Positions 1-64,000 of a DNA stretch of 64,000 nt are shown here, piece after piece. Location of the stretch: contig LGRD01000013.1 in the NCBI GenBank assembly GCA_001263235.1, positions 1 through 64,000 of the forward strand, read 5' to 3'. The DNA comes from Methylibium sp. NZG (lineage in GTDB: Bacteria; Pseudomonadota; Gammaproteobacteria; Burkholderiales; Burkholderiaceae_C). The position numbers and the translations under genes were made by a program. The notes under the pieces were generated by a model. It saw only the letters and a program-made list of their open reading frames with translations. It did not search any database and was not told the origin of the DNA. Positions within the stretch are counted from its first letter, which is position 1. Each line of letters begins with the position of its first letter.

Positions 1-92
1 ACCCCAAGCCCTTCATCTGGACCGCCAGCGCCAAGGACATCCTGGCCAAGGTAACCCGCGCCAAGGCCGCCTTGGCGGCCTTGGCGGGATAA
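1..92 (+). mobile_element. IS630-type transposase, C-terminal end (partial)
   Basis: An open frame enters from the left edge and ends at TAA 90-92. Its 29 residues begin PKPFIWTASAKDIL and continue as an Ala/Lys-rich helix. From memory this matches the C-terminus of IS630-family transposases, which end with a motif of the form PFIWTKSAKDIL. Only the tail is visible, so I cannot say whether the element is intact. It lies 25 nt from the stop codon of tctB on the opposite strand, where a tctA gene would normally be expected. No terminal inverted repeat could be recognised between 93 and 117. Confidence 0.7.
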
Positions 93-117
93 GTACAGAA
101 CAGAGCGGCGCACTGCA

Positions 118-627
118 CTAGAACCCCAGCATCTGTTCGATCGGCCCCTTCGGCAGCGGCACCAGAAACCACTTCTCAAACACCAGGAAGAACAACATCG
201 GCACGCCCACCGCCACCGCTGCGGTCAGGGGCCAGCCGAACTTGCCGTGCCGCCGCATGAAGTAGCCGATCAGCGCGATCGACGCGAGGTAGATACCGAC
301 CAGCGCAATCGCCCCCACGTACAGCGTCATCGGCACCAGCACCGCCATCACGCTGCGCAACTGGCTGCGTTCGGCAAACGCCGGGTCGGCCTGGTTCCAC
401 TTGAGCAGCGTGGTGACCAGCACCCAGCCGCTGGACAGGATCAACAGCGAGCCGATGTAGAACGGAAAGTAGCCCGAGCGCGGGCCATCGTCGCCCCAGC
501 CGGTGCCCACGCGGATGCTGTCGGTGACGACCATCACGCCCAGCAGCACCAGGAAGGCGGCCACGATCACTTCAGGCCACCGGGTGCCCACCACGCCGGC
601 CTCGCCGGCTTGGGGTTCTTCAGTCAT
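118..627 (-). CDS. tctB: TctB-family small membrane subunit of a tripartite tricarboxylate transporter
   Basis: This 169-residue protein has about four hydrophobic segments (roughly residues 19-36, 52-73, 90-118 and 130-155), the size and topology of TctB. TctB is the small inner-membrane subunit of solute-binding-protein-dependent tripartite carboxylate transporters, working with the large subunit TctA and the periplasmic protein TctC. The tctC-type gene lies immediately upstream on the same strand, which is the usual order tctC-tctB-tctA. The large tctA subunit should follow, but the DNA after the stop codon holds an IS630 transposase tail on the other strand. Substrate is unknown. Family assignment is fairly sure. 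Confidence 0.8.
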   Translation of the reverse strand: MTEEPQAGEAGVVGTRWPEVIVAAFLVLLGVMVVTDSIRVGTGWGDDGPRSGYFPFYIGSLLILSSGWVLVTTLLKWNQADPAFAERSQLRSVMAVLVPMTLYVGAIALVGIYLASIALIGYFMRRHGKFGWPLTAAVAVGVPMLFFLVFEKWFLVPLPKGPIEQMLGF

Positions 628-744
628 GAGGGGTCTCCTGCGGTGGGGCGGTCAGGCCCGACCGGGGCGGCGGCGGGCGAGTCGAAGTGCGTTTGGCCAG
701 GCCCTGCGCCTGCGCGCACCACGCGCGAAGGCGCCGGCCGAAGC

Positions 745-1761
745 TCACTGGGCGATGAAGCCGGCTTCCTTCATCAGCACACGGTGCATCTGCTCGTTCT
801 TGCCGAGCCATTCGACGAACGCATCACCGCTGAGCGCGGTTTGGTTGAAGGCGCCCTTGTTCATGAACTCCTTCCACTCCGGCAGCGCGCGCACCTTGGT
901 CAGCAGGTCGAGGTAGAACTTGACCTGCTCGGGCGTCACGCCGGGCGGCATGAAGATGCCGCGCAGCATCAGGTAGTCCACCGGCAGGCCGGCCGAGGCG
1001 CAGGTGGGGATGTCGGCCCACGATTGCGTGGCGGTCATCTTGTTGGGGTAGGGCATCCTGGCCTTGTCCATCACGCACAGCGCGCGCAGCTTGTCGGCGC
1101 GCCAGTGCGATTCGGCCTCGATCGGGTTGTTCACGGTCGAGTCCACGTGCTTGCCCACCAGCTGCACCGCCACGTCGCCGCCGCCCTTGTAGGGAATGTA
1201 GGTCATCTTCTTGCCGGCGGCCTTCTCCAGCAGCACGGTGATGATCTGGTCTTCCTGCTTCGAGCCGGTGCCGCCCATCTTGAAGCTCTTGTCGGGCTGC
1301 GCCTTCACCGCGTCGAGGAAGTCCTTGGCCGTTTTGTGCGGCGACTCGGCGTTGACCCACAGCACGAATTCATCCAGCGCCAACATCGTGACCGGCGTGA
1401 GGTCACGCCAGTTGAACGGCACGCCGGTGGCCAAAGGCGTGGTGAACAGGTTTGAGAGCGTGATGACGATCTTGTGCGGGTTGCCTTTGTCGCCCTTCAC
1501 GTCCAGAAAGCCCTCGGCGCCAGCGCCGCCCGACTTGTTGACGACGACGATCGGCTGCTTCATCAGGCTGTTCTTGGCAACCACGCCTTGAATGAAGCGC
1601 GCCATCTGGTCGGCGCCGCCGCCGGTGCCGGCCGGCACGACGAACTCGACCGGCTTGGTGGGCTCCCAAGCCAGGGCCGGCGAGGCACCGATGAACGAAG
1701 CGACCAAGGCAGCCGCGGCAAACCGGGCGGGCCCGGAACGAACGAAGCGAAGAACGGTCAT
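745..1761 (-). CDS. TctC/Bug-family periplasmic solute-binding protein
   Basis: A 338-residue exported protein. Residues 1-30 form a signal peptide ending in ASPALA, and the mature protein opens with a WEPTKPVEFVVPAGTGGGAD segment typical of the Bug/TctC fold, where the glycine-rich loop helps bind carboxylate ligands. The frame stays open further upstream, but ATG 1761 gives the signal peptide and has a GGAG-type ribosome site just before it, so the shorter start was chosen. It lies downstream of a GntR/FadR regulator and upstream of tctB, suggesting a regulated carboxylate uptake operon. Bug proteins are numerous in Burkholderiales and their ligands cannot be read from sequence. Confidence 0.88.
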   Translation of the reverse strand: MTVLRFVRSGPARFAAAALVASFIGASPALAWEPTKPVEFVVPAGTGGGADQMARFIQGVVAKNSLMKQPIVVVNKSGGAGAEGFLDVKGDKGNPHKIVITLSNLFTTPLATGVPFNWRDLTPVTMLALDEFVLWVNAESPHKTAKDFLDAVKAQPDKSFKMGGTGSKQEDQIITVLLEKAAGKKMTYIPYKGGGDVAVQLVGKHVDSTVNNPIEAESHWRADKLRALCVMDKARMPYPNKMTATQSWADIPTCASAGLPVDYLMLRGIFMPPGVTPEQVKFYLDLLTKVRALPEWKEFMNKGAFNQTALSGDAFVEWLGKNEQMHRVLMKEAGFIAQ

Positions 1762-1923
1762 GGGATCTCCATCGTGAAAGAGCCTCGCGGGGCGCCGATA
1801 CGCCAAGCGAAGCGCGCATTCTAGGAACTTCCGATCGCGACCCTTGCGTAGGGATTGCGAGATGTTGACCTCGACGCCGCGATGCGCATTGGCCCTGAAC
1901 ATGGGCGCCACATGGCCCGCCGG

Positions 1924-2709
1924 TCAGGCAAAACCCTTTGCGCTGGTGCGCGACGGCGCAGCGCGCACCGCCGCGGGCAAAGCCGAACTCGGCTCGCCCG
2001 GCGAGCGTGTGGCGGCCCAGTTGGCCGTGAAGCGGTCGTGCGAGTTGGACAGGTGCGCCGACATTGCCACGCGCGCGGCGGTCGCCGAGCGGGCGGCGAT
2101 CGCGTCGATCACACGGCGGTGTTCGGCAATCGCCGCGGCCCAGCTCGTGGCGGTCTCGAAGTGGCTGCCGAGTTGCGCGAACAGCGGGTTGCGCCGCTCG
2201 TCGAACAGTTGCGTGACGAGCCGCAGCAGCACCGAGTTGTCGCAGGCTTCGGCGATGCGTGTGTGGAACAGGCGGTCGCCCTGCGTCGGCGTGTGGCCGG
2301 AGGCGGCCTCCACTTCCATCAGCTGCACCGCTTCGCGCAGGCCGGCGACCTGCGCCTTCTTCATGTGTCGCGCAGCGTAGGCGGCGAGCTCGGCTTCGAT
2401 CAGCTGGCGCGCGCGGATGATCTCGAGCGGGCCTTCCGCAGTGACCTGGGGCGTGGCGCGGCCATCGACATCACGCACGCAATCACGTACGTACACGCCC
2501 GAGCCCATGCGAACTTCGACCAACCCCTCGACCTCGAGTGCGATGAGCGCCTCGCGCACCGAGGGGCGCGACACGCCGAGCTGCTGGGCCAAGTCGCGCT
2601 CGGGTGGCAAGCGCGAGCCCACCGCAAACTCGGACCGCTCGATCAGCACGCGCAACTGGTCTGCGATCTGGCGGTACAGGCGGCGCGGCTCGATGGTCTG
2701 CAAGGGCAT
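1924..2709 (-). CDS. GntR-family transcriptional regulator, FadR/FCD subfamily
   Basis: A 261-residue DNA-binding regulator. Residues about 9-75 are a winged helix-turn-helix with the GntR signature (LPPERDLAQQLGVSRPSVRE). Residues about 95-235 are a helical FCD ligand domain with the usual FHTRIAEA and EHRRVIDAI segments, whose histidines commonly coordinate a metal and an organic acid ligand. It lies 162 nt upstream of the tctC-type gene on the same strand, so it probably controls that transporter in response to the transported carboxylate or a metabolite of it. The last 25 or so residues are Ala/Ser-rich and look disordered. Confidence 0.88.
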   Translation of the reverse strand: MPLQTIEPRRLYRQIADQLRVLIERSEFAVGSRLPPERDLAQQLGVSRPSVREALIALEVEGLVEVRMGSGVYVRDCVRDVDGRATPQVTAEGPLEIIRARQLIEAELAAYAARHMKKAQVAGLREAVQLMEVEAASGHTPTQGDRLFHTRIAEACDNSVLLRLVTQLFDERRNPLFAQLGSHFETATSWAAAIAEHRRVIDAIAARSATAARVAMSAHLSNSHDRFTANWAATRSPGEPSSALPAAVRAAPSRTSAKGFA

Positions 2710-2842
2710 GGGGACACCGGATCTTCGCGTCAGGTGGCCTGACCAATTCGGCGCAGCCTAAGAGCGCCACCCGCGAGCGTCAATTGTGGGGAAACACCTA
2801 CGCGGGCCCTGAAGGGGACCTGTCGCGGGCGTTGGCGCGGAC

Positions 2843-2938
2843 GACACTGACACTGACACTGACACTGACACTGACACTGACACTGACACTGACACGGACA
2901 CTGACACGGACTCGGACACGGGCACGGGCACGGGCACG
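2843..2938. repeat. Hexanucleotide tandem repeat, 16 units of GACACT and variants
   Basis: Sixteen consecutive 6-nt units fill exactly 96 nt. The first eight are perfect GACACT. The last eight drift through GACACG and GACTCG to three GGCACG units. The gradient from perfect to diverged units is typical of slippage-driven arrays. It lies in the divergent intergenic region upstream of fadD, so copy-number change could alter promoter spacing. Confidence 0.95.
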
Positions 2939-2950
2939 CAACGGCGACTG

Positions 2951-3030
2951 CGGGCCGAGCGCCGGGCCGCTCCCAAGCCGGCCCGCATCCCCTCGGGGGA
3001 TCGACTGACGTACTCGTCAGTCGAGGGGCT
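2951..3030 (+). repeat. Dispersed palindromic element, copy A
   Basis: The first 36 nt (2951-2986) are identical to the reverse complement of 48353-48388. This is followed by a 10-bp perfect hairpin, TCGACTGACG-TACT-CGTCAGTCGA (3001-3024), and then AGGGGCT, which also occurs in the second copy. The loop TACT is the same in both copies while paired stem bases differ together, so a folded structure is being conserved. Confidence 0.85.
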
Positions 3031-3107
3031 CCATCTCGCTATCGAATCCCCTGATGTGTCGCGCAACGACGGTGCCGCAGAATCCCGCTCTGTTCCTGGA
3101 GCACCGA

Positions 3108-4781
3108 ATGGAAAAGACCTGGCTCAAACAGTATCCGCAAGGTGTGCCGGCCGAGATCGACGTCGAGCAGTACGCATCGCTCGTCACCTTGCTCGAAGAG
3201 AGCTTCAAGAAGCACGCGGCGCTGCCGGCCTATCGCTTCATGGGCAAGGTGATCACGTTCTCGCAGGTCGACGACGCCTCGCGCGCGCTCGCGGCCTACC
3301 TGCAAGCGCAAGGGCTGAACGCTGGCGACCGGGTGGCGGTGATGCTGCCCAACGTGCCGCAGTACCCGGTGGCGGTGGCCGCGATTCTGCGCGCCGGCTA
3401 CGTGGTGGTGAACGTGAACCCGCTGTACACGCCGCGTGAACTCGAACACCAGTTGAAGGACTCGGGCGCCAAGCTGATCATCATGGTCGAGAACTTTGCG
3501 ACCACGCTGCAGCAGGTGCTGGCCGCGGTGCCGACGAAGAAAATCGTGCTGACGGCGTTGGGCGACATGCTCGGCTTCCCGAAGAAGCAGATCGTCAACT
3601 ACGTCGTGCGCAACGTGAAGAAGATGGTGCCGGCGTTCAGCCTGCCCGGCGCAGTTCAATTCAACGACGCGGTCGCGCAAGGCCGCGGCAAGGCCTACAA
3701 GCCGGCCACGGTGGGCCCGGACGACATCGCGGTGCTGCAGTACACCGGCGGCACCACCGGCGTGAGCAAGGGCGCGGTGCTGCTGCACCGCAACTTGGTG
3801 GCCAACATCCTGCAGGCCGAGGCGTGGTACCAGCCGGCGCTGAAGAAGATTCCGGCGGGCGAGCAGGTCGTGACCATCTGCGCGCTGCCGATCTATCACA
3901 TCTTCGGCTTCAACACGAACATGATGCTGGCCATGCGCATGGGCGGCTGCAACATCCTGATCGCCAACCCGCGCGACCTGCCCAGCGTGTTCAAGGAACT
4001 CAAGGGCCAGAAGTTCCACAGCTTCCCCGCCGTCAACACGCTGTTCAACGCGATGGCGCACCATGCCGAGTTCAACACGGTGGACTGGAGCGGCCTCGTC
4101 ATCTCGGTCGGCGGCGGCATGGCGGTGCAAAGCGCCACCGCCAAACTGTGGCTTGAGAAAACCGGCTGCCCGATCGTCGAAGGCTACGGCTTGAGCGAGA
4201 CCAGCCCGTCGGCCACCTGCAACCCGGTGGACAGCACCGCCTACAGCGGCAACATCGGCCTGCCGATGCCCAACACCGACCTCACGCTGCTCGACGACGA
4301 CGGCCGCGAAGTGCCGCTGGGCACGCCCGGCGAGATCGCGATAAAGGGCCCGCAGGTGATGGCCGGCTACTGGCAGCGGCCGGACGAGACGGCCAAGGTG
4401 ATGACGGCCGACGGGTTCTTTCGCACCGGCGACATCGGCGTGGTGGACGAACGCGGCTACTTCAAAATCGTCGATCGCAAGAAGGACATGATCCTGGTGA
4501 GCGGCTTCAACGTTTACCCGAACGAGGTGGAAGACGTGGTGACGCAGATGCCCGGCATCCTCGAATGCGCGGCGGTGGGCGTGGCGGACGCGAAGGCCGG
4601 CGAGGCGGTCAAGCTCGTCATCGTGCGCAGCGACCCGAAGGTGACCGAGGCCGACGTGCGCAAGTACTGCGAAGCGCAGCTCACCGGCTACAAGCGGCCG
4701 AAGACGGTCGAGTTCCGCACCGAGTTGCCGAAGACGCCGGTGGGCAAGATCCTGCGACGCGAACTGCGCGACAAGGCCTAA
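3108..4781 (+). CDS. fadD: Long-chain fatty acid--CoA ligase
   Basis: A 557-residue AMP-forming acyl-CoA synthetase that activates fatty acids with ATP and CoA. The P-loop-like adenylation motif YTGGTTGVSKG is at about residues 212-222, the acyl-CoA synthetase motif VDRKKDMILVSGFNVYP lies near residue 470, and the catalytic lysine is in TPVGKILRREL close to the C-terminus. The length agrees with FadD. The start ATG 3108 gives the conserved MEKTWLKQYPQGVP opening, which matches other proteobacterial FadD proteins; the ORF extends 18 codons further but without a matching N-terminus. It stands alone, with the repeat-rich spacer upstream. Confidence 0.93.
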   Translation: MEKTWLKQYPQGVPAEIDVEQYASLVTLLEESFKKHAALPAYRFMGKVITFSQVDDASRALAAYLQAQGLNAGDRVAVMLPNVPQYPVAVAAILRAGYVVVNVNPLYTPRELEHQLKDSGAKLIIMVENFATTLQQVLAAVPTKKIVLTALGDMLGFPKKQIVNYVVRNVKKMVPAFSLPGAVQFNDAVAQGRGKAYKPATVGPDDIAVLQYTGGTTGVSKGAVLLHRNLVANILQAEAWYQPALKKIPAGEQVVTICALPIYHIFGFNTNMMLAMRMGGCNILIANPRDLPSVFKELKGQKFHSFPAVNTLFNAMAHHAEFNTVDWSGLVISVGGGMAVQSATAKLWLEKTGCPIVEGYGLSETSPSATCNPVDSTAYSGNIGLPMPNTDLTLLDDDGREVPLGTPGEIAIKGPQVMAGYWQRPDETAKVMTADGFFRTGDIGVVDERGYFKIVDRKKDMILVSGFNVYPNEVEDVVTQMPGILECAAVGVADAKAGEAVKLVIVRSDPKVTEADVRKYCEAQLTGYKRPKTVEFRTELPKTPVGKILRRELRDKA

Positions 4782-4941
4782 GCAAGCCGCCCGGGGCGGC
4801 ACCCTCGCGGGGCATTTCGGCACGTGGGGCCTAGCGCCTCGTGCTGCCGCCAGCGGCCACCCTAACGTTCGCCTGACGGCCGCATCACAAGCTACGTGCA
4901 CGCCCTGCCTCTGCGGGGCGGCCACGCTTGGAGCTGCGCCG

Positions 4942-5391
4942 ATGAACCCTGCCTCCCCTTCGCAGAAGGTGAACTCCCGGACGGTGACCCTCACCGTCGC
5001 AGGTCGCTATGCCACCGAGACCCAGGTCACGGGCATGCGTTACACGGCCGCGGCGTATGCGGTGCTGCCCCATGTGGCGGGTGGCGTCTGGTACACCGTC
5101 ATCGGCACCGGCTTCCATGACAAGGCGTACTACGGGCAGCATGTGTCGCTCACGTTCGCGGCGGCCCGTGCGGTGGCGCGGCTGCACGACGGGCTGGACG
5201 ACCACCACAGCCGCCAAGGCCACCTCGGAGACAGCGCCCGCGTGCAGGATCGCGGCGACGCGTTCTGGGTCTGCCTGTCGCGCGTCAGCGGCCCGCTGGC
5301 CGAGTTGGACGATGCGGTGGCCGGCTTCGAGGCACGCTTCGGCGGCATGGCCATCGAAGCGCAGGTGAGCGTTCGAGCCACCCCAAGCTGA
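4942..5391 (+). CDS. Hypothetical protein, 149 residues
   Basis: I do not recognise this protein. It has no signal peptide or membrane segment. The sequence mixes short beta-like stretches (RTVTLTVAGRY, VWYTVIGTGFH) with an acidic/His-containing middle (HDGLDDHHSRQGHLGD). A GGAG lies about 8 nt before ATG 4942, and third codon positions are GC-rich as in real genes nearby. It precedes the large SARP regulator by 40 nt on the same strand, so the two may be co-transcribed. The opposite-strand open frame over this region runs into the regulator gene and is treated as a shadow. Confidence 0.55.
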   Translation: MNPASPSQKVNSRTVTLTVAGRYATETQVTGMRYTAAAYAVLPHVAGGVWYTVIGTGFHDKAYYGQHVSLTFAAARAVARLHDGLDDHHSRQGHLGDSARVQDRGDAFWVCLSRVSGPLAELDDAVAGFEARFGGMAIEAQVSVRATPS

Positions 5392-5431
5392 GGGGTGTCG
5401 GCGGGCGCTGCCGCGGCGTCGCCCGGCGGCG

Positions 5432-8400
5432 GTGGTTGAATGCGGTGTGCGCACCGACCCCCTGCCGGCCAACGCCGCCAACACCACCAACACCGCCGCG
5501 ACCTGGCGCTTCGAGCTGCTGGGGCAACTGCGGGCCCTCTCGGGCGACCGGGTGATCACGCAGTTCGGCAGCCGCAAGGTCGCCGCGTTGCTAGCGCGCT
5601 TGGCGCTGTTCCCCAAGCGCGCGCAGGGGCGTGAGGAACTCATCGACCTGCTGTGGCCCGAGGCCGACCTGGACACCGGCCGCAACCGGCTGCGCCAAGC
5701 GCTGTTCGCGTTGCGCCGCTTGCTGGAGCCGCCAGGCGCCCCCGACGTGCTGCTGGTCGACCGCACCAGCGTGCGCCTGAATCCCGACGCCTTCCGCTGC
5801 GATGCCACCGAGTTCGAAGCCCGGGTGCGCGCGCGCGATGCAGCCGCCGCGCAGGCGCTGTACGTCGGCGAGCTGATGCCCGGCCACTATGACGAATGGA
5901 TCGCCGACGAACGCGCGCGCCTGGCCGCGCTGGCCGACCGGGTGGCAGCCTTGGCGGCCGACCGCGCGGACGACGATGGCGGCGCAGCCAGCAGCTCAGC
6001 GGCCCACCGCGGGCCAGACGCCGCGGCCGGCTCCACCCCGCCGGGCATGCAACTGCAGACCACCGAGTCGCAGCACCCCGACCGACAAGAGTTGCTGCCC
6101 GCCTACGTGGCACGCTTCTTCGGCCGCGAAGCCGAGATGGACCAGGTGGCGCAGATGCTGCAGGCGCACCGCCTGGTCACCTTGCTCGGCCCCGGCGGCT
6201 CGGGCAAGACGCGCCTGGCCGCCGAGGTGGCGCGGCGGCAGCGCCGCGCGTATGCCGTGGTGGCCTTCGTGTCGCTGGCCGAGTGCGCTCGGCCCGACGA
6301 GTTGCCGGGCCGGCTGCGCGCGGCGTTGCGGCTGCCCGACGCGCGGCAGGACAGCCGCGGTGACAGCCGCACAAATAGCGGCGCAAACAGCGGCGCCATC
6401 GAACAACTCCAGCTCTACCTGCAGGGCCGGGCAACGCTGCTCGTGCTCGACAACTTCGAGCAGCTCGTCGCGCCCGGCGGCGCGCAGGTGCTGGAGCAAC
6501 TGCTGCACCGGCTGCCCGAGTTGCGCCTGCTCGTCAGCTCGCGCCGCGTGCTCGACGTGGACGGCGAGCGCAGCTTTGCGGTGCCCCCGCTGCCGTTGCC
6601 GTCGCCGCCGCTCACATCGCAGGCGGTGCGCCGAGGCAAGCCGCCGCCCAGCGCCGACGAGCAACTCACCGCCAGCGCAGCCAACCCCAGCGTCGCGCTG
6701 TTCGTGGATCGCGCGCAGGGCGCGCGCGCGGGCTTTCACCTCAACGCGCGCAACCGCGCCGACGTCGAGGCCCTGTGCGTGGCGCTCGAAGGCGTGCCAC
6801 TGGCCATCGAGCTGGCAGCGTCACGCGCGCACGCGGTGTCGGTGGCCGAGATGCGCGCGCAAATGGACCAGCGCTTGGGCGAGCGTCGCTTTGCTGCGCT
6901 CGCGCGCAAGGGCCCGCGCGCGGCACGCGCGCCGCGCCATGCGTCGCTGGACGCCGCGATCGACTGGAGCTGGCAATTGCTGAGCGCGCAAGACCAGGCC
7001 TGCCTGGCCGCGCTGTCGGTGTTCCGCGAGGGCTTCAGCGCCGATGCCGCCGCGGCGGTGTGGGCCGTGGCGGCTGTCCCGCCGGCCTTGCCCGCGACCG
7101 CCACGTCGGCGTCGCCAGGGCGCGATGCGCAGGAGGTGCTGGCACGTTTGGTGAGCGACTCGCTCGTGCGTACCGAGCTCAGCCCCGACGGCACGATGCG
7201 CTACCACCTGTTCGAAATGGTGCGCGAGTTCGTCGCCGAACGCGTTGCTGCCACCGACGGGGTTGCCCTGCGCGCCCGCCACCGCGCGTGGTGCCTGCAG
7301 CTCGCGCGCAGCGCGATGCTGCCGCTGGCCGACGTGCCCAACCTGCACGAAGCGCTGCGCACCAGCCTCGACGATGGCCAGCCGCTGCAGACGCTGGAGC
7401 TGGCGCTGGCCACCGAGTCGCACTGGGAGCGGCGCGGCGTGCCGCCCGAGGTGCGCGCGCTGTGGCTGGCGGCGCTCGACGAACTGCGCACCGCCGCGCC
7501 GGAGACCGCCACGCCGAAGGCGGCGCCTGAAAACGTCGCCGCTGCCGAAGTGACTGCCGACGTGACCGCCGAGGTTCCGCGCCACGTCGAGGCCATCGTG
7601 CAGGCCGCGCGCTGCCTGTTCGCACGTCGCCTCTACGAAACGGGCGACGTCGCCACCGCCGTGACGCTGGCCGACGAAGCCGTCGCGGCGGCGCGCCAGG
7701 GCCCGTTGCACCCACGCGCGCAGCACCTCGCCCCGGCACTGGCGGTGCAGTTGCGGCTGCGCTGGAAGAGCCGCCCGCGCGGCGACGACGGCATGACCGA
7801 CGCCCTGCGCAGTGCGCTGGCGCTCACCGACGACGGCCACCACCCCCGCACGCGCGCCGACCTGCTCAACCTGCTCGGCGAGGTGATGGTGCTGGGGCGG
7901 GGCGACGCGCAAGCCGCGCTGCCCTGCTACGCCGAGGCGCTGGCCCTGTACGAATCGCTCGGCCAAGCGCGCATGGCCTGGGACGTGCGCATGGGCCAGG
8001 GCATCTGCGCGCAAACGCAGCACCGCTTCGACGACGCGATTGCGATGCACGCCGCTGTGGCAACCGCCGCGCAACGGCTGGACGACCCGCTGCTGCTGAT
8101 CGACGCCTACAACAATCTCGCCGTGGCCTGCACCCTTGCGCGCCGCTGGGCCGATGCGGTGCGACACGGCCGCACCCAGTTGAGCCTGGCGACACGTCAG
8201 TACTCGCGCTACATGCAGGTGATGGCGTTGTGGAACCTGGCCCGCCCGCTCGCACGCGCCCGCCTGCCCGGGGCCGCGGCCGTCGCGATGGCGGTGAGCG
8301 TGCGCGAGTGGCTCGGTCACTTCGGCGCCCTCTCGCGCGGCGACCTCCGCTACGCGGCCAAGGTGCAGCGGCTGGTGCGCTGGCAACTCGGCTCGGCCGC

Positions 8401-8506
8401 CTCGGCAAGCGCTTGGGCGGCGGCGCACGGCATGGCGCTGGGCGATGCGGTCCTGTCGGTGCTGGACGAATCTCAGGAGCCCGGGCCGGGCTCAGGGGAG
8501 CTCTGA
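5432..8506 (+). CDS. Large SARP-type transcriptional regulator with BTAD, NTPase and TPR-like domains
   Basis: A protein of about 1024 residues. Residues about 25-105 form an OmpR-like winged helix (LLGQLRALSGDRVITQFGSRK), about 105-180 a bacterial transcriptional activation domain (BTAD), and about 225-520 an STAND-type NTPase with Walker A GPGGSGKT near residue 252 and Walker B TLLVLDNFEQLV near 335. The C-terminal 450 residues are helical, alanine-rich and TPR-like. Such proteins act as signal-gated activators. Candidate starts are GTG 5432 or GTG 5447. The catalase-like peroxidase gene directly downstream is the obvious candidate target. The region around residues 170-215 and 310-325 is low-complexity linker. 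Confidence 0.85.
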   Translation: MVECGVRTDPLPANAANTTNTAATWRFELLGQLRALSGDRVITQFGSRKVAALLARLALFPKRAQGREELIDLLWPEADLDTGRNRLRQALFALRRLLEPPGAPDVLLVDRTSVRLNPDAFRCDATEFEARVRARDAAAAQALYVGELMPGHYDEWIADERARLAALADRVAALAADRADDDGGAASSSAAHRGPDAAAGSTPPGMQLQTTESQHPDRQELLPAYVARFFGREAEMDQVAQMLQAHRLVTLLGPGGSGKTRLAAEVARRQRRAYAVVAFVSLAECARPDELPGRLRAALRLPDARQDSRGDSRTNSGANSGAIEQLQLYLQGRATLLVLDNFEQLVAPGGAQVLEQLLHRLPELRLLVSSRRVLDVDGERSFAVPPLPLPSPPLTSQAVRRGKPPPSADEQLTASAANPSVALFVDRAQGARAGFHLNARNRADVEALCVALEGVPLAIELAASRAHAVSVAEMRAQMDQRLGERRFAALARKGPRAARAPRHASLDAAIDWSWQLLSAQDQACLAALSVFREGFSADAAAAVWAVAAVPPALPATATSASPGRDAQEVLARLVSDSLVRTELSPDGTMRYHLFEMVREFVAERVAATDGVALRARHRAWCLQLARSAMLPLADVPNLHEALRTSLDDGQPLQTLELALATESHWERRGVPPEVRALWLAALDELRTAAPETATPKAAPENVAAAEVTADVTAEVPRHVEAIVQAARCLFARRLYETGDVATAVTLADEAVAAARQGPLHPRAQHLAPALAVQLRLRWKSRPRGDDGMTDALRSALALTDDGHHPRTRADLLNLLGEVMVLGRGDAQAALPCYAEALALYESLGQARMAWDVRMGQGICAQTQHRFDDAIAMHAAVATAAQRLDDPLLLIDAYNNLAVACTLARRWADAVRHGRTQLSLATRQYSRYMQVMALWNLARPLARARLPGAAAVAMAVSVREWLGHFGALSRGDLRYAAKVQRLVRWQLGSAASASAWAAAHGMALGDAVLSVLDESQEPGPGSGEL

Positions 8507-8644
8507 CGGCGATGCCGCGCGCGCCGCTGCGCGTGGCTGAGGTGTTGTAAGGCGGGACGGATGTCGAGCGACAGAGAAGGGCCTGCCACGTTGGCGGCAG
8601 CCCAGCCCCTTCCACCAACACCCACCCAACGTCACGTACCGACC

Positions 8645-9667
8645 ATGAGCATCGACCCTCTGAAGATTCCCCACAAGAGCCTGTGGCTCGCCTGCGCTGC
8701 GACGGCCGCCGCGCTGTCGAGCGCACCGACGCAGGCGCAAGTCGACCCCACCCGCTTTCTCGACGCCTTCGAGCGCGCTGGCGGCAAGTTCGACGGCTTC
8801 CGTCGTTCGGGCGCCAAGGGCGTGTGCGCCGTCGGCGAATTCATCGGCAGCGCCGAGGGGCGCGCCTTGTCGTCCGCCTCCGCGTTCAGCGGCAAACCGG
8901 TGCCGGTGATCGCGCGCTTTTCGGTCGGCGGCGGTAACCCGAAAGCGCCCGACAACGCCAAGACCCAGCGCAACCTCGCGCTGCAGTTCGACCTGCCCGG
9001 TGGCGAGGTCTGGCAGATGGGCAACATCTCGGCGCCGGTGTTCGGCGCGGCCACACCCGAGCAGTTCATCGGCCGGCTGGAGTCGCTCGCGCTCGACGCC
9101 GAGACGAAGAAGCCCAACCCCGACAAGGTGAAGGCCTTCGCCGACGCCAACCCCGAGGTGTTGCTGCAAGGCAAGTACTTTGCCGGCCAGCCGGTGCCGG
9201 CCAGCTTCGGCAAGGTCAACTACTGGGGTGTGCACGGGTTCGGCTTCGTCGATGCCGGTGGCAAGAAGCAATGGGGCAAGTGGGTCTTCGAGCCGGTGGG
9301 CGGCACGCAGGGCCTGAGCGACGATGAGGCCAAGGCCAAGGGAGCCGACTTCCTGGCCGACGACCTGCGCCAGCGTGTGGCGGCCGGCGGCGTGGCGTTC
9401 GACTTCAACCTGCAACTCGCCCAGCCGGGCGACCGGATCGACAGCGCCGTGTCGCCGTTGCCCGACGACCGCAAAAAGGTGACGCTCGGCCGGCTGACGA
9501 TCAAGTCGGTGTCGGCCGACGCCACCGGGCCGTGCCTCACGATCACCTACGTGCCGACCGCGCTGCCCAAGGGCGTCGAGCCGTCGGCCGACCCGATGCT
9601 GGCAGCGCGGGCCGCGCCGTACGCGGTGGGGCTGGGGCGCCGGCTGGGTGAGGGCGCGAAGCAGTAG
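8645..9667 (+). CDS. Catalase-related peroxidase (SrpA-like), exported
   Basis: A 340-residue protein with a signal peptide ending SSAPTQAQ near residue 31, pointing to the periplasm. The body is a small catalase fold: IARFSVGGGNPKAPDN, NLALQFDLPGGE and a C-terminal AARAAPYAVG segment whose tyrosine could be the proximal heme ligand. The segment that normally carries the distal histidine (HAKG in many relatives) reads RSGAKGVC here, so that histidine appears to be glycine. Classical catalase activity is therefore doubtful; peroxidase or heme-binding roles are possible. ATG 8645 was chosen because it starts the signal peptide. It follows the SARP regulator by 138 nt. Confidence 0.85.
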   Translation: MSIDPLKIPHKSLWLACAATAAALSSAPTQAQVDPTRFLDAFERAGGKFDGFRRSGAKGVCAVGEFIGSAEGRALSSASAFSGKPVPVIARFSVGGGNPKAPDNAKTQRNLALQFDLPGGEVWQMGNISAPVFGAATPEQFIGRLESLALDAETKKPNPDKVKAFADANPEVLLQGKYFAGQPVPASFGKVNYWGVHGFGFVDAGGKKQWGKWVFEPVGGTQGLSDDEAKAKGADFLADDLRQRVAAGGVAFDFNLQLAQPGDRIDSAVSPLPDDRKKVTLGRLTIKSVSADATGPCLTITYVPTALPKGVEPSADPMLAARAAPYAVGLGRRLGEGAKQ

Positions 9668-9886
9668 GCAAGACTGCGGAGCCACACCGCGCGGCCGCAC
9701 CGCGTGGCGCCTCTGCAGGGCAGCGCCGCACCGGCCTTCCGACCCAACTGAGGCGCTGTGGCGGCGCTCCGCCCCTGCCCTCGAACAAAAAGGGGCTCGG
9801 GCCCTTCACCGACAAACGATCTCCTAACGGTGCGTTGAGAACTTCTGCCCGTCGCAATCCCGCGGCGCATTCGAAGGCAGAGCAAC

Positions 9887-10555
9887 ATGAGCAAGCAACG
9901 CATCGCCCCATTCGCCATTACCGTGGCCGCCGCTGTGGTGGCCGCGGCGGCAGCCGCCGCGCTTCTGTCGGCCGCACCAGTGCATGCGCAGGACTACGGC
10001 GCGATGGTGCAGCAGAGCATGGCGCGCATGAACAACATCGTCGCGCAGGCCGAGCAGCAGTCGCGCAACATCGTTCACCAGCGCATGCAAGACCCGCAGG
10101 TGCAGGCCGCCTACCGCCAGTACCTCGGCCGGATGCAGGCCAGTGGCCGCCAGGCGATGGACTTCCGCACCTACACCTACCAGTGGGTCTACACGCGCGG
10201 CTTTTCGGCCGACGGCATGCGCCACGCGCAGGCCAACGAGGCCGGCATGCGCGCGCGTGAACACGCCGCCTGGCAAGGCTTGCAGCAGGCGCAGGCCGCG
10301 CGCGGCCAGGCCCAGCAGGCGCAGCGCAACGGCTACTTCGCGAACCAGCAGGAAGCCGGCCGCGGGTTGATGGGCCAAAGCACCTACACAGTCGCGAGCG
10401 GTGGCCAGAGCGGCGTCGCGCAGATGCAACTGCCGCACACCTGGCAGGCGAACACCATGCACCAGTACCAGGGCCACACCTATGGCGTGGACGCCTCGGG
10501 CCAATACCACGTGCTGGGCAGCAACGGCTGGTGGTACCCGCTGCAGCGGCGCTGA
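9887..10555 (+). CDS. Exported hypothetical protein, 222 residues, Gln/Ala/Met-rich
   Basis: I do not recognise this family. Residues 1-34 form a long alanine-rich signal peptide ending APVHAQ. The mature protein is rich in Gln, Ala, Met and Arg, with predicted amphipathic helices (residues 38-75 and 112-155) and an aromatic C-terminal part (HQYQGHTYGVDASG, GWWYPLQRR) that looks like a small beta module. A ribosome-site-like AAGGCAGAG lies before ATG 9887. The 219-nt spacer upstream holds only GC-rich inverted segments. It is followed on the same strand by a second small exported protein. Confidence 0.7.
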   Translation: MSKQRIAPFAITVAAAVVAAAAAAALLSAAPVHAQDYGAMVQQSMARMNNIVAQAEQQSRNIVHQRMQDPQVQAAYRQYLGRMQASGRQAMDFRTYTYQWVYTRGFSADGMRHAQANEAGMRAREHAAWQGLQQAQAARGQAQQAQRNGYFANQQEAGRGLMGQSTYTVASGGQSGVAQMQLPHTWQANTMHQYQGHTYGVDASGQYHVLGSNGWWYPLQRR

Positions 10556-10615
10556 TGCGCCAGCCCGCGCGCCCAGCGCACCGCACCGCTTCCCCCTCAC
10601 ATCGAAAGGATCGTC

Positions 10616-11011
10616 ATGAAAACCGCTGTCACGCTGACCCTCGCCACCCTTCTCGCCTGCGCGTCAGCGCAAGCCCAGACCTGGGAATACAAGTCGTACA
10701 AGAAGACCCTGGGCGGTCAGTACGACAAGAACGTGTTCACCACCGGCTCCATCACCGTGGAGGAAAAGGACGGCAAGGCCAGCTTCAGCATGAACGCCGG
10801 CACAGTGGATGCCTGCCTGCGAGGCTCGATCCCGGCCACCGTCGCCAAGACCGCAGAGACAACGATCATCGAGCCGCAGATCGCCCTCGCCGGCTGCGAG
10901 AAGTTCCGCTACGTCATCCGCAACGACGGCAGCGGCGGCCACCGCGAGCACTGGCGCAACGACGCGTGGGTCAACTCCAGGTGGGACCATGGGCTGACGC
11001 CCAGGAAGTGA
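10616..11011 (+). CDS. Small exported hypothetical protein, 131 residues
   Basis: The N-terminus MKTAVTLTLATLLACASAQA is a clear signal peptide, cleaved after AQA near residue 20. The mature region of about 110 residues has two cysteines (DACLRG and AGCEKFR) that could form a disulfide, and alternating hydrophobic residues suggesting a small beta-sandwich. A strong AAAGGA ribosome site lies 7 nt before the ATG. Function unknown. It is 60 nt downstream of the preceding exported protein and may share its transcript. Confidence 0.72.
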   Translation: MKTAVTLTLATLLACASAQAQTWEYKSYKKTLGGQYDKNVFTTGSITVEEKDGKASFSMNAGTVDACLRGSIPATVAKTAETTIIEPQIALAGCEKFRYVIRNDGSGGHREHWRNDAWVNSRWDHGLTPRK

Positions 11012-11206
11012 GGCGCAGCAGCCCCGCGTCGGCGAGTCGCGTGTTCACGCCGCCGCAGCTGCCACCAGCGCGGCGTCGATCTGCTGAACGATGTTCATGC
11101 CGCGCTGCTCTTGTTAAACCAAAATGCGACATTCTTTGACAAAGAGGCCTGGGGCGATGCCTTGCTAAAGCCCCAGGCGACGATCTCGACGCATTGCCGT
11201 ATCTCG

Positions 11207-11234
11207 CTGTCGCCTGTCGCCTGTCGCCTGTCGC
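11207..11234. repeat. Heptanucleotide tandem repeat, four units of CTGTCGC
   Basis: Four perfect CTGTCGC units lie in the convergent spacer just beyond the pntB stop codon. The array is non-coding. No intrinsic terminator with a T-tract was seen in the 240-nt spacer. Confidence 0.9.
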
Positions 11235-11251
11235 CAGGAAGTGAACCGCGA

Positions 11252-12667
11252 TCAACTGTTCAACGCCGCCTGCACCTCGTCGAGCATCTTCTTCGCATCG
11301 CCGAACAGCATGCGGTTGTTCTCTTTGTAGAACAGCGGGTTGTCCACACCGGCGTAGCCCGAGGCCATGCTGCGCTTCATCACGATCGAGGTCTTGGCCT
11401 TCCAGACTTCGAGCACCGGCATGCCGGCAATTGGGCTCGTCGGGTCGTCTTGCGCGGCCGGGTTCACGATGTCGTTGGCGCCGATCACCATCGAGACATC
11501 GGTCTGCGGGAAGTCCTCGTTGATCTCGTCCATCTCGAGCACGATGTCGTAGGGCACCTTGGCTTCGGCGAGCAGCACGTTCATGTGGCCCGGCATGCGC
11601 CCGGCCACCGGGTGGATGCCGAAGCGCACGTTGACGCCCTTGGCGCGCAGGATGCGCGTGATCTCGCACACCACGTGCTGCGCCTGCGCCACCGCCATGC
11701 CGTAGCCCGGCACGATGACGACGTTCTTGGCGTCCTTCAGCAGCTCGGCCGTCTCGACCGCGCTGATCGGCGTCGCCTCGCCGACCGGCTCCGCAGCGCC
11801 CCCGGCACCCGCCTTGACGGGCGCCCCGCCGCCGAAGCCGCCAGCAATCACGCTGATGAAGTTGCGGTTCATCGCGCGGCACATGATGTACGACAGGATC
11901 GCGCCTGACGAGCCCACCAGCGCGCCGATGACGATCAGCAAATCGTTACCGAGCATGAAGCCGGTGGCGGCTGCGGCCCAGCCCGAGTAGCTGTTGAGCA
12001 TCGAGACGACGACCGGCATGTCGGCCCCGCCGATGGCCATCACCATGTGGATGCCGAACAGCAGCGCGATCACCGTCATCACCAGCAGCGGCACCAGGCC
12101 GGCCTGCACGGTCGGGGCTTGCAGGAAGGCGTAGCCGAACCAGATGACGAGCAGCAGCGCGACGAGGTTCATCCAGTGCCGGCCCGGCAGCAGCAGCGGC
12201 TTGCCGCCGATCTTGCCGGACAGTTTGCCGAACGCGATCACCGAGCCCGAGAAGGTGATGGCGCCGATCAGGATGCCGATGTAGATCTCCACCTCGTGGA
12301 TGGCCTTCTCGGCCGGCGTCGGAAACACGGTGGAGGTGTCGACGTAGCTGGCGAAGCCCACCAGGCAGGCGGCTAGGCCCACCAGGCTGTGCATCAGCGC
12401 GACCAGCTCGGGCATCTGCGTCATCTGCACCTTCTTCGCGGCGAAGAGGCCGATGGCGCCGCCGACGACGAGCGCGCCGATGATCCAGGCATAGCCGGCT
12501 GGCGTGACGCGCGGGCTGAGCACCGTCGCCACCACGGCAATCGCCATGCCGATCATGCCGAACAGGTTGCCGCGGCGGGCGGTCTCGGGGTTGGCCAGGC
12601 CTCCGAGGCTGAGGATGAAAAGAATGGTGGCGCCGATGTAGGCGACCGTGGCGAGACTTTCTGTCAT
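11252..12667 (-). CDS. pntB: NAD(P) transhydrogenase subunit beta
   Basis: A 471-residue membrane subunit of the proton-translocating transhydrogenase, which uses the proton gradient to transfer hydride from NADH to NADP+. The N-terminal 260 residues contain about eight or nine membrane helices. The C-terminal domain III carries the NADP(H)-binding segments [14 protein letters not shown] and [12 protein letters not shown]. Length and motifs fit PntB. It starts 22 nt after pntA on the same strand. In a phototroph this enzyme is a plausible source of NADPH from light-driven proton motive force. Confidence 0.95.
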
Positions 12668-12689
12668 GTCCGCGTCCTTTTGTTGTTGT

Positions 12690-14270
12690 TCACTTGCGGA
12701 ACATCGCCAGCATGCGACGCGTGACCGCGAAGCCGCCGAACATGTTGATGGCGGTGAGCACGAGCGCGAGCACGGCCATGCCCAGGATCAGCGTGTTCGG
12801 CCGGTCGGCGGCGCCGGCGGCCGACAGCGGCGGCGCGATCTGCACCAGCGCGCCGATGGCGATGATCGAGGAGATCGCGTTGGTCACGCTCATCAGCGGC
12901 GTGTGGAGTGACGGCGTGACGTTCCAGATCACCATGTAGCCGATGAAGCAGGCCAGCACGAACACCGTGAAGTGCGCCAGAAACGAGGCCGGCGCAAACA
13001 GGCCGACGACGAGCAGCGCGAGCGCACCGACGCCGAAGGTGATGGCGAGCGACTTGGCCGACATCGGCTCGCTGGCGCCGTGGCCGTGGCCCTTGGGCGC
13101 AGGCGCCGCGACCGCAGCGGGCTTGGCCACCGGCGCCGGCAGCTTCAGCGGCGGCGCGGGCCAGGTGACGGTGCCGTCCTTGATGACGGTGAGGCCGCGG
13201 ATGGCGTCGTCTTCCATGTTGACGTTGACGATGCCGTCTTTCGTCTTGCACAGCTCTTCGGTCAGGCGCAGCAGGTTGTTCGAGTAGAGCGTAGAAGACT
13301 GCTTGGCGAGCCGGCTCACCAGATCGGTGTAGCCGACGATGGTGACGCCGTGCTTGACCACCGCTTGCCCCGGTTCGGTCAGCTCGCAATTGCCGCCCTG
13401 CTCGGCCGCCATGTCGACGATCACGCTGCCGGGCTTCATGCTCTTCACCATCTCGGCGGTGATGAGCTTGGGCGCCGGCTTGCCCGGGATCAGCGCGGTC
13501 GTGATGATGATGTCGCACTCCTTGGCCTGCTTCGCGTACATCTCGCGCTGCGCCTGCTGGAAGCCCTCGCTCATCACCTTGGCGTAGCCGCCGCCGCCGG
13601 AGCCTTCTTCCTCGTAGTCGACCTTGACGAACTCGCCACCGAGCGAGGTGACTTGGTCGGCCACCTCCGCGCGCGTGTCGTTGGCGCGCACGATGGCGCC
13701 CAGGTTGGCGGCCGTACCGATGGCCGCCAGCCCCGCCACGCCAGCGCCGGCGATGAACACCTTGGCTGGCGGGATCTTGCCGGCGGCCGTGATCTGGCCG
13801 TTGAAGAAGCGGCCGAACGCGTTGGCCGCCTCGATGACGGCGCGGTAGCCGCTGACGCCAGCCATCGAGGTCAGCGCGTCCATCTTTTGCGCGCGCGAGA
13901 GCTGGCGCGGCAGCGCGTCGATGGCGAGCACGGTGGCGCGCTTGGCCGCCAGCGCCTGCATCAACGCCGGGTTCTGCGCCGGCCACACGAAGCCGATCAG
14001 CGCGCTGCCTTCACGCATCAGCGCCACTTCGTCCAGGCTCGGCGGGCGCACCTTGAAGACGATGTCGCTTTTGGCCCAGAGCGCTGCGGCGCTGCCGACG
14101 ACTTCGGCGCCGGCCGCGCGGTAGGTGTCGTCGTCGAAGTTCGCCGCCGCACCGGCGCCGCTTTGCACGGCCACCGTGAAGCCCAGCTTGACGAGTTTCT
14201 CGACCACGTCGGGCACAGTCGCGACGCGCTTTTCTCCAGCCGCTGTTTCCAGCGGGACGCCAATCAGCAT
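12690..14270 (-). CDS. pntA: NAD(P) transhydrogenase subunit alpha
   Basis: A 526-residue protein with the soluble NAD(H)-binding domain I (alanine-dehydrogenase-like, Rossmann glycines in [14 protein letters not shown] near residue 180) followed by a Pro/Ala linker and four C-terminal membrane helices (residues about 430-525), so it is the fused E. coli-type alpha subunit. ATG 14270 gives the conserved opening [17 protein letters not shown] and has a GGAG ribosome site; the frame stays open 41 codons upstream through a degenerate Arg/Ala/Asp repeat that is unlikely to be translated. It heads the pntAB operon. Confidence 0.94.
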
Positions 14271-14502
14271 GGAAGGCTCCTCGGTGCTTGTTGTTTCGGG
14301 TTCGTTCGCGCGACCGTCCGCACGACCATCCGCACGAACGTTTGCTCGACCATTTGCAAGATCGTTCACGGATTCGAGGCCGGATTCTGGCATCCTCCCG
14401 CCGGGTCAAGTAGCTGAGGCGAACCCGCGTCGCCGGACGTGGGCGGCGCCGCTGGAGTTGGAGCCGGCGCTAATTCACCGCACCAACGCGCCAGGAGGGC
14501 CG

Positions 14503-15042
14503 ATGTCCACACGCTGGAAGCCGAGTGTCACCGTCGCCGCCGTCATCGAAGACGGTGGCCGCTTCCTTCTGGTCGAAGAGCGCACGCCGGAAGGGCTCAA
14601 GCTCAACAACCCGGCCGGCCACCTCGACCCGGGCGAGTCGCCCGAGCAAGGCGTCGTGCGCGAGGCGCTGGAAGAAACCGCGCGCGTGTTCACGCCCGAC
14701 CGCCTCGTCGGCGTGTACCTGGCGCGGATGCAGCGGGCCGCGACGCTCGAAGACATCACTTACCTGCGCTTCGCGTACGGCGGCACGGTGGGCGAGGCGG
14801 ACCCGACCCGTGAACTCGACGAACCCATCGTGCGCACGCTGTGGATGACGCTGGCCGAGGTGCGCGCCAGCGTGGCGCGGCACCGCAGCCCGCTGGTGCT
14901 GCAGTGCATTGAGGACTTCGCGGCGGGTCGGCGCTTCCCGCTCGACGTGGTGACGACCCACGCGAGCGTGGCCGCCGAGGCGCCGGCTACTTCACCGTCG
15001 CCGTCGGTGCCGCTTTCGCCGTGGCCTCAGCCGCCGGCTTGA
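14503..15042 (+). CDS. Nudix hydrolase, NudJ-like
   Basis: A 179-residue protein with a Nudix box at about residues 37-60: G-x5-E-x7-REALEETA, where the glycine after EExx is alanine. It should hydrolyse a nucleoside diphosphate derivative or thiamine pyrophosphate-type substrate using divalent metal bound by the glutamates. ATG 14503 has AGGAGG upstream. The last 25 residues are Pro/Ser-rich. Its 3' end overlaps the 3' end of the convergent EamA transporter gene by 56 nt. In many betaproteobacteria a similar gene sits before mnmA; here mnmA is 970 nt further on with the transporter between them. Confidence 0.88.
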   Translation: MSTRWKPSVTVAAVIEDGGRFLLVEERTPEGLKLNNPAGHLDPGESPEQGVVREALEETARVFTPDRLVGVYLARMQRAATLEDITYLRFAYGGTVGEADPTRELDEPIVRTLWMTLAEVRASVARHRSPLVLQCIEDFAAGRRFPLDVVTTHASVAAEAPATSPSPSVPLSPWPQPPA

Positions 15043-15919
15043 GCAGCGCCAGCGACAGCGCCGCCACGCAACACGCCATCGCGAGCCACTGCGTGGGCCC
15101 GAGCGGCTCGCCGTGAACGATCGCACCCGACACCATCGCCACCACCGGCACCAGGATCGACGACAGCCCGGCGATGTTCGTCGGCAGCATGCCGACGATG
15201 GCGAACCAGCAGGCGTTGCCGATGCACATGGGCACGAGCGCGATGTAGCCGATGACTGCGATCGACTGCCACGACGGCATGAACCATTGCCGGTCGCCCA
15301 GCACCAGCGCGCCGATCGAGATGGGCACCGCGGCGATCAGCAATTGCCAGCCCGTCAGCACCAGCGCGGGCACGTCGACCACGCGCCGTTTCAAGATGAG
15401 TGTGCCGATCGCCCAGCCGAGCCCGGCGAGCAGGCCCAACGCGAGCCCGAGCGGCGCCTGCGCGTAGGTCGCAAAACTCGGCACCATCAGCAAGGTGACC
15501 GCGGCGCCGCCGAGCAGCACGGCCAGCAGCAACCGGCGGTTGAGCTTTTCGCCGAGCACGGCCCAGCCGATCAGCGCGGCCCACAGCGGCATCGTGAAGC
15601 CGAGCACCGCCGACTGGCCTGACGGGATCAGCACCGCCGAGTAGGTGCTGGCGATGTTCCACAGCACGAGGTAGAAGCCGGTGGCCACCGTGATCGTGCC
15701 CCAGTGCCTGCGCGGGATTGCGAGCGACTGGCCCCAGGCGCGCGCCACCGCCAGCAGGGCCACGCCGGCCACCAGCACGGCGACGGCGCGAAACGTCCAC
15801 ACCGACACCTCGCGCACGGCCAGCGGGAAGAGCGGCCAGTTGGTGCCCCACACCAGCGTCAGGATGGCGAGCAGGATCAGAGCGCGTGGCGGGACGGCGG
15901 TGAGGGTGGCAGCAGGCAT
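14987..15919 (-). CDS. EamA-family (DMT superfamily) transporter
   Basis: A 310-residue inner-membrane protein with ten hydrophobic segments arranged as two EamA repeats, typical of drug/metabolite exporters. The first helix begins ALILLAILTLVWGTNWP, a common EamA opening. ATG 15919 was chosen; the open frame runs about 330 codons further through antisense mnmA sequence and that extension is a shadow. Substrate unknown. Its 3' end overlaps the Nudix gene on the other strand. The mnmA gene is divergent, 90 nt away. Confidence 0.87.
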   Translation of the reverse strand: MPAATLTAVPPRALILLAILTLVWGTNWPLFPLAVREVSVWTFRAVAVLVAGVALLAVARAWGQSLAIPRRHWGTITVATGFYLVLWNIASTYSAVLIPSGQSAVLGFTMPLWAALIGWAVLGEKLNRRLLLAVLLGGAAVTLLMVPSFATYAQAPLGLALGLLAGLGWAIGTLILKRRVVDVPALVLTGWQLLIAAVPISIGALVLGDRQWFMPSWQSIAVIGYIALVPMCIGNACWFAIVGMLPTNIAGLSSILVPVVAMVSGAIVHGEPLGPTQWLAMACCVAALSLALLKPAAEATAKAAPTATVK

Positions 15920-16009
15920 GGGCGGCGAGGCTATCTCATCTGCCTCGCGTGCGCTGGCGCAAGGGCCGGGCCGCCTTGAGTTGGCGACCCGCGACCTAAA
16001 ATTGAAGCG

Positions 16010-17125
16010 ATGAAGTTGCAGCGCGTGGTGGTCGGCCTGTCCGGCGGGGTCGACTCCGCGGTCAGTGCGCACCTGCTGAAGCAGCAGGGCCACGAGGTGG
16101 TGGGCATTTTCATGAAGAACTGGGAGGATGACGACGACTCCGAGCACTGCTTGTCGAACGAGGACTTCGTGGACGCCGCGGCGGTGGCCGACGTGCTGGG
16201 CATCGAGATCGAACACGTCAACTTTGCGGCCGACTACAAGGACCGCGTGTTCGCCGAATTCTTGCGCGAGTACCAAGCCGGCCGCACGCCCAACCCCGAC
16301 GTGCTGTGCAACGCCGAGATCAAGTTCAAGGCCTTCCTCGACCATGCCATGCGGCTGGGCGCGCAGAAGATCGCGACCGGTCACTATGCGCGGGTGCGCG
16401 AGACCGGCGGCTCGTTCCAGCTCCTCAAGGGCCTGGACCCGCTGAAGGACCAGAGCTACTTTTTGCACCGGCTGAACCAGGCGCAGCTCGCAAAGACGCT
16501 GTTCCCGGTGGGCGAGCTGCCCAAGACCGAGGTGCGGCGCATCGCCGCCGACATCGGCCTGCCGAACGCGACCAAGCGCGACTCGACCGGCATCTGCTTC
16601 ATCGGCGAGCGGCCGTTCCGCGAGTTCCTGAACCGCTACTTGCAGCACACGCCCGGCCCGATCGAGGACGACCGCGGCCGCACGATCGGCGAGCATGTGG
16701 GCTTGAGCTTTTACACGCTGGGCCAGCGCAAGGGCATCGGCATCGGCGGGCTGAAGCCCCAAGGTACGGCACGCGGCGCGGCGCGCGGCGGCGCAGACCA
16801 CGCGCCGTGGTTCGTTGCGCGCAAGCAGATGGCGACGAACACGCTGGTGGTGGTGCAGGGCCACGGCCACCCGTGGCTGCAGTCGAGCCGCCTGAGTGCA
16901 GACGACGCAAGCTGGGTCTCGGGCCACGCGCCTGCACCCGGGCGCCTTGGCGCAAAGACGCGTTACCGGCAGGCCGACGCAAGCGGCGATCTCGATGTAG
17001 GCAGCAGCGCCGCCTTCGCCCTGCGTTTCGACGCGCCGCAGTGGGCGGTGACGCCGGGGCAGTCTGCCGTGTTGTACGACGGCGAGGTGTGCCTGGGCGG
17101 CGGCGTGATCGCCGCGGCGGCGTGA
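16010..17125 (+). CDS. mnmA: tRNA-specific 2-thiouridylase
   Basis: A 371-residue enzyme that installs sulfur at U34 of tRNAs for Lys, Glu and Gln. The PP-loop [12 protein letters not shown] is at residues about 9-20. The two catalytic cysteines are in [10 protein letters not shown] (about residue 100) and STGICFIGE (about 195). There is a small Ala/Arg/Gly-rich insertion ([10 protein letters not shown]) near residue 260 that I do not expect in most relatives. It is monocistronic here. Confidence 0.96.
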
Positions 17126-17149
17126 AGTCGCTGCTGTGGCCGTTTGCGC

Positions 17150-17779
17150 TTATTGCGGGCGGCCCAGGTCCATCGTCCAGTAGGTGTTGTAGCTGCTCGT
17201 CGCGGTGCCCGGCACGCACGCCACGCCGACCTGCGTGAAACTGGGGTTCATCAGGTTGGCGCAGTGGCCGTCGCTGGCGATCCAGCCGTCCATCACGCTG
17301 TCCACCGTGGCGTAGCCGGCGGCGATGTTTTCGCCGATCGTGTTCCACAGGTAACCGCTCGCGTTGACGCGGTCGGCCAGGTCGCGGCCGTCGGCGCTGG
17401 TGTGCGAGAAGTAGTTGAGCCTGGCCATGTCGCGCGAGTGGCCCTCGCCGGCCTGCGTGAGCAGCGGGGCCCAGGTCAGCGCCGTGGTCGGCGCGAAGGT
17501 TCCGCGCGCGCCGCAACTCGCCCCGGCCGCGCGCAGCTGGTTGATGCGCGCCAGCACATCGGACGCGAAGTTGCTCAGTCCACAGTCGGCCGCCGCAGGC
17601 GCTCCCGCGGGCGAGGACGGCGTCGCCGAGGGCGTTGCACCGGCCCCCGCTGCGCCGGACGCAGCGCCGGACAGCGCCGAGCTGGGCGGGCTGTCGCCCC
17701 CGCCGCCGCAAGCGGCGAGCAGGGCCAGGGCCAGTGCGCTGGCGGTGCAGCGCTTCGATGTGGAACGGGAGGTGAACAT
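17150..17779 (-). CDS. CAP/SCP-domain lipoprotein
   Basis: A 209-residue secreted protein with a lipobox ending LLAAC at residue 24, then a Gly/Ser/Pro-rich linker to about residue 70, then a CAP (SCP/PR-1) domain with LTQAGEGHSRDMA, YFSHTSADG, ENIAAG and a C-terminal MDLG. Such domains occur in bacterial cell-surface proteins of varied or unknown function. ATG 17779 is preferred because GGAAGG precedes it and the signal peptide then has normal length; ATG 17812 is the alternative. Its C-terminal end is convergent with mnmA, 24 nt apart. Confidence 0.8.
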   Translation of the reverse strand: MFTSRSTSKRCTASALALALLAACGGGGDSPPSSALSGAASGAAGAGATPSATPSSPAGAPAAADCGLSNFASDVLARINQLRAAGASCGARGTFAPTTALTWAPLLTQAGEGHSRDMARLNYFSHTSADGRDLADRVNASGYLWNTIGENIAAGYATVDSVMDGWIASDGHCANLMNPSFTQVGVACVPGTATSSYNTYWTMDLGRPQ

Positions 17780-17988
17780 GTTCTGCGGGCCTTCCAAAGC
17801 GGGGATGTCCATGCGGCGGGCCTGGCGTGGCGGCTGCTGGGGCAGCGCATCGCTGGGGTCACCGGGGATATCGGCCGCGTTGGCGGCGGCTGCAGTTCGC
17901 GGCAGAACTTAAGCGCGGAAAAGCGTGGTCTTTTGCGCGCATTTCTGGCGCAGACGCGGATTTCCGCGGTTCTCAGAAAGCAGCGGCG

Positions 17989-18011
17989 AAAAAAAGCGGC
18001 CCGCAGGCCGC
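17989..18011 (-). terminator. Intrinsic terminator at the end of the crt-bch-puf superoperon
   Basis: Read on the minus strand, the 6-bp stem GCGGCC-TGCG-GGCCGC is followed at once by seven T residues. It lies 66 nt downstream of the pufC stop codon, the expected end of the long minus-strand transcript. This is the clearest intrinsic terminator in the window. Confidence 0.88.
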
Positions 18012-18077
18012 CTTCTTGATCGATCGGTGATCGGGGAGTCTGCTACATCGCTCCGTCGTCGATCGCGGTGTGCGACG

Positions 18078-19466
18078 CTACTTGACCAGCACCTCGACGC
18101 GGCGCGCCTCGGGGTCTTCGCCGGCCAGGTTGGCCTGCGCCGACTGGGGCTTTTCGAGCACGACGCGGCCTTCGTCGACGCCGGCTGCGGACTTCAGCAC
18201 ATCGCGCACGGCAAACGCGCGCTGCTTGGCGAGTTCCTGGTTGCTCGCCAGTTCGCCACTCGCCGAGTGGTATCCGGAGATGACGAGCCGGGCGGTGGTG
18301 TTGGACTTGAGCGCGTCGAGCAGCGTCTTCAGCCCGGCCTCGGCACCGCCCGGCAATGCCGAGGAGCCGACGCCGAAGTAGACGACGCCGCCCTCGGCCG
18401 TGGACTTCGCCGCGACGTCGGCCGGCTTGGCGCCAGTGCGCAGAAGCTCCGGGTAGTCCTTTGCCATTGCCGCGCCGTACAGCGGCTTGTAGGCGCCCTG
18501 GTGACAGGTGGCGCAGTTGGCCTTGGCCACGTCGCCGTTGGGGCCCAGCCGGTTGGCAGGGAACGCGGCCTGCAGAGGCGTCATGTAGGCGCCGTTCAGG
18601 TCGCCGACCATGCGCAAGCCGTGCCACGCGCTGGCGCGCTGCGGCGGGCTCTGGTCCCATTCGGCAAACGAGCGTGTGTTGTGGCAGTAGGTGCAATTCA
18701 CGCCGAGCGACTGCGACATGTGCATCATCAGCGCATAGGTGTGTTCGGCCTGCTTGGTGGACTTGAGGTTGCCTGTGGGCAAGGCGGTGTCGCCGATCAC
18801 GCGGATGTCGGCACTGGTGTTCGTGCTGGCCTTGTAGATGTACGGCGTGAACGGGTCGTACGGCAGCGACGCGAGCGCGACGCTGGTGGCGGCCTTGTTC
18901 TGCCCGGCGTCGTCGCCGAGCAGGCCGGCGCTGCGCGGGTTCGCCTCCGGGCCGAACCAGATGTTCTGCGGGATGTTGTTGCCGCGATGGCAGGTGTAGC
19001 AGGTGACGCCAGTAGCGCCGACGTGGCTCTTCCAGTCGGCGTTGATGTGCTGCGTCATCTCGGTCATGCGGCGCGCGACGACCTTGGTGTACTTCGAGTC
19101 GTCGGACAGGTCGGCGAGGTTGTGGCAGTAGCCGCAACCTTCGTTGGGCGACACCCATGCGGTGATGGCGGTCATGTGGCGCGTGAACTCGCCTACGCTC
19201 AGGTCGCCCAGCACCTTGACGTTCTTGAACACGTCTTTCGCCTTCGGCCCGTCCGGCGACGCGGCCGGCGTGGCCGCTGGCGCCACGTTGCCGGGCGCCT
19301 GAGCGGCGACGATGCGTGGGTTGTAGACCTGCTCCATGCCGGTGCCACGGAAGCCGCGCTGCACTGCGTCGACCGGCGGTCGTTCGCAGCCGGCCAGCAA
19401 CACCACCGCGCCGACGAGCAGCAAAGAGTATGCAACGCTCATCTTGCGAACCTGCGCCGACTTCAT
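18078..19466 (-). CDS. pufC: Photosynthetic reaction centre tetraheme cytochrome c subunit with C-terminal OmpA-like domain
   Basis: A 462-residue periplasmic lipoprotein that re-reduces the photo-oxidised special pair. A lipobox LAGC places the lipid anchor at Cys27. Four heme-binding motifs are visible: CGYCH 111-115, CYTCH 156-160, CTYCH 258-262 and CATCH 318-322. The normal PufC ends shortly after the fourth heme. Here residues 358-462 add an OmpA-like fold: [35 protein letters not shown] and RRVEVLV. The aspartate of the usual GHTD motif is missing (GYHS), while Arg416 of the second motif is present, so peptidoglycan binding is uncertain. The start overlaps the pufM stop as ATGA, and the gene ends at the operon terminator. 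Confidence 0.96.
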
Positions 19467-20446
19467 GGCTTGACTCCGAGGGACAGCGTGGCAGGGTCGA
19501 TGGTCGGGGCCCACACCGCCGGGTACATCGGCGCGACGCCGTGCTTGACCGCCCACAGGTACCAGTTGTCGACCACCGTGCCGGTGAGCAGGATGCCGAT
19601 GCCGCCGGTCAGCGGGCACAGCACCGCAAACCACCAGGCCCAGCGGTGGATCGACTCCATCGTCGCGTTGAAGCCCATCGTCCAGCGCCAGAACAGCGCA
19701 GCGCGTTCGCTGGCGGTGCCGCGGTCGACGATCTGCTCGATCTCGCGCTCGCCGCCAAAGCGGCTGACCGCCAGGATGGTGGCGCCGTGCATTGCGAACA
19801 GCAGCGTCGAGCCGTACAGGAACGCGATGGACAGCATGTGGAACGGGTTGTAGAACAGGTTGCCGTAGCGGATGCTGAAGGCCGCCGTCCAGTCCAGGTG
19901 CGGGAAGATGCCGAACGGCACCGCCTCTCCCCAGCTGCCCATCAGCACCGGGCGGATCAGGCCGAGCACCAGGAACAACCAGATCGCCGCAGCGAAGGCC
20001 CACGCCACGTGCGTGCCCAGGCCGAGGGCCCGGGCGCGGGTGTACATGCGGGCCCACCACAGCAGCATCGAGATCGTGAGAAACAGGCCTGCGATCTGCC
20101 ACCAGCCGCCCTGGTTCAACGGCGCCAAGCCGAGCCCCCGGCCGGGCGCGGGCGGCTCCAGGGCGAGCCAGAACAACTGGCGGATGAACTGGATCGGGTC
20201 CCAGTTCACCGAGGCCAGCATGTTCAGCCCCATGATGTTGATCGAGAGCACGCCGAAGATCAGCGAGATCACCCCCAGCGAGCCGAGGTAGATCGGCCCG
20301 ATTTGCGCATTGCCGAAGCGGCCGAGCAAGTGGAAGATGCCGGGCTCGGCGCCGGTGCGCGGCGAGTCGATGCGGGGCAGCGCGATGCCGTGGTGCAACG
20401 GGCCGACGGCCTGCACGCGGGTGAAGAGGTTTTGGTATTCGGCCAT
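19463..20446 (-). CDS. pufM: Photosynthetic reaction centre M subunit
   Basis: A 327-residue inner-membrane protein with five transmembrane helices that, with PufL, binds the bacteriochlorophyll special pair, bacteriopheophytins, quinone QA and the non-heme iron. The sequence opens [12 protein letters not shown], as in other type II M subunits, and the helix-D/E histidine regions ([20 protein letters not shown]) are present. An AGGAGACACAGC leader provides a strong ribosome site. It starts 27 nt after pufL and overlaps pufC by 4 nt. Confidence 0.97.
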
Positions 20447-20473
20447 GCTGTGTCTCCTAGGGGCGCTCGGCGT

Positions 20474-21298
20474 TCAGCTCCAGATCGGCAGGTTCAACCA
20501 CCAGCCCCACCACTCGGGCCACCCGCGCGTCCAGAAGGGTCCGCTGATGACGATGCACACGGCGCTGAAGAACACCGCCGCCATCGCCAGAAACAGCCCC
20601 AGGCGGTGAATGCCCAGCGTGCCGATGGAGTAGCCGATCGAGTCGCGGAAGAAGGTGTCCTCGTGTTCGGGCGACTTGATGGTCTGCCCTTTGCCAGGAT
20701 TCACGGAAGACAGCACCAGCCCACCGTGCAGCGACAGCGCGAACACCGTTGTGAAGAAGAAGGTGATCGCCAGCATATGCGCCGGGTTGTAGTGGAAGTG
20801 CAGGTACTGGTAGCCGGTGTTGGACACCCAGTCGAGGTGGCTCATGATTCCGTACGGGAAGCCGTGGCCCCAGGCGCCCATCAGCACGGGGCGGATCACC
20901 ACCAGCGAGATGTACGCAAAGATCGCCATGCTGAAGGCGACCGGCACATGCAGCCCCATGCCGAGCTTGCGACAGATCTCGACCTCGCGCAGCGCCCACG
21001 AGCCGAACGCGCCGATCGCGCAGACGGTGATGAGTTGCCACAGCCCGCCCTCGCGCAACGGCGCCATCTTCAGGCCGTACTTCAAGTCGGGTGGGGCGAT
21101 GTTGATCTGCCACAGGTTCCACACCCCGCTTTGCGCCGTGCTCCACAAGATGAGCATCGTGCCCAGCAGGGTGAAGAAGAGCGTCGTGACACCGAAGAAG
21201 CCGACGTAGAACGGCCCGACCCAGAAGTCGAACAGGTCGCCGCCGACCAGGGTGCCGCCACGGACGCGGTACTTTCTTTCAAAACTGAGCATGGCCAT
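20474..21298 (-). CDS. pufL: Photosynthetic reaction centre L subunit
   Basis: A 274-residue five-helix reaction centre core protein. It opens [20 protein letters not shown], the usual PufL N-terminus, and contains [22 protein letters not shown] with the histidines that bind special-pair and accessory bacteriochlorophyll, plus the [11 protein letters not shown] iron-ligand region. An AAGGAG ribosome site lies before ATG 21298. It follows pufA after a 122-nt spacer carrying two hairpins. Confidence 0.97.
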
Positions 21299-21361
21299 CG
21301 CCGTCTCCTTCGCGCAGGCGGCACGCCAGGTGCCGCCGCGGGGCTAGATTCTTTTGGGGTG

Positions 21362-21416
21362 GGCAAGCGCGGGCACCACGCCCGCAGCTTGCCGACCTTG
21401 CTGACCCGAACGGGTC
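21362..21416 (-). promoter_or_regulatory. pufA-pufL intercistronic hairpins (mRNA stability element)
   Basis: On the minus strand, directly after the pufA stop, comes a small stem GACCC-GTTC-GGGTC (21403-21416), then a long hairpin pairing GGCAAGC..GCGGGC with GCCCGC..GCTTGCC (21362-21393) with one bulged base. Neither has a T-tract, so they are not simple terminators. In Rhodobacter, hairpins at this position protect the antenna mRNA segment and allow antenna proteins to outnumber reaction centres; the same role is inferred here. Confidence 0.75.
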
Positions 21417-21420
21417 GGCT

Positions 21421-21621
21421 TTACTTCGCGGCCGGAGCCGTCGCAGGCGCCGGCATCGCCGAGTTCTGCGTGATGGTCTGCCGGGCCTTGGGGCCGTCCA
21501 TCCAGTTGAACGTGTTGGTGCTCAGCAGCACCAGATGGATCATGGCTGCCAAGGCAAACAGGAACACGCCCTGCGCGACGAGCGCACGGAGTGGGTCGAA
21601 CAAACGCCAGACTCTCCACAT
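21421..21621 (-). CDS. pufA: LH1 core antenna alpha polypeptide
   Basis: A 66-residue single-helix protein. It has the canonical opening [17 protein letters not shown], bacteriochlorophyll-ligating His29 in [11 protein letters not shown], and a C-terminal Ala/Pro-rich tail ([10 protein letters not shown]) longer than in many purple bacteria. An AGGAGAGAG ribosome site precedes the ATG and overlaps the stop codon region of the upstream beta-like gene, implying translational coupling. LH1 alpha pairs with beta to form the ring round the reaction centre. Confidence 0.96.
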
Positions 21622-21633
21622 GATTTCTCTCTC

Positions 21634-21864
21634 CTAGGTTAGGTGCGACATGAAGGTGTAGACCGCTGCCTTCACTCCGCCGATCAAAGACTTTTCACTC
21701 TCTGCCCCCGGCAGCCAGGAACGCCACTGCCAATGCCCGACTTGCGCCAGCACGGCAATCAACAAGAACAGAACAAAGCCCACCGCGAAGATCCCGTAGA
21801 AGATCTTGGAGTCGTTCTTCAGCACCTGCTGCAGCGAACGGTTTGTCATGTCAGTCATTTGCAT
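21634..21864 (-). CDS. LH1-beta-like small membrane protein between pufB and pufA, axial histidine replaced by Gln
   Basis: A 76-residue protein with one membrane helix (residues about 22-43). Without gaps, residues 29-51 align with PufB 26-48 at 13 of 23 identical positions, including GFVxF, IAVxA and WxWRxWL. The PufB ligand His38 corresponds to Gln41 here, and the N-terminal His20 position is Tyr23. A 25-residue tail follows WL (PGAESEKSLIGG, then AAVYTFMSHLT) that no LH1 beta I know has. AAGGGGA precedes ATG 21864; an internal ATG at 21858 is also possible. It ends 12 nt before pufA. Probably a diverged beta duplicate acting in LH1 assembly or as a ring gap subunit; PufQ or PufX analogy is only positional and topological. 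Confidence 0.85.
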   Translation of the reverse strand: MQMTDMTNRSLQQVLKNDSKIFYGIFAVGFVLFLLIAVLAQVGHWQWRSWLPGAESEKSLIGGVKAAVYTFMSHLT

Positions 21865-21901
21865 TCCCCTTGTCGGGTCGAACTTGTCAAACAGGTCTAG
21901 C

Positions 21902-21920
21902 GGCTCTGTCGTTCAGAGCC
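21902..21920 (-). promoter_or_regulatory. Hairpin at the 3' end of pufB
   Basis: A perfect 7-bp stem GGCTCTG / CAGAGCC with a 5-nt loop includes the last codons and the TGA of pufB. No T-run follows. It separates pufB from the beta-like gene, so it could act as a processing or stability boundary that sets the ratio of the two products. Confidence 0.7.
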
Positions 21921-22059
21921 AGGGGCGCCAGGCCCAGACGAGGATGTGGGCCACCACGGCGATCGCCGTGAACCCCACGAACCCCTGGACGTAGTACCGG
22001 TGGAACTCTTGCGCCTCGTCGTCCGTCAGGCCGGAGATCGAGCCTTTTCTGTCAGCCAT
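21913..22059 (-). CDS. pufB: LH1 core antenna beta polypeptide
   Basis: A 48-residue gene. The protein opens [20 protein letters not shown] and ends [11 protein letters not shown], a textbook LH1 beta very close to my recollection of Rubrivivax gelatinosus PufB. His38 (VVAH) is the bacteriochlorophyll axial ligand and His20 the second conserved histidine. AAGGAG lies 8 nt before ATG 22059. It is the first puf gene after bchZ, with a 138-nt spacer that contains a GCGGCA-GCC-TGCCGC stem (22125-22139) but no obvious new promoter. Confidence 0.97.
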
Positions 22060-22197
22060 ATCTTTAGCTCCTTAACATTGGCCTGTCGGCCACAGCTGCG
22101 CACAGCCCGCGCAGCGGGGCACTCGCGGCAGGCTGCCGCAGAGCTGGTTGGGCGTGGCTCGGGCCAGCCCCAATGGGTGTGGGTGCAGCCAAGCGGT

Positions 22198-23676
22198 TCA
22201 TGCCGGCTCCCCTTGTCTGAGTGCATCGCGCGCACGCGCCACGCGTTCGGCGGTCACGCGCTCTTCGCCCGCGCGCTTGGCGTCGCGCTCGGCGCGGTCG
22301 CGCAAGCGCTTGGCGGCCGAGATCTGCACCAGCACCGGCTCGGTGTCGACGAAGTCGTTGAGCAATTCCTGAGCGTCCATGTCCCACGGGCTGCTGTCTT
22401 CGGCGCCCAGTCGTGCTGGCGTGGGGTCGACACGGTCGAGATCGGTGCCCAGCGGCAGGATGTGGAACAGCGCATCGAACAGCGCGTTGCAGAACTCCTG
22501 CACCAAGTAGGTGGCGCCGGCATAGCCCATGAACGGCGTGCCGGTGTGGCGGCGGATGATCGGCAGCGGAAACGATGCCGGGATGAAGGTGGCCTTCATC
22601 ATCGAACCGCCGCCGCATTCGGCCAGGTAGATGCGCTCGTTGTAGCTGCCGTACATCACCAGCGGCGTCTTCTCTTTGACCAAGCGGCGTACGTCGGCGT
22701 TGTCGGTCTTCTCGCCGGGCTTGCGCGCCACCGCGAAGTTGCACGGCAGGCCGAGCTCGTCTTCGAGGAAGTGACGGATGCCACGCGTGTAGGTTTCGTT
22801 GGCGACGACGGCGAAGCTGGCGGTCCCAAAAAAATCCTGCGTCACCGAGCGCCACAAGTCCCAGATCGGCTTGACCGTGGTGTGTTTTTCGCGCTCGATG
22901 AAGGGCTCGGGATTCAACCCTGTCAGTTCTCCGAGCTTGCACAGGAAAGCGGATGTGCTGTGCAGGCCGATCGGCGCCTGCAGGTACGGCCGGTCGAGCG
23001 CCTCGCACAGCATGCGGCCGAACTCGCGGTACATGCAGATGTTGACGTCGGCTTCGACCAGGCGCGACACGTCGGCCAGGTGGCTGCCGAGCGGGAACAC
23101 CATGTTCACCTCGCAGCCGATGCCTTGCACAAGGCGGCGGATCTCGGCCAGGTCGCTTGGGCAATTGAAGGTGCCGTAGCTCGGGCCGATGATGTTGACG
23201 CGGGGCTTCTCGCCAGCGGGACGCTCGGCGAAGGGTTTGCGCGCCGGCACCTTCTTGAGGCCGTACTCCGACCACAACCAGAACATCGCGCGGTTGGCGC
23301 ACTGCCACTGGTCTTCGTCGATCGTGCGCGGCAGAAAGCGCTGGATGTTGGTGCCCGACGGCGTGACGCCGCCGCCGATCATCTCGGCGATCGAGCCCGT
23401 CACCACCACCGACGGCAGGTCCGGATCGAGCGCCTTGTGCGCGCGGCGCATCGAGCCTTCGGTGCCTTCGCGACCGAGCTGCTCTTCGGCCAGGCCGGTG
23501 ACGACGACCGGCAACTCGTGGGGGGGGAGCGCGTCGGTGTAGTGCAGCACCGAGGTGACCGGCAGGTTCTCGCACCCGACCGGACCGTCGATCACGACCT
23601 GCAGGCCCTTGATCGCGGTGAAGACGTACACCGCGCCCCAGTAGCCGCCGGCACGATCGTGGTCCAAGACCAACAT
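22198..23676 (-). CDS. bchZ: Chlorophyllide a reductase subunit Z
   Basis: A 492-residue catalytic subunit. BchY and BchZ form the NifDK-like component that, fed electrons by BchX, reduces the C7-C8 double bond of ring B to make the bacteriochlorin. It opens [17 protein letters not shown] and carries the cluster-ligand cysteine region GPVGCENLP, plus the BchZ/BchB-like C-terminal extension. The stop of bchY and the start of bchZ share one base (TGATG). The tail from about residue 455 is charged and helical. Confidence 0.96.
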
Positions 23677-25235
23677 CAGATCGTCTCCTCGGCCTTGCGC
23701 TTCTTCGCGGCCTTCTCGGCCTGGCGGCGCTGTTCGGCCTTGAAGTGCGGGTGGTCCTGCGGCACACCATTGGCGCTTTCCCACACACCAGTGGCGTGGC
23801 CGGTGCCGACCGCGCCGAAGAAGTCCTTCATCTGGTCGAAGCGGGTCTTGTTGCCGATCGCCGCGTTGATGACGGTGGCCAGCGAGCCGGCGCCGGCCGG
23901 GCCCATCAGCGGGCGGGCCGAGATCAGGTTGGTGAAGTACAGCGACGGGATGCTGAGCTCCTTGGCGGCCTGCACGACGGGCGTGGTGCCGATGGCCACG
24001 TCGGGCTTGAACTCGTGCACCGCCGCCAGGTCTTGTTCGAGCGAGGCGCGGAATTGCACCTGCACGCCTTTGGACTCCAGCCACTGCACGTCGGCCTCGT
24101 TCCAGGCCGTGCGCGGGCAGGCGCTGCCGACGTAGCGCAGGTCGGCGCCACTTTCGACCAGCAGCCGGCCGACGAGCAACTCCGAACCTTCATAGCCGCT
24201 CAGCGTGACTCGACCTTTGATCGGCGTCTTCGCGAGCGCGCCGCGGATGGCGGGCAGAAACTTGTTCTTCGCCGCGTCGATCTTGTCTTGCGCGATGTTG
24301 GTGGCGTTGCCGATCGCCTGCAGCCAGGCTTCGGTGCCGTCGTGGCCGACCGGTGCGGAGCCGACCACCGTGCGGCCGGCCGCGTCGAACTCGCGGATGC
24401 TCGCCGTGTAGAACGGGTGGATCGCGGCGACCGCGGCGCAGTCGAGCGCGGCATACAGCTCGCGCCATTCGCGTGTGGGCACCACAGGGCCGGCGGCCAG
24501 GCCCATCGGCTCCAGCATCATGCCGATGATCACGGGGTCGGCCGGGAACATCTCGCCGAGCAGCGTGATCGTGGGCTTTTCAGAGCGGCCAGCGCGCGGC
24601 GCCTGCACCGGGCCGGCCAGCACTTCGCTGCGCGCGTACTTCAGCATCGCGCCAGCGAGCACATCTTTCGCTTCGGCATGCGTTGGCACACCGAAGCCCG
24701 GCACGTCGATGCCGATGATGCGCACGCCGTTGATCTCTTTGGGCAGGATCTGCAGCGGCACGCCGCTGGCGGTCGGCACGCACAGGTTGATGATGACGAT
24801 GGCGTCGTAGTTGGCCGGGTCGGCCTGCTTATAGACCGCCTCGCGGATGTCTTCGAACAGCTTGCCGGTGACCAGGCTCTCACTGTTGAACGGCACGTAG
24901 CCGACGCTGCGCTTGGCGCCGTAGAAGTGCGACGTGAACGTCAAGCCGTAAACACAGCACGCCGAGCCCGACAAGATGGTCGCGGTGCGGCGCATGCGCA
25001 ACCCCACGCGCAGCGAGCCGAACGCGGGGCACATGCTTTGCGGCTGGTCGTGCGGGCCGGCTTTGTCGTTCTTCGGGTAGTCCTGCGCGTACTGCGCGAG
25101 CACCTCCGACTTGCCGGCCGATTTGGCGGCCGCGAGCATCGCCTCGCCGCCCGAGTGGCAGCCCATGCCGTCGCCTTCCAGCGCCGTCTTGATCGGCGCG
25201 GCGGGCATCGGGATGATGGGGATGGTGGTGCTCAT
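23676..25235 (-). CDS. bchY: Chlorophyllide a reductase subunit Y
   Basis: A 519-residue NifD-like partner of BchZ. Cysteines for the shared 4Fe-4S cluster are seen in [19 protein letters not shown] and [13 protein letters not shown] 25235 gives the N-terminus [14 protein letters not shown]; an ORF extension upstream overlaps bchX and is not needed. bchX ends 31 nt before it. The last residues are charged ([14 protein letters not shown]). Confidence 0.96.
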
Positions 25236-25266
25236 GATCGGCTCGGGTGTCGGTGCTGGTGTCGGT

Positions 25267-26283
25267 TCAGGCCTCGTCGTAGACGACTTCCAGCGTTTCC
25301 TTGACAACGTCCTTCTTGCCGCACATGTCGAACTGCGTGGCCGGCTCCAGCACCACGTCGCGCCCGACCGCCGAGGCGGAGAAGAGGCCGAGCAACTGGT
25401 CTTGCGTCATCGGCTTCGGGCGGATCGGCACCGAGGTGCCGACGTTCTCGGCCAGTTCGGCGAACATCGGGCCCCAGGCAGAACCCGGGCGGCCGATGAT
25501 TTCGTAGCTGGCGCTCTTGCGGCGGATGTCTTCGTTGGCGGGAATGGTCGACAGCACCGGAATGCCGACCTGCGTGGCGAACGCCGCCGCCTCACCGGTA
25601 CCGTCGTCGCGGTTGATCACCATGCCGGCCACGCCGACGTTGCCGCCGAGCTTGCGGAAGTACTCGACCGCGCTGCAGACGTTGTTGGCGACGTACAGCG
25701 ACTGCAGGTCGTTGCTGGCGACGACGATGACCTTCTGGCACATGTCGCGCGCGATCGGCAGGCCGAAGCCGCCGCACACCACGTCGCCCAGGAAGTCGAG
25801 CAGCACGTAGTCGAAGCCCCAGTCGTGGAAGCCGAGCTTTTCGAGCAGCTCGAAGCCGTGGATGATGCCGCGCCCGCCGCAGCCGCGGCCGACCTCGGGG
25901 CCGCCCAGCTCCATTGCGTAGACGCCGTCGCGCTTGAAGCAGACGTCGCCGATGGCGACTGCTTCACCGGCGAGCTTCTTCTTCGACGAGGTTTCGATGA
26001 TCGTCGGGCAAGCGCGCCCGCCGAACAGCAGCGACGTGGTGTCGCTCTTCGGGTCGCAGCCGATCAGCAGCACCTTCTTTCCCTGCTGCGCCATCATGTA
26101 GCTCAGGTTGGCCAGCGTGAAGCTCTTGCCGATGCCGCCCTTGCCGTAGATCGCGATGATCTGCGTTTCCTTGGTCACCGCGCCGGTGGCCACCGGCGCG
26201 GGCTCGACTGCGGCCTCTGCGCGCAGGTCTTTCATCATGATGGTCACCGGAGCGCTCTTCGCAGCAGGTGTGGCGGTGTTCAT
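25267..26283 (-). CDS. bchX: Chlorophyllide a reductase iron protein, subunit X
   Basis: A 338-residue NifH-like ATPase that passes electrons to BchYZ. The P-loop [10 protein letters not shown] is at residues about 45-54 and the cluster cysteines are in GRGCGGRG and DVVCGGFG. A 40-residue Ala/Thr-rich N-terminal extension precedes the fold, as in other BchX. The ATG overlaps the bchC stop as ATGA. The ORF extension beyond ATG 26283 is antisense-frame bchC sequence. Confidence 0.97.
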   Translation of the reverse strand: MNTATPAAKSAPVTIMMKDLRAEAAVEPAPVATGAVTKETQIIAIYGKGGIGKSFTLANLSYMMAQQGKKVLLIGCDPKSDTTSLLFGGRACPTIIETSSKKKLAGEAVAIGDVCFKRDGVYAMELGGPEVGRGCGGRGIIHGFELLEKLGFHDWGFDYVLLDFLGDVVCGGFGLPIARDMCQKVIVVASNDLQSLYVANNVCSAVEYFRKLGGNVGVAGMVINRDDGTGEAAAFATQVGIPVLSTIPANEDIRRKSASYEIIGRPGSAWGPMFAELAENVGTSVPIRPKPMTQDQLLGLFSASAVGRDVVLEPATQFDMCGKKDVVKETLEVVYDEA

Positions 26284-27218
26284 GAGCAGGCTCTCCAATC
26301 GAGAATCATCTTCAAGCAGGCGGGGTCGCCGAAAGCGGTGCGGTAAGCCTGGTCCGCGTGTGTGGCTTGCGATCGGTGCGTGATCAGCCCGTCGAGCGAC
26401 AAGCGGCCGGACTCGGCCAGGTTTCTCACCGCCGCCAGGTCTTGCGGTTGCCATTGCGCGGCAACGCGGATGCGCGCCTCGCGCATGAAGGCGGGCGGGA
26501 ACACGAAGGACAGCGGTGCGTCGTAGAAGCCGGCCAGCACGACCTCGCCACCGGGCGCGAGGCGGGCGATCAGCGTATCCAGCAGGCTCGCGTCGCCGCT
26601 CACGTCGCAGATGCAGCGGTAGTCGCGGCGGGTGTCCTCGCTCGGGTCGACCACCGAGTAGCCCGCCGCGCCGTCGCGGCGACCGGGGTTGGTTTCCCAC
26701 ACCGTCGGCGTGCCGCCAGCGACAACAGCCAGCCGGGCGATGAGCCGGCCCAGCACGCCGTGGCCGACGATGAGGTCGGGCTGCTGAACGCCGGCCGCCG
26801 AGTGCGCGTGGTACGCGGTGGCAGCCAGCGCGAGCAGCACGCCCTGTTCGCCCAGTTGTTCGTCGAACTTGATGGTGCGAGCCCCTGGCAGCACGACCCG
26901 CGCTGCGGCGCCGCCGAACAGCCCGCGCACGTCGCCGAAGCACTTGGCGCCGGGCACGAAGACGCGCTCCCCGACCTTGCCGCCCGAACGAGAGCCCGCC
27001 GCGCTGACGCGGCCGACCGACTCGTACCCCGGCACCAGCGGGTAGCCCATGCCGGGGAACGAGGGCATGCGGCCCGACCACAGCAGCCGCTCGGTGCCGG
27101 TGCTGATGCCGCTCCACTCGATGTCCACCGTCACGTCCTCGTCGGTCGCGGGCGTCAGGTCGAGCCGGCTCAACACGAGCTGCTCGGGCCGCTCCAGAAC
27201 GACCGCCAGGGTGTTCAT
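26280..27218 (-). CDS. bchC: Bacteriochlorophyllide a dehydrogenase
   Basis: A 312-residue medium-chain dehydrogenase-like protein that oxidises the 3-hydroxyethyl group to the 3-acetyl group of bacteriochlorophyllide a. It opens MNTLAVVLERPEQLVLSRLD and has IEWSGISTGTERLLWSG, both typical of BchC, and a degenerate Rossmann glycine motif (VGHGVLGRLIARLAVVAGG). ATG 27218 is preceded by GGAGGCGC. It is the first gene after a PpsR-type promoter. Confidence 0.95.
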   Translation of the reverse strand: MNTLAVVLERPEQLVLSRLDLTPATDEDVTVDIEWSGISTGTERLLWSGRMPSFPGMGYPLVPGYESVGRVSAAGSRSGGKVGERVFVPGAKCFGDVRGLFGGAAARVVLPGARTIKFDEQLGEQGVLLALAATAYHAHSAAGVQQPDLIVGHGVLGRLIARLAVVAGGTPTVWETNPGRRDGAAGYSVVDPSEDTRRDYRCICDVSGDASLLDTLIARLAPGGEVVLAGFYDAPLSFVFPPAFMREARIRVAAQWQPQDLAAVRNLAESGRLSLDGLITHRSQATHADQAYRTAFGDPACLKMILDWRACS

Positions 27219-27309
27219 TTGCGCGCCTCCAGGCACCCGCCAGAAATGCGGGGCGGCAAGAGGCGCCCGGGTGGGGGATACATCGTGAAATGTTTCATCG
27301 GCGGGTGTC

Positions 27310-27349
27310 ATCTTAAGCTGACTGCATTGAGTGTCAATATAGATTTACA
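27310..27349 (-). promoter_or_regulatory. bchC promoter with overlapping PpsR/CrtJ site
   Basis: The palindrome TGT-N12-ACA at 27332-27349 matches the PpsR/CrtJ consensus exactly. On the minus strand it overlaps a perfect -35 TTGACA (27332-27337), followed after 16 nt by TAAGAT (27310-27315) as -10. A repressor on this site would block the -35. It lies between crtF and bchC, so bchCXYZ-puf can be transcribed from here as well as by read-through from crtEF. Confidence 0.85.
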
Positions 27350-27377
27350 GACACGCATCACAGGGTTTACGCGCGGG

Positions 27378-28559
27378 TCACGCTGGTGGCGCATGGGCCA
27401 CGAGGACCTGGGTCTGCAAGGGCATCGGCGTGGGCAACAAGCGAGCCTGGACGAAGCCTGCGCTGCGCAACAACTGGGTCAGGTCGGCAGCCGAGCGTGA
27501 ACGTCCCTTGCCCATGGCGAGCAGGTAGAAGCCGAAGTAGGCGTCGCCCATGGCCTCGGCGCCGGGCGTGCCGGCCATCGGCTCGGCCACCAGCAGCGTT
27601 CCGCCCGGGGGCAGCGCGCGGCGCGCGGCTTGCAGAATGGCCAGCGCCCGCGCGTCGCTGTGGTCGAACAGCACGCGCACCAACGTGACGATGTCGGCCC
27701 CCGTGGGCAGCGGGTCGTCGAAGAAGCTGCCGCCGAATGCGGTGGCGCGCGGCGCAAGGCCGGCCTCGGCAAGCTGCGCGCGGGCGCGCTCGGCAACGGG
27801 CGGCAGATCGAACATCATCAGGCGCAGGTCGGGCGTGTGCGCGGCCACGGCCTTGAGGAAGGTGCCTTCGCCGCCGCCCACATCGAGCAGGCAGCGGTGC
27901 CGGGCCAGCGGATAGGCGGCCAGCACCTGCTCGGCCACCAACGGCTGCGAGGCGGACATCAGCGCCGAATACTCAGCGGCGCGCTCGTTCGTGAGGGCGC
28001 CGGGTTGATCGCCCGCGTAAGGCCAGTAGCGCGACAAGGCTGTCGCCTCGCTGTTGCCGCGCAGCAACGCCACGGGGTCGCGCAGATCGGCGTACAGCGC
28101 CGCATGGTGTTCGACCATCGCGGCGATGGCGGTGTCGCCCACCAGCGGTGCGCCGAGCGGCCCCAAGCCGTAGCGGCCGCCGCTGCGCCGCTGCACCAGA
28201 TCCAGCGAGACCGCCGCAGCCAACAGGCGATGCGCGCCGTCCTCGGGCAACTGCAGGCGCGAAGCCAACTCGGCCAGTGTCTGCGGCCCCTCGGCGAGAA
28301 CTTCGAACAATCGCAAGCGCACGCACGCCAGCAGCACTTGCGAGTAGACGAAGCCGGCCACCAGGTCGAACAGGCCGGCCGCACGCCGCCGGGCGATCGG
28401 CCGCGTCAGCGGAAACCGTGCCGCCCAGCGCTGAAAACGGCGGTCGGCGAGCAGCCGGTCGCGCCAGGCACACCAGCGGTCGCGCAGGCTGAGCGGCTCT
28501 GCGGAGCGTCCAGCGGGCGGCGGCGCCGCCTGATCGGCAGGTTTCAACAGGGCAACCAC
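27378..28559 (-). CDS. crtF: Demethylspheroidene O-methyltransferase
   Basis: A 393-residue SAM-dependent enzyme that methylates the tertiary hydroxyl of spheroidene or spirilloxanthin precursors. It has an N-terminal dimerisation winged helix (SQVLLACVRLRLFEVLAEGP) and a SAM motif CLLDVGGGEGTFLKAV near residue 225, then DLPPVAERA and TLVRVLFDHSD. No ATG fits; GTG 28559, with GGAGGG eight nt upstream, was chosen. It lies 37 nt after crtE. The open frame beyond the GTG is antisense-frame crtE. Confidence 0.93.
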   Translation of the reverse strand: MVALLKPADQAAPPPAGRSAEPLSLRDRWCAWRDRLLADRRFQRWAARFPLTRPIARRRAAGLFDLVAGFVYSQVLLACVRLRLFEVLAEGPQTLAELASRLQLPEDGAHRLLAAAVSLDLVQRRSGGRYGLGPLGAPLVGDTAIAAMVEHHAALYADLRDPVALLRGNSEATALSRYWPYAGDQPGALTNERAAEYSALMSASQPLVAEQVLAAYPLARHRCLLDVGGGEGTFLKAVAAHTPDLRLMMFDLPPVAERARAQLAEAGLAPRATAFGGSFFDDPLPTGADIVTLVRVLFDHSDARALAILQAARRALPPGGTLLVAEPMAGTPGAEAMGDAYFGFYLLAMGKGRSRSAADLTQLLRSAGFVQARLLPTPMPLQTQVLVAHAPPA

Positions 28560-28596
28560 CTCAGCGCCCTCCGAAGTGCGAGCGCGCCAAGCTTTC

Positions 28597-29490
28597 TCAG
28601 ACCACCACGCGCGCCGTCTCCATCGCGCAGGCATCCGACAGCGCCTTGGGCACCAGGCGCTCGGCTTCGAGCCGCACCAGCGCGCGCAATTGCGCCTCGC
28701 CGCGGCACGACGGCACGGCTTCGATGGCGCGCGCCACGAGCCGGTCGAAGTGCTGGATCGCACCCTCCAGGCCCAACTCCTTGGCCGAGCTCGGGCGGCA
28801 CAGCGCCACATCCTGCCCGGTCGGCTTGCCGAGCACGGCGGGGTCGGCGGCCACGTCGCGGATGTCGTCGGCGACCTGGAAGGCTTCGCCCAGCCAATCG
28901 CCGAGGGCGCGCCACGGCTGCGGCTGCGCACCGGCGGCGATGGCGCCGGCGCAGGTGGCGGCAGCAAACAGCGAACCCGTCTTGGCGCGCTGGTAGTCGG
29001 CCAGCGAGACACGCGGCTCGCATTCCCAAGCCTGCCCGGCGACGATGCCGAATGGCATGCCGACGCCGCGCGAGATCGTCGTCAGAAGCGGCGCCAGCCG
29101 CAGCGGCGAGCGCACGGCCGCCACGGCCAGCGTCTCGAAGGCCAGCACGATGAGCGCGTCGCCTGCCAGCACGGCCAGGCTCTCGCCGTACGCAAAGTGC
29201 ACCGACGCGCGGCCGCGGCGCGTGGGCGCGTCGTCGAAGCACGGCAGGTCGTCGTGTACCAGCGAGGCGCAGTGCAGCAGCTCGATCGCGGTGGCGGCGG
29301 CTTCGGAGAGTTCGGGGTCGTCGTCGCCACACGCTTGCGCGACTGCCAGACAGAGTTGCGGGCGAATGCGCGCTCCCCCCGGGAACACTGCGTGCCGGAT
29401 CGCGCCCGCCAACTTCGGCGGGCAGCCCTGCGCTTCGCCGGAAGCGACGGCGGTGGCCAGCGACTGCTCGATGCGTGTGATGGGCTTCAT
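28597..29490 (-). CDS. crtE: Geranylgeranyl diphosphate synthase
   Basis: A 297-residue trans-prenyltransferase making the C20 precursor for carotenoids and the phytyl tail of bacteriochlorophyll. The first aspartate-rich motif is DDLPCFDD near residue 88 and the second is DDIRD near residue 213. It is the first gene of the minus-strand superoperon, with its own promoter at 29525-29553 divergent from puc. Confidence 0.95.
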   Translation of the reverse strand: MKPITRIEQSLATAVASGEAQGCPPKLAGAIRHAVFPGGARIRPQLCLAVAQACGDDDPELSEAAATAIELLHCASLVHDDLPCFDDAPTRRGRASVHFAYGESLAVLAGDALIVLAFETLAVAAVRSPLRLAPLLTTISRGVGMPFGIVAGQAWECEPRVSLADYQRAKTGSLFAAATCAGAIAAGAQPQPWRALGDWLGEAFQVADDIRDVAADPAVLGKPTGQDVALCRPSSAKELGLEGAIQHFDRLVARAIEAVPSCRGEAQLRALVRLEAERLVPKALSDACAMETARVVV

Positions 29491-29524
29491 GGGGCGGTCT
29501 CCGGACGCGTGTAGGTGTCAGGAC

Positions 29525-29588
29525 TTTGTACTTGAAACCACGAAAATCGTCAATCCTGATTGACAGATTGAAGTGTTCCGTGAAAATG
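29525..29588. promoter_or_regulatory. crtE/pucB divergent promoter region with degenerate PpsR site
   Basis: For crtE (minus strand) TTGACG at 29548-29553, a 17-nt spacer and TACAAA at 29525-29530 form a good sigma-70 promoter. For pucB (plus strand) TTGACA at 29560-29565 is followed by only a weak -10 (AAAATG near 29583). Both -35 boxes sit in one palindrome, GTCAAT-CCTG-ATTGAC (29549-29564), which is also a one-mismatch PpsR motif (CGT-N12-ACA, 29548-29565). One bound dimer could repress both directions. Confidence 0.7.
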
Positions 29589-29659
29589 ACACTCGCCGTC
29601 AAGGTACCCACGTGCGGGTTGCGCACGAAACCGTATGCCTAGAAGAAGGAGATCCCCCT

Positions 29660-29812
29660 ATGTCTGACCCGAACAAGGTGTGGCCCACGGGCTTGACCGA
29701 GGCCGAATCGGAAGACCTGCACCGTCACATCATCCAGGGCACGCAAATCTTCGGCGCCATCGCGGCGCTGGCGCATTTGCTGGCCTACATCTATTCACCC
29801 TGGCTGCGCTAA
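29660..29812 (+). CDS. pucB: LH2 peripheral antenna beta polypeptide
   Basis: A 50-residue antenna protein. It contains KVWPTGLTEAESEDLH, with His21/His23 in the cytoplasmic segment, and bacteriochlorophyll ligand His39 in AALAHLLAYIYSPWL. A strong AGAAGGAGA ribosome site precedes ATG 29660; a longer in-frame ORF upstream is ignored. It is followed by pucA after 19 nt. Confidence 0.96.
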   Translation: MSDPNKVWPTGLTEAESEDLHRHIIQGTQIFGAIAALAHLLAYIYSPWLR

Positions 29813-29831
29813 CCGATAAGGAGATCGAAAC

Positions 29832-30041
29832 ATGATCTACGGAAAACTCTGGTTGGTGGTGAAGCCGTCCGTCGGCATTCCGCTGTTCCTGGGCGCCGTG
29901 GCGGTGAGTTCGTTCGCCGTTCACTACGCCCTGCTGACGCACACCACCTGGCTGCCCAAGTACTACGAGGGCGGTGCGGCGGTCAAGAAGGCCGCAGTGC
30001 CGACCGACACGGTGGTGGCGGTCGCTCCACCACAGAAGTAG
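29832..30041 (+). CDS. pucA: LH2 peripheral antenna alpha polypeptide
   Basis: A 69-residue single-helix protein, opening MIYGKLWLVVKPSVGIPLFL and with ligand His31 in FAVHYALLTHTTWLPKYY. The C-terminus is extended by an Ala/Val/Pro-rich tail, like PufA in this genome. TAAGGAGA lies 9 nt before the ATG. PucA and PucB form the peripheral antenna ring. Confidence 0.95.
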   Translation: MIYGKLWLVVKPSVGIPLFLGAVAVSSFAVHYALLTHTTWLPKYYEGGAAVKKAAVPTDTVVAVAPPQK

Positions 30042-30064
30042 CGGCCTTGGCCATCCTGCGCGAT

Positions 30065-30093
30065 TCGGGCGGGCGCACCCGCTGCCCGCCCGA
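30065..30093 (+). promoter_or_regulatory. pucA-pucC intercistronic hairpin
   Basis: A perfect 10-bp GC-rich stem TCGGGCGGGC / GCCCGCCCGA with a 9-nt loop starts 23 nt after the pucA stop. No T-tract follows. By analogy with Rhodobacter puc and puf it would protect an abundant pucBA transcript from 3' decay and lower pucC expression. Confidence 0.8.
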
Positions 30094-30171
30094 GTTCGCA
30101 CAGGGTCGCCTTTCCGAGCGACGCGTCCCCTCCGCTCGGCCCCTGCGGACCTGCGTCCACTTTTGCGCGCC

Positions 30172-31575
30172 ATGAACCTCATCAGCCGCAAGCTCGTGTC
30201 GGCCTGGGTCGGGATGGGAACCCGATGTCTGCCTTTCGCCGACGCCGCCTCGCCCGACCTGCCGCTGCCTCGGCTGCTGCGCCTGGCGCTGTTTCAGGTG
30301 TCCGTCGGCATGGCGCTGGTGCTGCTGGTGGGCACCCTCAACCGCGTGATGATCGTCGAGCTGGGCGTGCCCGCCTCGCTGGTCGCCATCATGATTTCGT
30401 TGCCGGTGGTGTACGCGCCGTTTCGCGCGCTCATCGGCCATCGGTCCGACAACCACGTTTCGCCGCTCGGCTGGCGCCGCGTGCCCTACATCTGGATGGG
30501 CACGATGGTGCAGTTCGGCGGGCTGGCGGTCATGCCGTTCGCGCTGCTGGTGCTCTCGGGCGGCGGCAACGCCGGCCAGTGGCCGGCCTGGATCGGCCCG
30601 GCCGGGGCCGGCGTGGCCTTCCTTCTGGTGGGCGCGGGGCTGCACATCACGCAGACCGCCGGCCTGGCGCTGGCCACCGACCTCGCGCCGGTCGAGGCTC
30701 AACCCCGCGTGGTCGGCCTGATGTACGTGATGATGCTGGCCGGCAGCATCGTCAGCGCGCTGGTGTTCGGCGCCTTGCTGGCCGATTTTTCACCGGGTCG
30801 GCTGGTGCAGGTGATCCAGGCCTCGGCCGTCGCCACGCTGGTGCTCAACACCGTCGCACTGTGGAAGCAGGAGACGCGCCGCCCCAACCGGCCGGCGCCC
30901 CGCGAACGCCCGCCGTTCCTGGCCGCGTGGCGCGCCTACAGCGGCGGCGCGCACGCTCGTCGGCGCCTGCTGGCCATCGGCCTGGGCACGATGGCATTCG
31001 GCATGCAGGACGTGCTGCTCGAACCCTATGGCGGACAGGTGCTGAACATGGGCGTGGGCGCCACCACGCAGTTGACGGCCGCGTTGGCGCTGGGCGGGCT
31101 GGTCGGCTTCACGCTCGCCTCGCACATCCTCGGGCGGGGCGCGGACGCTTTTCGCATGGCCGGCGCCGGTGTGCTGACCGGCATGGTGGCGTTTGCCACG
31201 GTCATCCTGGCGGCCTCGTTCCAGTCGGTGCCGATGTTTGCCACGGGCGTTCTGCTGGTGGGGCTGGGCGCGGGCCTGTTCGGCCACGGCACGCTGACGG
31301 CCACGATGGGCAGCGCCCCGAAAGATCAGACCGGGCTGGCGCTCGGCGCCTGGGGCGCCGTGCAGGCCACGTCGGCCGGCATCGCCGTGGCGCTGGGCGG
31401 CGTGCTGAGCGACGCCGTCGGCGCGCTCGCCTCGCGCGGCCTGTTCGGCCCGGCGCTGGCCGTGCCGAGCTCAGGGTACATTTTTGTCTATGCGGTCGAA
31501 ATCGTCATGCTGGCCACCACCCTGCTGCTCATGACCGCTTTGATGGGCAGCTCGCGGCGGCCGGCGATGGCTTGA
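30172..31575 (+). CDS. pucC: PucC-family light-harvesting complex assembly transporter-like protein
   Basis: A 467-residue protein of the bacteriochlorophyll delivery (BCD) branch of the major facilitator superfamily, with about twelve helices. Family motifs include LFQVSVGMALVLLVGTLNRV, ALIGHRSDNH and GMQDVLLEPYGGQVL. PucC is needed for LH2 assembly, probably by delivering pigment to nascent subunits. It closely parallels LhaA at 60084-61526. ATG 30172 gives the conserved MNLISRKLVSAWVGMG start. It follows the pucA hairpin and is followed by a 40-residue membrane gene. Confidence 0.93.
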   Translation: MNLISRKLVSAWVGMGTRCLPFADAASPDLPLPRLLRLALFQVSVGMALVLLVGTLNRVMIVELGVPASLVAIMISLPVVYAPFRALIGHRSDNHVSPLGWRRVPYIWMGTMVQFGGLAVMPFALLVLSGGGNAGQWPAWIGPAGAGVAFLLVGAGLHITQTAGLALATDLAPVEAQPRVVGLMYVMMLAGSIVSALVFGALLADFSPGRLVQVIQASAVATLVLNTVALWKQETRRPNRPAPRERPPFLAAWRAYSGGAHARRRLLAIGLGTMAFGMQDVLLEPYGGQVLNMGVGATTQLTAALALGGLVGFTLASHILGRGADAFRMAGAGVLTGMVAFATVILAASFQSVPMFATGVLLVGLGAGLFGHGTLTATMGSAPKDQTGLALGAWGAVQATSAGIAVALGGVLSDAVGALASRGLFGPALAVPSSGYIFVYAVEIVMLATTLLLMTALMGSSRRPAMA

Positions 31576-31602
31576 CGAACAAGGTTTCCTCAGGAGAACT
31601 TC

Positions 31603-31725
31603 ATGGTGTATTTTCTTTTCGGCCTCTGGGTGTTCGTCGTCGCCTTCTGGCTGTTGAACCACTACTTCTACGAGAACAAGAAGTACGAAGAAGAGTACCG
31701 GCGCGGCAAGCGTCCGCGCCGCTAA
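31603..31725 (+). CDS. 40-residue single-pass membrane protein at the end of the puc operon
   Basis: The ORF opens MVYFLFGLWVFVVAFWLLNH and ends with a charged tail (ENKKYEEEYRRGKRPRR). A CAGGAGAAC ribosome site lies 5 nt before the ATG, only 27 nt after the pucC stop. The hydrophobic residues 3-18 can span a membrane; the tail is strongly basic at its end and therefore likely cytoplasmic. I do not recognise the family. Position suggests a small accessory subunit of LH2 or of PucC, comparable in size to the gamma-type or W-type small subunits known in other purple antenna complexes. Confidence 0.78.
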   Translation: MVYFLFGLWVFVVAFWLLNHYFYENKKYEEEYRRGKRPRR

Positions 31726-31726
31726 G

Positions 31727-31747
31727 GGCCGCGCCCCCGTCGCGGCC
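31727..31747 (+). promoter_or_regulatory. Hairpin after the 40-residue puc gene
   Basis: A perfect 7-bp stem GGCCGCG / CGCGGCC with a 7-nt loop begins directly after the TAA at 31723-31725. There is no T-run, so it may mark the 3' end of the puc mRNA by blocking exonucleases rather than terminate transcription. Confidence 0.6.
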
Positions 31748-31784
31748 GGCCGGGCACCTGAACCGCGTGCGGCTCGCGCCGCCG

Positions 31785-32030
31785 TCAAGTGCCGGGTGGA
31801 TCGCGTCGCCGGGCGTCGCCGCCGCGCAGTTGCTGCAGCCGATCGACGAGCATGCCGACGACGATGGAGCAGAACAACGCACCGTTGACCGCGAGCACAA
31901 CGCCCAGGATCGGGCCGCTGATTTGCTTGCCGAAGTCGTAGCCGTACTTGAGACCGGCCACGATGGCGGCGCCGTAGGCGGCCAGAACGAGGGCACGCTG
32001 CAACGGGCGAGGCGGTGGGGTCGAAGTCAT
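31785..32030 (-). CDS. Small two-helix membrane protein, 81 residues, unknown
   Basis: Two hydrophobic helices are visible (residues about 12-27 and 38-60), followed by a charged tail LQQLRGGDARRRDPP. I do not recognise the family. ATG 32030 fits the codon pattern; the frame is open 15 codons further. It is convergent with the puc operon and divergent from ccmA (225 nt away). It could be a standalone membrane protein; a photosynthetic role is not supported. Confidence 0.6.
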   Translation of the reverse strand: MTSTPPPRPLQRALVLAAYGAAIVAGLKYGYDFGKQISGPILGVVLAVNGALFCSIVVGMLVDRLQQLRGGDARRRDPPGT

Positions 32031-32255
32031 CGGCGGGCTCGGCGCGGTCGGGGGCAGGCGCTCGATTGTCGCCACCCGGCGCCTGTGGCGTCGTCAGGCG
32101 GTACCCGAAGCAAGACTTCCTGGATCGAACTTCCCCCCGCATGCCATCCGGTTACCAACCCGGGTTACCGCCTGGGGCGGCCGGCTTAAACTGACCGACC
32201 TCCCGCCGCTGCCGCCCCAGTTTCTGATGACCCGAAGCCGCCTGCCAGGGTGCCG

Positions 32256-32882
32256 ATGAGCACCGGTCTCGAACTGCGCCAGCTCGCGTGTGTGCGCGGC
32301 CGGCGGTCCCTGTTCAGCGGCCTGAACCTGCAGGTGCGACCTGGCCACCTGCTGCGGCTGCAAGGCGCCAACGGCGCCGGCAAGACGAGCCTGCTGCGCA
32401 TGGTCTGCGGCCTGCTGGCGCCGGCGGCCGGCGAGGTGCTGTGGCGCGGTCAACGCGTCGCTGCGTTGCGAGAGGAGTTCGGCAAGCAGCTGATCTACCT
32501 CGGCCACGCGGCGGCGCTCAAGGACGATCTGTCCGCAATCGAGAACCTGCAGGCCGCCAGCGTGTTGAGCGGCCGCTCGGTCGGCACGCCTGACGCTGCC
32601 GCGGCGCTGGCTGAAGCGGGCCTGCGCGGGCGCGAGCGCGCCCCGGTTCGGGTGTTGTCGCAGGGCCAGCGCAAGCGAGTCGCCCTCGCCCGGTTGGTGC
32701 TGGGCGGCGGCGCGCCGCTGTGGGTGCTCGACGAACCGTTCAACGCGCTCGACGTGGCCGCGACCGACTGGCTCGTCGGGCTGATCGGCGCGCAGGTCGG
32801 GCGCGGCGGCATCGTGGTGTTGACCAGCCACCAGAGCGTGGTCTTCGACGCCGCGCTGCCGCAGGTGGCTCTTCAATTGTGA
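32256..32882 (+). CDS. ccmA: Heme exporter ATP-binding protein CcmA
   Basis: A 208-residue ABC ATPase. Walker A GANGAGKTSLL at residues about 36-46, signature LSQGQRKR near 134 and Walker B LWVLDEPFNALD near 155. With CcmB and CcmC it releases holo-CcmE from the CcmC-heme-CcmE complex. ATG 32256 was chosen over an in-frame GTG two codons earlier. First gene of a complete System I maturation operon, whose product is needed for c-type cytochromes including PufC. Confidence 0.95.
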   Translation: MSTGLELRQLACVRGRRSLFSGLNLQVRPGHLLRLQGANGAGKTSLLRMVCGLLAPAAGEVLWRGQRVAALREEFGKQLIYLGHAAALKDDLSAIENLQAASVLSGRSVGTPDAAAALAEAGLRGRERAPVRVLSQGQRKRVALARLVLGGGAPLWVLDEPFNALDVAATDWLVGLIGAQVGRGGIVVLTSHQSVVFDAALPQVALQL

Positions 32883-33586
32883 GCGCGCCCGCAGAATCGG
32901 CGGCGAACACCGCCGGCACGCTCGAAGGCCTGCGCTGCCTGTTCCGCCGCGACCTGACGCTCGCCTTGCGGCGCCGCTCCGACACGGTCGCCGCGCTGGT
33001 CTTCTTCGTCATCGTCGTGAGCCTGTTCCCCCTCGGCGTCGGCCCGGAGCCGGCGCTGCTGCGCAGCATGGCGCCCGGCGTGGTGTGGGTCGCGGCGCTG
33101 CTGGCCTCGATGCTGTCGCTCGGCCGCCTGTTTGCCGACGACTTCGCCGACGGCACGCTGGAGCAGCTTCTGTTGTCCGCCACGCCGCTGCCGCTGCTGG
33201 TGGCCGCCAAGATCGCCGCGCATTGGCTGTGTTCGGGCCTGCTGCTGGCGCTGTTGTCGCCGCTGCTGGCGCTGCAGTTCGACCTGTCGGCCTCGGCCGC
33301 CGGCGTATTGTTGGTCTCGCTGCTGCTGGGCACGCCGCTGCTGAGCCTGATCGGTGCGATCGGCGCGGCGCTGACCGTGGGCGTGCGCGGCGCGGGCGTG
33401 CTGCTGTCGCTGCTGGTGCTGCCGCTGTACGTGCCAGTGCTGATCTTCGGCGCCGGTGCCGTCGACGCCCACAACGCCGGATTGGGAGTGACGGCCCACT
33501 TCTCTCTGCTCGGCGCGATGCTGGTGCTGGCCACGTTCCTGGCACCGCTGGCGGCGGCTGTTGCATTGCGTATCTCGGTGGAGTGA
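32879..33586 (+). CDS. ccmB: Heme exporter protein CcmB
   Basis: A 235-residue inner-membrane protein with six hydrophobic segments and the family stretch DDFADGTLEQLLLSATPLP. It is the permease-like partner of CcmA. Translation starts at GTG 32879, overlapping the ccmA stop as GTGA; the long ORF upstream is ccmA in another frame. Confidence 0.94.
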   Translation: MSAPAESAANTAGTLEGLRCLFRRDLTLALRRRSDTVAALVFFVIVVSLFPLGVGPEPALLRSMAPGVVWVAALLASMLSLGRLFADDFADGTLEQLLLSATPLPLLVAAKIAAHWLCSGLLLALLSPLLALQFDLSASAAGVLLVSLLLGTPLLSLIGAIGAALTVGVRGAGVLLSLLVLPLYVPVLIFGAGAVDAHNAGLGVTAHFSLLGAMLVLATFLAPLAAAVALRISVE

Positions 33587-33677
33587 GGGGGTCAAGCCCG
33601 GGCGCGGCACAATACGCGGCTGCCCGCACCACCGCCGGCCCGACTTGCTTTCGTCGCTCGCCCTGCACCACCGCCCC

Positions 33678-34412
33678 ATGAACTGGTTCAAGTACGCCGC
33701 CCCGCAACGCTTCTACCCGCTGGCCGGTGCGCTGGTGCCGTGGTTCGGCGGTGCAGCCGTGCTGCTGACGGTGGTGGGCCTGACGCTGGGCCTGGGCTTT
33801 GCGCCCACCGACGCGCAACAGGGCGAGGCCTATCGCATCATCTTCATCCACGTGCCGTCGGCCTGGATGTCGATGGTGGTCTATGTGGCGATGGCGTTCT
33901 GGGCCGGCATCGGCCTCGTGTTCAATGCGCGGCTCGCGTCGCTGCTGGCCATCGCGCTGGCGCCCACTGGCGCGTGGATGACCTTCCTCGCGCTGTGGAC
34001 CGGCGCGCTGTGGGGCAAGCCCACCTGGGGCACCTGGTGGGTGTGGGACGCGCGGCTCACGTCGGAGCTGATCCTGCTGTTCCTGTACATCGGCTTCATG
34101 TCGCTGCACGCGGCCATCGACGACCCGCGCCGCGCCGACCGCGCCGCCGCGGTGCTGGCGCTGGTGGGCGTGATCAACGTGCCGATCATCTATTTCTCGG
34201 TGAAGTGGTGGAACACGCTGCACCAGGGCGCATCGGTGAGCCTGACCAAGGCGCCGAGCATCGCCACGCCGATGCTGATGGGCATGCTCGTCATGGCGCT
34301 GGCGTTCTGGGCCTACTGCATCGCGGTGGCGCTGGCACGCACGCGCAACCTGATCCTCGAACGCGACCGGCACGCGGCCTGGGCACGCGAAGAATTGGGT
34401 GCCGCGGCATGA
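33678..34412 (+). CDS. ccmC: Heme exporter protein CcmC
   Basis: A 244-residue six-helix protein that binds heme on its periplasmic face and loads it onto CcmE. The tryptophan-rich WGTWWVWDARLTSE motif near residue 115 and flanking histidines (FIHVPSAW, TLHQGASVS) are the heme-handling site. ATG 33678 gives MNWFKYAAPQRFYPLAG. Confidence 0.96.
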   Translation: MNWFKYAAPQRFYPLAGALVPWFGGAAVLLTVVGLTLGLGFAPTDAQQGEAYRIIFIHVPSAWMSMVVYVAMAFWAGIGLVFNARLASLLAIALAPTGAWMTFLALWTGALWGKPTWGTWWVWDARLTSELILLFLYIGFMSLHAAIDDPRRADRAAAVLALVGVINVPIIYFSVKWWNTLHQGASVSLTKAPSIATPMLMGMLVMALAFWAYCIAVALARTRNLILERDRHAAWAREELGAAA

Positions 34413-34479
34413 GCGCCGAGGGTTTCCCGAGGGCGATTTCCCGCTTGGCGCGACGCCCCGCAGGCGCTAGGGTGCACCA

Positions 34480-34671
34480 ATGAACCTCGCCTGGCAAAGC
34501 TGGTCAGATTTCTTTGCGATGGGCGGCTACGGCCTGTATGTCTGGGGCTCTTTTGCCGTGACCGCGCTGGTGATGCTGGGCGAGGTGTGGGCGCTGCGCG
34601 CCTCGCGCCGCGCGCTGGCCCGTGACGACCGCAACGACCTTTCCTTGGAAGGAACGCCCGATGAAACCTAG
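34480..34671 (+). CDS. ccmD: Heme exporter protein CcmD
   Basis: A 63-residue protein with one membrane helix (YGLYVWGSFAVTALVMLGE) and a charged tail. It stabilises the CcmABC-CcmE complex. It lies 67 nt after ccmC and its end overlaps the start of ccmE by 11 nt. Confidence 0.92.
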   Translation: MNLAWQSWSDFFAMGGYGLYVWGSFAVTALVMLGEVWALRASRRALARDDRNDLSLEGTPDET

Positions 34672-35128
34672 AACCAAACGTGCGCTAGCGATCGTCGTCG
34701 GCCTGGCCGTGCTGGGCACCGCGATCGCGCTGGTGATGAACGCCTTCCAGAGCAACCTGGTGTTCTTCTTCAGCCCGTCGCAGGTGGCGGCCAACGAGGC
34801 GCCGCGCGAGCGCAACTTCCGCATCGGCGGGCTGGTGAAGGAAGGCAGCATCCAGCGCGACACGAAGAGCCTGACGATCAACTTCGTCGTCACCGACCTG
34901 GCGCAGACCATCCCCGTGACCTACACCGGCCTGCTGCCCGACCTGTTCAAGGAAGGCAAGGGCGTCGTCGCGCAAGGCAAGCTCGGCGCCGACGGCGTGT
35001 TTCGCGCCGACCAGGTGCTGGCAAAGCACGACGAGAACTACATGGCGCCCGAGGCCGCCGCCGCACTCGAGCAAGCTCGCCACGGCAAGATGCCGAAGGG
35101 CGAGACCACCTACGGAGCCAAGCCATGA
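34661..35128 (+). CDS. ccmE: Cytochrome c-type biogenesis heme chaperone CcmE
   Basis: A 155-residue membrane-anchored periplasmic chaperone. It has an N-terminal helix (residues 8-27), an OB-fold and the heme-attachment motif KHDENY at about residues 126-131, whose histidine binds heme covalently. ATG 34661 lies inside the last codons of ccmD. Confidence 0.96.
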   Translation: MKPRTKRALAIVVGLAVLGTAIALVMNAFQSNLVFFFSPSQVAANEAPRERNFRIGGLVKEGSIQRDTKSLTINFVVTDLAQTIPVTYTGLLPDLFKEGKGVVAQGKLGADGVFRADQVLAKHDENYMAPEAAAALEQARHGKMPKGETTYGAKP

Positions 35129-37185
35129 TCCCCGAGATCGGTCACTTCGCAATGATCCTGGCGCTGGCGATGGCGCTGGCGCAGGGCGTGATCCCACTCA
35201 TCGGCGCGCAGACCGGGAATGCGGCCTGGATGTCGCTCGCGCGGCCGTCGGCGCGCGGCCAGTTCCTGTTCGTGCTGATCGCTTACGGCTGCCTCACCGC
35301 GTCGTTCATCAACAACGACTTCTCGGTGCTGCTGGCGGCACAACACTCCAACTCGACGTTGCCGCTGATGTACCGCATTACCGCGGTGTGGGGCAACCAC
35401 GAGGGCTCGATCCTGCTGTGGGCGCTGATCCTGGCGGGCTGGACGCTCGCCGTCTCGATCTTCTCCAAACAACTCGACGACCGCACCGTGGCGCGCGTGC
35501 TGGGCGTGATGGGGCTGGTGAGCGTCGGCTTCCTGCTGTTCACGCTGCTCACCTCGAACCCGTTCGACCGCCTGCTGCCGGCCGCGGCCGACGGGCGCGA
35601 CCTGAACCCCTTGCTGCAAGACCCCGGCATGATCATTCACCCGCCGATGCTCTACATGGGCTACGTCGGCTTCGTGGTGGCATTCGCGTTCGCGGTTGCT
35701 GCGTTGCTGTCGGGCCGCATGGACGCGGCCTGGGCGCGCTGGTCGCGGCCGTGGACGACGGTCGCGTGGTGCTTCCTCACCGTCGGCATCGCGCTCGGCA
35801 GCTTCTGGGCCTACTACGAGCTGGGCTGGGGCGGCTGGTGGTTCTGGGACCCGGTGGAAAACGCCTCGTTCATGCCGTGGCTGGTCGGCACCGCGCTGAT
35901 GCACTCGCTGGCCGTGACCGAGAAGCGCGGCGGCTTCAAGATGTGGACCGCGCTGCTGGCGATCACCACCTTCTCGCTGTCGCTGTTGGGCACGTTCATC
36001 GTGCGCTCAGGCGTGCTGAGCTCGGTACACGCATTCGCCACCGACCCGGAGCGCGGCATCTTCATCCTCGGCTTCCTCGCGCTGGTGATCGGCGGCTCGC
36101 TCACGCTGTTTGCGTGGCGTGCGCCCAAGGTCGGCGTCGGCGGCAGCTTCGAGGCGGTGTCGCGCGAGTCGATGCTGCTGGCCAACAACGTGCTGCTGGT
36201 GGTGGCTGCCGCGGCGGTGCTGCTGGGCACGATCTACCCGCTCGTGATCGACGCGCTCGGCATGGGCAAGATCTCGGTCGGCCCGCCCTACTTCGACGCG
36301 GTGTTCGTGCCGCTGATGGCGCCCGCACTGTTCCTGATGGGTGTGGGGCCGATGACCAAGTGGCGCCAGGCCGGCGTGATCGACCTCGCGCGCAAGCTGC
36401 GTTGGGCGTTCGGCGTGAGCGCGGCGAGCGCGGTGATCGCGCCGTTCGCACTCGGTGCGTGGACGCCGATGGTCGGCTTCGGCCTGCTGCTGGCGGCGTG
36501 GATCGCCAGCACCGCGGTGCTGAACCTCGTGACGCGCGTGCGCGAGCACCCGGCCGGCGTGGCCACCGCGCTGCGCAAGCAGCCGGGCAGCTACTACGGC
36601 ATGCTGATGGCGCACTTCGGCGTGGCGGTGTTCATCGTCGGCGTCACCATCGTCAGCGGCTACAGCAGCGAGAGCGACGTGCGCATGCAGCCGGGCGAGA
36701 GCACGCAGTCGGGCGTGTACACCGTGCGCATGGATGACCTGCGCGAGGTGCGCGGCCCGAACTACGTGTCGGCGCAGGCCATCATCACCGTCACGCGCGA
36801 CGGCGAGCCCGTCGCCACACTGCGGCCCGAGCGGCGCGTCTACAACGTCAGCCGCTCGCCGATGACCGAGGTCGCCATCGACCGCGGCTTCACGCGCGAC
36901 CTGTACGTGGCGCTGGGCGAGCCCGTGAGCCCCACGGCCTGGAGCGTGCGCGTGCACCACAAGCCGTTCGTCAACTGGATCTGGCTCGGCTGCCTGCTGA
37001 TGGCCGGCGGCGGCTTGCTGGCGGTGATGGACCGGCGCTACCGCGTGCGGCGCAGCGTGGTCGCTGATGCCGCGCCGCCCGCCGGTGGTGCGGGCTCGGG
37101 CGCCGGCTCGAAGCCGCACGCCTCGAATCCCGCGCTGGTCGGTAAGGCGATGACGCCGATGCGCGGTCAAGAGCAGGCGCCGTGA
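35125..37185 (+). CDS. ccmF: Cytochrome c-type biogenesis protein CcmF
   Basis: A 686-residue inner-membrane protein with about fifteen helices and the WWD motif WGGWWFWDPVENASFMPW near residue 235. It accepts heme from CcmE and, with CcmH/CcmI, ligates it to CXXCH motifs. Start ATG overlaps the ccmE stop by 4 nt (ATGA). Confidence 0.97.
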   Translation: MIPEIGHFAMILALAMALAQGVIPLIGAQTGNAAWMSLARPSARGQFLFVLIAYGCLTASFINNDFSVLLAAQHSNSTLPLMYRITAVWGNHEGSILLWALILAGWTLAVSIFSKQLDDRTVARVLGVMGLVSVGFLLFTLLTSNPFDRLLPAAADGRDLNPLLQDPGMIIHPPMLYMGYVGFVVAFAFAVAALLSGRMDAAWARWSRPWTTVAWCFLTVGIALGSFWAYYELGWGGWWFWDPVENASFMPWLVGTALMHSLAVTEKRGGFKMWTALLAITTFSLSLLGTFIVRSGVLSSVHAFATDPERGIFILGFLALVIGGSLTLFAWRAPKVGVGGSFEAVSRESMLLANNVLLVVAAAAVLLGTIYPLVIDALGMGKISVGPPYFDAVFVPLMAPALFLMGVGPMTKWRQAGVIDLARKLRWAFGVSAASAVIAPFALGAWTPMVGFGLLLAAWIASTAVLNLVTRVREHPAGVATALRKQPGSYYGMLMAHFGVAVFIVGVTIVSGYSSESDVRMQPGESTQSGVYTVRMDDLREVRGPNYVSAQAIITVTRDGEPVATLRPERRVYNVSRSPMTEVAIDRGFTRDLYVALGEPVSPTAWSVRVHHKPFVNWIWLGCLLMAGGGLLAVMDRRYRVRRSVVADAAPPAGGAGSGAGSKPHASNPALVGKAMTPMRGQEQAP

Positions 37186-37715
37186 AGCGCTACTTGCTGC
37201 CGCTGGCGATCTTCCTGGTGCTGGTCGGTTTCTTCGCCGTCGGGCTGGGCCTGAACCCGCGCGAAGTGCCCTCGCCGTTGATCGGCAAGCCGGCGCCGGC
37301 GTTCGCGCTGCCGCTGCTGAACGCGCCCGACAAGAAGCTGTCGACGCAAGAGCTCAAGGGCAAGGTCTGGGTGATGAACGTGTGGGCCTCGTGGTGCGTG
37401 CCGTGCCAGCAGGAGCACCCGCTGATCACCGAACTCGCCAAGACCGGCGGCGTGCCGGTCTACGGCCTGAACTACAAGGACAAGCCCACCGACGCGAGCG
37501 CCTGGCTCGTCAAGTTCGGCGACCCGTTTGCGGCCACGCTGACCGACCGCGAAGGCCTGGTCGGCATCGACTACGGTGTCTACGGCGTGCCCGAGACCTT
37601 CGTCATCGACCGCCAAGGCGTGATCCGCCTGAAGCACATCGGCCCGATGACGCCCGAGGCGATGCGCGACAAGGTGCTGCCGATGCTGGCCAAGCTCCGG
37701 AGCGGCGATGCTTGA
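37182..37715 (+). CDS. ccmG: Thiol:disulfide interchange protein CcmG (DsbE)
   Basis: A 177-residue thioredoxin-fold protein tethered by an N-terminal helix. The redox motif WCVPC is at about residues 70-74. It reduces apocytochrome disulfides before heme attachment. The start is GTG 37182, overlapping the ccmF stop (GTGA). Confidence 0.95.
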   Translation: MKRYLLPLAIFLVLVGFFAVGLGLNPREVPSPLIGKPAPAFALPLLNAPDKKLSTQELKGKVWVMNVWASWCVPCQQEHPLITELAKTGGVPVYGLNYKDKPTDASAWLVKFGDPFAATLTDREGLVGIDYGVYGVPETFVIDRQGVIRLKHIGPMTPEAMRDKVLPMLAKLRSGDA

Positions 37716-38256
37716 GTTGATCTCTTGGCACTTGAAGCGGGCCGGCGTGTCCTTGGCCTGCGTGGCAACACTGTCGATCGCGCAAGCGCAGACGCCGCCC
37801 GCTGCGCCCGCGCCGGCGGCCCCTGCCGCCACGCGCCAGGCCCAGCCCATGGCCGCCGACCCGGCGCTCGAAGCACGCGTGCTGAAGGTGGCCGAAGAGC
37901 TGCGCTGCCTGGTCTGCCAGAACGAGACCATCGCCGCCTCCAACGCCGACCTGGCGGTGGACCTTCGCAAGCAGATCCGCGTCAAGCTCGGCGAGGGCCA
38001 GTCGGAGCGGCAGATTCTCGACTTCATGGTCGAGCGCTACGGCGACTTCGTGCTCTACCGGCCGCGCCTGAGTGCCACCACCGTGTTGCTGTGGGCCGGC
38101 CCGTTCGCGCTGTTGCTGGCCGCGGGCGGCGTGCTGGCCATCAACATCCGCAAGCGCCGCCAGAGCCTGGCCGAGCAGGCGCTCAGCCCGGCGCAGGCCC
38201 AACGCGTGCGCGAGCTGCTCGAAGAAGCCGCACCCGCCAAAGTGAACCGCCCATGA
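37708..38256 (+). CDS. ccmH: Cytochrome c-type biogenesis protein CcmH
   Basis: A 182-residue membrane-anchored thiol-redox protein. It has a signal-like N-terminus, an Ala/Pro-rich segment, the LRCLVCQN redox motif at about residues 66-73, and a C-terminal membrane helix. It overlaps ccmG by 8 nt and ccmI by 4 nt. Confidence 0.95.
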   Translation: MLELISWHLKRAGVSLACVATLSIAQAQTPPAAPAPAAPAATRQAQPMAADPALEARVLKVAEELRCLVCQNETIAASNADLAVDLRKQIRVKLGEGQSERQILDFMVERYGDFVLYRPRLSATTVLLWAGPFALLLAAGGVLAINIRKRRQSLAEQALSPAQAQRVRELLEEAAPAKVNRP

Positions 38257-39650
38257 CCGTTTTCTGGATCGCTGCCGCCGCGCTGCTGGTGCTGGCGCTG
38301 TTGCTGGTGTTGCCGCCGCTGCTTCGCCTGCGCTCCACGGCGCCGACTGCACAACCCGTTGGAGAAGCCGGCAAGGCGCCCGACGCGCGCCGCGCTAACC
38401 TCGCCATCTTGCGCGACCAGCTCGCGCAGCTCGACGCCGAGCTGGCCGCCGACAGCGTCACGCCCGATCAACACCGCCTTTCGCGCAGCGAGATCGAACG
38501 CCGCGTGCTAGACGAAGAGGCCGTTGCCGAAGGCCCGCGCCGCGCCGGCTCGGCGCGCAGCACGGCGCTCGTGCTGGGCACGCTGATCCCGCTGTTTGCG
38601 CTGGGCGTGTACGTCGCGCGCGGCAACCCCGCCGGCCTCGACCCGAGCGCCACGCAGGCCCGCGCCGAGCCGAGCGGCGAGGTGTCGATGGCGCAGATGG
38701 AAGAGGCGGTAGAGAAGCTCGCCAAGAAGCTCGAAGGCCAGACCGCGCCGCAGCCCGGCGACGCTCAGGGCTGGGCGATGCTGGGCCGCTCGTATGCCTT
38801 CATGCAGCGCTTCCCCGAGGCGAGCCGCGCGTACGGCCGCGCGATCGCGCTGGAGCCGAAGAACCCCCAACTGCTGGCCGACCAGGCCGACGTGCTCGCC
38901 GCGCTGCAAGGCCAGCAACTCGCCGGTGAGCCGATGAGGCTGATCGACCAGGCCCTGCAGATCGACCCCAACCACCCGAAGGCCCTGGCGCTGGCCGGCA
39001 GCGCCGCGTTCGAACGCAAGGAATTCGCCGCGGCGGTCGCGCTGTGGACCCAGGCGCGCCAGTTCGTGCCGGCCGACAGCGAGTTTGCGAAAGCACTCGA
39101 CGGCAGCATGGCCGAGGCCAAAAGTGCGATGAGCGCTGCCGTGGGCGGCGGGGTGACGGTGGCTGCGGCCGACGCGGCGATGGCGCAGGCCGGCGCTGGC
39201 GTAGGAAAGGAAGCCACGCCCGGTACATCGGCGTCGGCCTCGGCAGCAACCACCGCCGTGGCGCAGGCGAAAGACGGATCGTCCGGCAGCGCGGCAGCGG
39301 CCCCGGCCGCGCGCCTCAGCGGCCGCGTCACGCTCGCCCCGGCACTCGCCGCGCGTGCCGCACCCACCGACACCGTGTTCATCTTCGCCCGTGCCGCCGA
39401 CGGCCCACGCATGCCGCTGGCCATCCTCAAGCGCACCGTGGCCGACCTGCCGATCAGCTTCACGCTCGACGACAGCATGGCCATGTCGCCGCAGATGAAA
39501 CTGTCCAACTTCCCCCTCGTCGTCGTCGGCGCACGCGTTTCGAAGTCGGGCAACGCGATGCCGCAGGCGGGTGACCTGCAAGGCCAGGCAACGCCTGCGA
39601 AGCTCGGCAGCAGCGGGATCGAGCTGGTGATCGACGCGGTCCAACCCTGA
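38253..39650 (+). CDS. ccmI: Cytochrome c-type biogenesis protein CcmI
   Basis: A 465-residue apocytochrome chaperone. It has two membrane helices (about 3-24 and 103-122), TPR repeats from about 150 to 285 (WAMLGRSYAFMQRFPEASRAYGRAI), an Ala-rich linker and a C-terminal domain (RVTLAPALAAR to IELVIDAVQP). The long in-frame ORF starting at 37725 is ccmH in another frame; ATG 38253 overlaps ccmH by 4 nt. It closes the ccm operon. Confidence 0.92.
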   Translation: MTVFWIAAAALLVLALLLVLPPLLRLRSTAPTAQPVGEAGKAPDARRANLAILRDQLAQLDAELAADSVTPDQHRLSRSEIERRVLDEEAVAEGPRRAGSARSTALVLGTLIPLFALGVYVARGNPAGLDPSATQARAEPSGEVSMAQMEEAVEKLAKKLEGQTAPQPGDAQGWAMLGRSYAFMQRFPEASRAYGRAIALEPKNPQLLADQADVLAALQGQQLAGEPMRLIDQALQIDPNHPKALALAGSAAFERKEFAAAVALWTQARQFVPADSEFAKALDGSMAEAKSAMSAAVGGGVTVAAADAAMAQAGAGVGKEATPGTSASASAATTAVAQAKDGSSGSAAAAPAARLSGRVTLAPALAARAAPTDTVFIFARAADGPRMPLAILKRTVADLPISFTLDDSMAMSPQMKLSNFPLVVVGARVSKSGNAMPQAGDLQGQATPAKLGSSGIELVIDAVQP

Positions 39651-39783
39651 CAGCGAGCCGCGCGGGACCGTGCACCGGCGCGACAGTGGCCCGTCGCGCC
39701 CGCCGCGAAGACCGTCCAGCCTTGGCAAATTGCGCCCTGCGCAACAATGGTTCATCCTTGTTCTCTCGACACCGGAGCACTCC

Positions 39784-40380
39784 ATGCAAACCCACCTCGC
39801 CACCCCCGACGACAAGTCCCCCAAGCCCGAGCAAGCCGACCGGCTCGAAGAGCAGTTGTCGTTCAAGTCGCGCTTCGTGCTGATCTTCGGCGAGATCAAC
39901 GACAAGCTCGCGCACGCCACCTGCCGGCGCCTGCTGGCGCTGTCGGAAGACTCCGACGCGCCGATCACGATGCTGATCTCGTCGCCCGGCGGTCACGTGG
40001 AATCGGGTGACGCGATCCACGACATGATCGGCTTCGTGCGGGCGCCGGTCACCACCGTCGGCACCGGCTGGGTCGCGAGCGCGGGCGCGCACATCTTCCT
40101 CGCGCCGCCGAAAGAGCGTCGCATGTGCCTGCCCAACACGCGCTTCATGATCCACCAGCCGGCCGGCGGCGCGGGCGGCCAGGCGACCGACATCGCGATC
40201 CAGGCCAAGGAGATCCTGAAGACGCGCGAACGCATTGCGCGCGTGATCGCGCGCCAGACGGGCAAGCCGTTCGACACCGTGGTGACCGACATCGAGCGCG
40301 ACTACTGGATGACGGCCGACGAAGCCGTGAAGTACGGCATCGTCTCGCGCGTGATCCAGCGGCAGAAGGACCTGGGCTGA
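39784..40380 (+). CDS. ClpP-like serine protease subunit
   Basis: A 198-residue protein of the ClpP fold with an intact triad: Ser99 in WVASAGA, His124 in RFMIHQP and Asp173 in ERDYWMTADEA. The first 25 residues are charged and do not look like the usual ClpP N-terminal loop. No clpX or tig neighbours it, so it is probably a second ClpP paralogue, not the housekeeping clpP. It stands alone after the ccm operon, convergent with dhaK. Confidence 0.88.
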   Translation: MQTHLATPDDKSPKPEQADRLEEQLSFKSRFVLIFGEINDKLAHATCRRLLALSEDSDAPITMLISSPGGHVESGDAIHDMIGFVRAPVTTVGTGWVASAGAHIFLAPPKERRMCLPNTRFMIHQPAGGAGGQATDIAIQAKEILKTRERIARVIARQTGKPFDTVVTDIERDYWMTADEAVKYGIVSRVIQRQKDLG

Positions 40381-40430
40381 GCCTGCCTCGCCCTGCTGCC
40401 CTGACTTGAAGGCAGCCAGCGCTCCAACCG

Positions 40431-41426
40431 CTACATGCCCCAGCGTAGTGCGGCGGTATGTATGGGGGTGTCCCACAGCTCCAACATCGCTGCATCGGCT
40501 GTGCACACGGTGATGGAACAGCCCGCCATCTCCATCGACGTCACGTACGAGCCGGTGAGGGTGCGCACCGCCTTCACACCGGCACCTGCCAGCACCTTGT
40601 TCACCGCATTCACCATCACGTACAGCTCCATCACGGGAGTGCCGCCGAATCCGTTGACCAGAAGAAAGACTTCTTGTCCACGCTGCAGCGACAGGTCTCT
40701 CAGAATCGCACCCGCCAGTTCGGCGGGGATGTCGTCGGCGCCGGCCATCTTCACGCGACGCCTGCCGGGCTCACCGTGGATGCCCACACCGATCTCCATT
40801 TCGTCAGCGCCGATCTCGAAGGTCGGCGAACCCGCAGCGGGGACGATGCAGGATGTCAAGGCGACGGCCATGCTGGCAGTACTCTTGGTGACGGCGTCGC
40901 CCAGCGCCTTCAGGTCTGCAAGGCTTTCGCCGCGCTCGGCTGCGGCGCCGACGATACGCTCGACCAGCAACGTGCCAGCCACGCCACGGCGCCCGGTGGT
41001 GTAGGTCGAGTTCTCTACTGCCACGTCGTCGTTGACGACGACGGTGGCAGTGGCGTGTTCGCGGCCCAGCATCTCGGCGGCCAAATGAAAGTTCATCATG
41101 TCGCCGGAGTAGTTCTTGACGATGAACAGCACACCCGCGCCGGTATCCACCTCACCTGCCGCCGCCATCATCTGGTCCGGGGTCGGTGAGGTGAAGACCT
41201 GGCCCGGGCACGCGGCGTCGAGCATGCCGTGACCGATGAAGCCGGTGTGCAGTGGCTCGTGACCCGAGCCGCCACCAGAGATCAACGCGACCTTGCCAGG
41301 CGTGAGCGTGCGGCGGCGCACGAACTGCAGCCCACGGGCCAGGGTCACGATGTCGGCATGAGCTGCAGCAAAGCCGAGCAGCGACTCGGACAACACGGAG
41401 TCGACGCTGTTGATGAGCTTCTTCAT
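40431..41426 (-). CDS. dhaK: Dihydroxyacetone kinase subunit DhaK
   Basis: A 331-residue substrate-binding subunit. His217 in GVGIHGEPG is the residue that binds the carbonyl of dihydroxyacetone as a hemiaminal, and GHEPLHTGFIG and SGGGSG are also typical. Bacterial DhaK works with DhaL and takes phosphate from DhaM of the PTS; no dhaM is in this window. ATG 41426 was chosen; a TTG four codons earlier is possible. Last gene of the minus-strand operon that includes an ABC transporter. Confidence 0.92.
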   Translation of the reverse strand: MKKLINSVDSVLSESLLGFAAAHADIVTLARGLQFVRRRTLTPGKVALISGGGSGHEPLHTGFIGHGMLDAACPGQVFTSPTPDQMMAAAGEVDTGAGVLFIVKNYSGDMMNFHLAAEMLGREHATATVVVNDDVAVENSTYTTGRRGVAGTLLVERIVGAAAERGESLADLKALGDAVTKSTASMAVALTSCIVPAAGSPTFEIGADEMEIGVGIHGEPGRRRVKMAGADDIPAELAGAILRDLSLQRGQEVFLLVNGFGGTPVMELYVMVNAVNKVLAGAGVKAVRTLTGSYVTSMEMAGCSITVCTADAAMLELWDTPIHTAALRWGM

Positions 41427-41471
41427 GAGTGGCTTCAATAGGTGGACGCAGTTGGGTGGGCCGGGTTCGAA

Positions 41472-42080
41472 TCAAAGCCCGTCGCAGATGCTGCCGATGA
41501 TCAAGTTCATCGAGCGTGAGCCCGGATCGACATGGCCAAGTGCGCGATCACCCAAGAACGAGGAGCGGCCGCGGCTTGCTTGCATGTGTGCAGTGGCCAT
41601 CGCACTGTCGTCAGCGCACTGGCGCACACGTGCCAGCAGTGCCGCGTGCGGGACGTCACCGGCAGCAGCCAGCACTTGGCGCACCGGGTCGAGCACGTCG
41701 AGCAGCGTCTTCTGGCCCACTTCCGCCTTTCCCAGCCGGGTCAGGGCCTTGATGCCGACATCCAGGGCATGGGCCATGTCGGCAGCATTCGGCTGTTCCG
41801 GCAGTTCCTTGCCCAGAGTGATGAGCAATGTGCCGAAGACGGGACCGGACGAGCCGCCGATCGTGGACATGCAGGTCAGGCCCATGGACCTGAGTGCGTC
41901 GTTCAAAGGCTGGCTGCTCAGCTCCTCAAGCCTGGCTTGGATGGCTTGGGCGCCGCGCCGCATGTTCAGGCCGTGATCCCCGTCGCCAATGGCCTGATCG
42001 AGTGCCGTGAGTTCGTCGACGTGGTCGATCAGTGTTTGCGTGGCTGCCCGGATAAGTGAGGCGTGGTGCATTGCGGTCAT
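41472..42080 (-). CDS. dhaL: Dihydroxyacetone kinase subunit DhaL
   Basis: A 202-residue helical ADP-binding subunit. The metal-binding aspartates are in DQAIGDGDHGLNM at about residues 28-40, and the nucleotide loop GGSSGPVFG is near residue 75. It lies 45 nt before dhaK. The partner phosphoryl donor is not visible, so the kinase may use a distant DhaM or a different donor, and the sugar may be other than dihydroxyacetone. Confidence 0.9.
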   Translation of the reverse strand: MTAMHHASLIRAATQTLIDHVDELTALDQAIGDGDHGLNMRRGAQAIQARLEELSSQPLNDALRSMGLTCMSTIGGSSGPVFGTLLITLGKELPEQPNAADMAHALDVGIKALTRLGKAEVGQKTLLDVLDPVRQVLAAAGDVPHAALLARVRQCADDSAMATAHMQASRGRSSFLGDRALGHVDPGSRSMNLIIGSICDGL

Positions 42081-42205
42081 TGCTTGATTGCGCTAAGGGT
42101 GAATCGGCCCCAGCCATCCGTGCCGCGCTCCCTCGGAGGGCTGTGCTCCACGAACGGGCCACGGCCCTTGTGGCGACGCGGTTGGGCAGAGGGATCGCTG
42201 AACCG

Positions 42206-43378
42206 TCAGTTGATGACGCTGGCGTAGAAGGTCTTCTCCATCGCCGCCATGTCCACCGTCTTCAATTTAGGCGACAGCGGGAACTTGTCCGCGTCGGCGT
42301 GCACCTTGGCTTTGTCGAACTGGTTCGCGTCGGCGATGAACTCGTTGCTCACGTACTTCTTCGTGTCGATGTCAATCGATGACATGCCGATGCGCTTGAG
42401 GACCTTGAAGAAGTTGTCCCAGGCCGCAATGTCATGCGTGCCCCAGCCGCGCTTCGCAGTCAGGTCGTTCTTGAAGGTGCGATGGATCTGCAGCAGGCTC
42501 TCGGTGCCGAACTTGGGGCCGTAGTTGGCCAGCGTCGTGGGCAGGGCCTTGAACACCATCTGCGCCGCCGCGCGGGGATTTCGGTCTGCGAACTCCGAGC
42601 CCATTGCCCAGCCTCGCAGGTACTTCTGCAGGAAGGCCTTGCGGTCCTTGTCCATGATGTCGGCCCGCCGCACGACCAGCGAGTTGGACGGCAGCTTGGA
42701 ACCCCGCATGCCCAGCCAGTAGTCGAACTTGAGGCCCTTGGCCTCGAGGTCGGCGCGCAGCCCTTCCCAGGCCAGGCAGCAGTCGCCTTGACCGCTTTGC
42801 AGCGCCTTCGTCCAGGTCGGCCAGCCGGCCTCGATGTACTTGATGCTCTTGGGGTCGACCCCGGCATCGGCAAACATCGGGTCAGCGATCGACTGCCACG
42901 CCGCAGAGCCCAGCAGCACCGTCTTGCCGGCGAGTTGCCTGAGATCCTTGACACCCTCGCCCTTGCGGAAGGCGATGTTGAACAGGTCCCGCGCGCCGCT
43001 GCCGTAGACCGACACCAGGTCCATCTTGTTGTTGACGGCAAACGACAATACGCCGGGCGAGGGAAAGCCGATGTCGGCCTGGTTGACGGCCAGGAACTTC
43101 ACCACCGCCGTACCGTCCGAGGGCCCAGGTTCCATCTTGGTCTGCACGCCCAGATCGCCGAAGTAGCCCATCTCCTTGGCCACGTAGTACGGGTAGTCGT
43201 CCATCACCTCGATGGTGCCGCGTGGCGAGATCCAGGTGTGCGTGCCTTTGTAGGGCGCAGCGCTCGCCGCGCCCGCCGACAGCAGCCCCCCGCCGAGGAC
43301 CGTGGAGGTCACCACGCCAGTGGAACTGACCTGCAGGAAGTGCCGGCGCGTCAAGCCTGCCGAAATGGGATCGTTCAT
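42206..43378 (-). CDS. ABC transporter substrate-binding protein, SsuA/TauA/NMT1-like
   Basis: A 390-residue exported protein with a Tat-type signal (TRRHFLQ at residues 10-16, cleavage near AASAAP). The fold resembles nitrate/sulfonate/taurine or thiamine-precursor binding proteins. It has AGGAGC before ATG. Residues about 65-250 hold the typical segments AVVKFLAVNQADIGF, LAGKTVLLGS and CCLAWEGLRADLEA. The double cysteine is unusual. Ligand unknown. Confidence 0.88.
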   Translation of the reverse strand: MNDPISAGLTRRHFLQVSSTGVVTSTVLGGGLLSAGAASAAPYKGTHTWISPRGTIEVMDDYPYYVAKEMGYFGDLGVQTKMEPGPSDGTAVVKFLAVNQADIGFPSPGVLSFAVNNKMDLVSVYGSGARDLFNIAFRKGEGVKDLRQLAGKTVLLGSAAWQSIADPMFADAGVDPKSIKYIEAGWPTWTKALQSGQGDCCLAWEGLRADLEAKGLKFDYWLGMRGSKLPSNSLVVRRADIMDKDRKAFLQKYLRGWAMGSEFADRNPRAAAQMVFKALPTTLANYGPKFGTESLLQIHRTFKNDLTAKRGWGTHDIAAWDNFFKVLKRIGMSSIDIDTKKYVSNEFIADANQFDKAKVHADADKFPLSPKLKTVDMAAMEKTFYASVIN

Positions 43379-43464
43379 GGTTGCTCCTTCGTCGTTGCGC
43401 GCCGCAAACCGGCACAGGGTTGGTGGACGGCCGGGCGCCGAACCGCTTGTTGCAAGAAAGGGGA

Positions 43465-44310
43465 TCAGCTTTCCCAGCCGGCCAAGCGCTTGCCCAGCCA
43501 GAAGAAGAGCAGGTAGATCAGGATGCCCATCAGAGCCAGGATCAGGATGCAGGCGAAGAACTCGGGCATGCGGATGACCGAGGAGTAGGTCGTCAGGCGG
43601 CTGCCCAGGCCGAAGCCGCCCCCGGCCATCTCGGCGCCCACGGCAGTGATGAGACCGAAGATCGCACCCATCATCAGCCCGACCAGGACCATCGGCATGG
43701 CCATGGGAATACGGATCTTGGTGAAGATCTGCAGCGTGGAGGCGCCGTAGGAGCGTGCCAGGGCGATCTTGCCGAGGTCCACCCGGCGAAAGCCCGTGGC
43801 CGCATTGATCATCACCATCGGCCCCGACGCCAGTGCCACCGCAATGATGCGAGGCGTGTAGCCGAAGCCGAAGTTCAAGATCAGCAGCGGCACCAGCGCG
43901 AGCATCGGCGTGGTGACAAGCAGCAGGATGTAGGGCGTGATGATCTTTTCCGCAAACGGAAACTGCGTGATCAGCGCGGCCAGCAACAGGCCGATGCTGG
44001 CGCCGATGGCGTAGCCCGCGAACAGTTCAACCAAGGTGTGGCCGGCGTGCGTGGCAATCGTCGGCAGTTCGTCTGAGAAGAACACCGCCATGATCGAAGA
44101 CGGCGTGGGCATGATGAAGGGCGGAACCTCGAACACCCTCAACAGCCACTCGGCCCCACCGATGATGAGCACCGCCACCGCGATGACGGCCATCAGCTCT
44201 CGCGTCGACTGAATGCTGACGCCGCCAAGCCCACCGCCCATGTTGGCCTGGCCCCCGGCCTTCGGCTTGCCAAACTCGGGGATCCTGTCCCCCAGCACCT
44301 TGTCGCTCAT
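43465..44310 (-). CDS. ABC transporter permease, SsuC/TauC-like
   Basis: A 281-residue protein with six membrane helices and the permease coupling loop (EAA-like ARSYGASTLQIFTKIRIP). ATG 44310 overlaps the ATPase stop as ATGA; the longer frame is the ATPase gene in another register. It partners the ATPase and substrate-binding protein on either side. Confidence 0.9.
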   Translation of the reverse strand: MSDKVLGDRIPEFGKPKAGGQANMGGGLGGVSIQSTRELMAVIAVAVLIIGGAEWLLRVFEVPPFIMPTPSSIMAVFFSDELPTIATHAGHTLVELFAGYAIGASIGLLLAALITQFPFAEKIITPYILLLVTTPMLALVPLLILNFGFGYTPRIIAVALASGPMVMINAATGFRRVDLGKIALARSYGASTLQIFTKIRIPMAMPMVLVGLMMGAIFGLITAVGAEMAGGGFGLGSRLTTYSSVIRMPEFFACILILALMGILIYLLFFWLGKRLAGWES

Positions 44311-45119
44311 TGCGTGGCCCCCGCCAACGCCGTCTTGGGCGCTTTGGGCGCTCTTGGCTGATGTTCGATCTCGGCCTTGATCGTGTTGACCACGTCGAAG
44401 AATTCGCGTGTTTGCGTGATGTCCAGCAAGCGCGGGCGCGGGAAGTCGATCGTGAAGGTCTTGGCCATCCGGCCCGGCCGGGCGCTCATCACATGCACCT
44501 TGTCGGACAGGAAGACCGCCTCGGGGATACTGTGGGTGATGAAGACGATGGTCTTTCGGGTTTCGAGCCAGATCTCCTCGACCAGCATGTTCATCTCGTC
44601 GCGGGTGAACGCGTCCAGTGCGCCGAACGGCTCGTCCATCAGTAACACCGAGGGGTCGAAGGACAAGGCTCGCACGATGGAGGCACGCTGCTGCATGCCG
44701 CCGGATAGTTCGCGCGGCATCTTCGAGCCGAAGCCACCCAGCCCGACACGTTCCATCAGGCCAAGCAGCCTGTGCGGATCGGGCTTCTTGCCGCTGATCT
44801 CGAACGGGAATTCCAGGTTCTTCTGGATCGTTCGCCAGGGCAACAAGTTGGCGTCCTGGAAGACCATCCCGATGTTCGGATTGGGGCCGTGGACAGGCAC
44901 GCCGTCCAAGCGAACTTCGCCGCTGGTGAGGTCGTGCAGGCCCGACATCGACCACAGCAAGGTGGTCTTGCCACAGCCCGAGGGCCCAACCAGCGAGACG
45001 AACTCGTGGTCACTGACGTCCAGGCTGACGTTGTCGAGCGCGTGCACGCGTCCCGACTTGGTCTCGTAGTACTTGGTCGCTCTGTCAATGACGAGCTTGG
45101 TCGGCGGCGTGGGGCTCAC
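44307..45119 (-). CDS. ABC transporter ATP-binding protein, SsuB/TauB-like
   Basis: A 270-residue ATPase. Walker A GPSGCGKTTLL at about residues 45-55, signature LSGGMQQR near 145 and Walker B VLLMDEPFGALD near 163. The start is GTG 45119 with an AAGGA ribosome site. It lies 36 nt after the MetX-like hydrolase gene. Confidence 0.92.
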   Translation of the reverse strand: MSPTPPTKLVIDRATKYYETKSGRVHALDNVSLDVSDHEFVSLVGPSGCGKTTLLWSMSGLHDLTSGEVRLDGVPVHGPNPNIGMVFQDANLLPWRTIQKNLEFPFEISGKKPDPHRLLGLMERVGLGGFGSKMPRELSGGMQQRASIVRALSFDPSVLLMDEPFGALDAFTRDEMNMLVEEIWLETRKTIVFITHSIPEAVFLSDKVHVMSARPGRMAKTFTIDFPRPRLLDITQTREFFDVVNTIKAEIEHQPRAPKAPKTALAGATQ

Positions 45120-45155
45120 GGAGTCCTTGAGGCTTGGATGTTGAGGTGGACGCGG

Positions 45156-46211
45156 TCAGGCCTCGAAGGCCAGCAGCTCGCGAAGGTGCTTGTCGACCTG
45201 GGCCGTGTAGGCGGGGTCGAATCCATTCAGTGCCATGTGGCCCTCGACCGCCTCGATAACCCTGAACTCCGAATTGGGAATCAGGCGGTGCTCGGCCTCA
45301 CAGTCGCGTGGTGGGAAGAACATGTCATGGCTGATCGGCATGACGTAACACTTGGCCTTGATTCGCCCCAACGCCTTGGCCAGATCGCCGGCCGTGTGGC
45401 GCGACACATCGCCCCGCTGCCACTTCCACGCCTTGCACAGCAGGTCATTGGCATCCATCGGCGCGAAGTAGGCGCGCATCACACCGTTGATGAAGTCGCG
45501 CTCGGACGACATGCCCAACAGCGACTGCCAACGCTTCTTTTCGTAGAACTCGGTGCTCCAGCCCAGGACGGAGAAGATTACTGCCATGCGGCTCAAGCCG
45601 TCGCGCACGTCCTCACTGCGCTCGTACCAGCCGCCGCGCCAGTTTGGGTCGCTGGTCACCGCTTCGATGAGCGTCTCGGTGAACAAGAAGTCGTGGAAGG
45701 TGTTGCAGGCGGTGGCAGCTACAACAGCAGCCCGCTTGACCATATCGGGATAGCGCACGGCCCATTCATAGACTTGTTGCCCGCCCATGGAGCCGCCAAA
45801 GACCAGGGCCAGATCCGTGATGCCGAACTCGTCCTTCAGCAGCCGCAGCTGCGCATCAACGTCGTCCCCGATGCGTACTTTCGGGAAGTACGCCATCGAC
45901 TGCGCGCCAGGCGTGTTGTGCGGTGAGCTCGACAACCCACTACCGATCTGATCGACGATGACGATGAAGTACCTGGCCGGGTCCAGTGCGCGCCCCGGGC
46001 CGACGTACACGTCCTCCATCACTTTGCCGGTGCCCGAGAACCAGGTCGTCACCAGCACGGCGTTGTCGCGCGCGGCGTTGAGCTTGCCGTGCGTGCGGTA
46101 GGCCAGCTTGCAGCCGCGCAGGGTCTCGCCCTCTTCCAGGACGAGGTCCCCGATGTCGCGGACCGAATAGGTGCCTTGGTTAGCGGGAGAGTAGAAGTCG
46201 TTGCTGATCAC
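45156..46211 (-). CDS. Alpha/beta hydrolase of the homoserine O-acetyltransferase (MetX) family
   Basis: A 351-residue protein. The nucleophile elbow is GGSMGGQQ (about residues 140-147); the acid is in PISHDMFFPP and the histidine in VEGHMALNG near the C-terminus, completing a triad. It has the MetX-like N-terminal half (CKLAYRTHGKLN, GPGRALDP) but genuine MetX usually carries GPSCFDL-type substrate motifs not seen here, so the substrate is probably not homoserine. GTG 46211 is the start. It is the first gene of the operon and its position beside a transporter suggests an esterase or acyltransferase acting on the imported compound. Confidence 0.8.
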   Translation of the reverse strand: MISNDFYSPANQGTYSVRDIGDLVLEEGETLRGCKLAYRTHGKLNAARDNAVLVTTWFSGTGKVMEDVYVGPGRALDPARYFIVIVDQIGSGLSSSPHNTPGAQSMAYFPKVRIGDDVDAQLRLLKDEFGITDLALVFGGSMGGQQVYEWAVRYPDMVKRAAVVAATACNTFHDFLFTETLIEAVTSDPNWRGGWYERSEDVRDGLSRMAVIFSVLGWSTEFYEKKRWQSLLGMSSERDFINGVMRAYFAPMDANDLLCKAWKWQRGDVSRHTAGDLAKALGRIKAKCYVMPISHDMFFPPRDCEAEHRLIPNSEFRVIEAVEGHMALNGFDPAYTAQVDKHLRELLAFEA

Positions 46212-46511
46212 GCAGTGGCTCTTTCAAGAACGCAGGGGTTCTGCATGGGTGCGATGGTTCTCGAACCGAACGCGTCTGAACATTGCGAGAAGTCGCGCAG
46301 GGATTTCCCTTTCCGTCAGCCACGCACTGGTGTTGCCCAAGCAGCGTCTGCCGGGGCGAGTGGCTCTGTGCGCCACCGCCCATCGGAGGGGCAGTCGGGA
46401 CTTGGCGGTCTGGGCCGCGACTTGCCTCAAGCAGGGGCGTCCGACCATTGCGAAAAGTCGCCTAGGGAAACCCCGCCGCGTCGGGCGCCGAGTCGGATGC
46501 ACAATTTTTGA
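46212..46511. promoter_or_regulatory. 300-nt divergent control region with a 31-bp imperfect direct repeat
   Basis: The spacer between the MetX-like gene and the LuxR-type gene carries two imperfect direct copies, 46273-46303 and 46438-46468, spaced 165 nt apart. Both share CATTGCGA then AAGTCGC and end in AGGGA. Repeats of this kind in a divergent regulator-operon spacer are candidate operators for the regulator. No credible gene lies here. Confidence 0.65.
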
Positions 46512-47423
46512 ATGAATGCTGATCGGCCCATGCTCGGCCAGCCCGGGTTCCCGTCGTACCCCGAAGTGGTTCAGTCGACGCTGCTTCGGTTGCGCGACGA
46601 TCTGCTCGGATCGACGGGTCGCATTCGTTGGCGCCCGGCCCGGAATCTGGCGGCGCACATGCTGCTGTTCGTGGACGATTCCAGACGTTGCTCTGAGATT
46701 GCCGTGGAGTGGATTCGCAGCGATCTCGACTGCTCGCGCGTGGACACTGGGCTCGGCGCTTCAGGCGGTGAGGTCTACGTGCCGGGCTACGCGGAGTCGC
46801 GGGACCCGGATGCCGAGGTGCCGACGTATGCTGGCACACGCGTCAACAACACAGCAGACGCGATGCAGCTCATGTGGAAGACGGAACATCCGATCGTCTT
46901 CAGAGACGTCGCCACAGATGGCCGCTTCGACTCTCGGCTGCACGACATGTTGGTGCGGGCAGGGACTACCTCAAAGATGGCTGCGCCTGTGGGCTATCGG
47001 GGCCGCTCGATCGGCTTGATCTGCGCCAATTGGGTGGGCCGCGCCATGCCCAACAGTTCGGGCCTGCACGAGCACTTCGAGTCGGTGGTCGGCGATGTCC
47101 TTGGGCCAATCCTTCTGGCGTCGCACGAACTGGCGGCGATGCAGGCCGCTGCCTGCCGGGCGGAGTCGAAAGGGAGTGACTGCGATGCGGGCGGGGTGTC
47201 TCGGGGACTTGTCTTGCTCACACCAGCCGAGCTCAAGGTTGCCTGGCTGGCTGCCTCCGGCCTGCCGTACAAGCTGATTGCCGACCGACTCAACAAGTCC
47301 TTTTCGACCGTTGACCACCAGCTGCGAAGCATCAGGCACAAATTGAGGGTGCGGACCTACGCTGAACTTGCGGCTGTGCTGGCGAACTCAGACAGGCCCA
47401 GTCCAAGAAGCGATCTGCAGTAG
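46512..47423 (+). CDS. GAF-LuxR-type transcriptional regulator
   Basis: A 303-residue regulator. Residues about 45-205 resemble a GAF sensor (HPIVFRDVATDG, MAAPVGYRGRSIGLICANW). Residues about 235-295 form a LuxR helix-turn-helix (LTPAELKVAWLAASGLPYKL, then HQLRSIRHKLRVRT). No classical Shine-Dalgarno precedes ATG 46512; the leader reads ACAATTTTTGA. Codon use looks less GC-biased than in the photosynthesis genes. It is divergent from the MetX-like/ABC/DhaLK operon and is its likely regulator. Confidence 0.85.
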   Translation: MNADRPMLGQPGFPSYPEVVQSTLLRLRDDLLGSTGRIRWRPARNLAAHMLLFVDDSRRCSEIAVEWIRSDLDCSRVDTGLGASGGEVYVPGYAESRDPDAEVPTYAGTRVNNTADAMQLMWKTEHPIVFRDVATDGRFDSRLHDMLVRAGTTSKMAAPVGYRGRSIGLICANWVGRAMPNSSGLHEHFESVVGDVLGPILLASHELAAMQAAACRAESKGSDCDAGGVSRGLVLLTPAELKVAWLAASGLPYKLIADRLNKSFSTVDHQLRSIRHKLRVRTYAELAAVLANSDRPSPRSDLQ

Positions 47424-47515
47424 ATCGGCTCTCCACGAGCGCCTCCTTCTGGCTGACGCAAGGTGGTGTAAGTTCACGGGGTTTCGCCGCACCCTCCCCG
47501 GAGCGAAGAAGTGGG

Positions 47516-48277
47516 TCAGTTCTTCAACCGCCACCCGGTGCGAAAGATCCACGCCACGATGACCAGCGACGCAACGAGGAACGCCAGCGTCATGCCCAGG
47601 CTGAGCCACAGGCTCACGTCGGCCAGGCCGTAGAAGCTCCAGCGAAAGCCGCTCACCAGGTAGACCACCGGGTTGAACAGCGCCACCGTCTGCCAGAACG
47701 GCGGCAGCATGTCGATCGAGTAGAAGCTGCCGCCCAGAAAGGTCAGCGGCGTGACGATGAGCAGCGGCACGATCTGCAACTTCTCGAAGCCGTCGGCCCA
47801 GATGCCGATGATGAAGCCGACCAGGCTGAACGTGACCGAGGTGAGCACCAGGAACAGCAGCATCCACCCCGGGTGCTCGACGTGCAGCGGCACGAACAGC
47901 GCCGCCGTGGCCAGGATGATGAGCCCGAGGATGATCGACTTCGTGGCCGCCGCGCCCACGTACGCCAACACGACCTCGAAGTACGACACCGGCGCCGACA
48001 GCAGCTCGTAGATGGTGCCGCTGAACTTCGGGAAGTAGATGCCGAACGAGGCGTTGGAGATGCTCTGCGTCAGCAGCGACAGCATGATGAGCCCCGGCAC
48101 GATGAACGCGCCGTAGCTGACGCCGCCGACCTCCGGGATGCGCGAGCCGATGGCCGCGCCGAAGACGATGAAGTACAGCGAGGTGGAGATGACCGGCGAG
48201 ACGACGCTTTGCATCAGCGTGCGCCAGGTGCGCGACATCTCGAAGGCGAAGATCGCGCGGACGGCGTGAACGTTCAT
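47516..48277 (-). CDS. ABC-2 type transporter permease
   Basis: A 253-residue protein with six membrane helices and the family motif region ([38 protein letters not shown]). ABC-2 permeases export polysaccharides, lipids or drugs. ATG 48277 overlaps the ATPase stop by 4 nt. The long frame extending upstream is ATPase sequence in another frame. Confidence 0.92.
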
Positions 48278-49344
48278 GACAGCCCCTCGTCCGACGAGTA
48301 CGTCGGCCGATCCCCAGGGGCCACGAGAGGCCCCTTCGTGGCCCTTGGGATCGCGGGCCGGCTTGGGAGCGGCCCGGCGCTCGGCCCGCCAGTCGGTGCC
48401 CCCATCGGTTTCGCGTGGTGCACAAGACTCACGAAGATGTCCTCCAGCGAGCTCTGCGTGGTGCGCAGGTCCTTGAACGGAATGCCCGCATCGCTCAAGA
48501 CCTTGAGCAGTTCGGCGATGCCGCTGCGCCCACCCTCGCTGTCGTTGGCGTCGTCGGTGTAGGTCAGGTCGTTGCCATCTTTCGACAACGCAAGCGCCGG
48601 GTTCGCAGCCAAGGCGGCCGGCAATTGCGGCAGCGGCTGCTGCAGTTGCAGCGTGAGCTGCTTCTGGCCGAGCTTGCGCATCAGCTCGGCCTTGCCTTCG
48701 ACCAGGATCAGCTCGCCCTGGCGGATCACGCCGATGCGGTCGGCCATCTCTTCGGCCTCGTCGATGTAGTGCGTGGTCAGGATGACGGTGACACCATCGT
48801 CGCGCAGGCCGCGCACCAGTTGCCACATGTCGCGGCGCAACTCCACGTCCACGCCGGCGGTCGGCTCGTCGAGGAACAGCACGCGCGGCTCGTGCGACAG
48901 CGCCTTGGCGATCATCAGCCGGCGCTTCATGCCGCCCGAGAGCGCCATGATGCGGCTGTCCTTTTTGTCCCACAGCGAGAGCGAGCGCAGTACTTTTTCG
49001 ATGTGCGCCGGGTCCGGCGGTTGGCCGAACAGGCCGCGGCTGAAGGACACGGTGTTCCACACCGAGACGAACGCGTCGGTCGTCAGCTCCTGCGGCACCA
49101 GGCCGATCATCGAGCGCGCGGCGCGGTAGTCGCGCACGATGTCGTGGCCGCCGACCGTGACCGTGCCGCTGCTGGCCGTCACGATGCCGCAGACGATGCT
49201 GATCAACGTGGTCTTGCCGGCGCCGTTCGGGCCGAGCAGCGCGAAGATTTCGCCCTGCTGAATGTCCAGGCTGACGTTCTTGAGGGCGGAGAAACCGGAA
49301 GCGTAGGTCTTGGAGAGGTTCGAGACGGAGAGGATCGCAGGCAT
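48274..49344 (-). CDS. ABC-2 type transporter ATP-binding protein with repeat-derived C-terminal tail
   Basis: A 356-residue ATPase. Walker [12 protein letters not shown] near residue 39, signature [10 protein letters not shown] near 138 and [12 protein letters not shown] near 158. The usual domain ends about residue 313. The last 40 or so residues ([17 protein letters not shown], ending [12 protein letters not shown]) are encoded by a dispersed palindromic repeat, so the stop codon is supplied by the repeat. It pairs with the permease immediately downstream. Confidence 0.9.
48281..48388 (-). repeat. Dispersed palindromic element, copy B, inside the ABC ATPase gene
   Basis: Reverse complement of copy A at 2951-3030. 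A 36-nt block (48353-48388) is identical; the hairpin part CCGACG-TACT-CGTCGG differs from copy A by paired changes that keep the stem. Copy B has an extra 27-nt hairpin, GGGCCACGA / TCGTGGCCC, not present in A. It is translated as the tail of the ATPase. Confidence 0.85.
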
Positions 49345-49451
49345 GCTGGCGAGGATAGCGCGCCGCTCTGCCGCCTGCTGCGTGCCGCCCGCTGCATGCC
49401 ACCCGCCTCAGGCCAGGGCATCGGCCCTGGCCCACGTGTGTCAGGCCCGCT

Positions 49452-50135
49452 TCAATTCCCTGCGAAGCAGTACATCCGTCCCGAGCCGCCGGTGCGCACC
49501 AGCGCCTCCTGGCTGCAGCCGGCCGACTGGTGCGAGAAGTTCCAGGACTTGGCCCAGTTCTCGGGCAGCGGGCCGATGCGGTCGTGGTGGCCGACGATGG
49601 CCGAGCCGTCGGTGCTGCTCGTCCAGGCCTTGCAGGTGGTGTCCTGCTGCGGGGCGAAGGCGGTGCCGTCGGCACGCGAGCCGGTCAGGATGTCGTGCTC
49701 GTTGGGCGTGTCGCCGCGGCCCTTGACGACGGCGCCCTTCTCGTCGAGCGCGGTCTCCTTGCCGAGGTTGTTGCCGTTGTGCAGGTGCGCCACGTCGCGC
49801 GCAATCAGCACGCCTTTGGCGTTGTGCCACGGGCCGTTGCCGATGCGGTCGCGCGCGTTGATGGCCGGCACGGCCGGCGTGGTGGCGGTGGCGAACGTGG
49901 GCGGCACGCTGAGGTAGGCGCGCCAGGTCTTGTTGCCCGCGCCGGCCGCAGCCGCGAGCTTTTGGCACAGCGCGTCGGCGCCGGCCAGGCCGCCCAGGTC
50001 GCCACCCTTGCCGCTGCCGGCGCTGCTGATGAAAAAGCTCATCGGGCCGGTGCTGGGCGGCGTGGCGCACGCGGCCAGCAGCAGGCCGGCGGCGGCGGTC
50101 AGGGCCAGGGTCAGGGGGGCGGGGGTCTTGCGCAT
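49452..50135 (-). CDS. Putative lipoprotein with endostatin-like domain
   Basis: A 227-residue lipoprotein with a lipobox LLLAAC ending at Cys23. The mature domain ([38 protein letters not shown], and a C-terminal RMYCFAGN) resembles small bacterial endostatin/lectin-like domains from memory. Three or four cysteines (ALCQK, DTTCKAW, AGCSQ, MYCF) could form disulfides. ATG 50135 is preferred over the longer frame. It follows bchO by 121 nt on the same strand; a photosynthetic role is not supported. Confidence 0.65.
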
Positions 50136-50256
50136 CGTGAAGCTCCTTGGGGAGGGGTGGGGAAAGCTCGGCTCGGGGAAGGCGAGCTGTCGAAAAACGA
50201 CTTCGAGAGTGTCGTGGGGCAACCTGTGATTACGCACCGGCGGCTCGTCTGATTCC

Positions 50257-51273
50257 TCAGGGTGTTCCCGGTTGCGCTTGCACAGGCAGCGCGGCGGTCA
50301 GCACCTCGGCGGCCACGCGCTCGGGTTGCTCTTCGTGCGCGAGGTGCCCCAGCGCGGGCAGCGTGACGAGCCGCGAGTGCGGCACCAGCGCCCTCACGCG
50401 GTGCGCGTGCGCGGGCGGCACGGCCAGGTCGCCCGAGCCGACGACGAGCGTGAGCGGCGCCTGCAGGCGCGGGAAGTCGCGCTCCAGCGGCTGCAGGTCC
50501 CAGTTCGCCATCATCGCCAGCGCGCCGGCCGCGTGGCCGGGGCTGCGCAGCAGGCGGCCGTAGAGTTCGGCGCCGCTGGCGTCCAGGCGCGAGCCGGTGC
50601 CTTCGATGAGGCGCTGCACCGCGGCTGCATCGGCGGCGCGGCGCGCAAACAGAGCGGGCACGAACGGCACCGCGGCCATCAGCTTGGCCACCGGCGGGAA
50701 CAGCAGGCCCGGCAGGCCACCGAGCGGCAACAAGGCGCCGTTCAGGCTGACGAGCGCGGCCGGTGCGATGTAGCCGTCCAGGCACATGCGCGCGGCGATG
50801 GCGGCGCCAGCCGAATGGCCGACCACGAGCTGCGGCTGCACCTTCAACGCCGCCAGCAGATCGCTCACCGCGCGGGCCATGCCGGGCAGCGACATCTGCC
50901 ACGCCGGCGCCGGGCCGGTGAAGCCGTGGCTGGGCAGGTCGAGTGCGATCACCTGAAAGTGCGGCGCGAGCAGCGGCACCAGGCCACGCCACGAATGGGT
51001 GGCGGCGCCGGTGCCGTGGAGCAGCAGCGCGTATGGCGCGGTGTCGGACGCAGTTGCGGTCGCGCTTGCAGTTGCATGTGCAGTTGCATGCGCAGTCGCA
51101 GTCGCAGTCGCAGACATGGACGCAGCAGGCGGCGATGCCTCTGCTGCGCGCGCCGACGCTGCGCCTGTCTGCTGCACATGCCAGCGCAAGCCCGCCGCAT
51201 CGACAAAACGGCTCGCCGCACGGTGCGGCCAGCCGGCGCTGTCGCGCTCCCAGTCGAGCCTGTCTTTGCTCAC
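50257..51273 (-). CDS. bchO: Alpha/beta hydrolase BchO, magnesium chelatase-associated
   Basis: A 338-residue hydrolase-fold protein found in bchIDO operons; its exact role in magnesium insertion is unknown. The nucleophile elbow is GHSAGAAIAA near residue 145, and HGTGAATHSW near residue 85 is the oxyanion region. Starting at GTG 51273, it overlaps the bchD stop as GTGA. Residues 52-79 are an in-frame tandem repeat of Ala-Thr-His that no BchO should need. Confidence 0.88.
   Translation of the reverse strand: MSKDRLDWERDSAGWPHRAASRFVDAAGLRWHVQQTGAASARAAEASPPAASMSATATATAHATAHATASATATASDTAPYALLLHGTGAATHSWRGLVPLLAPHFQVIALDLPSHGFTGPAPAWQMSLPGMARAVSDLLAALKVQPQLVVGHSAGAAIAARMCLDGYIAPAALVSLNGALLPLGGLPGLLFPPVAKLMAAVPFVPALFARRAADAAAVQRLIEGTGSRLDASGAELYGRLLRSPGHAAGALAMMANWDLQPLERDFPRLQAPLTLVVGSGDLAVPPAHAHRVRALVPHSRLVTLPALGHLAHEEQPERVAAEVLTAALPVQAQPGTP
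51037..51120 (-). repeat. Hexanucleotide-like tandem repeat inside bchO
   Basis: Units resembling GCAGTC, GCAGTT and GCATGT repeat across about 84 nt and are translated as a low-complexity Ala-Thr-Ala-His stretch of about 28 residues near the N-terminus of BchO. Because units are 6 nt, slippage would keep the frame. Confidence 0.8.
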
Positions 51274-53339
51274 GCCCGGTTCACGGTGGCCAGTCGCACC
51301 GCGCTCGACAACGCCGCCGCCCCCGCGTACGGCAGCGGCAGGTAGCCCGCGCCCATTGCAGTGGCGAGCTGCTCGGCGGCGGGCTGCGGTTGCGGCGAGG
51401 TGTCGAGCAGCAGCGCGGTCACGCCGGCCAGGCGCACCTGGCGGGCGGCGGCCAGTGCGTCTTCGCCGGCGCGTTGGCGGCCGGGCGTGCCGTCGCGCGC
51501 GATGTTGCCGCGGCCGTCGGTCAGCAGCACCAGGATCGGTGTTTCGCCGCGGCGCTGGATCGCATCCGCCAGCGCCAGCGCGGCGTCGATGCCGGCCGCC
51601 AGCGGCGTGCCGCCGCCGCCGGGCAACCCGGCCAGGCTGCGCTTGGCGCGCACCAGCGAGCGCGTCGGCGGCAACAGCAGCTCGGCTGTTTTGCCTCGAA
51701 AGGCGAGCACCGCCACGCGGTCGCGCCGCACATAACAGTCGGCCAGCAGCAGCTCGACGGCGCCCTTGGCCTCGGCCAGCCGGTGCAGCGCGGCCGAGCC
51801 GGAAGCATCGACGATGAACACGGTGGTGGTCTCGCCGTGTTGTTTGTAGCGGTTGACGTGGAAGTCTTCGCGACGCACCTGGATGCGGGCCGGGTGCGGC
51901 GGCGCGGTCGCGGCACGTCCTGCGCCGGGTGGCCGGGCCTGCCCGGTGCCGCGTCGTGCGCGGTCGGGTTCGCCGTTGCGGGGGGCGGCGCCGGTGCCGC
52001 TTGAGGCGTCGTCGCGCCCGCCTTGTTCGCCCCGGGCCTCCAACTCGCGCCCGCGCACCGCCTGCCACGGCGCAGCGGCACGCAGGGTTTCAATCACGTT
52101 CAGCCGCGCACCGGCGCGCGGTTCGCCGCGACGCACGCCGCTGGGCCGGCCGCGCAGGCGGTTCAGCCGGACCTGACCCGCGCGGCCGGCCGAAGCGCTG
52201 CGCGAGGCGCCGCCCTGCCCGAGCTTCAGCGCGGCGAGCAGGCCAGCGGGGATGGCGGCGCGCGCGGCGTCGAGGATCAGGTCGTCGAGGGTGCCGGGGT
52301 CCAGGGGCGGTGGCTCGTCTTCGGCGGGCGCATCGTCGGTGGCGGCGTCGCCCTCGGGCTCGGCGCTGGCCGACTGGGGCTGCGGCGCGGGCTCGGCCGG
52401 CGGCGGCGGTGCGGCACTGTCCTGCGGTGGGGGTGCGTCGTCCCCGTCGGCGAGCCCGGGTTCGGGCTCGGCGGCGTCTGCCGCCAGCGTCGGCATCTGC
52501 GTGGCGCGCGGGGCCAGCACCAGGCGGGCGGCGAGTGCGGCGTCGCGCTCGCTCACCTCACCGCGGCCGGCCAGTGCCGCTGCCGCGCGCGCCACGCGCA
52601 AGGCGTGCAAGGGCGCGCGGGCCGAGTGAACGCCCAGCGCCAACGCGGCAGCGCACAGCGCCTGCACGAGTTCGTCGCTGACCGACACGTGCGGCAGGCG
52701 TGCGCGGGCGGCGGCCACGTCGTCGCGCACATCGGCCGGCGACGCATCGAGCTCGTCGGCGCTGGCCGTGAGGCCGCCCGCGGATCGTTTCCCTGCGCTC
52801 GACGGCAACGGCTCGAGCGGCAACATGAATGCGCACCGATCGCGCAGCGCCGCGGGCAGTTGCTCGTCGTCGGCCACGCCTTCATCGAGCGCCACCACGC
52901 CCACGCGCGCCGGCTGTCGCAAGGCCAGACCATCGCGCTCCATCACCACCTCCTGCGTGTCGAGCACGGCGGCCAGGCGCGCCGCCGTGCCGGCCGACAG
53001 GCGCTCGGCCATCGCCAACATCAGCACGCCACCGTCGGCCTCGGCGATCAGGCCGCGCTCGGCCACGGGCCGACCGGCGCGCAAAGTGGCGGCCAGGTCG
53101 AGCCCGCCGAGCAGGCGCGCGTCGTGGATGTGCAGCGGCACGCGGCGCACCGGCGCATCCGCCGGCAGCACGCCGCGCAGCCAGGCCAGCCAGCGCTCGC
53201 GCTGTAGGCCAGCGGGCGAACGCAAGGCCACGCCGCCGATGCCGACCGGGTCGACGGCGAACAGCGTGGCAGCGTGCAGCGCGTCGGCCCACGCGGCTTC
53301 GGCATCGTCACGCGCGATGCGTCGCCCTGCCTCGGCCAT
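51270..53339 (-). CDS. bchD: Magnesium chelatase subunit D
   Basis: A 689-residue ATPase-like subunit that forms the ring complex with BchI and docks onto BchH for magnesium insertion into protoporphyrin IX. The N-terminal half is AAA-like with a degenerate P-loop, then comes a Pro/Glu/Asp-rich linker (residues about 290-345), then a vWA domain with the MIDAS motif DASGS near residue 508 and TDGRGN near 590. ATG 53339 was chosen. The frame beyond it is repeat-derived. Confidence 0.94.
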   Translation of the reverse strand: MAEAGRRIARDDAEAAWADALHAATLFAVDPVGIGGVALRSPAGLQRERWLAWLRGVLPADAPVRRVPLHIHDARLLGGLDLAATLRAGRPVAERGLIAEADGGVLMLAMAERLSAGTAARLAAVLDTQEVVMERDGLALRQPARVGVVALDEGVADDEQLPAALRDRCAFMLPLEPLPSSAGKRSAGGLTASADELDASPADVRDDVAAARARLPHVSVSDELVQALCAAALALGVHSARAPLHALRVARAAAALAGRGEVSERDAALAARLVLAPRATQMPTLAADAAEPEPGLADGDDAPPPQDSAAPPPPAEPAPQPQSASAEPEGDAATDDAPAEDEPPPLDPGTLDDLILDAARAAIPAGLLAALKLGQGGASRSASAGRAGQVRLNRLRGRPSGVRRGEPRAGARLNVIETLRAAAPWQAVRGRELEARGEQGGRDDASSGTGAAPRNGEPDRARRGTGQARPPGAGRAATAPPHPARIQVRREDFHVNRYKQHGETTTVFIVDASGSAALHRLAEAKGAVELLLADCYVRRDRVAVLAFRGKTAELLLPPTRSLVRAKRSLAGLPGGGGTPLAAGIDAALALADAIQRRGETPILVLLTDGRGNIARDGTPGRQRAGEDALAAARQVRLAGVTALLLDTSPQPQPAAEQLATAMGAGYLPLPYAGAAALSSAVRLATVNRA

Positions 53340-53502
53340 GCTGTTTCCCGTACCCTCTCGGTTGGCTGCTGCCGCGTCGGCCTGCCGATCAAGCGGACGC
53401 CGCGGATCCGGCTTTGCCGGTCCGCCAGCGGCGCCCCCTGGGTCACGAAGTGGCCCGTGCCGGCCCTCTGGGAGCGGCGGAGCCGCTTCGGGGGGGATCA
53501 CG
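53340..53502. other. 163-nt GC-rich spacer between bchI and bchD with palindromic segments
   Basis: This spacer breaks an otherwise tightly packed operon. It contains short inverted segments, for example CGGCTTTGCCG (53408-53419 area) and GAGCGGCGGAGCCGCTTC (53470-53490 area), resembling REP-like elements between Burkholderiales genes. No promoter was recognised. Confidence 0.6.
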
Positions 53503-54540
53503 TCACCTGCCGAACAGCTCGGCCACGGCGCGATCGACGCGCACCGTGGAGCCGGCATCGTCGAGCGGGTTGCGGCGCAGTCGGTGGCGCAGCGCGGGCG
53601 GGGCGACGCGCTTCAGGTGCGTGTCGGCCACTTCGGCGTCGCCTTGCAGGGCCGCAAATGCACGCGCCGCGCGCACCAGCGTCAGCTCGCCACGCAGGCC
53701 GTCGGTGCCGAGCGCCATGCAGAGCTGCGCGGCGCGCTCCAGCGCGGCGTCGGGCACCGCCACGTCGTCGAGCCGTGCGCGGGCGGCGACGATCTGGCGG
53801 CGCACGCGCGCGTCTTCCTTGGCCCACTTGTCGGCAAAACCGTCGGCGCCGCGCTCGAACGCGTCGCGGCGGCGCACGACCTCCACGCGCGAGGGCAGGT
53901 CGGTGGGCGTCTTCACCTCGACCGACAAACCGAAGCGGTCGAGCAGTTGCGGGCGCAGCTCGCCTTCTTCGGGGTTGCCGCTGCCCACCAGCACGAAGCG
54001 CGCCGGGTGGCGAACACTCAAGCCTTCGCGCTCGACCACGTTCTCGCCGGACGCAGCCACGTCGATCAGCAAGTCGACCAGGTGGTCTTCGAGCAGGTTT
54101 ACTTCGTCGATGTACAGGAAGCCGCGGTTCGCGCGCGCCAGCAGCCCGGGCTCGAAGGCCTTGACGCCTTGCGCGAGCGCACGCTCCAGGTCGAGCGCGC
54201 CGACGACGCGGTCTTCGGTGGCGCCGAGCGGCAGGTCGACCACGGGCACGGGCACGAGGTGGCTTCTGGTCGCCGAGCCCCTCAGTCCTTTGCCCTTGAG
54301 CGACGCGCAGTCTTCGCAACCTGTGCCGTCGCTCGCCGGGTCGCAGCCGTAGCGGCAGCCGACCACGGCGCGCATCTTGGGCAGCAGCGCGGCCAACGCC
54401 CGCACGGCGGTGGACTTGCCGGTGCCGCGGTCGCCGAACACCAGCACGCCGCCGATGCGCGGGTCGGTTGCGGCGATCAGGATCGCGAGCTTCATTTCGT
54501 CCTGGCCGACGATGGCAGAGAAGGGAAAGGCGGCGGGCAT
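53503..54540 (-). CDS. bchI: Magnesium chelatase ATPase subunit I
   Basis: A 345-residue AAA+ ATPase. Walker A GDRGTGKST at about residues 36-44, a cysteine-containing insertion CRYGCDPAS with GCEDCAS (residues about 62-80), and Walker B FLYIDEVNLLEDH near 145. It hexamerises with BchD to power magnesium insertion. Third-last gene of the operon before bchD and bchO. Confidence 0.96.
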   Translation of the reverse strand: MPAAFPFSAIVGQDEMKLAILIAATDPRIGGVLVFGDRGTGKSTAVRALAALLPKMRAVVGCRYGCDPASDGTGCEDCASLKGKGLRGSATRSHLVPVPVVDLPLGATEDRVVGALDLERALAQGVKAFEPGLLARANRGFLYIDEVNLLEDHLVDLLIDVAASGENVVEREGLSVRHPARFVLVGSGNPEEGELRPQLLDRFGLSVEVKTPTDLPSRVEVVRRRDAFERGADGFADKWAKEDARVRRQIVAARARLDDVAVPDAALERAAQLCMALGTDGLRGELTLVRAARAFAALQGDAEVADTHLKRVAPPALRHRLRRNPLDDAGSTVRVDRAVAELFGR

Positions 54541-54648
54541 GGTCAGGTCAAGAGGGCGGGGTCGGGCAAGGGGGCGGGCGAGGATTCGGGCGAGGATTCA
54601 GGCGAGCGGCGCAGCGTAGCAGACGCCTCGGCGAGAGCCTGCACTGCG

Positions 54649-55968
54649 TCAGGCCTGCGGCGCAGCCGTTGCGCGGTCGGCTTGCGTGATCCTGCGGCGC
54701 GCGCGACGCAGGCCCAGCACCAGCCCCAAGGCCAACAACGGAATCGCCGCGCCCACCACCAAATCGGGGTCGATGCGCGCGCCGCCAGCCTTCAGGCCCT
54801 TGGCCAGGTAGCCGATGACGCCGGCGAGGTAGTAGGTGATCGCTGCCACCGACAGCCCCTCCACCGTCTGCTGCAAGCGCAACTGCAGCCGCGCACGCTT
54901 GTCCATCGACGCGAGCAGCGCCTGGTTCTGGCGCTCGCGCGTGATGTCCACGCGCGTGGACAGCAGCGCGCTGGCTTGTGCCACGCGCTCGGACAGGTCG
55001 TGCAGGCGCTGCGACACGGTGTTGCAAGTGGCCACCGCGGGGGTGAAGCGGCGCGCCATGAACTCCTCGATCGTCTGCAAGCCTTGCAGGCGTTGCTCGC
55101 GCAGTTCGCTGGTGCGCGTGGTCACCAGTTCGAAGTAGGCCCGGCAGGCGCCGAAGCGGAACTGGCTCGCAGCCAGGCCGCTCTCGACCTCGGCGGCGAG
55201 GCGGGTCAACTCGTGCAGCAGCGTCTCATCATCGCGGACGATCGGCGTTGCGGTGTTCTGCGCGATCGCATCGGTCAGCGCGCCGAGCGATTGCTCGATC
55301 GCCACGATGCGCGGCGACAGGCGCCGCGCGATCGGCAGCGCCAGCAGCGCCAGCAGGCGGTAGACCTCGATCTCGAACAGGCGCTGCAGCGTGCGGCCGG
55401 CCTGGCGTGGCGTGAAGCTGCGGTCCACCAGAAGGAAGCGCGTGAAGCCGTCGGGCTGCACGCGGAAGTCGGTGAACGCCGTGCCGGCGCCGTCGCCGAT
55501 CTCGGAGCCGACGACGATGTTGCCGCTGAAGTGCTGCGCCAGGAACGCTGCATCCGGCGCGACGCTGCCCGCAGGAATGAGCGCGGCCTGCGCTGCCGCA
55601 ACAGTGTGCCCCGGCAAGCCGGCCAACCACCCCGGGGGCAGCCCGGCAGACGGCGGCTCGCTGTTCGGCTCGGCCGCGTCGCCGGTGAGGAAGAAGGTGT
55701 AGCCGGAGAACTCGCCGTGCCGCTCCCACTTGAAGCGCAGGTCGCCCAGACGGGCCAGATGGTGGGTGGCGCCGGCAGCGGGGGGCGGCACACCGAACGT
55801 TGCGCACAGCGCGGCCAGGTGGGCCTGCTCGCGGCCGCGGTATTCGGCGTCCACGAGCACGGCCACGTACGTCGCGCGGGCCGGGGCAGACAGCGGCTCG
55901 GGCGGCCTGGCGTGCGCCTCGTCGGCCAGGGCGAGGCGGTGCGGGTGGTCGGGAGGCAGGGTCGTCAT
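54649..55968 (-). CDS. DUF3422 family membrane protein
   Basis: A 439-residue protein. The N-terminal part (HPHRLALADEAHARPPEPL) is the characteristic DUF3422 opening; a coiled helical region spans about residues 230-370; two membrane helices lie near the C-terminus (residues about 373-392 and 400-420). Function unknown. It sits between puhE and bchI on the same strand, 112 nt after puhE, so it appears to be co-transcribed with photosynthesis genes. The following spacer (54541-54648) has a short 12-nt tandem repeat. Confidence 0.88.
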   Translation of the reverse strand: MTTLPPDHPHRLALADEAHARPPEPLSAPARATYVAVLVDAEYRGREQAHLAALCATFGVPPPAAGATHHLARLGDLRFKWERHGEFSGYTFFLTGDAAEPNSEPPSAGLPPGWLAGLPGHTVAAAQAALIPAGSVAPDAAFLAQHFSGNIVVGSEIGDGAGTAFTDFRVQPDGFTRFLLVDRSFTPRQAGRTLQRLFEIEVYRLLALLALPIARRLSPRIVAIEQSLGALTDAIAQNTATPIVRDDETLLHELTRLAAEVESGLAASQFRFGACRAYFELVTTRTSELREQRLQGLQTIEEFMARRFTPAVATCNTVSQRLHDLSERVAQASALLSTRVDITRERQNQALLASMDKRARLQLRLQQTVEGLSVAAITYYLAGVIGYLAKGLKAGGARIDPDLVVGAAIPLLALGLVLGLRRARRRITQADRATAAPQA

Positions 55969-56080
55969 GACTGCGGATCACCCGACGGATGCGTTGAACA
56001 TCCCGCAGTGTCGCGCGCGGCCCTTTCGCGGCCTTTGGGGTCGCGCGCGCGGCGCGCGGTCGCCATCGGCCGACGGCGCT

Positions 56081-56881
56081 TCACGACAGGGGCTTGGGGT
56101 CCAGCGCCTCAGGCACGAGCGGCGTGCGCGAACGCAAGCCCCAGTTCCACAGCGCCTCGAACGGCAGCGGCAGCACCAGGAACCAGTGTTCGAGCACCGC
56201 CAGACTCAAGAGGCCGGCCGCCAGCGCCAGCGACGTCGCCTCGAAACTGCCCGGCGCGCTGGCCAGCGCGGCTTGCCACATCAGCACAGCGAACAGTGTC
56301 GACAGCGTGACCGAGAACGGGAACAGCGCATTGAACGGCCGGCGCGCAAAGTACGTTTGCAGGTACTTCAGGTGGTCGGGCAGAAAACCTTCGTTCAGGT
56401 TGCGCACGCCGAGAAACACGTTGAGCTTGGCGCTTTGGCGCATCGCCCACAGGATCAGGTAGGTCCATAAGCCGGTCTGGTTGACGCCACCCCAGGTGAC
56501 GGCCAGCACCGCCAGGCCCAACAAGACCAGCGCGAGTTCGTGGTGCTGCACCGCCTGGAATGCATAGCGCGCGCGACGCCAGCCGGTGGCACCGGGCGGG
56601 CAGGCCGTGCGGCGCGGGCCGGTGACGTAGCCGAGCAAGAAGGCGACTTCTTGCCAGGCCCACACCAGCAAACCGCAGGTGAACGCGCAATAGGCTGCCG
56701 CCTCGCTGGCCACCACGCTGCTGGCCGCCAGCCCGCCGAGGGCGAGTACGAGCAAGGCGGTGAACGCGCCCATCGTCCACTTGAAGGTTCGCTGGGGCAG
56801 GCCGTCGAGGTACAGGATCACGCCGGTGCTGAACCACCAGACGAACAGCGTGAACAGCACCGGGACGACGAACTGCGTCAT
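56081..56881 (-). CDS. puhE: PuhE, putative photosynthetic complex assembly protein 2
   Basis: A 266-residue membrane protein of seven hydrophobic segments (DUF3623 family) with NVFLGVRNLNEGFLPDHLKY near residue 170, the family hallmark. It affects reaction centre or pigment levels in Rhodobacter, with unknown mechanism. ATG 56881 was preferred over TTG 56887. It starts 19 nt after acsF. Confidence 0.93.
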   Translation of the reverse strand: MTQFVVPVLFTLFVWWFSTGVILYLDGLPQRTFKWTMGAFTALLVLALGGLAASSVVASEAAAYCAFTCGLLVWAWQEVAFLLGYVTGPRRTACPPGATGWRRARYAFQAVQHHELALVLLGLAVLAVTWGGVNQTGLWTYLILWAMRQSAKLNVFLGVRNLNEGFLPDHLKYLQTYFARRPFNALFPFSVTLSTLFAVLMWQAALASAPGSFEATSLALAAGLLSLAVLEHWFLVLPLPFEALWNWGLRSRTPLVPEALDPKPLS

Positions 56882-56900
56882 GAGCAAAGGCCGATTCGAC

Positions 56901-57959
56901 TCACCACGCCGGCGCGACGCGCGGGTTGACCGGCAGCGCGTTGGGCGTGGCCGGCAGGCAATACAGCCGCACGAAGACCGCGCCCGCCGCCACGCTCAAC
57001 CCGAGCCGCTTGATGCCGCCGAGCACGCCGCCCTGCGCCCGCGCCGCGTCGTTGGCGACGGAGATCTTGCGCAGCCGCTCCAGCCCGCTGCGAAAGCGCG
57101 GGTCGTCGATGTTGAGCGTCAGCGGGAAGACCTGCTTGGTGATCTCCGACGTGATGCGGAAGACCTGGTAGTCGTACTCGGTCGGGTCCATGCCCATCGC
57201 CTGGTGCATCTCGGGCCGCGTGTGGTCGCGCACGTACATGGTGGCGTAGACGGCCAGCACGAAGAAGCGGATCCACAGTGTGTTCAGCCCTGTCAGCAGG
57301 TGCGGGTTGGCGCGCAGCAGCAGCGCAAACGCCTCGCCGTGGCGGAACTCGTCGTTGCACCACTTCTCGAACCACTTGAAGATCGGGTGGAAGCAGGCCT
57401 CGGGGTGGCGCTCGACCTGACGGTAGATCGCGATGTAGCGCGCATAGCCGATTTTTTCGGACAGGTAGGTGGCGTAGTAAATGAACTTGGGCCGGAAGTA
57501 CGTGTACTTCTTGGCGCGCGCCAGGAACCCCAGGTCGACACCCACGCCGAAGTCCTTCAGCCACTGGTTGATGAAGCCGGCGTGGCGGCTTTCGTCGCGC
57601 GCCATGTAGCCGAACAGCTCTTTCATGTCGGGGTTGTTCACGCGCTTCTTGATCTCGGCGTAGAGCACGCAACCCGAGAATTCGGACGTGACCGAGCTGA
57701 TCATGAAGTCCTTGAACTCCTGGTACAGCGCGGGCGGCAGGTCGGACTGGTTGCCCATCAACTCGGGCGGGCGCTGGAAGTGGTCGGTGTTCGCGTCGGC
57801 GCGAAACTCGGCCATCAGCGCGTCCCACTGCGGGCGGATCGACTCGATGTCGAGCTTGTCGATCGCGTCGTAGTCGGTCTTGTAGAAGCGCGGCGTGAGC
57901 ACGGTGTCTTGCAACGCCGTCTGCGTCGCTTCGTTGGGGAGAGTGCTGGTGGTGGTCAT
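56901..57959 (-). CDS. acsF: Aerobic magnesium-protoporphyrin IX monomethyl ester cyclase
   Basis: A 352-residue diiron enzyme that builds ring E of bacteriochlorophyll using molecular oxygen. The metal ligands are in DESRH (Glu123, His126) and DEFRHGE (Glu204, His207), with a further glutamate in [11 protein letters not shown]. Its presence means that the organism can make pigment aerobically; the oxygen-independent bchE is not in this window. It follows puhC by 18 nt. Confidence 0.97.
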
Positions 57960-57977
57960 GGCGTGTGCTCCGGGAGA

Positions 57978-58463
57978 TCAACGGGCGCTAAGAAAGCGCG
58001 CAAAGATGGCGGCGTTCGTCGGCCCGAACGATGCAAGGTCGACGCGCTGGCCGGTGGCCGGGTCGGCGAGCGTCAGGCGGCCGTCGGCCCGGCCGATCAA
58101 GTGAAATGCGGCTTCTGGCCCGAAGCCCATGCGGCGCCGCTCGCGAGCGAGGCCGCGCAGTGTGCCGCGGAAGAAGCCCGCCTCGCCGTTGACGGTGTCG
58201 ATGGTCGAACCGCTGCGGGCGTCGATCACCGCCACGCTGCCGTCGGCTCGGTCCTCGAAGCGCAACTCCCGCGTGACCGAGGCAGCGGCGTCGGGCGTGC
58301 GAATGTCCACGCCGACGATGCGAACCGCCGCTGCACCGAGCACCGCCACCATCAGCAGCGCGCCGACGGCGATCAAGGCGCGGCGCGGGAACGGGCCGGC
58401 GGCAGGGGTGGCGTGGGTGGCGTGGGTGGAGGTGGCTGCGGTGTTCAAGGTGGCGCTCATCAT
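57978..58463 (-). CDS. puhC: PuhC, photosynthetic complex assembly protein
   Basis: A 161-residue protein with an N-terminal membrane helix (residues about 28-48) and a periplasmic domain (TRELRFEDRADGSVAV, NGEAGFFRGTLRGLAR, RMGFGPEAAFHLIG) typical of PuhC, which helps LH1-RC organisation. Candidate starts are ATG 58463 or ATG 58460; TTG 58466 also in frame. It starts 18 nt after puhB. Confidence 0.92.
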   Translation of the reverse strand: MMSATLNTAATSTHATHATPAAGPFPRRALIAVGALLMVAVLGAAAVRIVGVDIRTPDAAASVTRELRFEDRADGSVAVIDARSGSTIDTVNGEAGFFRGTLRGLARERRRMGFGPEAAFHLIGRADGRLTLADPATGQRVDLASFGPTNAAIFARFLSAR

Positions 58464-58481
58464 CAAACAGAGGTGTCCAGC

Positions 58482-59198
58482 TCAGGCGTGGGCCGGCTGG
58501 GCCGCCCCGCGGTCGCCCGCACGGTCGTCCCCCTCGGCACGCGAAGGGCTTCGGGCCTTGCCCGCCGCTGCCGCCACCGGCGATATGGCGGCCAGGCCGG
58601 TGGCAGCCGCCCAGGCGTCGGCCAGCTGCGCCGACACCTCGGCGGCGTTCGGCACCGCACGCAGCATCGGCTCGGGTTTGGCCACGCGCCATGGCCGGGC
58701 ATGCGGCCACAGGTGCAGGTAGGCGATCGTGTCGGTGCCGGCCAGCGCCAGCGGAATGTCGCCCGTGCCGCCCGCGTGCAGGTGCAAGCCGGCGGTGGCC
58801 AGCCGCTTGAGCGGCAGGTTGAAGGTCAGGTTCAGCACGATGCCGATGCGCATCACAACGCGACGGTCGGTCAGCGTGTAGACGGTGGTGCGGCTGGCCA
58901 GCCAGGCCAGCGAGGCAGCGATGCCGATGGCCAGCAGCGCCAGCGGCAGCAGCATCACGACGGCCTTGACGGCCTCGGCTGACGTGCCGCCCTCGGCGAG
59001 CAGGAAGACCACGCGAAGTGCCAGGATCACGCCGAAATAGACCACGAGCTTGCGCACGTGGAACGCGGTGCGCGCCAGCACGCGCCAGTCGGGCGAGCCT
59101 TGCCAGAGGATGCGCTCGTCGGCCGGCAGGGCCTCGGGCAGGCCGAGTTGCGGCTCGAACTCGTGCTCGTGGCCGTGGTGGTCGTAGTTGACTTTCAT
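58482..59198 (-). CDS. puhB: PuhB, reaction centre assembly protein
   Basis: A 238-residue membrane protein with two or three helices (residues about 48-68 and 78-101) and a bacterial PH-like domain (TVYTLTDRRVVMRIGIVLNL). It opens with a His-rich MKVNYDHHGHEHEFEP. PuhB acts in reaction centre assembly. The C-terminal 30 residues are Ala-rich and charged. Confidence 0.93.
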   Translation of the reverse strand: MKVNYDHHGHEHEFEPQLGLPEALPADERILWQGSPDWRVLARTAFHVRKLVVYFGVILALRVVFLLAEGGTSAEAVKAVVMLLPLALLAIGIAASLAWLASRTTVYTLTDRRVVMRIGIVLNLTFNLPLKRLATAGLHLHAGGTGDIPLALAGTDTIAYLHLWPHARPWRVAKPEPMLRAVPNAAEVSAQLADAWAAATGLAAISPVAAAAGKARSPSRAEGDDRAGDRGAAQPAHA

Positions 59199-59231
59199 CT
59201 CAACCGTCCATTTGGTGATGCAGGCGCCAGC

Positions 59232-60014
59232 TCATACCAGCGGCTCTTGCCGGTCGGGCGTAGCGTACAGCGTGCCGCCGCCGTAGTAGGCCATGACCTT
59301 TTCCTCTTCGAGCAAGGTGATGACCTCGCCGCTGCGCAGCCCCGGCACCTGAGCGAACTGGTGGCCGAGGATGGACTGGACCTTGACGCGACCGTCGGTG
59401 ACGCGTGCGAAGTTCATCGGCAGCAGCACCTGGCGCCAGGCGTTGCCGGCCGGCACGGTGAGCTCCATGAAGCGGAACATCATTTCGGCCCGGTCGATCC
59501 ACAGGTCGGTCACGGTGCCGCCCACCTCGCCGTCGGCGCCGAAGACCTGCATGCCGCGCGGGTCGGGGTCCTGCTCGGCCACGCCGTAACCGTGCGCCAC
59601 GCGCAGCGGCACGATATTGGGCTCGCCGTTCGACATCAGGTCGGGTACGTCGGCTCGGTCGTTGTAGGAGCCGGGGCCAACGCCGTCGAGCATCGGGTTG
59701 CCGGTGGGCTCCAGCGGCGCGCCGATCCAGCCGTGGCTGGGCCGCGCGTGCAGCGTTTGCGAGGTGCGCTTGGCGTTGGGCACCGTCACCGGCTCGCCGT
59801 GCGCCGGATAGAACGTCTTGGGCCGGGGCATGCCCACGAGGCCGGGCGATGTGATGACTTCGCCCGATGGCAAATCACTTTCGAGCGGGAAGCCCTCGCG
59901 CTTGCTCTCGCGCTGGAGGTAGTAGATCAGGCCTGCAAAGAAGGCCCAGAACATGTACAGCACGATCTGTGCAACGTCGATGTAGCCGGTGATGGCGCCG
60001 GTGCCACTGCTCAT
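59232..60014 (-). CDS. puhA: Photosynthetic reaction centre H subunit
   Basis: A 260-residue protein with one membrane helix (YIDVAQIVLYMFWAFFAGLI) and a large cytoplasmic beta domain that caps the quinone side of PufLM. Conserved segments include YLQRESKREGFPLE, KTFYPAHGEPVTVP and DLWIDRAEMMFRFMEL. GGAGACAC precedes the ATG. It is separated from lhaA by 69 nt. Confidence 0.96.
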   Translation of the reverse strand: MSSGTGAITGYIDVAQIVLYMFWAFFAGLIYYLQRESKREGFPLESDLPSGEVITSPGLVGMPRPKTFYPAHGEPVTVPNAKRTSQTLHARPSHGWIGAPLEPTGNPMLDGVGPGSYNDRADVPDLMSNGEPNIVPLRVAHGYGVAEQDPDPRGMQVFGADGEVGGTVTDLWIDRAEMMFRFMELTVPAGNAWRQVLLPMNFARVTDGRVKVQSILGHQFAQVPGLRSGEVITLLEEEKVMAYYGGGTLYATPDRQEPLV

Positions 60015-60083
60015 GGTGTGTCTCCTCTTCTGGACAATTCGACTCGAATCTCTGTCTTCAACTCAACGCAACTCAACTGACAT

Positions 60084-61526
60084 TCATCCCGGGTACTCGG
60101 CCAGCCCGAACTTTGCGGCCGGCCGCTGTGCATGGGCCCGCCCGGGGTTGCGAACCAGCGGCCCGATCGCCACCAACGTGGCGAACAACAACAACAATTC
60201 GATGTGGTATACGAAGCTGTAGCCGGTGGCCGGGCTGGTGAGCGCCGTGCCGAGCCAGCCCTGCAGTGCGATGCCTGAGACGATGTCGCGCAGCGCGCCG
60301 CCGAGCAGCACCGCCGTGCCGGCGCAGGTGGCCTGCACGGCGCCCCAGGCACCGAGTACCAGGCCGTTCAAGCCGTTGCTCTCCAGCCCCATCGCCGCGG
60401 TGAGCGTGCCCACCGCGAACAGCCCGCCGCCGAAGCCGATCAACGTGGCCCCGGCGCGAAACAGGTGAGGCGACTCCAGCGGCTCGGCGAAGATCACAGC
60501 CGCAAACGCCACCAGCCCGAACAGCACACCGATCGCCGACACGCGATACGGGTCGGCGCCACGCAGCAGCGCCCGCCCGGCCAGGCAGAAGGCCAACAGC
60601 GCGCCGACCGCCGTGAGCGCGGTGATGACGGTGGTGGCGCTGACCGACAGCTTCAGGATCTCGCCGCCGTAGGGCTCAAGGATGATGTCTTGCATGCTGA
60701 ACGCCGCGGTGCCCAGGCCCACCGCCACCAGGAAGCGGCGCGCTTTGCCGTCGCGCGCGAACTGTTGCCAGGTCTGGCTGAAGCTCGGCTTCGGCGCATT
60801 GGCTGCGCTGCGTTGCCCCCGCTGGCGTGGCTCCTGTTTCCACAGCGCGACCATGTTCAGCAGCATCGCCGCCAAAGCACAGCCTTGCACGACCTGGATC
60901 AGCCGGGTCGGGCTGAAGTCTGTCAGCAAGGCGCCGAACACCAGGCTGGTGGCGACCATGCCGAGCAGCAGCATCACGTACATCAGCGCGACCACGCGCG
61001 GGCGCGCGGCCGGCGGGGCGAGGTCGGTCGCCAGCGCGAGACCTGCCGTCTGCGTGACTTGCATGCCCGCGCCCACTAGCAGAAAGGCGACCGCCGCGCT
61101 GAGCTGCCCCATCCAGTGCGGCGACGGCGACTCCGGCGAAAGCAACAGCAAGGCGAACGGCATGATCGCCAAGCCGCCGAACATCAACCAGCTGCCGGCC
61201 CAGATGTAGGGCACGCGCTTCCAGCCGAGCACCGAGCGGTGCATGTCCGACTTGAAGCCCACCAGCGCGCGGAACGGCGCAAACAGGCACGGCAGCGCGA
61301 CCATGGCCGACACCAGCCACGCGGCCACGCCGAGCTCGACGATCATCACCCGGTTCAAGGTGCCCACCAGCATCACGGTGGCCATGCCCACCGCCACCTG
61401 GAACAACGACAGGCGCAGCAGCCGACCCAGCGGCAACTCGACTGTCGCCGCATCGGCAAACGGCAGAAAGCGCGGCGCGATCTCGCGCCACGCTTGGACC
61501 TTGAACAGTGACAGCGGCGTGATCAC
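60084..61526 (-). CDS. lhaA: LhaA, LH1 assembly factor of the BCD family
   Basis: A 480-residue MFS-like protein with twelve helices, a paralogue of PucC at 30172-31575 (shared LFQVAVGMATVMLVGTLNRV and MQDIILEPYGGEIL). It promotes LH1 assembly. GTG 61526 is the start and overlaps the bchM stop as GTGA. It sits upstream of puhA, as is typical of the puh region in purple bacteria. Confidence 0.93.
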   Translation of the reverse strand: MITPLSLFKVQAWREIAPRFLPFADAATVELPLGRLLRLSLFQVAVGMATVMLVGTLNRVMIVELGVAAWLVSAMVALPCLFAPFRALVGFKSDMHRSVLGWKRVPYIWAGSWLMFGGLAIMPFALLLLSPESPSPHWMGQLSAAVAFLLVGAGMQVTQTAGLALATDLAPPAARPRVVALMYVMLLLGMVATSLVFGALLTDFSPTRLIQVVQGCALAAMLLNMVALWKQEPRQRGQRSAANAPKPSFSQTWQQFARDGKARRFLVAVGLGTAAFSMQDIILEPYGGEILKLSVSATTVITALTAVGALLAFCLAGRALLRGADPYRVSAIGVLFGLVAFAAVIFAEPLESPHLFRAGATLIGFGGGLFAVGTLTAAMGLESNGLNGLVLGAWGAVQATCAGTAVLLGGALRDIVSGIALQGWLGTALTSPATGYSFVYHIELLLLFATLVAIGPLVRNPGRAHAQRPAAKFGLAEYPG

Positions 61527-62218
61527 TTGCGCACCAGCTCCAGCGCCTGCGAGGTGTAGAAGCCGCTGGAGACGCGCTGCGTGCGTGCGGCGGTCCAGGC
61601 CTGCAGGTCAGCATCGGCAGCCAGCAGGCGGCGCAGCTTCTTTTCGGCCACCGGCACGATGGCCGGCGAGCGGTCGCCGCGCGGGAACAGCTTGCCCACC
61701 GCCTTGAACACTTCGAGCGCCGGGTTGCTGGGCGCAAACGTGAACAGCATCGCGGTGGACGTGCGTTGCGCCAGGCCGGCCAACACGCGCACCGCGTCGG
61801 GCGCTTGGTAGTGAATCAGCGAGTCCATGCCGACCACGTAGTCGAAGGAGCCGAGCGATGCGTCGAGCATGTCGCCAGAGCGGAAGTCGATATGGCCGCC
61901 ACCCTTGATGGCCGGCGTGCGCTCCCGCGCCAGCGCGACCAGCGTGGGCGACAGGTCGATGGCCAGCACATGGGCGCCGCGGCGCGCGGCCTCGACGGCG
62001 AGTGCGCCGGTGCCGCAACCCGCGTCGAGCAACCGCGCGCCGCGCAGATCGGCCGGCAACCAGGCCAGCAGTTGCGCGCGCATGCGGTCGCGGCCGGCGC
62101 GCACGGTGGCGCGGATGCGGCCGACCGGCGCGTCGGACGTGAGGCGAGCCCAGGCCTGCACTGCCGTGCGGTCGAAGTAAGTTTCGATCTGGCCGCGCTG
62201 CTCTTGATACGTGGTCAT
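61523..62218 (-). CDS. bchM: Magnesium-protoporphyrin O-methyltransferase
   Basis: A 231-residue SAM-dependent methyltransferase making Mg-protoporphyrin IX monomethyl ester, the substrate of AcsF. The SAM motif LLDAGCGTGALAVEAARRGA begins near residue 66. ATG 62218 gives MTTYQEQRGQIETYFDRTA; the ten-codon extension lacks a ribosome site. It follows bchL by 51 nt. Confidence 0.95.
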   Translation of the reverse strand: MTTYQEQRGQIETYFDRTAVQAWARLTSDAPVGRIRATVRAGRDRMRAQLLAWLPADLRGARLLDAGCGTGALAVEAARRGAHVLAIDLSPTLVALARERTPAIKGGGHIDFRSGDMLDASLGSFDYVVGMDSLIHYQAPDAVRVLAGLAQRTSTAMLFTFAPSNPALEVFKAVGKLFPRGDRSPAIVPVAEKKLRRLLAADADLQAWTAARTQRVSSGFYTSQALELVRK

Positions 62219-62269
62219 GGCGTGTGTCCTGGCGTAGTGTCCCGGCATTGCGTTCGAGAGACCCGCGGC

Positions 62270-64000
<1,731 letters not shown>

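Follow-up and report, generated by a model that had tools for sequence, protein, structure and literature searches.

What is encoded by the small gene that separates pufB and pufA in the puf operon of Methylibium sp. NZG? The gene, termed X below, was analysed in a window of 64,000 nucleotides (the whole stretch of contig LGRD01000013.1 under study) and is known in Rubrivivax gelatinosus as ORF2 and in Roseateles depolymerans as ORF74. The best explanation of the sequence comparisons is that X would be a conserved single-helix membrane protein of an LH1-beta/PufQ superfamily, one that has lost the bacteriochlorophyll ligand. What is new, and the main result of the analysis, is the relation of X to both LH1-beta and PufQ.

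Position, spread and conservation of X

The genes bchZ, pufB, X, pufA, pufL, pufM and pufC follow one another in this order on the minus strand. bchZ (22198..23679) was recognised by locus comparison and is followed after approximately 140 nt by pufB (21913..22059), which encodes a short form of LH1 beta of 48 residues ending in WRPWL and carrying His38 (Pfam LHC, E=2.3e-14; NCBIfam NF040862, E=2.9e-25). An ORF at the pufQ position was looked for in this gap in the window, and none was seen. pufA (21421..21621), encoding LH1 alpha, was matched by Pfam LHC (E=1.4e-11) and NCBIfam NF040861 (E=6.7e-18). The reaction centre genes pufL (20474..21298) and pufM (19463..20446) were identified from their translations, pufL also as a homologous block in all compared loci and pufM also by locus comparison. 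The translation of pufC (18078..19466) is a tetrahaem cytochrome with the lipobox LAGC, and its start overlaps the pufM stop. An LH2-type pucB and pucA pair lies inside the photosynthesis gene cluster (window positions 29660-30041, plus strand), with a long C-terminus in pucA.

A sequence-only reading of this DNA had placed X at 21634-21864 on the minus strand between pufB and pufA, with a 12-nt gap to pufA and a ribosome site of its own. The frame and the gap were found as described, and the Shine-Dalgarno sequence AAGGGG is present (21866..21871, minus strand). The start was revised: because AAGGGG stands 7 nt before the ATG at 21858 (1 nt before that at 21864), and because the majority of orthologues begin at the ATG equivalent to 21858, X probably occupies 21634..21858 and encodes 74 residues rather than 76.

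Of the family, 401 genomes were sampled; a match was obtained in 61, and in 53 of these, NZG counted, X lies between pufB and pufA. The other eight consisted of seven genomes with a long PufB and no X, and one weak match without a puf operon. X is carried by nearly all photosynthetic members of one large betaproteobacterial family, at a distance of 10-17 nt from pufA in all orthologues. A scan of 84,980 species genomes matched 182 stretches, of which 80 were kept; these are betaproteobacterial by label, bar a few oddly labelled metagenome bins, and include Rubrivivax gelatinosus, R. benzoatilyticus, Roseateles depolymerans, Rivibacter, Piscinibacter and Aquincola. Values of pN/pS for X were 0.10-0.25 (four groups with at least three pairs), within the range of pufA and pufB, and point to purifying selection. 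Absence of the gene from close relatives together with relaxed selection had been proposed as grounds for dismissing X; the 53 genomes and the low pN/pS speak otherwise. X is a gene conserved across relatives and no oddity of NZG.

The position of the axial ligand is occupied by Gln in 37 of the 53 proteins and by Ala, Thr, Lys, Leu, Cys, Gly or Ser in the rest, and never by His, so that the ligand loss noted earlier in NZG extends to the whole family. G53 and V64 are invariant, and W47, R48, P52, A54, E55, V68, Y69, T70 and S73 nearly so. With the axial His absent throughout and these C-terminal residues near-invariant, conservation has moved away from the pigment site and into the C-terminal segment.

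X is already on record. According to a later paper citing Nagashima et al. 1994 (PMC12817894), the puf operon of R. gelatinosus contains two ORFs without a known function, one of them, ORF2, located upstream of pufA; ORF2 was there aligned with PufA rather than PufB, and low identity and lack of His were given with no further relation drawn. ORF74 of Roseateles depolymerans (locus tag RS05155, between pufB RS05150 and pufA RS05160) is transcribed together with pufB and pufA as part of the major 1-kb puf mRNA, and under carbon starvation the changes were largest for these three genes, whose transcripts were among those with the strongest induction (PMC10037100). The X orthologue is the ORF immediately before pufA in the genomes of DSM 1709 and depolymerans, with 74 residues in both; ORF2 and ORF74 are therefore the same gene as X, and no function was given for either. 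What kind of protein it encodes had gone unrecognised in the literature reached: neither ORF2, ORF74 nor PufQ was linked to LH1-beta in the papers found, through which the primary descriptions of ORF2 and ORF74 are known, and a search of titles and abstracts gave no paper stating a relation of PufQ to LH1 beta. Neither detection of the X protein nor an X mutant was found in the literature search. Roseateles ORF77, located between pufM and pufC, was considered as a PufX candidate and set aside as an Arg-rich frame without an obvious helix.

Relationship to LH1-beta and PufQ

In the ungapped 23-residue comparison of PufB and X (one row, GFVLFLLIAVLAQVGHWQWRSWL), the 13 identities reported earlier were reproduced, as was the pairing of PufB His38 with Gln41 of X. 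A phmmer search of the PDB with X returned the LH1-beta chains 8z81_B (E=1.8e-10) and 7xxf_B (E=2e-9). The X profile matched LH1-beta chains down to E=1.3e-16, with matches other than LH-beta only at E 2.8 or worse, and no PDB chain was an X orthologue. Pfam LHC (PF00556) gave no match to X of the window, and the NCBIfam pufB model NF040862 gave E=2e-5 (24.4 bits, under its cut-off of 61). X has no Pfam or NCBIfam model of its own; weak transmembrane matches to DUF2567 and YdcZ, below cut-off, were set aside as composition. For profile-profile comparison with hhalign, E-values refer to single comparisons, and the control relied on was a set of 60 shuffles in which the transmembrane columns were kept. 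X and PufB were aligned at 99% with a score of 87.9 (shuffle maximum 27.1), which is more than chance and shows X to be homologous to LH1-beta. As a relative of PufA, X scored 20.1 and was matched or beaten by 2 of the 60 shuffles, that is, at shuffle level, and this candidate was rejected.

X and PufB have in common a single helix, the A-x-x-x-Q/H position and the W-R-x-W-L-PG segment. X differs from PufB in its own conserved C-terminus, in the axial His (invariant in 49 PufB, absent in 53 of 53 X) and in the N-terminal SGLTxxEAxEFH, which is near-invariant in the aligned PufB and missing from X; this last difference makes it doubtful that X simply takes the place of beta in an alpha-beta pair. 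The C-terminal extension, earlier taken to be foreign to LH1 beta, proved not to be so. One is also present in 8z81_B (...WRPWIPGAEGYGSVIEGV...), 7xxf_B, 9m8m_B, L193, the X-less relatives and alphaproteobacterial PufB, mostly with the motif PG-x-x-GY. A lone LH-beta-like ORF with the His kept and a long C-terminus was observed in a gammaproteobacterial genome (L148:1396-1674, minus strand, genome G677); puf or bch genes were not recognised in its 3.1-kb surroundings.

In some genomes of Alpha- and Gammaproteobacteria, searches with the X profile recovered not only PufB but also another ORF, located in every case between bchZ and pufB, where pufQ lies. Thirteen of these PufQ-like proteins (L145-L147, L193-L206) were assembled as set A4. 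Their C-termini share a segment of the type S[VI]xxEA[KR]xxAxxxxPFxFM. In hhalign comparisons the set matched X at 98.2% (score 71.1, over 60 residues), PufB at 98.0% (66.9) and Rhodobacteraceae PufQ at 86.7% (32.8), none of these scores being reached by any of 60 shuffles; the PufA control was near shuffle level. Pfam PufQ matched three of the proteins below cut-off (E 0.0014-0.076) and was the best match of some rows. LH1-beta chains came first when the A4 profile was run against the whole PDB (6.2e-9), and the A4 HMM recovered 10 of 10 PufQ ORFs from a background of 16,012 six-frame ORFs (E 0.001-0.04). These comparisons indicate that the PufQ-like ORFs upstream of pufB are homologous to X and to LH1-beta. 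PF05398 covers mainly the Rhodobacteraceae type of PufQ, and the wider alpha- and gammaproteobacterial group falls below its cut-off.

Direct membership of X in PufQ was ruled out. PF05398 did not match X (its genome-wide best was 14 bits, at another site), and the direct comparison with the Rhodobacteraceae PufQ profile gave a weak 40%. PufB and PufQ gave no match in direct profile comparison, and the Rhodobacteraceae PufQ profile matched no LH chain in the PDB; the chain from PufQ to LH1 rests therefore on the PufQ-like intermediates. X and PufQ are both small puf-operon proteins with one helix and a conserved C-terminus, and X differs in its operon place (between pufB and pufA rather than between bchZ and pufB), in the lack of a match to the PufQ model, in its PG-AE motif and in the absence of the ferrochelatase features considered below. 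The sequence-only reading would have given up its claim had X matched PufQ with no affinity to LH1 beta. The outcome was mixed, with no Pfam PufQ match and with PufQ-like ORFs that match X and themselves match LH1-beta.

An unrooted tree was built from 75 columns of X, LH beta chains, PufQ and PufQ-like rows. X formed one clade (95/87) and all LH beta chains another (95/97), and the two together were split from PufQ and the PufQ-like rows (98/95). X was thus placed outside all sampled LH beta chains, between these and the PufQ-like proteins. The PufQ-like row closest to X and LH beta was L146 (L146:1015-1329, plus strand, genome G425, Gammaproteobacteria), an ORF that keeps the axial His (AHFMPKKW) and stands between LH1-beta and PufQ. 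X had earlier been called a diverged duplicate of PufB. The affinity to LH1-beta stands, and the tree does not favour a recent duplication of betaproteobacterial PufB, although a sister relation of X to the long betaproteobacterial PufB was not rejected in the AU test (p=0.51; X with all betaproteobacterial PufB, p=0.11).

Possible roles of X

Distances among X proteins track those of PufA and PufB once BchZ is accounted for (partial r 0.56 and 0.50), and still do so after PufL is also added (0.36 and 0.26). In one clade (L046, L054, L057, L058, L059, L061) PufA, with an insert ...NxWHPD..., and PufB are strongly diverged, as is X, and BchZ is not more distant. The co-divergence could also stem from the puf block being exchanged in one piece. 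PufB is short in all X-bearing genomes of the family; the seven X-less genomes (L044, L048, L049, L050, L051, L053, L056) have a PufB of 76-77 residues with a PG-x-GY extension, and no PufQ-like ORF was recognised at their pufQ position. The association of short PufB with X may rest on one event, because the long PufBs form one clade. AlphaFold2 modelled X as a long helix with a further helix at residues 59-75 with moderate confidence (mean pLDDT 67), and a Foldseek search with this model gave no fold match. The net charge of the helix flanks was -0.4 on the N-terminal and +0.8 on the C-terminal side, which favours neither topology clearly. The C-terminus of LH1-beta lies in the periplasm; that of PufQ is predicted to be cytoplasmic (PMC5725709).

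The role tentatively preferred, at somewhat less than even confidence, is that of an accessory subunit in the RC-LH1 core that has no pigment ligand. The homology to LH1-beta, the fixed place and spacing and the low pN/pS count for it, as do the presence of X in the LH1 mRNA, the co-divergence with PufA and PufB (including the diverged clade with its ordinary BchZ) and the short PufB of all X-bearing family genomes. The ferrochelatases count for it too. PufQ of Rhodobacter sphaeroides binds ferrochelatase and diverts porphyrin flux to bacteriochlorophyll (PMC5725709), and ferrochelatase tyrosines common to PufQ-bearing genomes are missing in four X-bearing genomes; Y58 of that paper would correspond to either of two shared tyrosines, both absent in the four. 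The missing SGLTxxEAxEFH, the lack of an X orthologue among PDB chains and the moderate AlphaFold2 model with no fold match count against a resident subunit, as does the close likeness of X to the PufQ-like ORFs (98%), which fits a transient factor as well. Such a factor would be the betaproteobacterial counterpart of PufQ, placed between the LH1 genes, serving assembly or pigment supply while LH1 is made and absent from the finished complex. That X may be this counterpart follows from the homology of the PufQ-like ORFs to X and LH1-beta, and we consider this reading nearly as likely as the resident subunit. The ORFs between bchZ and pufB match both X and PufQ above all shuffles, some of them having Pfam PufQ as their best match below cut-off; X and an ORF at the pufQ position are mutually exclusive among the sampled genomes; and X is conserved in its C-terminus, as is reported for PufQ. 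It is opposed by the failure of the PufQ model to find X, by the 40% with the Rhodobacteraceae profile, by the closer match of X to LH1-beta, by the ferrochelatase tyrosines, by the place of X in the abundant LH1 mRNA, and by its co-divergence with PufA and PufB rather than with BchZ.

Replacement of beta by X in at least one alpha-beta pair, with bacteriochlorophyll held via Gln41 or a water molecule, is improbable. The axial Gln of 37 proteins, Ala37 and the retained W-R-x-W interface would suit it, but the axial residue varies widely in the other X, the N-terminal segment conserved in PufB is lost, and the helix contains no other conserved His. That X is a duplicate in decay or without function, or a chance ORF acting as a mere translational spacer, is refuted by selection and conservation and is given almost no weight: only the small size and the lack of a family model favour it, against 53 genomes with two invariant and several near-invariant C-terminal residues, a pN/pS well below 1 and an induced transcript in Roseateles (PMC10037100). 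The probability left by these four readings falls to something else.

As an accessory subunit of the core, X would insert as one transmembrane helix followed by the short C-terminal helix. The beta-like helix would lie alongside LH1, and binding to a partner would fall to the conserved C-terminal segment (PGAE...V..AVYTFMS). With the topology of LH1-beta, this partner might be the reaction centre, the C-terminus of alpha or the cytochrome. In so doing X could shape or open the LH1 ring, and a role as quinone gate would be a fair guess. PufX and protein W, to which X had been likened, resemble it by role only, as accessory RC-LH1 membrane proteins, and no sequence relation is shown; pufX follows pufM, unlike X between pufB and pufA, and protein W has three helices (PMC7806223), unlike the single-helix X. 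A broader reading, which we regard as speculative when taken as a whole, is that LH1-beta, PufQ and X form one superfamily in which an antenna helix was turned into ligand-free helpers, with the PufQ gene ahead of pufB in Alpha- and Gammaproteobacteria and the X gene separating pufB from pufA in Burkholderiales, and that X in the RC-LH1 core interrupts the ring and sets the quinone exit.

X lies in the middle of an operon of the best-studied photosynthetic type, also in R. gelatinosus, and the record found has listed it since 1994 as an ORF whose function is unknown. As a subunit of the core complex, X would be a single-helix LH1 member that descends from beta itself. Should it be the counterpart of PufQ, then PufQ would be an altered antenna helix, and the coupling of pigment supply to antenna assembly could be approached from this structure. 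Both readings can be tested in organisms that are grown in the laboratory.

Follow-up and report, generated by a model that had tools for sequence, protein, structure and literature searches.

The puc operon in the window, i.e. the whole 64,000-nt stretch that was analysed, ends in a short gene, here called X, which encodes a 40-residue single-span membrane microprotein, MVYFLFGLWVFVVAFWLLNHYFYENKKYEEEYRRGKRPRR. We regard it as practically certain that X is a real, LH2-linked gene. The sequence comparisons described below have shown that it is protein-coding and belongs to a conserved family of 26-49 residues that ends the pucBAC operon in those Burkholderiales in which the LH2 alpha chain starts with Met-Ile-Tyr. 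X is apparently an undescribed partner gene of one light-harvesting antenna type in this order and probably helps to build or complete the antenna. The features of the region are as follows.

29660 to 29812, forward strand: pucB, LH2 beta, with Gln29 at position -10 from His39; matches an LH2 chain of known structure
29832 to 30041, forward strand: pucA, LH2 alpha, beginning Met-Ile-Tyr and carrying Tyr44-Tyr45; matches an LH2 chain of known structure
30172 to 31575, forward strand: pucC, LH2-type, PUCC family (E 1e-142)
31592 to 31597, forward strand: AGGAGA, a Shine-Dalgarno-like motif, 5 nt upstream of the X start codon
31603 to 31725, forward strand: X, 40-residue single-span membrane microprotein (profile match, codon test and model)
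31603 to 31671, forward strand: X codons 1-23, membrane-spanning hydrophobic segment that includes W9, W16, N19 and Y21
31672 to 31722, forward strand: X codons 24-40, charged, net-positive tail, predicted to be cytoplasmic
31785 to 32027, reverse strand: Q, conserved 80-residue two-helix gene convergent with the puc operon; a neighbour outside the proposed mechanism

The pucB-pucA-pucC operon spans 29660-31575 and X comes next, 27 nt after the pucC stop codon, which ends at 31575. This spacing had been given in an earlier note written from the letters of this DNA, as had a strong ribosome site, which is the AGGAGA at 31592-31597, and an architecture of one helix plus a charged tail, with which the AlphaFold2 model agrees (a single helix of residues 2-35, mean pLDDT 78.5). 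The hairpin that the note placed after X did not hold up: the predicted fold of the 86-nt segment starting at 31715 is not superior to that of shuffled sequences (z 0.59), 137 of 200 shuffles being at least as stable, and a terminator scan returned no forward-strand site after X. Across the family, the gap between pucC and X ranges from -4 to 288 nt, and a Shine-Dalgarno-like motif precedes X in 38/38 cases located by script; L002 and L095 were missed by the script and stand outside the 38. In L004, L006 and L089 (the last being Piscinibacter aquaticus KACC 15278), the ATG of X and the stop codon of pucC overlap by 4 nt, an arrangement as for translational coupling, judged from sequence.

In order to assess the distribution of X, we used 30 pucC loci from 399 genomes of the window's family, 62 of which encode a PucC-like protein, plus 65 loci from named contigs. 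In many of these loci, a 26-49-codon ORF of X-like build follows pucC. A ten-member profile searched against all ORFs on both strands of 97 loci gave strong matches in a single place, shortly after pucC, and, after the addition of 12 loci, X was counted in 50/109. These correspond to 47 distinct loci, as L001, L002 and L037 were removed (same genomes as, or identical PucC to, L003, L175 and L007), and in each of the 47 X follows an LH2-type pucC at a distance of between -4 and about +290 nt. Weaker, likely members are those of the Polynucleobacter-type loci L048, L052 and L058 (E 0.13-0.47, under the cut). A profile built without the window sequence recovered the window ORF with an E-value of 2.9e-9 as the sole match among 1,293 window ORFs, the next-best ORF having an E-value of 5.7. 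The score of 34.2 bits was reached by 0/1000 full shuffles (maximum 7.8) and 0/1000 half-wise shuffles (maximum 18.3), and X's own genome contained one match. The proposal that a 40-residue membrane-protein ORF ends the puc operon is thus well founded. When X alone was used as query against 60 relatives, only one other match, a weak one (L002, E 0.05), was obtained, so that a plain similarity search nearly misses the family.

Whole-genome searches extended this picture. In 300 order-level genomes, 15 matches were found at E up to 0.001, two of which were G000 and G114. The other 13 came from genomes outside the window's family and absent from the profile, and in 12/13 the match comes immediately after pucC; the remaining one (L128) is an unrelated protein with a Cys-containing tail. 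The 399 family genomes gave 19 matches at E up to 0.01: 16 strong ones (E up to 4.2e-11), of which 16/16 follow pucC and 12 come from genomes that had supplied profile rows, and 3 marginal ones, all away from pucC. X was found beside pucC in 0/27 genomes of other orders carrying PUCC proteins; in 3/27 the profile matched longer frames that do not lie near the PUCC genes (E up to 0.1, best 0.0015). A plasmid search returned 10 records, none of them from Burkholderiales, the best (L177) being an LhaA-puhA locus. The iterated profile gave a weak off-site match on the minus strand of L051 (E 0.0015) and a second copy of X in L035, L039 and L061, about 800-890 nt after pucC. This second copy lies past the Q gene and before a gene which, by its translation, we take to be glycogen-phosphorylase-like. 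In L116 (G408, contig 3), an X-like fragment occurs together with its downstream DNA, possibly as a partial duplication, and the same genome has an intact X beside pucC.

The substitution pattern of X is protein-like. For 29 loci in 11 groups, pN/pS was 0.28, with 111/72/235 differences at codon positions 1/2/3, and in ungapped pairs pN/pS was 0.22 in frame versus 1.84 and 2.05 in the other frames. The earlier note had named a lack of conservation downstream of pucC in relatives, together with a non-coding substitution pattern, as speaking against the gene; the opposite was clearly found for both. That the ORF arose fortuitously in DNA that codes for nothing, for which the shortness of X and its lack of a database family might be cited, is refuted by the out-of-sample search, the codon test and the leave-window-out profile with its shuffles, and we consider it extremely improbable.

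The members of the family (50 sequences) are 26-49 residues long with a mean peak hydropathy of 2.37 and share a helix motif, W-x6-W-x2-N-x-[FY]-x3-N, followed by a basic tail. In the alignment of 43 sequences, from which L037, L048, L052 and L058 were excluded, the conserved positions in window numbering are W9, W16, N19, Y/F21 and N25; the charged tail beyond is variable and differs widely in length and sequence among members. W9, V12/V13, W16 and N19 would fall on one face of the helix. Since Lys and Arg are richer after than before the helix in 50/50 members, the tail, which is net positive in 46/50, is predicted to be cytoplasmic by the positive-inside rule. No His is conserved: in or around the helix (uncharged stretch), His is present in 22/50 members and dominates no column.

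Comparison of the X family with Pfam, NCBIfam and the PDB matched no family and gave weak, unrelated hits only, and no solved protein chain matched X in sequence. For 17 members, no antenna family was found in Pfam (E up to 10) or NCBIfam, and CydX was absent among the 12 Pfam families (E up to 10) and the 9 NCBIfam families reported for them. A weak NCBIfam match to a PP0621-like family in 10/17 members (best E 0.0066) was read as shared helix composition, because L114 and L128, marginal genome matches to short proteins with a Cys-containing tail that are presumably of the PP0621-like kind, do not lie beside pucC and a tail of this sort is absent from X. In open-access PMC literature, searched at the level of titles and abstract starts, we found no description of a small gene after pucC in Burkholderiales. 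The suggestion that X resembles auxiliary antenna subunits was only partly sustained: X is a conserved coding gene that closes the puc operon, but it has no sequence similarity to the alpha antenna profile or to any solved chain, no conserved His and a predicted topology opposite to that of the antenna alpha and beta chains.

The neighbouring gene Q is likewise conserved: it has 21 matches with E-values of at most 1e-3, every one of them next to pucC in a Burkholderiales locus. It belongs to no Pfam family, and in L018 and L021 it is co-directional with the puc operon. Two further PUCC-family genes are located on contig 2 of G000, the genome of the window, one inside the window (60147-61361, reverse strand) and one at 82036-83220 (forward strand).

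The presence of X was compared with the LH2 type in the 89/109 loci for which alpha, beta and PucC could all be read; loci that were duplicates, had a truncated or frameshifted pucC or lacked pucA or pucB (among them L089, L091 and L093) were left out. In 66/89 loci, alpha Ile2-Tyr3 is combined with beta Gln at position -10 from the B850 His, and in 23/89 alpha Asn2-Asn/Gln3 with beta Arg(-10); Ile2-Tyr3 is always paired with Gln(-10) among these 89 loci. X is present in 46/66 loci of the former type (2 of the 46 weak) versus 0/23 of the latter. According to PMC8775250, alpha-Asn3 of Rba. sphaeroides LH2 bonds carboxy-Met1, the B800 ligand, and beta-Arg30, which corresponds to Arg(-10), bonds the B800 acetyl group, shifting B800 by ~10 nm. 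Since alpha 3 and beta -10 are B800-site residues, the X operons would encode an LH2 subtype with an altered B800 pocket, in sequence terms a change from alpha Asn3 to Tyr and from beta Arg(-10) to Gln, and we infer that B800 of this subtype may be slightly blue-shifted. As a separate trait, alpha residues 44-45 are Phe-Leu in 51/89 loci (28 with X, 2 with a weak X and 21 without). The same paper describes a B800-826 complex for Rba. sphaeroides mutants with Phe-Leu at these positions (PMC8775250), and many of the Phe-Leu antennas may, by their sequence, be B800-820-like.

X is missing from 20 Ile2-Tyr3/Gln(-10) loci, namely L005, L009 and 18 Polynucleobacter-like loci. Those of the 18 that were read have other small ORFs in the position of X; in L085, L096 and L097, for example, these are hydrophobic and about 78, 62 and 51 residues long. 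X is also absent from 10/10 loci of the paralogue LhaA and from Burkholderiales loci in which pucC faces pucBA and PucC is 69-72% (L008, L010-L012, L041, L051 and L066) or 66% (L045) identical to that of the window. In L010, L011, L012, L041, L051 and L066, a FWGTPHT-bearing ORF, 175 residues long in L010-L012, stands closely after pucC in place of X. A PucC tree was calculated without L091 and L093 (too short), three duplicates, L001, L002 and the LhaA rows, and with the 18 Polynucleobacter-like rows thinned to 5. On this tree, the X rows require 6 changes, which would speak against one origin bound to the PucC sequence. A single clade for the Met-Ile-Tyr rows was not rejected (AU p 0.28), and for this reason we do not claim that X has moved independently of PucC. 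For X versus subtype there are only 2 independent contrasts. Column by column, the association with X did not single out PucC over PucA or PucB, and lineage confounds it. The link of X to the LH2 subtype is thus confounded by ancestry.

Our working model, which we hold tentatively and with a little less than even confidence, is that X binds PucC and stabilises or tunes it during assembly of this LH2 subtype, by analogy with CydX. X would be made from the puc transcript and would insert into the membrane with the N-terminus out and the basic tail on the cytoplasmic side. Topology models of PucC place both its N- and C-terminus in the cytoplasm, and the tail of X would thus lie on the same side as the PucC termini and the B800 ring of LH2. 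The helix would contact PucC via the face with W9, V12/V13, W16 and N19. PucC is a 12-helix membrane protein of the bacteriochlorophyll (BChl)-delivery type, and bound X would stabilise or tune it as CydX does cytochrome bd. According to PMC4949548, interruption of pucC greatly reduces LH2 and PucC is needed for efficient assembly. The role of an accessory subunit fits because X has one helix, is encoded next to pucC, shows start/stop overlaps with it at some loci and has a predicted cytoplasmic tail and no pigment ligand; to judge from these sequence features, a role in LH2 assembly with PucC would fit at least as well as that of an antenna subunit. Several results count against this model. 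PucC proteins 66-72% identical to that of the window occur without X, so PucC as such has no need for it, and the 20 loci of the same LH2 type without X argue that X is dispensable or replaceable. X also tracks the LH2 alpha/beta type as closely as it does pucC, which would suit a ring subunit, and conservation on one helix face was marginal in a periodicity test (p 0.054).

The distribution among subtypes and the nature of the substituted residues are what would favour X as a structural, gamma-like third polypeptide of the LH2 ring, its helix attached to the alpha/beta ring or lying within it. On this account, the tail would lie near the cytoplasmic B800 pigments and stabilise the subtype with the remodelled B800 pocket, alpha Asn3 and beta Arg(-10) being the B800-site residues described for Rba. 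sphaeroides (PMC8775250), and an LH2 subunit other than alpha and beta has a precedent in Rps. palustris (PMC9618040). We nevertheless consider such a ring subunit rather doubtful, as X is missing from 20 loci with this subtype, the trait follows lineage with the two contrasts and the AU value given above, X is dissimilar to antenna chains and its gene follows pucC and not pucBA. A stronger version, in which X is a stoichiometric third component of the subtype with the rebuilt pocket and its cytoplasmic end holds, replaces or loads the B800-side pigment, giving alpha-beta-X complexes with altered near-infrared absorption, seems unlikely to us.

Lower still do we rate the reading that X, controlled together with the puc genes, serves in the membrane as a small regulator or as an adaptor for quality control, which would make no stable contact with PucC or the ring and might act on, for example, a protease, the LH2/LH1 balance or membrane shape. 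The wide variation of the tail in length and sequence would suit it, and the literature describes larger membrane proteins as often regulated by small single-span proteins, but the close spacing to pucC, with overlaps of 4 nt at some loci, points to the assembly machinery. That X is a degenerate, pigment-binding antenna polypeptide derived from alpha or beta is very improbable: it shares the operon, a similar helix length and richness in Trp with these chains, but hhalign against the alpha antenna profile gave a probability of 0.4%, and neither a Pfam antenna family (17 members, E up to 10) nor a conserved His was found.

CydX, together with CydY and CydZ, belongs to the microproteins of cytochrome bd operons and provides the analogy for the PucC model. 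According to PMC4325964, CydX has 37 residues and one helix, and its gene shares an operon with that of its membrane partner; X has 26-49 residues and one predicted helix and lies beside pucC at the 47 distinct loci. The same source (PMC4325964) reports that CydX goes with a single allele of its partner and that other small ORFs are found in operons without CydX. X, for its part, may be tied to one LH2 subtype (46/66 vs 0/23 loci, with only 2 independent contrasts), and those X-less Polynucleobacter-like loci that were read carry other small ORFs. No sequence family common to the two was seen (17 members against Pfam at E up to 10), and CydX is an established member of its partner complex, X a putative one.

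PufX and the LH1 gamma of Blastochloris viridis are small extra polypeptides of purple-bacterial antennas, and PucE is an LH2 subunit of roughly 14 kDa. PufX and LH1 gamma belong to RC-LH1 and not to LH2, and X matches no solved chain. PucD and PucE resemble X in being encoded after pucC in an LH2 operon, the Rhodobacter pucBACDE cluster (PMC9231093), but X, with its 40 residues, is smaller than PucE. The gamma polypeptide of Rps. palustris LH2 is, like X, a non-alpha/beta polypeptide tied to LH2 and lies near the cytoplasmic side; it is an extended ribbon without a helix, with six serine repeats binding BChl, and is reported only from Rhodopseudomonas (PMC9618040). X, in contrast, has 40 residues, no repeats and a modelled helix at residues 2-35.

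LH2 is among the best-studied membrane complexes, and yet the conserved gene that closes its operon in several families of phototrophic Burkholderiales is without a Pfam or NCBIfam family. If X acts with PucC, it would open a way into the unsolved problem of LH2 assembly by PucC. If X is part of the ring, it would add a new subunit to the antenna and, should the alpha-beta-X reading be true, these freshwater antennas would have altered near-infrared absorption.
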